Assembly (NCBI GenBank): GCA_002780065.1
Contig: PEWQ01000029.1
Coordinates: forward strand, 1-5,075
Reading direction: 5' to 3'
Length of the DNA stretch: 5,075 nucleotides
Origin: Candidatus Hydrogenedentes bacterium CG07_land_8_20_14_0_80_42_17
GTDB taxonomy: Bacteria; UBA8481
The notes below the pieces were generated by a model. It was not told the DNA's origin, did no database searches, and saw only the letters and a list, made by a program, of their open reading frames with translations. Position numbers and translations under genes: made by a program. Position 1 is the stretch's first letter, and every line of letters starts with the position of its first letter. Positions 1 to 5,075 of the stretch are shown here, piece after piece.

Positions 1-45
1 TAAGGGCGATTCATGTAAGGGCGATTCATGTAAGGGCGATTCATG
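1..45. repeat. 15-bp tandem repeat, three copies, inside the transposase frame
   Basis: TAAGGGCGATTCATG is repeated exactly three times (1-15, 16-30, 31-45) and may continue left of the window. On the minus strand each unit is read in frame as CAT GAA TCG CCC TTA (HESPL), so copies can be gained or lost without a frameshift. The unit is one arm of the palindrome at 30-57. Confidence 0.93.
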
Positions 46-354
46 AATCGCCCCTACAACATTATTATCATCCGTCCGCGCATCATCGGTAATCCATATT
101 ATTCCATGAAAATGATTGGGCATGATTACGTATTCATCTAATTTGACATTATCATAATGATCAGGCAAACCCATCCAACATTGTTCAACAATTTTTCCAT
201 ATTCATTTAATATCATTGTGCTGTTTTGGATATCGCCAAACAAACATTCACGATTTTTCGCACACAAGGTGATAAAATATGCACCTCGTTGGGAATAATC
301 ATAATTTTTCAGACGTATAGACCGACGATGATGTTTTTCTGGATTGTATGTCAT
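1..354 (-). CDS. REP-associated tyrosine transposase (Y1/IS200-like), 3' end outside window
   Basis: The minus-strand frame is open from the ATG at 354-352 to the window edge, giving the first 118 residues. Residues 15-31 (LKNYDYSQRGAYFITLC) and 77-85 (IMPNHFHGI) match the N-terminal half of Y1 transposases (Y1_Tnp family) of the REP-associated type. H81 and H83 form the HUH metal-binding motif. The catalytic tyrosine lies further on, outside the window, so I cannot tell whether the gene is intact. These enzymes act on single-stranded palindromic REP hairpins. Residues 104-118 are three HESPL repeats encoded by 15-bp tandem repeats, and the adjoining DNA is a REP-like palindrome. The start lies 15 bp after the toxin stop, with a weak AGGGA ribosome-binding site, so read-through from the toxin-antitoxin operon is possible. 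Family confidence is high; activity is unknown. Confidence 0.88.
   Translation of the reverse strand, partial: MTYNPEKHHRRSIRLKNYDYSQRGAYFITLCAKNRECLFGDIQNSTMILNEYGKIVEQCWMGLPDHYDNVKLDEYVIMPNHFHGIIWITDDARTDDNNVVGAIHESPLHESPLHESPL
30..57. repeat. REP-like palindrome within the transposase gene
   Basis: Bases 34-53 (GGGCGATTCATGAATCGCCC) are a perfect 20-bp palindrome. Extending to 30-57 gives 14-bp arms with one mismatch (A33 against C54). The strand could fold into a GC-clamped hairpin, the type of structure REP-associated transposases recognise. That it is a substrate of the overlapping transposase is inference. Confidence 0.8.
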
Positions 355-369
355 TATTGTCCCTGTGTT

Positions 370-642
370 TCATTCAAATAAATCAGAATGAGTGCCTGTC
401 CTTTCAAAAATTATAAAATCATCAATCAATTTATAAATTAGCAACCAATCTGATTCTATATGGCATTCCCTACGACCTTTATAATTACCTTTAAGAGTAT
501 GCTCCTTATATCTTCTATCTAAAACTTTACCTGATATTAAATTTATAATAACTTCTTCCAACTTTGCTAAATCTTTTCCGCGTCGGGACATTAATTCAAT
601 ATCTTTTTTAAATTGTGTTTTCCACTGCGGTTTTCTTAACGT
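370..642 (-). CDS. yafQ: YafQ-type mRNA interferase toxin with non-standard start (first ATG at 591)
   Basis: This is a RelE/YafQ-superfamily ribosome-dependent endoribonuclease, the toxin partner of the upstream DinJ-like antitoxin. The C-terminal half matches E. coli YafQ as I recall it. Counting from 642, all expected active-site residues are present: H48, H61, D65, W66, H85 and F89, at a constant offset of 2 from YafQ H50, H63, D67, W68, H87 and F91. The first standard start, ATG 591-589, would give only 73 aa and drop the first helix. Homology continues upstream in the same frame (WKTQFKKDIEL), and reading from ACG at 642-640 gives 90 aa against 92 in YafQ. ACG sits where an ATG overlapping the antitoxin stop would be expected, with AAGGA upstream. 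Expression therefore depends on weak ACG (or ATT 645) initiation, or it yields a truncated protein. Family assignment is firm; start and activity are uncertain. Confidence 0.87.
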   Translation of the reverse strand, partial: TLRKPQWKTQFKKDIELMSRRGKDLAKLEEVIINLISGKVLDRRYKEHTLKGNYKGRRECHIESDWLLIYKLIDDFIIFERTGTHSDLFE

Positions 643-899
643 AATCCCACATCCTTAAGAAATGTTTTTGTATCTTTTGAAGTATGTATATCAATGCCCT
701 TATCTGTTTCTTCAAAAACCTTACGTGTTGTTGCATTTGGTATTTTAACTTCAAAAGGTATTCCTTTATCCATTAAAATTCTCTTATAAAATATAGTAAT
801 CGCCTGCGTTGTATTTAATCCAATTTTTTGTAATATTTTTTCAACCCTATACTTTAAATCAGGTTCAATACGGGCTCTTATCATAGATGATTTATTCAT
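636..899 (-). CDS. dinJ: DinJ/RelB-family antitoxin
   Basis: The 87-residue protein matches the RelB/DinJ antitoxin family in length (DinJ is about 86 aa) and pattern. The N-terminus (MIRARIEPDLKYRVEKIL, residues 6-23) is the strand-helix of a ribbon-helix-helix DNA-binding fold. GLNTTQAITIFYKRI completes it, and IPFEVKIPNATT resembles the DinJ PFDLREPNQLT segment. The C-terminal stretch with GIDIHTSKD would wrap and neutralise the toxin. Family members repress their own operon alone and with toxin. The start is well supported: AAGGAGG lies 8 bp upstream of the ATG. The stop at 638-636 lies inside the inferred start of the toxin, the usual antitoxin-first, coupled layout. Confidence 0.92.
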   Translation of the reverse strand: MNKSSMIRARIEPDLKYRVEKILQKIGLNTTQAITIFYKRILMDKGIPFEVKIPNATTRKVFEETDKGIDIHTSKDTKTFLKDVGLR

Positions 900-907
900 T
901 GCTCGAT

Positions 908-914
908 CCTCCTT
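908..914 (-). promoter_or_regulatory. Shine-Dalgarno site of the antitoxin gene
   Basis: AAGGAGG on the minus strand is a full match to the anti-Shine-Dalgarno complement, 8 bp before the ATG at 899. It is far stronger than the site of the downstream toxin, which fits the need for excess antitoxin. Confidence 0.85.
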
Positions 915-929
915 AATCTATATAATAAT

Positions 930-958
930 ATTGTATCTCATTTGATATACAATATCAA
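930..958 (-). promoter_or_regulatory. sigma70-type promoter of the toxin-antitoxin operon
   Basis: On the minus strand, TTGATA (958-953) and TACAAT (935-930) are separated by exactly 17 bp. Each hexamer matches the consensus at 5 of 6 positions. Transcription should begin near 922-924, leaving a leader of about 25 nt that contains the Shine-Dalgarno site. Confidence 0.75.
931..952. promoter_or_regulatory. Inverted-repeat operator overlapping the promoter
   Basis: TTGTATATCA and TGAGATACAA (minus strand) form 10-bp arms around a central AA, with one mismatched pair. The repeat fills the spacer and most of the -10 box, so a bound protein would block RNA polymerase. A DinJ-like ribbon-helix-helix antitoxin binding here for autoregulation is the natural inference. 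Confidence 0.68.
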
Positions 959-982
959 CTATCCTTTCTTTTTTCAAACCCG

Positions 983-1090
983 ATGACGCTTAACGAATAC
1001 CTGCTCCTGACCCGCTACTGCGGGGTAGACGAGGCGAATGCCGAGTCAATGAACAGGTTTTTACAAAGACCTCGAATTGCTGGGGAATAG
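983..1090 (+). other. GC-rich 35-codon frame, probable gene remnant
   Basis: The frame runs from ATG 983 to TAG 1088-1090 and encodes 35 residues (it begins MTLNEYLLLTRYCGVDEAN). Codons such as CTG, CTC, ACC, CGC and GAC contrast with the AT-rich flanks. No Shine-Dalgarno sequence precedes it, and I do not recognise the peptide. It may be the 5' stub of a decayed imported gene. A short stem (CCCGC/GCGGG, 1011-1024) lies inside it without a T-run. I see no other gene between the antitoxin start and 1199. Confidence 0.25.
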
Positions 1091-1198
1091 ATAATTCTCA
1101 GAAGGGTACGAATATAAATAGGATTGTGCTGTTTCAGAAAAAATAAAAATATGATACATTAGATAAAACTTTTGTATATTTTATGAGGTGAATTTATT
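1091..1198 (+). promoter_or_regulatory. AT-rich leader and ribosome-binding site of the exported-protein operon
   Basis: The region before the 635-aa gene is AT-rich, especially 1135-1183, as expected for a promoter. No convincing -35/-10 pair with correct spacing stands out; TACATT near 1155-1160 is a possible -10. GAGGTG at 1185-1190 is a good Shine-Dalgarno match 8 bp before ATG 1199. No operator or riboswitch-like structure was seen. Confidence 0.5.
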
Positions 1199-3106
1199 AT
1201 GAGGAATTTATTTTTCGCAATTTTTGCGATGATGATTTTTAGCTCGCTTCCTGCAATTGCAGAGCAGGATTTGAGTGACAAAGCTGATACTGTTTACACT
1301 TCAGCTCATGAGATAACTCTAGCGCAGGATGAAGATATAACAATTACCGGCGGCGGAATTGTTTGGATGAAACTTAATGTTGAAGGCTCGGGATTTTTGA
1401 AATTGAGACTTATTGGCGAGCAAATATCTTCTGCGCGTATGGATGTTTATGATGAGAATGCTGAGCTTCTCGGCAGAGCAGAGGAAGTTGATGGCGCGCA
1501 AGAAGTTAAAGTAGATGCTCGGGTAATTTACACTTATTACATTCGACTGAGCGGACAGAGAATTAAAGGCATCGCAAGATTGAAACTTTCCAGTGAACTC
1601 GAACCTCCGCCTCCGGATTATGAGGTTCCGGCAGATGCCGTTTCTTTGCAATTTAATGTGCCGACAAAGGGACATGTGACCTCTATAGAGAATAAATGGT
1701 TTAAACTTTCTATCCCGAAAAGTGCTCAGGGAAAATATGTCGTGGTAGATTTGGAAGGGAAGAATCAGGATGCGGATATTGATCTGGTTATGACCGACAT
1801 GAAAGGTTATCAATTATCCGGATCGAGTTCGCAGTATAGATTCGAACGTGTCTTTTCCGAAATACCTGAAGACCGAAAAGTTGCGCTGAACGTTTTTGTC
1901 TATCAACCAGCGGGAGAAGAAGCTCAAAAAACTCTTGAAAGCGATTTTGTTTTTAGAGCTTATACCATGGCTCAACCGCCTATCGGCCCATTTGCTCCGA
2001 ACCTTCCGACATCATTTACGGAGATTGAACCTGAACAAAAGATGTCGGGAATGATACAAGGAAATTCTGTTTGGTATCATTATTACATTGGGGATACAGG
2101 AACCTTGCAGATAAATTTTGAGGGTGAAGGATTGCAGATTGAAGTGCTTGCTGATGATGGCTCCAGTATTTTTGAAGGCAGGGCTGAGGCTGAACAAATG
2201 AACATTGATTGCGATGCAAATCAATACTCGCACTTTTATCTGAATGTGAGCGGATCAGGTCAGTACAGTTTTACAGGGCATTTGCTCTCAACTCCGGCCG
2301 CATTGGAAGACAATGGCTCTTTGGATGAAAACATCAATTCAGATAATGCCGGGAAAATAGAGACCGAAGAAAATATTCCATCTCCTGATGAAAAAATAAT
2401 TCCGACTTTGACAATTCTTTTTAACAAAAGCGATGCTGAGCGGTTTGAAATTATTTCTCCGCTTTCTTCGTTTTGCATCGGTCCGAGCGGCAAAATTATA
2501 ATTATATCGAAAGGAAATATTTTTGATTTAGTAAGTAAAAGTTTTTTAACTAATACAGGAAAAGTTGAGGATTGTGTTTATTCGCCGGATGGCGCGCTAT
2601 TGGCAATATGCGGAAAAAAACTTGGCTATTATGCCGGAGGAAACATACAAGAGGAATTAACTCTGCCTTCTGCCGAAATGAATATGGCGGCCGGTGATAA
2701 AGGACTTTTTCTATTCGGCGGCAAGGGCTGGTCCGCAAAAAGTTTATATTTCATAGAGCGGTCTAGAGGCTACACAAAAATTTGCGATATGCCTTCATCT
2801 ATTAAGTCCGCGGCTGTGAATGGAGACACATTATTTTTCTCGGTTGAAAACGATATTTACCGTCTTGCTTTTGGAAAAGAGATTTCGCTTGTTGTGAGAG
2901 TGCCGGGGCCTGCTATTACTTCATTGGCTGTTTCAAATGATGGAACAGTATTTTTTTTGGCAGGAAGAACTTTATATTCTTATAAAAATGCGACAGCAAA
3001 TTTAATCGCGGAGAATATCGGAGACATAATTAGATGGCACAATTCAGGGCTTTACATTTTGGATACGAAAAATATTTCATTGTTAAGATTCGAGAATTTT
3101 GAGTGA
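1199..3106 (+). CDS. Exported multidomain protein: three PPC-like beta modules plus propeller-like repeats
   Basis: I do not recognise this 635-aa protein as a named family. Residues 1-21 form a Sec signal peptide: basic start, hydrophobic core, then AIA before EQ as the signal peptidase I site. No lipobox or second membrane segment is visible, so it should be periplasmic or secreted. Three beta-rich modules follow (about 36-131, 146-256 and 273-362). The second, with DADIDLVMTD and SEIPEDRKVALNVFVY, resembles PPC (bacterial pre-peptidase C-terminal) domains; the first and third look like each other. Residues 363-402 are an acidic, Pro-rich linker. Residues 420-635 hold about six repeats of roughly 35 residues with strand-turn patterns such as YSPDGALLAICG and VSNDGTVFFLAG, suggesting a beta-propeller. 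No catalytic motif is evident. ATG 1199 is supported by GAGGTG and the signal peptide. The next gene follows after 10 bp. Binding or scaffolding is the likeliest role, by inference only. Confidence 0.85.
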   Translation: MRNLFFAIFAMMIFSSLPAIAEQDLSDKADTVYTSAHEITLAQDEDITITGGGIVWMKLNVEGSGFLKLRLIGEQISSARMDVYDENAELLGRAEEVDGAQEVKVDARVIYTYYIRLSGQRIKGIARLKLSSELEPPPPDYEVPADAVSLQFNVPTKGHVTSIENKWFKLSIPKSAQGKYVVVDLEGKNQDADIDLVMTDMKGYQLSGSSSQYRFERVFSEIPEDRKVALNVFVYQPAGEEAQKTLESDFVFRAYTMAQPPIGPFAPNLPTSFTEIEPEQKMSGMIQGNSVWYHYYIGDTGTLQINFEGEGLQIEVLADDGSSIFEGRAEAEQMNIDCDANQYSHFYLNVSGSGQYSFTGHLLSTPAALEDNGSLDENINSDNAGKIETEENIPSPDEKIIPTLTILFNKSDAERFEIISPLSSFCIGPSGKIIIISKGNIFDLVSKSFLTNTGKVEDCVYSPDGALLAICGKKLGYYAGGNIQEELTLPSAEMNMAAGDKGLFLFGGKGWSAKSLYFIERSRGYTKICDMPSSIKSAAVNGDTLFFSVENDIYRLAFGKEISLVVRVPGPAITSLAVSNDGTVFFLAGRTLYSYKNATANLIAENIGDIIRWHNSGLYILDTKNISLLRFENFE

Positions 3107-3111
3107 GGAGG
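3105..3111 (+). promoter_or_regulatory. Ribosome-binding site that decides the start of the second operon gene
   Basis: GAGGAGG overlaps the TGA stop (3104-3106) of the upstream gene and lies 5 bp before ATG 3117. It selects this ATG over the in-frame TTG at 3099, which would add six acidic residues before the signal peptide. The overlap implies translational coupling of the two genes. Confidence 0.8.
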
Positions 3112-3116
3112 AAGTT

Positions 3117-4037
3117 ATGAAAAAAAATGCTATTATTCTATTATTAGTAATGCTTTTGGAAATTTTGTTATTTATGCCTGCGCGAAGCGATTGGTATGAT
3201 GTTGACTATAACGGAGGGAATATTCCTGAACCTGGCGACCCCGAAATTGTTGATGACGGTTCGTCGGATAACTCTTCAAATTCGTCGGATGATGATTGGG
3301 ATCGCGAAGAGGCGGCTAGGCAGAGAGCTGAGCAACGTGAAGAGGCTCGGCAGGAAGCCGAACGAAGGGCGGCAGAACGCCGTGAGGCGGCTCGGCAGGC
3401 GGCTTTGGAAAGAGAGGCGGCTCGACAGGAAGCACAAAGGCAAGAGGCTTTGCGTAGAGCTGAAGCTCAGAGGGCGGCAGAACGCCGTGAAGCGGAACGC
3501 AGAGCTGAAATTGAACGGCAGAGGCTTGAGGCGGAATCCAAACGTCTCGGATTCGGACCACACATCCGCACTATAAGTGTTCCTGTACCTCAATCGTCGG
3601 ATATAACCTATTACAATGATCGTGAAATTAAATCGAATCGTTCGCCGGTTATTTCTCTCTCGTCAAGAACTTATGTAGTGATAGGAACTATCGGAAAATG
3701 TATCAAAGACATTCCTGCTAAAGTTGGAGAATTTATTTTGACGTATGCGGGGCGCAGAGTGGGAATTTCGGATGCTGAAGATTATCTTTCAATAATCAAA
3801 CTTAATAAAGGGCTCGCTGACGATGCAACTTCACAGATGCAGTCTGCGTTGAATATTATTCAGAGAGGCTATCCTGAACCGGAAACAAATGAATTCTTGA
3901 ACTCGTCGCAGAACCGTGGGCTTCGAGTCTTCGTCGACTCAATGTCAGATGTTCCGAGCCATGCTATTATTCTTTCTCCTACCGACGAAGAAGAATTGGA
4001 ACGCGAAGGACGAAGTTACTTCAAATGGCTGAATTGA
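3117..4037 (+). CDS. Exported protein with long charged Arg/Glu/Ala helix and unknown C-terminal domain
   Basis: This 306-aa protein is not recognised as a known family. Residues 1-24 (two lysines, a long Leu/Ile/Met core, then PARS before DW) form a signal peptide or an uncleaved N-terminal anchor. Residues 25-61 are disordered-looking, with Asp/Ser/Asn runs. Residues 62-144 are almost entirely Arg, Glu, Ala and Gln with no Pro or Gly, predicting one continuous helix of about 80 residues, either coiled coil or single alpha-helix. Residues 150-306 look globular, with TYVVIGTIGKC, LTYAGRRVGISDAEDYL and a second mixed segment near GLRVFVDSM; they contain a single Cys (C195). ATG 3117 is chosen because of the GAGGAGG site and the signal peptide. 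It forms an operon with the upstream exported gene, so the two products probably act together outside the cytoplasm. A TolA-like or cell-wall-spanning spacer role is possible but unproven. Confidence 0.85.
   Translation: MKKNAIILLLVMLLEILLFMPARSDWYDVDYNGGNIPEPGDPEIVDDGSSDNSSNSSDDDWDREEAARQRAEQREEARQEAERRAAERREAARQAALEREAARQEAQRQEALRRAEAQRAAERREAERRAEIERQRLEAESKRLGFGPHIRTISVPVPQSSDITYYNDREIKSNRSPVISLSSRTYVVIGTIGKCIKDIPAKVGEFILTYAGRRVGISDAEDYLSIIKLNKGLADDATSQMQSALNIIQRGYPEPETNEFLNSSQNRGLRVFVDSMSDVPSHAIILSPTDEEELEREGRSYFKWLN
3366..3490 (+). repeat. Internal repeat in the helix-coding region (105-bp period)
   Basis: AGGGCGGCAGAACGCCGTGA occurs identically at 3366-3385 and 3471-3490, in the same frame (residues R84 and R119). 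The 105-bp offset is 35 codons, or five heptads, which would keep coiled-coil register. Shorter related units (GAGGCGGCTCGGCAG-like) recur between 3309 and 3430. The pattern suggests the helix grew by in-frame duplication. Confidence 0.75.
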
Positions 4038-4080
4038 AAATGGACACGAATAAACACAAATTATTTAAAAAACCGGGGTC
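4038..4080. other. Short spacer between exported operon and IS remnant
   Basis: These 43 bp hold an imperfect 10-bp direct repeat (ACACGAATAA then ACACAAATTA) and an A-run followed by ACCGGGGTC, directly before the transposase start. I see no stem-loop terminator for the operon. The left end of the IS element may lie here, but no terminal sequence can be assigned. Confidence 0.35.
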
Positions 4081-4476
4081 GTGCAAGTAGCATTTTTGAA
4101 GCACGGAGAAACTCCACTCTACAAACTTGTCTCCGAGCGCTTCGATGAATTCGAGCGTGCTTATCCGGAGCGATATCAGTCGGCGTTTGGATTCTGGAGA
4201 ACGTTCCCCACCGGCAGTTCGTATTCACGATCCCAAAAAGGTTCCGGCTGTACTTTCGATATAACCGCACATTGCTCGGCAAGCTCCGCCGCGCCGCGTG
4301 GGAGACTGTGAAGGAAGTGTATCAGGTCGTGCTCAACGTTGAGGACGCCATCCCGGTAATGGTCGAAACAATCCAGAGTTTCGGGAGCCTGATGAACTGG
4401 AATTCCCATATTCACGCAATAATTTCCGACGGCGCTTTTCGCCGGGACGGAACTTTTATCCCTCTCACGAAGACGG
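4081..4476 (+). pseudogene. IS91-like (Y2) transposase remnant, internally deleted and 3'-truncated
   Basis: From GTG 4081, residues such as FLKHGETPLYKLVSERFDEF up to FGFWR (to 4200) match the N-terminus of IS91-type transposases. The homologous reading then jumps to another frame at 4203 (VPHRQFVFTIPKRFRLYFRY) and continues through WETVKEVYQVVLN, NWNSHIHAIISDG and DGTFIPL to about 4476. His codons at 4407 and 4413 form the HUH metal site. The part normally between FWR and VPHRQF, the cysteine-rich zinc-binding region, is missing: by memory of the family about 65 residues, together with a frame change. The second half carrying the catalytic tyrosines is also absent, so the element cannot encode an active enzyme. 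A TAA at 4066-4068 supports GTG 4081 as the original start. Family assignment is strong. Confidence 0.88.
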
Positions 4477-4519
4477 CGGTCACGTCAAATTGCTCGCAGC
4501 ATTGCATACATTTTTTTCT

Positions 4520-4548
4520 TTGACAATTTCGTCTCTGTCACGTACCAA
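4520..4548 (+). promoter_or_regulatory. Possible promoter before the glycosyltransferase-like gene
   Basis: A perfect TTGACA (4520-4525) is followed after 17 bp by TACCAA (4543-4548), a poor -10 box with 3 of 6 matches. Transcription would begin at about 4555, leaving almost no leader before ATG 4556. The flanking 4477-4519 sequence has no recognisable gene. Weak call. Confidence 0.25.
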
Positions 4549-4555
4549 TTTACCT

Positions 4556-5075
4556 ATGGTGACCTATGATGCAAAAATCAAAGTTCCTATCGGTATCGAG
4601 ACAAATCATGGGGTGCGCCGGATCTGCACTCGTCAAACGATTTGCGTTCGGCCGGATGACGGATACTGTCACGCCAAGGATCCACTGGTCTGGATTACGG
4701 TGCCCGGCGCGGGCGGGCGGGCGGGATTTGGTCCCCCGCTGGTCAATGCGTTTCACGCCTCGGGGTGCCGGGCGGTCGAGATGTCGTTCGCGCGGTTGCG
4801 AAAGGAGCTTTCCGCGGACGTTCCCGCGACTGAGGTTAATCGCGAGGTTGTTCGGAAGTTCTGGAACGCATTCAACGAGGATCGGCCGGATCTCCTTCTC
4901 GATATCTCCCCGATCCCCGCGGAATTGGTCGCCCGGATGAAGGAGCGCGGCACCCGCACCGCCTTCTGGCTCCTGGAAGATGCGCTCGATCCGGCTTACA
5001 GCTATTGGAAGGATACGGTGCCGTTCTACGATCTCTTCTTTGCTTTCCAGGGACCGCCGTCCGACTACCCCGGTT
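4556..5075 (+). CDS. CgeB/DUF3880-like glycosyltransferase, N-terminal part, runs off window
   Basis: The frame is open to the right edge (173 complete codons from ATG 4556). GGRAGFGPPLVNAFHASG (residues 53-70) looks like the glycine-rich first strand-loop-helix of a GT-B-type glycosyltransferase. RPDLLLDISPIPAELVARM (110-128) and TAFWLLEDA followed by YWKDTVPFYDLFFAFQ match the pattern of CgeB/DUF3880 proteins, roughly PDL-LLL, then TA-W--ED, then YW and YD-FF. Such proteins are often linked to cell-surface or flagellin glycosylation; the target here is unknown. The start is uncertain: ATG 4556 has no clear Shine-Dalgarno sequence, residues 1-45 resemble nothing I know, and GTG 4613 or GTG 4700 are alternatives. 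The gene is much richer in G+C than everything to its left, and its 5' end may have been altered by the rearrangement that cut the IS remnant. Confidence 0.68.
   Translation, partial: MVTYDAKIKVPIGIETNHGVRRICTRQTICVRPDDGYCHAKDPLVWITVPGAGGRAGFGPPLVNAFHASGCRAVEMSFARLRKELSADVPATEVNREVVRKFWNAFNEDRPDLLLDISPIPAELVARMKERGTRTAFWLLEDALDPAYSYWKDTVPFYDLFFAFQGPPSDYPG

Follow-up and report, generated by a model that had tools for sequence, protein, structure and literature searches.

The DNA analyzed here (the window, 5,075 nucleotides) is the left end of a 6,673-base contig, C203, of a genome assembly that comprises 2.39 Mb in 207 contigs and is an estimated 87% complete. Its first gene, on the reverse strand at positions 1 to 354, is a RAYT (TnpAREP) gene of which only the 5' part is present; its frame of 118 codons, open at the contig end, specifies residues 1 to 118 of a RAYT-like HUH protein and ends with ...NNVVGAIHESPLHESPLHESPL. 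The half gene matched NF047646 (REP_Tyr_transpos) with an E value of 5.4e-08 and a score of 32.8 bits, which is below the curated cutoff of 80, as might be expected since only half of the gene is present. A Pfam search with the fragment gave no match; a Y1_Tnp domain was found by Pfam in 26 of 35 full-length homologues. Relatives of the gene are spread over many phyla, with identities of up to 75%. The HUH motif NHFH (residues 80 to 83; positions 106 to 117, reverse strand) is evident from the sequence, and H81 and H83 are invariant in an alignment of 35 family proteins. The closest homologues, L012 and L013, have the WQ and YIxNNP motifs, as does L004, a complete paralogue; in the window gene, these motifs would fall past the contig end. 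An intact transposase is not demonstrable in the window because the frame runs open into the contig edge and the 3' half is missing. A preliminary description of the sequence had called the product a REP-associated HUH transposase, and this was supported by the NF047646 match; the palindrome is indeed REP-like, with the canonical GTAG foot.

Directly upstream of the RAYT gene and on the same strand lie genes for a YafQ-type toxin (370 to 591) and a RelB/DinJ-type antitoxin (636 to 899), and an inverted repeat that immediately precedes the antitoxin start, ATATTGTATCTCA/TGATATACAATAT at 928 to 955, is a possible operator of the antitoxin gene. Two adjacent genes on the forward strand encode predicted exported proteins, one of 635 residues (1199 to 3106) that had no match in Pfam or NCBIfam and one (3117 to 4037) with a charged E/R/A-rich region and a weak resemblance to TolA. 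Toward the window end (about 4060 to 5075, continuing in C203 to 6673), the GC content climbs from 30 to 43% to about 57%; a broken Y2_Tnp fragment lies near 4359 to 4460, and C203 contains a run of N beyond the window. These three features may reflect a chimeric scaffold, contamination of the bin or DNA that was acquired.

The REP lies at positions 34 to 57 (reverse strand) and consists of the foot GTAG (57 to 54), placed directly before the hairpin, and the perfect 20-nt palindrome GGGCGATTCATGAATCGCCC (53 to 34); it is read in frame as V-GAIHESP. It is followed by three exact 15-bp tandem units, CATGAATCGCCCTTA on the coding strand (HESPL three times; positions 1 to 45, reverse strand), which are duplications of the right arm of the REP. 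Thus, about 20 residues after the HUH motif, the coding strand reads GTAG-GGGCGATTCATGAATCGCCC-(TTACATGAATCGCCC)n, with the translation VGAIHESPLHESPLHESPL, and there the sequence stops. The three exact repeats coding for HESPL that had been reported from the sequence are indeed present, as TAAGGGCGATTCATG at 1 to 15, 16 to 30 and 31 to 45, but three is a lower bound, because the contig ends inside the array. The one-mismatch palindrome described at the last copy is also real, with arms of 15 nt (29 to 43 and 44 to 58) around a fully self-complementary core (34 to 53); the array, however, is not a series of three hairpins but one REP, the right arm of which, together with TTA, is then repeated. 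The folding energy of the coding strand as single-stranded DNA is -16.4 kcal/mol (z = -6.2 relative to dinucleotide shuffles), and the 24 nt of GTAG plus palindrome form an 8-bp stem with the 5' GTAG unpaired (z = -5.0). All of this is located, as described earlier, just after the HUH region, in the variable linker between strand beta3, which carries HUH, and helix alphaC (1 to 96, reverse strand; the window has the first part only), which is the REP insertion site of the family.

REPs in this linker are common among RAYT genes. We surveyed 90 distinct RAYT genes, homologues drawn both from GTDB genomes that span many phyla and from closer relatives of the window genome, for tagged REPs, defined as GT[AG]G-tagged hairpins of at least 7 bp; the linker was taken to extend from HUH to the conserved W. 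A tagged REP was found in the linker of 64 of the 90 genes and was undetected there in 26, whereas neither the N-terminal core (0/90) nor the part from W to the end (0/90) contained one and codon-shuffled linkers gave only 0.25 per 90. The mean best stem was 10.8 in the linker, compared with 6.1 in a stretch of equal length ahead of HUH and 5.5 in shuffled sequences. The translated linker REPs recur as GAIHE(S/L)P, GGSRTAPT, ADLRVCP...HTGSPL, GANNHSPL and RGVLQYAPT. Even within this genome there are three RAYT genes, each with an in-frame linker palindrome of a different REP family: the HESPL palindrome in the window gene, GTAGGGACAGGGCACCGCCCTGTCC in the gene on C205 and GTAGGGGCGAACCTGTGTGTTCGCCC in that on C143. 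The in-frame linker REP is not special to the window gene. In L012, L019 and L043, the linkers contain perfect palindromes of 40 to 46 bp that are symmetric beyond the GTAG foot into seemingly ordinary coding sequence, which suggests palindrome extension by template switching.

A structural model indicates why such insertions might do little harm. L013 is a full-length homologue that is 75% identical to the window gene over the N-terminal part; its AlphaFold model matches the fold of IS200/IS605 transposases and of the REP-bound TnpAREP 4er8. In this model, the linker has a pLDDT of 48 to 59 and the core is mostly above 90. The linker is therefore predicted to be disordered, and its low pLDDT implies that insertions in it should be tolerated. 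The linker of the window gene begins directly after HUH, and the equivalent residues of L013 fall in the part predicted to be disordered.

The number of 15-bp units, which the preliminary description had proposed to compare among homologues, does differ: L012 has one, L071 has two and L013 has two to three degenerate units. The homologues keep the bases and not merely the residues HESPL, so the possibility raised at the same time, that homologues encode the same residues by unrelated codons, was not confirmed. All 17 tandem arrays found in linkers have a period divisible by 3, as would be expected if changes that shift the frame are lost; in this RAYT family, the reading frame thus seems to be kept intact by selection. 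REPs with tandem partial copies are also found outside genes in this genome, at C62:1-110 (21-bp unit), at the right end of C205 (24-bp unit) and on C15. Since similar arrays of partial REPs arise outside genes, the most plausible reading of the window array is the usual instability of REPs, which a disordered loop tolerates, rather than a process driven by the protein. Just downstream of another RAYT gene (L128:243-290; genome G000, C17), a REP-like hairpin, GGCGAACACGTATGTTCGCC (MNPYNNGEHVCSPLRF...), supplies part of the coding sequence for the predicted N terminus of gatA, and the real start codon of gatA may be elsewhere than predicted.

REP arrays also break this short-contig assembly, and at least seven contig ends lie in them (C203 left, C143 right, C17 left, C62 left, C205 right, C202 right and C108 right). 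Genes of RAYT group 4 are therefore easily split in metagenome-assembled genomes. Leftward extension of C203 was unsuccessful, as the HESPL repeat occurs at no other contig end of the assembly. The sole unplaced RAYT 3' end, C17:1-230, was considered as the rest of the window gene and rejected; its HTGSPL repeat fits the gene on C143.

In relatives, the linker REP is often of the same family as REPs elsewhere in its genome. With up to 2 mismatches allowed, the linker REP was matched in the gene's own flanks (within 2 kb and outside the gene itself) in 16 of 48 cases, compared to 10 of 576 when genes were swapped (Fisher's exact test, p about 3e-13, with swaps treated as independent). In pattern searches of 40 genomes, the REP of GA(N/K)N-type linkers was present in all 8 of the genomes that have this linker type and in 2 of the 32 that do not, and that of the GAIHE(S/L)P type was present in 5 of 6 and 8 of 34, respectively. 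These genome-wide counts include the in-gene copy and are cross-tabulated by presence only; the flank test is therefore the cleaner of the two. Some genomes with other linker types also hold many copies of a searched palindrome. The genome of L025 (G011, Candidatus Stahlbacteria), for example, has about 60 palindromes resembling (A/G)GGCAATTCATGAATTGCC, while the linker REP of the RAYT retrieved from it differs; a second RAYT may be present there.

For the HESPL palindrome itself, the genome search that had been suggested did reveal a copy outside the gene, but a single, degenerate one: it lies in an intergenic region at C46:15634, has one mismatch and lacks GTAG (pattern search of the 2.39 Mb, 87% complete assembly). 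With one extra copy only, the HESPL palindrome is not abundant as a REP in this genome. The REP families of the RAYT genes on C205 and C143, by comparison, have further copies elsewhere in the genome, again by pattern search. Directly upstream of the RAYT gene in the window, no HESPL-family REP was found; the downstream side is unassembled. A link between REP and protein that is specific to the recognition helix was not supported beyond co-inheritance of the gene: in partial Mantel tests on the REP core type, the correlation was 0.14 for the helix given the N terminus and 0.24 for the N terminus given the helix, and the core type thus tracks how similar the genes are as a whole, with no special role of the presumed DNA-contacting helix. 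Since the core type follows the whole gene, co-inheritance explains the pairing of REP and RAYT as well as recognition does.

Taken together, positions 1 to 57 very probably represent an in-frame GTAG REP in the flexible linker of a RAYT gene of subclass 2.4 (group 4), the right arm of which was later duplicated in tandem. According to this model, a GTAG REP hairpin came to lie in frame after the HUH strand and ahead of the helix that follows it; it would belong to the REP family associated with the window RAYT, and the RAYT itself may have inserted it or may act on it. The right arm of the REP would then have been duplicated in 15-bp steps that keep the frame, for which slippage of the strand or mispairing induced by the hairpin is the most likely mechanism. 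The enzyme should tolerate the REP-coded residues because the linker lies outside the conserved core and is predicted to be disordered, and this tolerance would account for the presence of REPs at this site in most family members and in the conserved core of none.

Two other readings concern the tandem units. HESPL repeats could form a functional, length-tunable peptide linker in which the DNA palindrome is incidental. The preserved frame, with array periods that are all multiples of three, and the variable copy number among relatives would fit, but the peptides encoded in the linkers of relatives are unrelated (SRTAPT, ADLRVCP, ANNHSPL and LQYAPT), yet palindrome and GTAG foot recur in them; moreover, the bases are conserved and not the residues alone, and the linker is predicted to be disordered. 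We consider selection on the peptide quite improbable. That the tandem copies were made or miscounted by the assembler at the contig end is more improbable still: the array does sit on a contig edge, like the REP arrays at other contig ends of the assembly, but relatives such as L013 and L071 have degenerate tandem copies inside contigs, and the palindrome begins 34 bases into the contig.

A further alternative is self-targeting: the RAYT would bind or cleave the REP within its own gene or transcript, thereby limiting its expression or seeding new REPs, and the in-gene REP would be kept for that reason. The hairpin has the GTAG foot and the palindrome, both of which matter in other, studied TnpAREP groups (PMC8266576), the linker REPs of relatives match REPs in flanks and genomes, and REPs recur in 64 of 90 linkers. 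On the other hand, we found no binding data on group 4 enzymes, REP arrays outside genes and the REP-like hairpin at the gatA start argue that REPs go wherever they are tolerated, the only other copy of the HESPL REP in the genome is degenerate, and 26 of 90 genes have no detectable tagged linker REP. On balance, retention of the REP as a self-target or for autoregulation appears unlikely. A more elaborate version, in which the RAYT recognizes the in-frame REP, the in-gene copy serves as a permanent seed and as a feedback element through which the enzyme acts on its gene or mRNA, and duplication of the arm changes target and linker alike, is likewise unlikely. Self-targeting as such is compatible with the data, and the candidate hairpin shares features that matter in other TnpAREP groups. 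The window gene is an instance of a transposase-like gene with its presumed substrate in its own coding sequence, a phenomenon that has already been published. The survey adds numbers to it: 64 of 90 genes, none in the conserved core, own-flank matches above those of swapped genes and array periods in multiples of three. With these numbers, self-targeting becomes testable through synonymous recoding of the hairpin.

GTAG REPs are characterized by a GT[AG]G tetranucleotide at the hairpin foot and by repetition in the genome, mostly between genes. They have been described inside other genes in some cases (Di Nocera et al. 2013, PMC3733652). The window REP is like them in its 5' GTAG tag, its short hairpin, the occurrence of dimers and arrays and the occasional in-frame location in an ORF, but the examples in the main text of that paper are in unrelated genes (such as uvrA and recB), whereas the window REP is in the RAYT gene itself. 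The Rickettsia palindromic elements mentioned in the same paper are also palindromic repeats in frame within protein-coding genes; they differ, as presented there, in being CGTC-tagged or longer, in having no RAYT association and in residing in many different host genes. The closest counterpart is subclass 2.4 of TnpAREP, which corresponds to RAYT group 4 (Bertels et al. 2017) and in whose genes REPs are inserted between HuH and Y without disruption of the frame (Quentin et al. 2018, PMC6006769). Our search, which was confined to the open-access literature, found no subsequent publication on REPs within group 4 genes. The traits of the subclass are NH[IFV]H, WQ, YIxNNP, a variable beta3-alphaC insertion and REPs on the flanks of the gene (PMC6006769; Table 1 for the HUH motif). 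The window gene shares the NH[IFV]H motif (as NHFH), the variable beta3-alphaC insertion and the in-frame REP between HuH and Y; a long REP with three G-C pairs at the stem base and a patchy spread over many phyla are further common features, and W and Y are checkable in homologues alone. In contrast to the subclass as described, the right arm of the window REP is expanded to at least three 15-bp units. The window gene thus shows the subclass 2.4 features that are testable in its available half, and in it an already published phenomenon, the in-gene REP, is accompanied by an unusually clear expansion of the arm.
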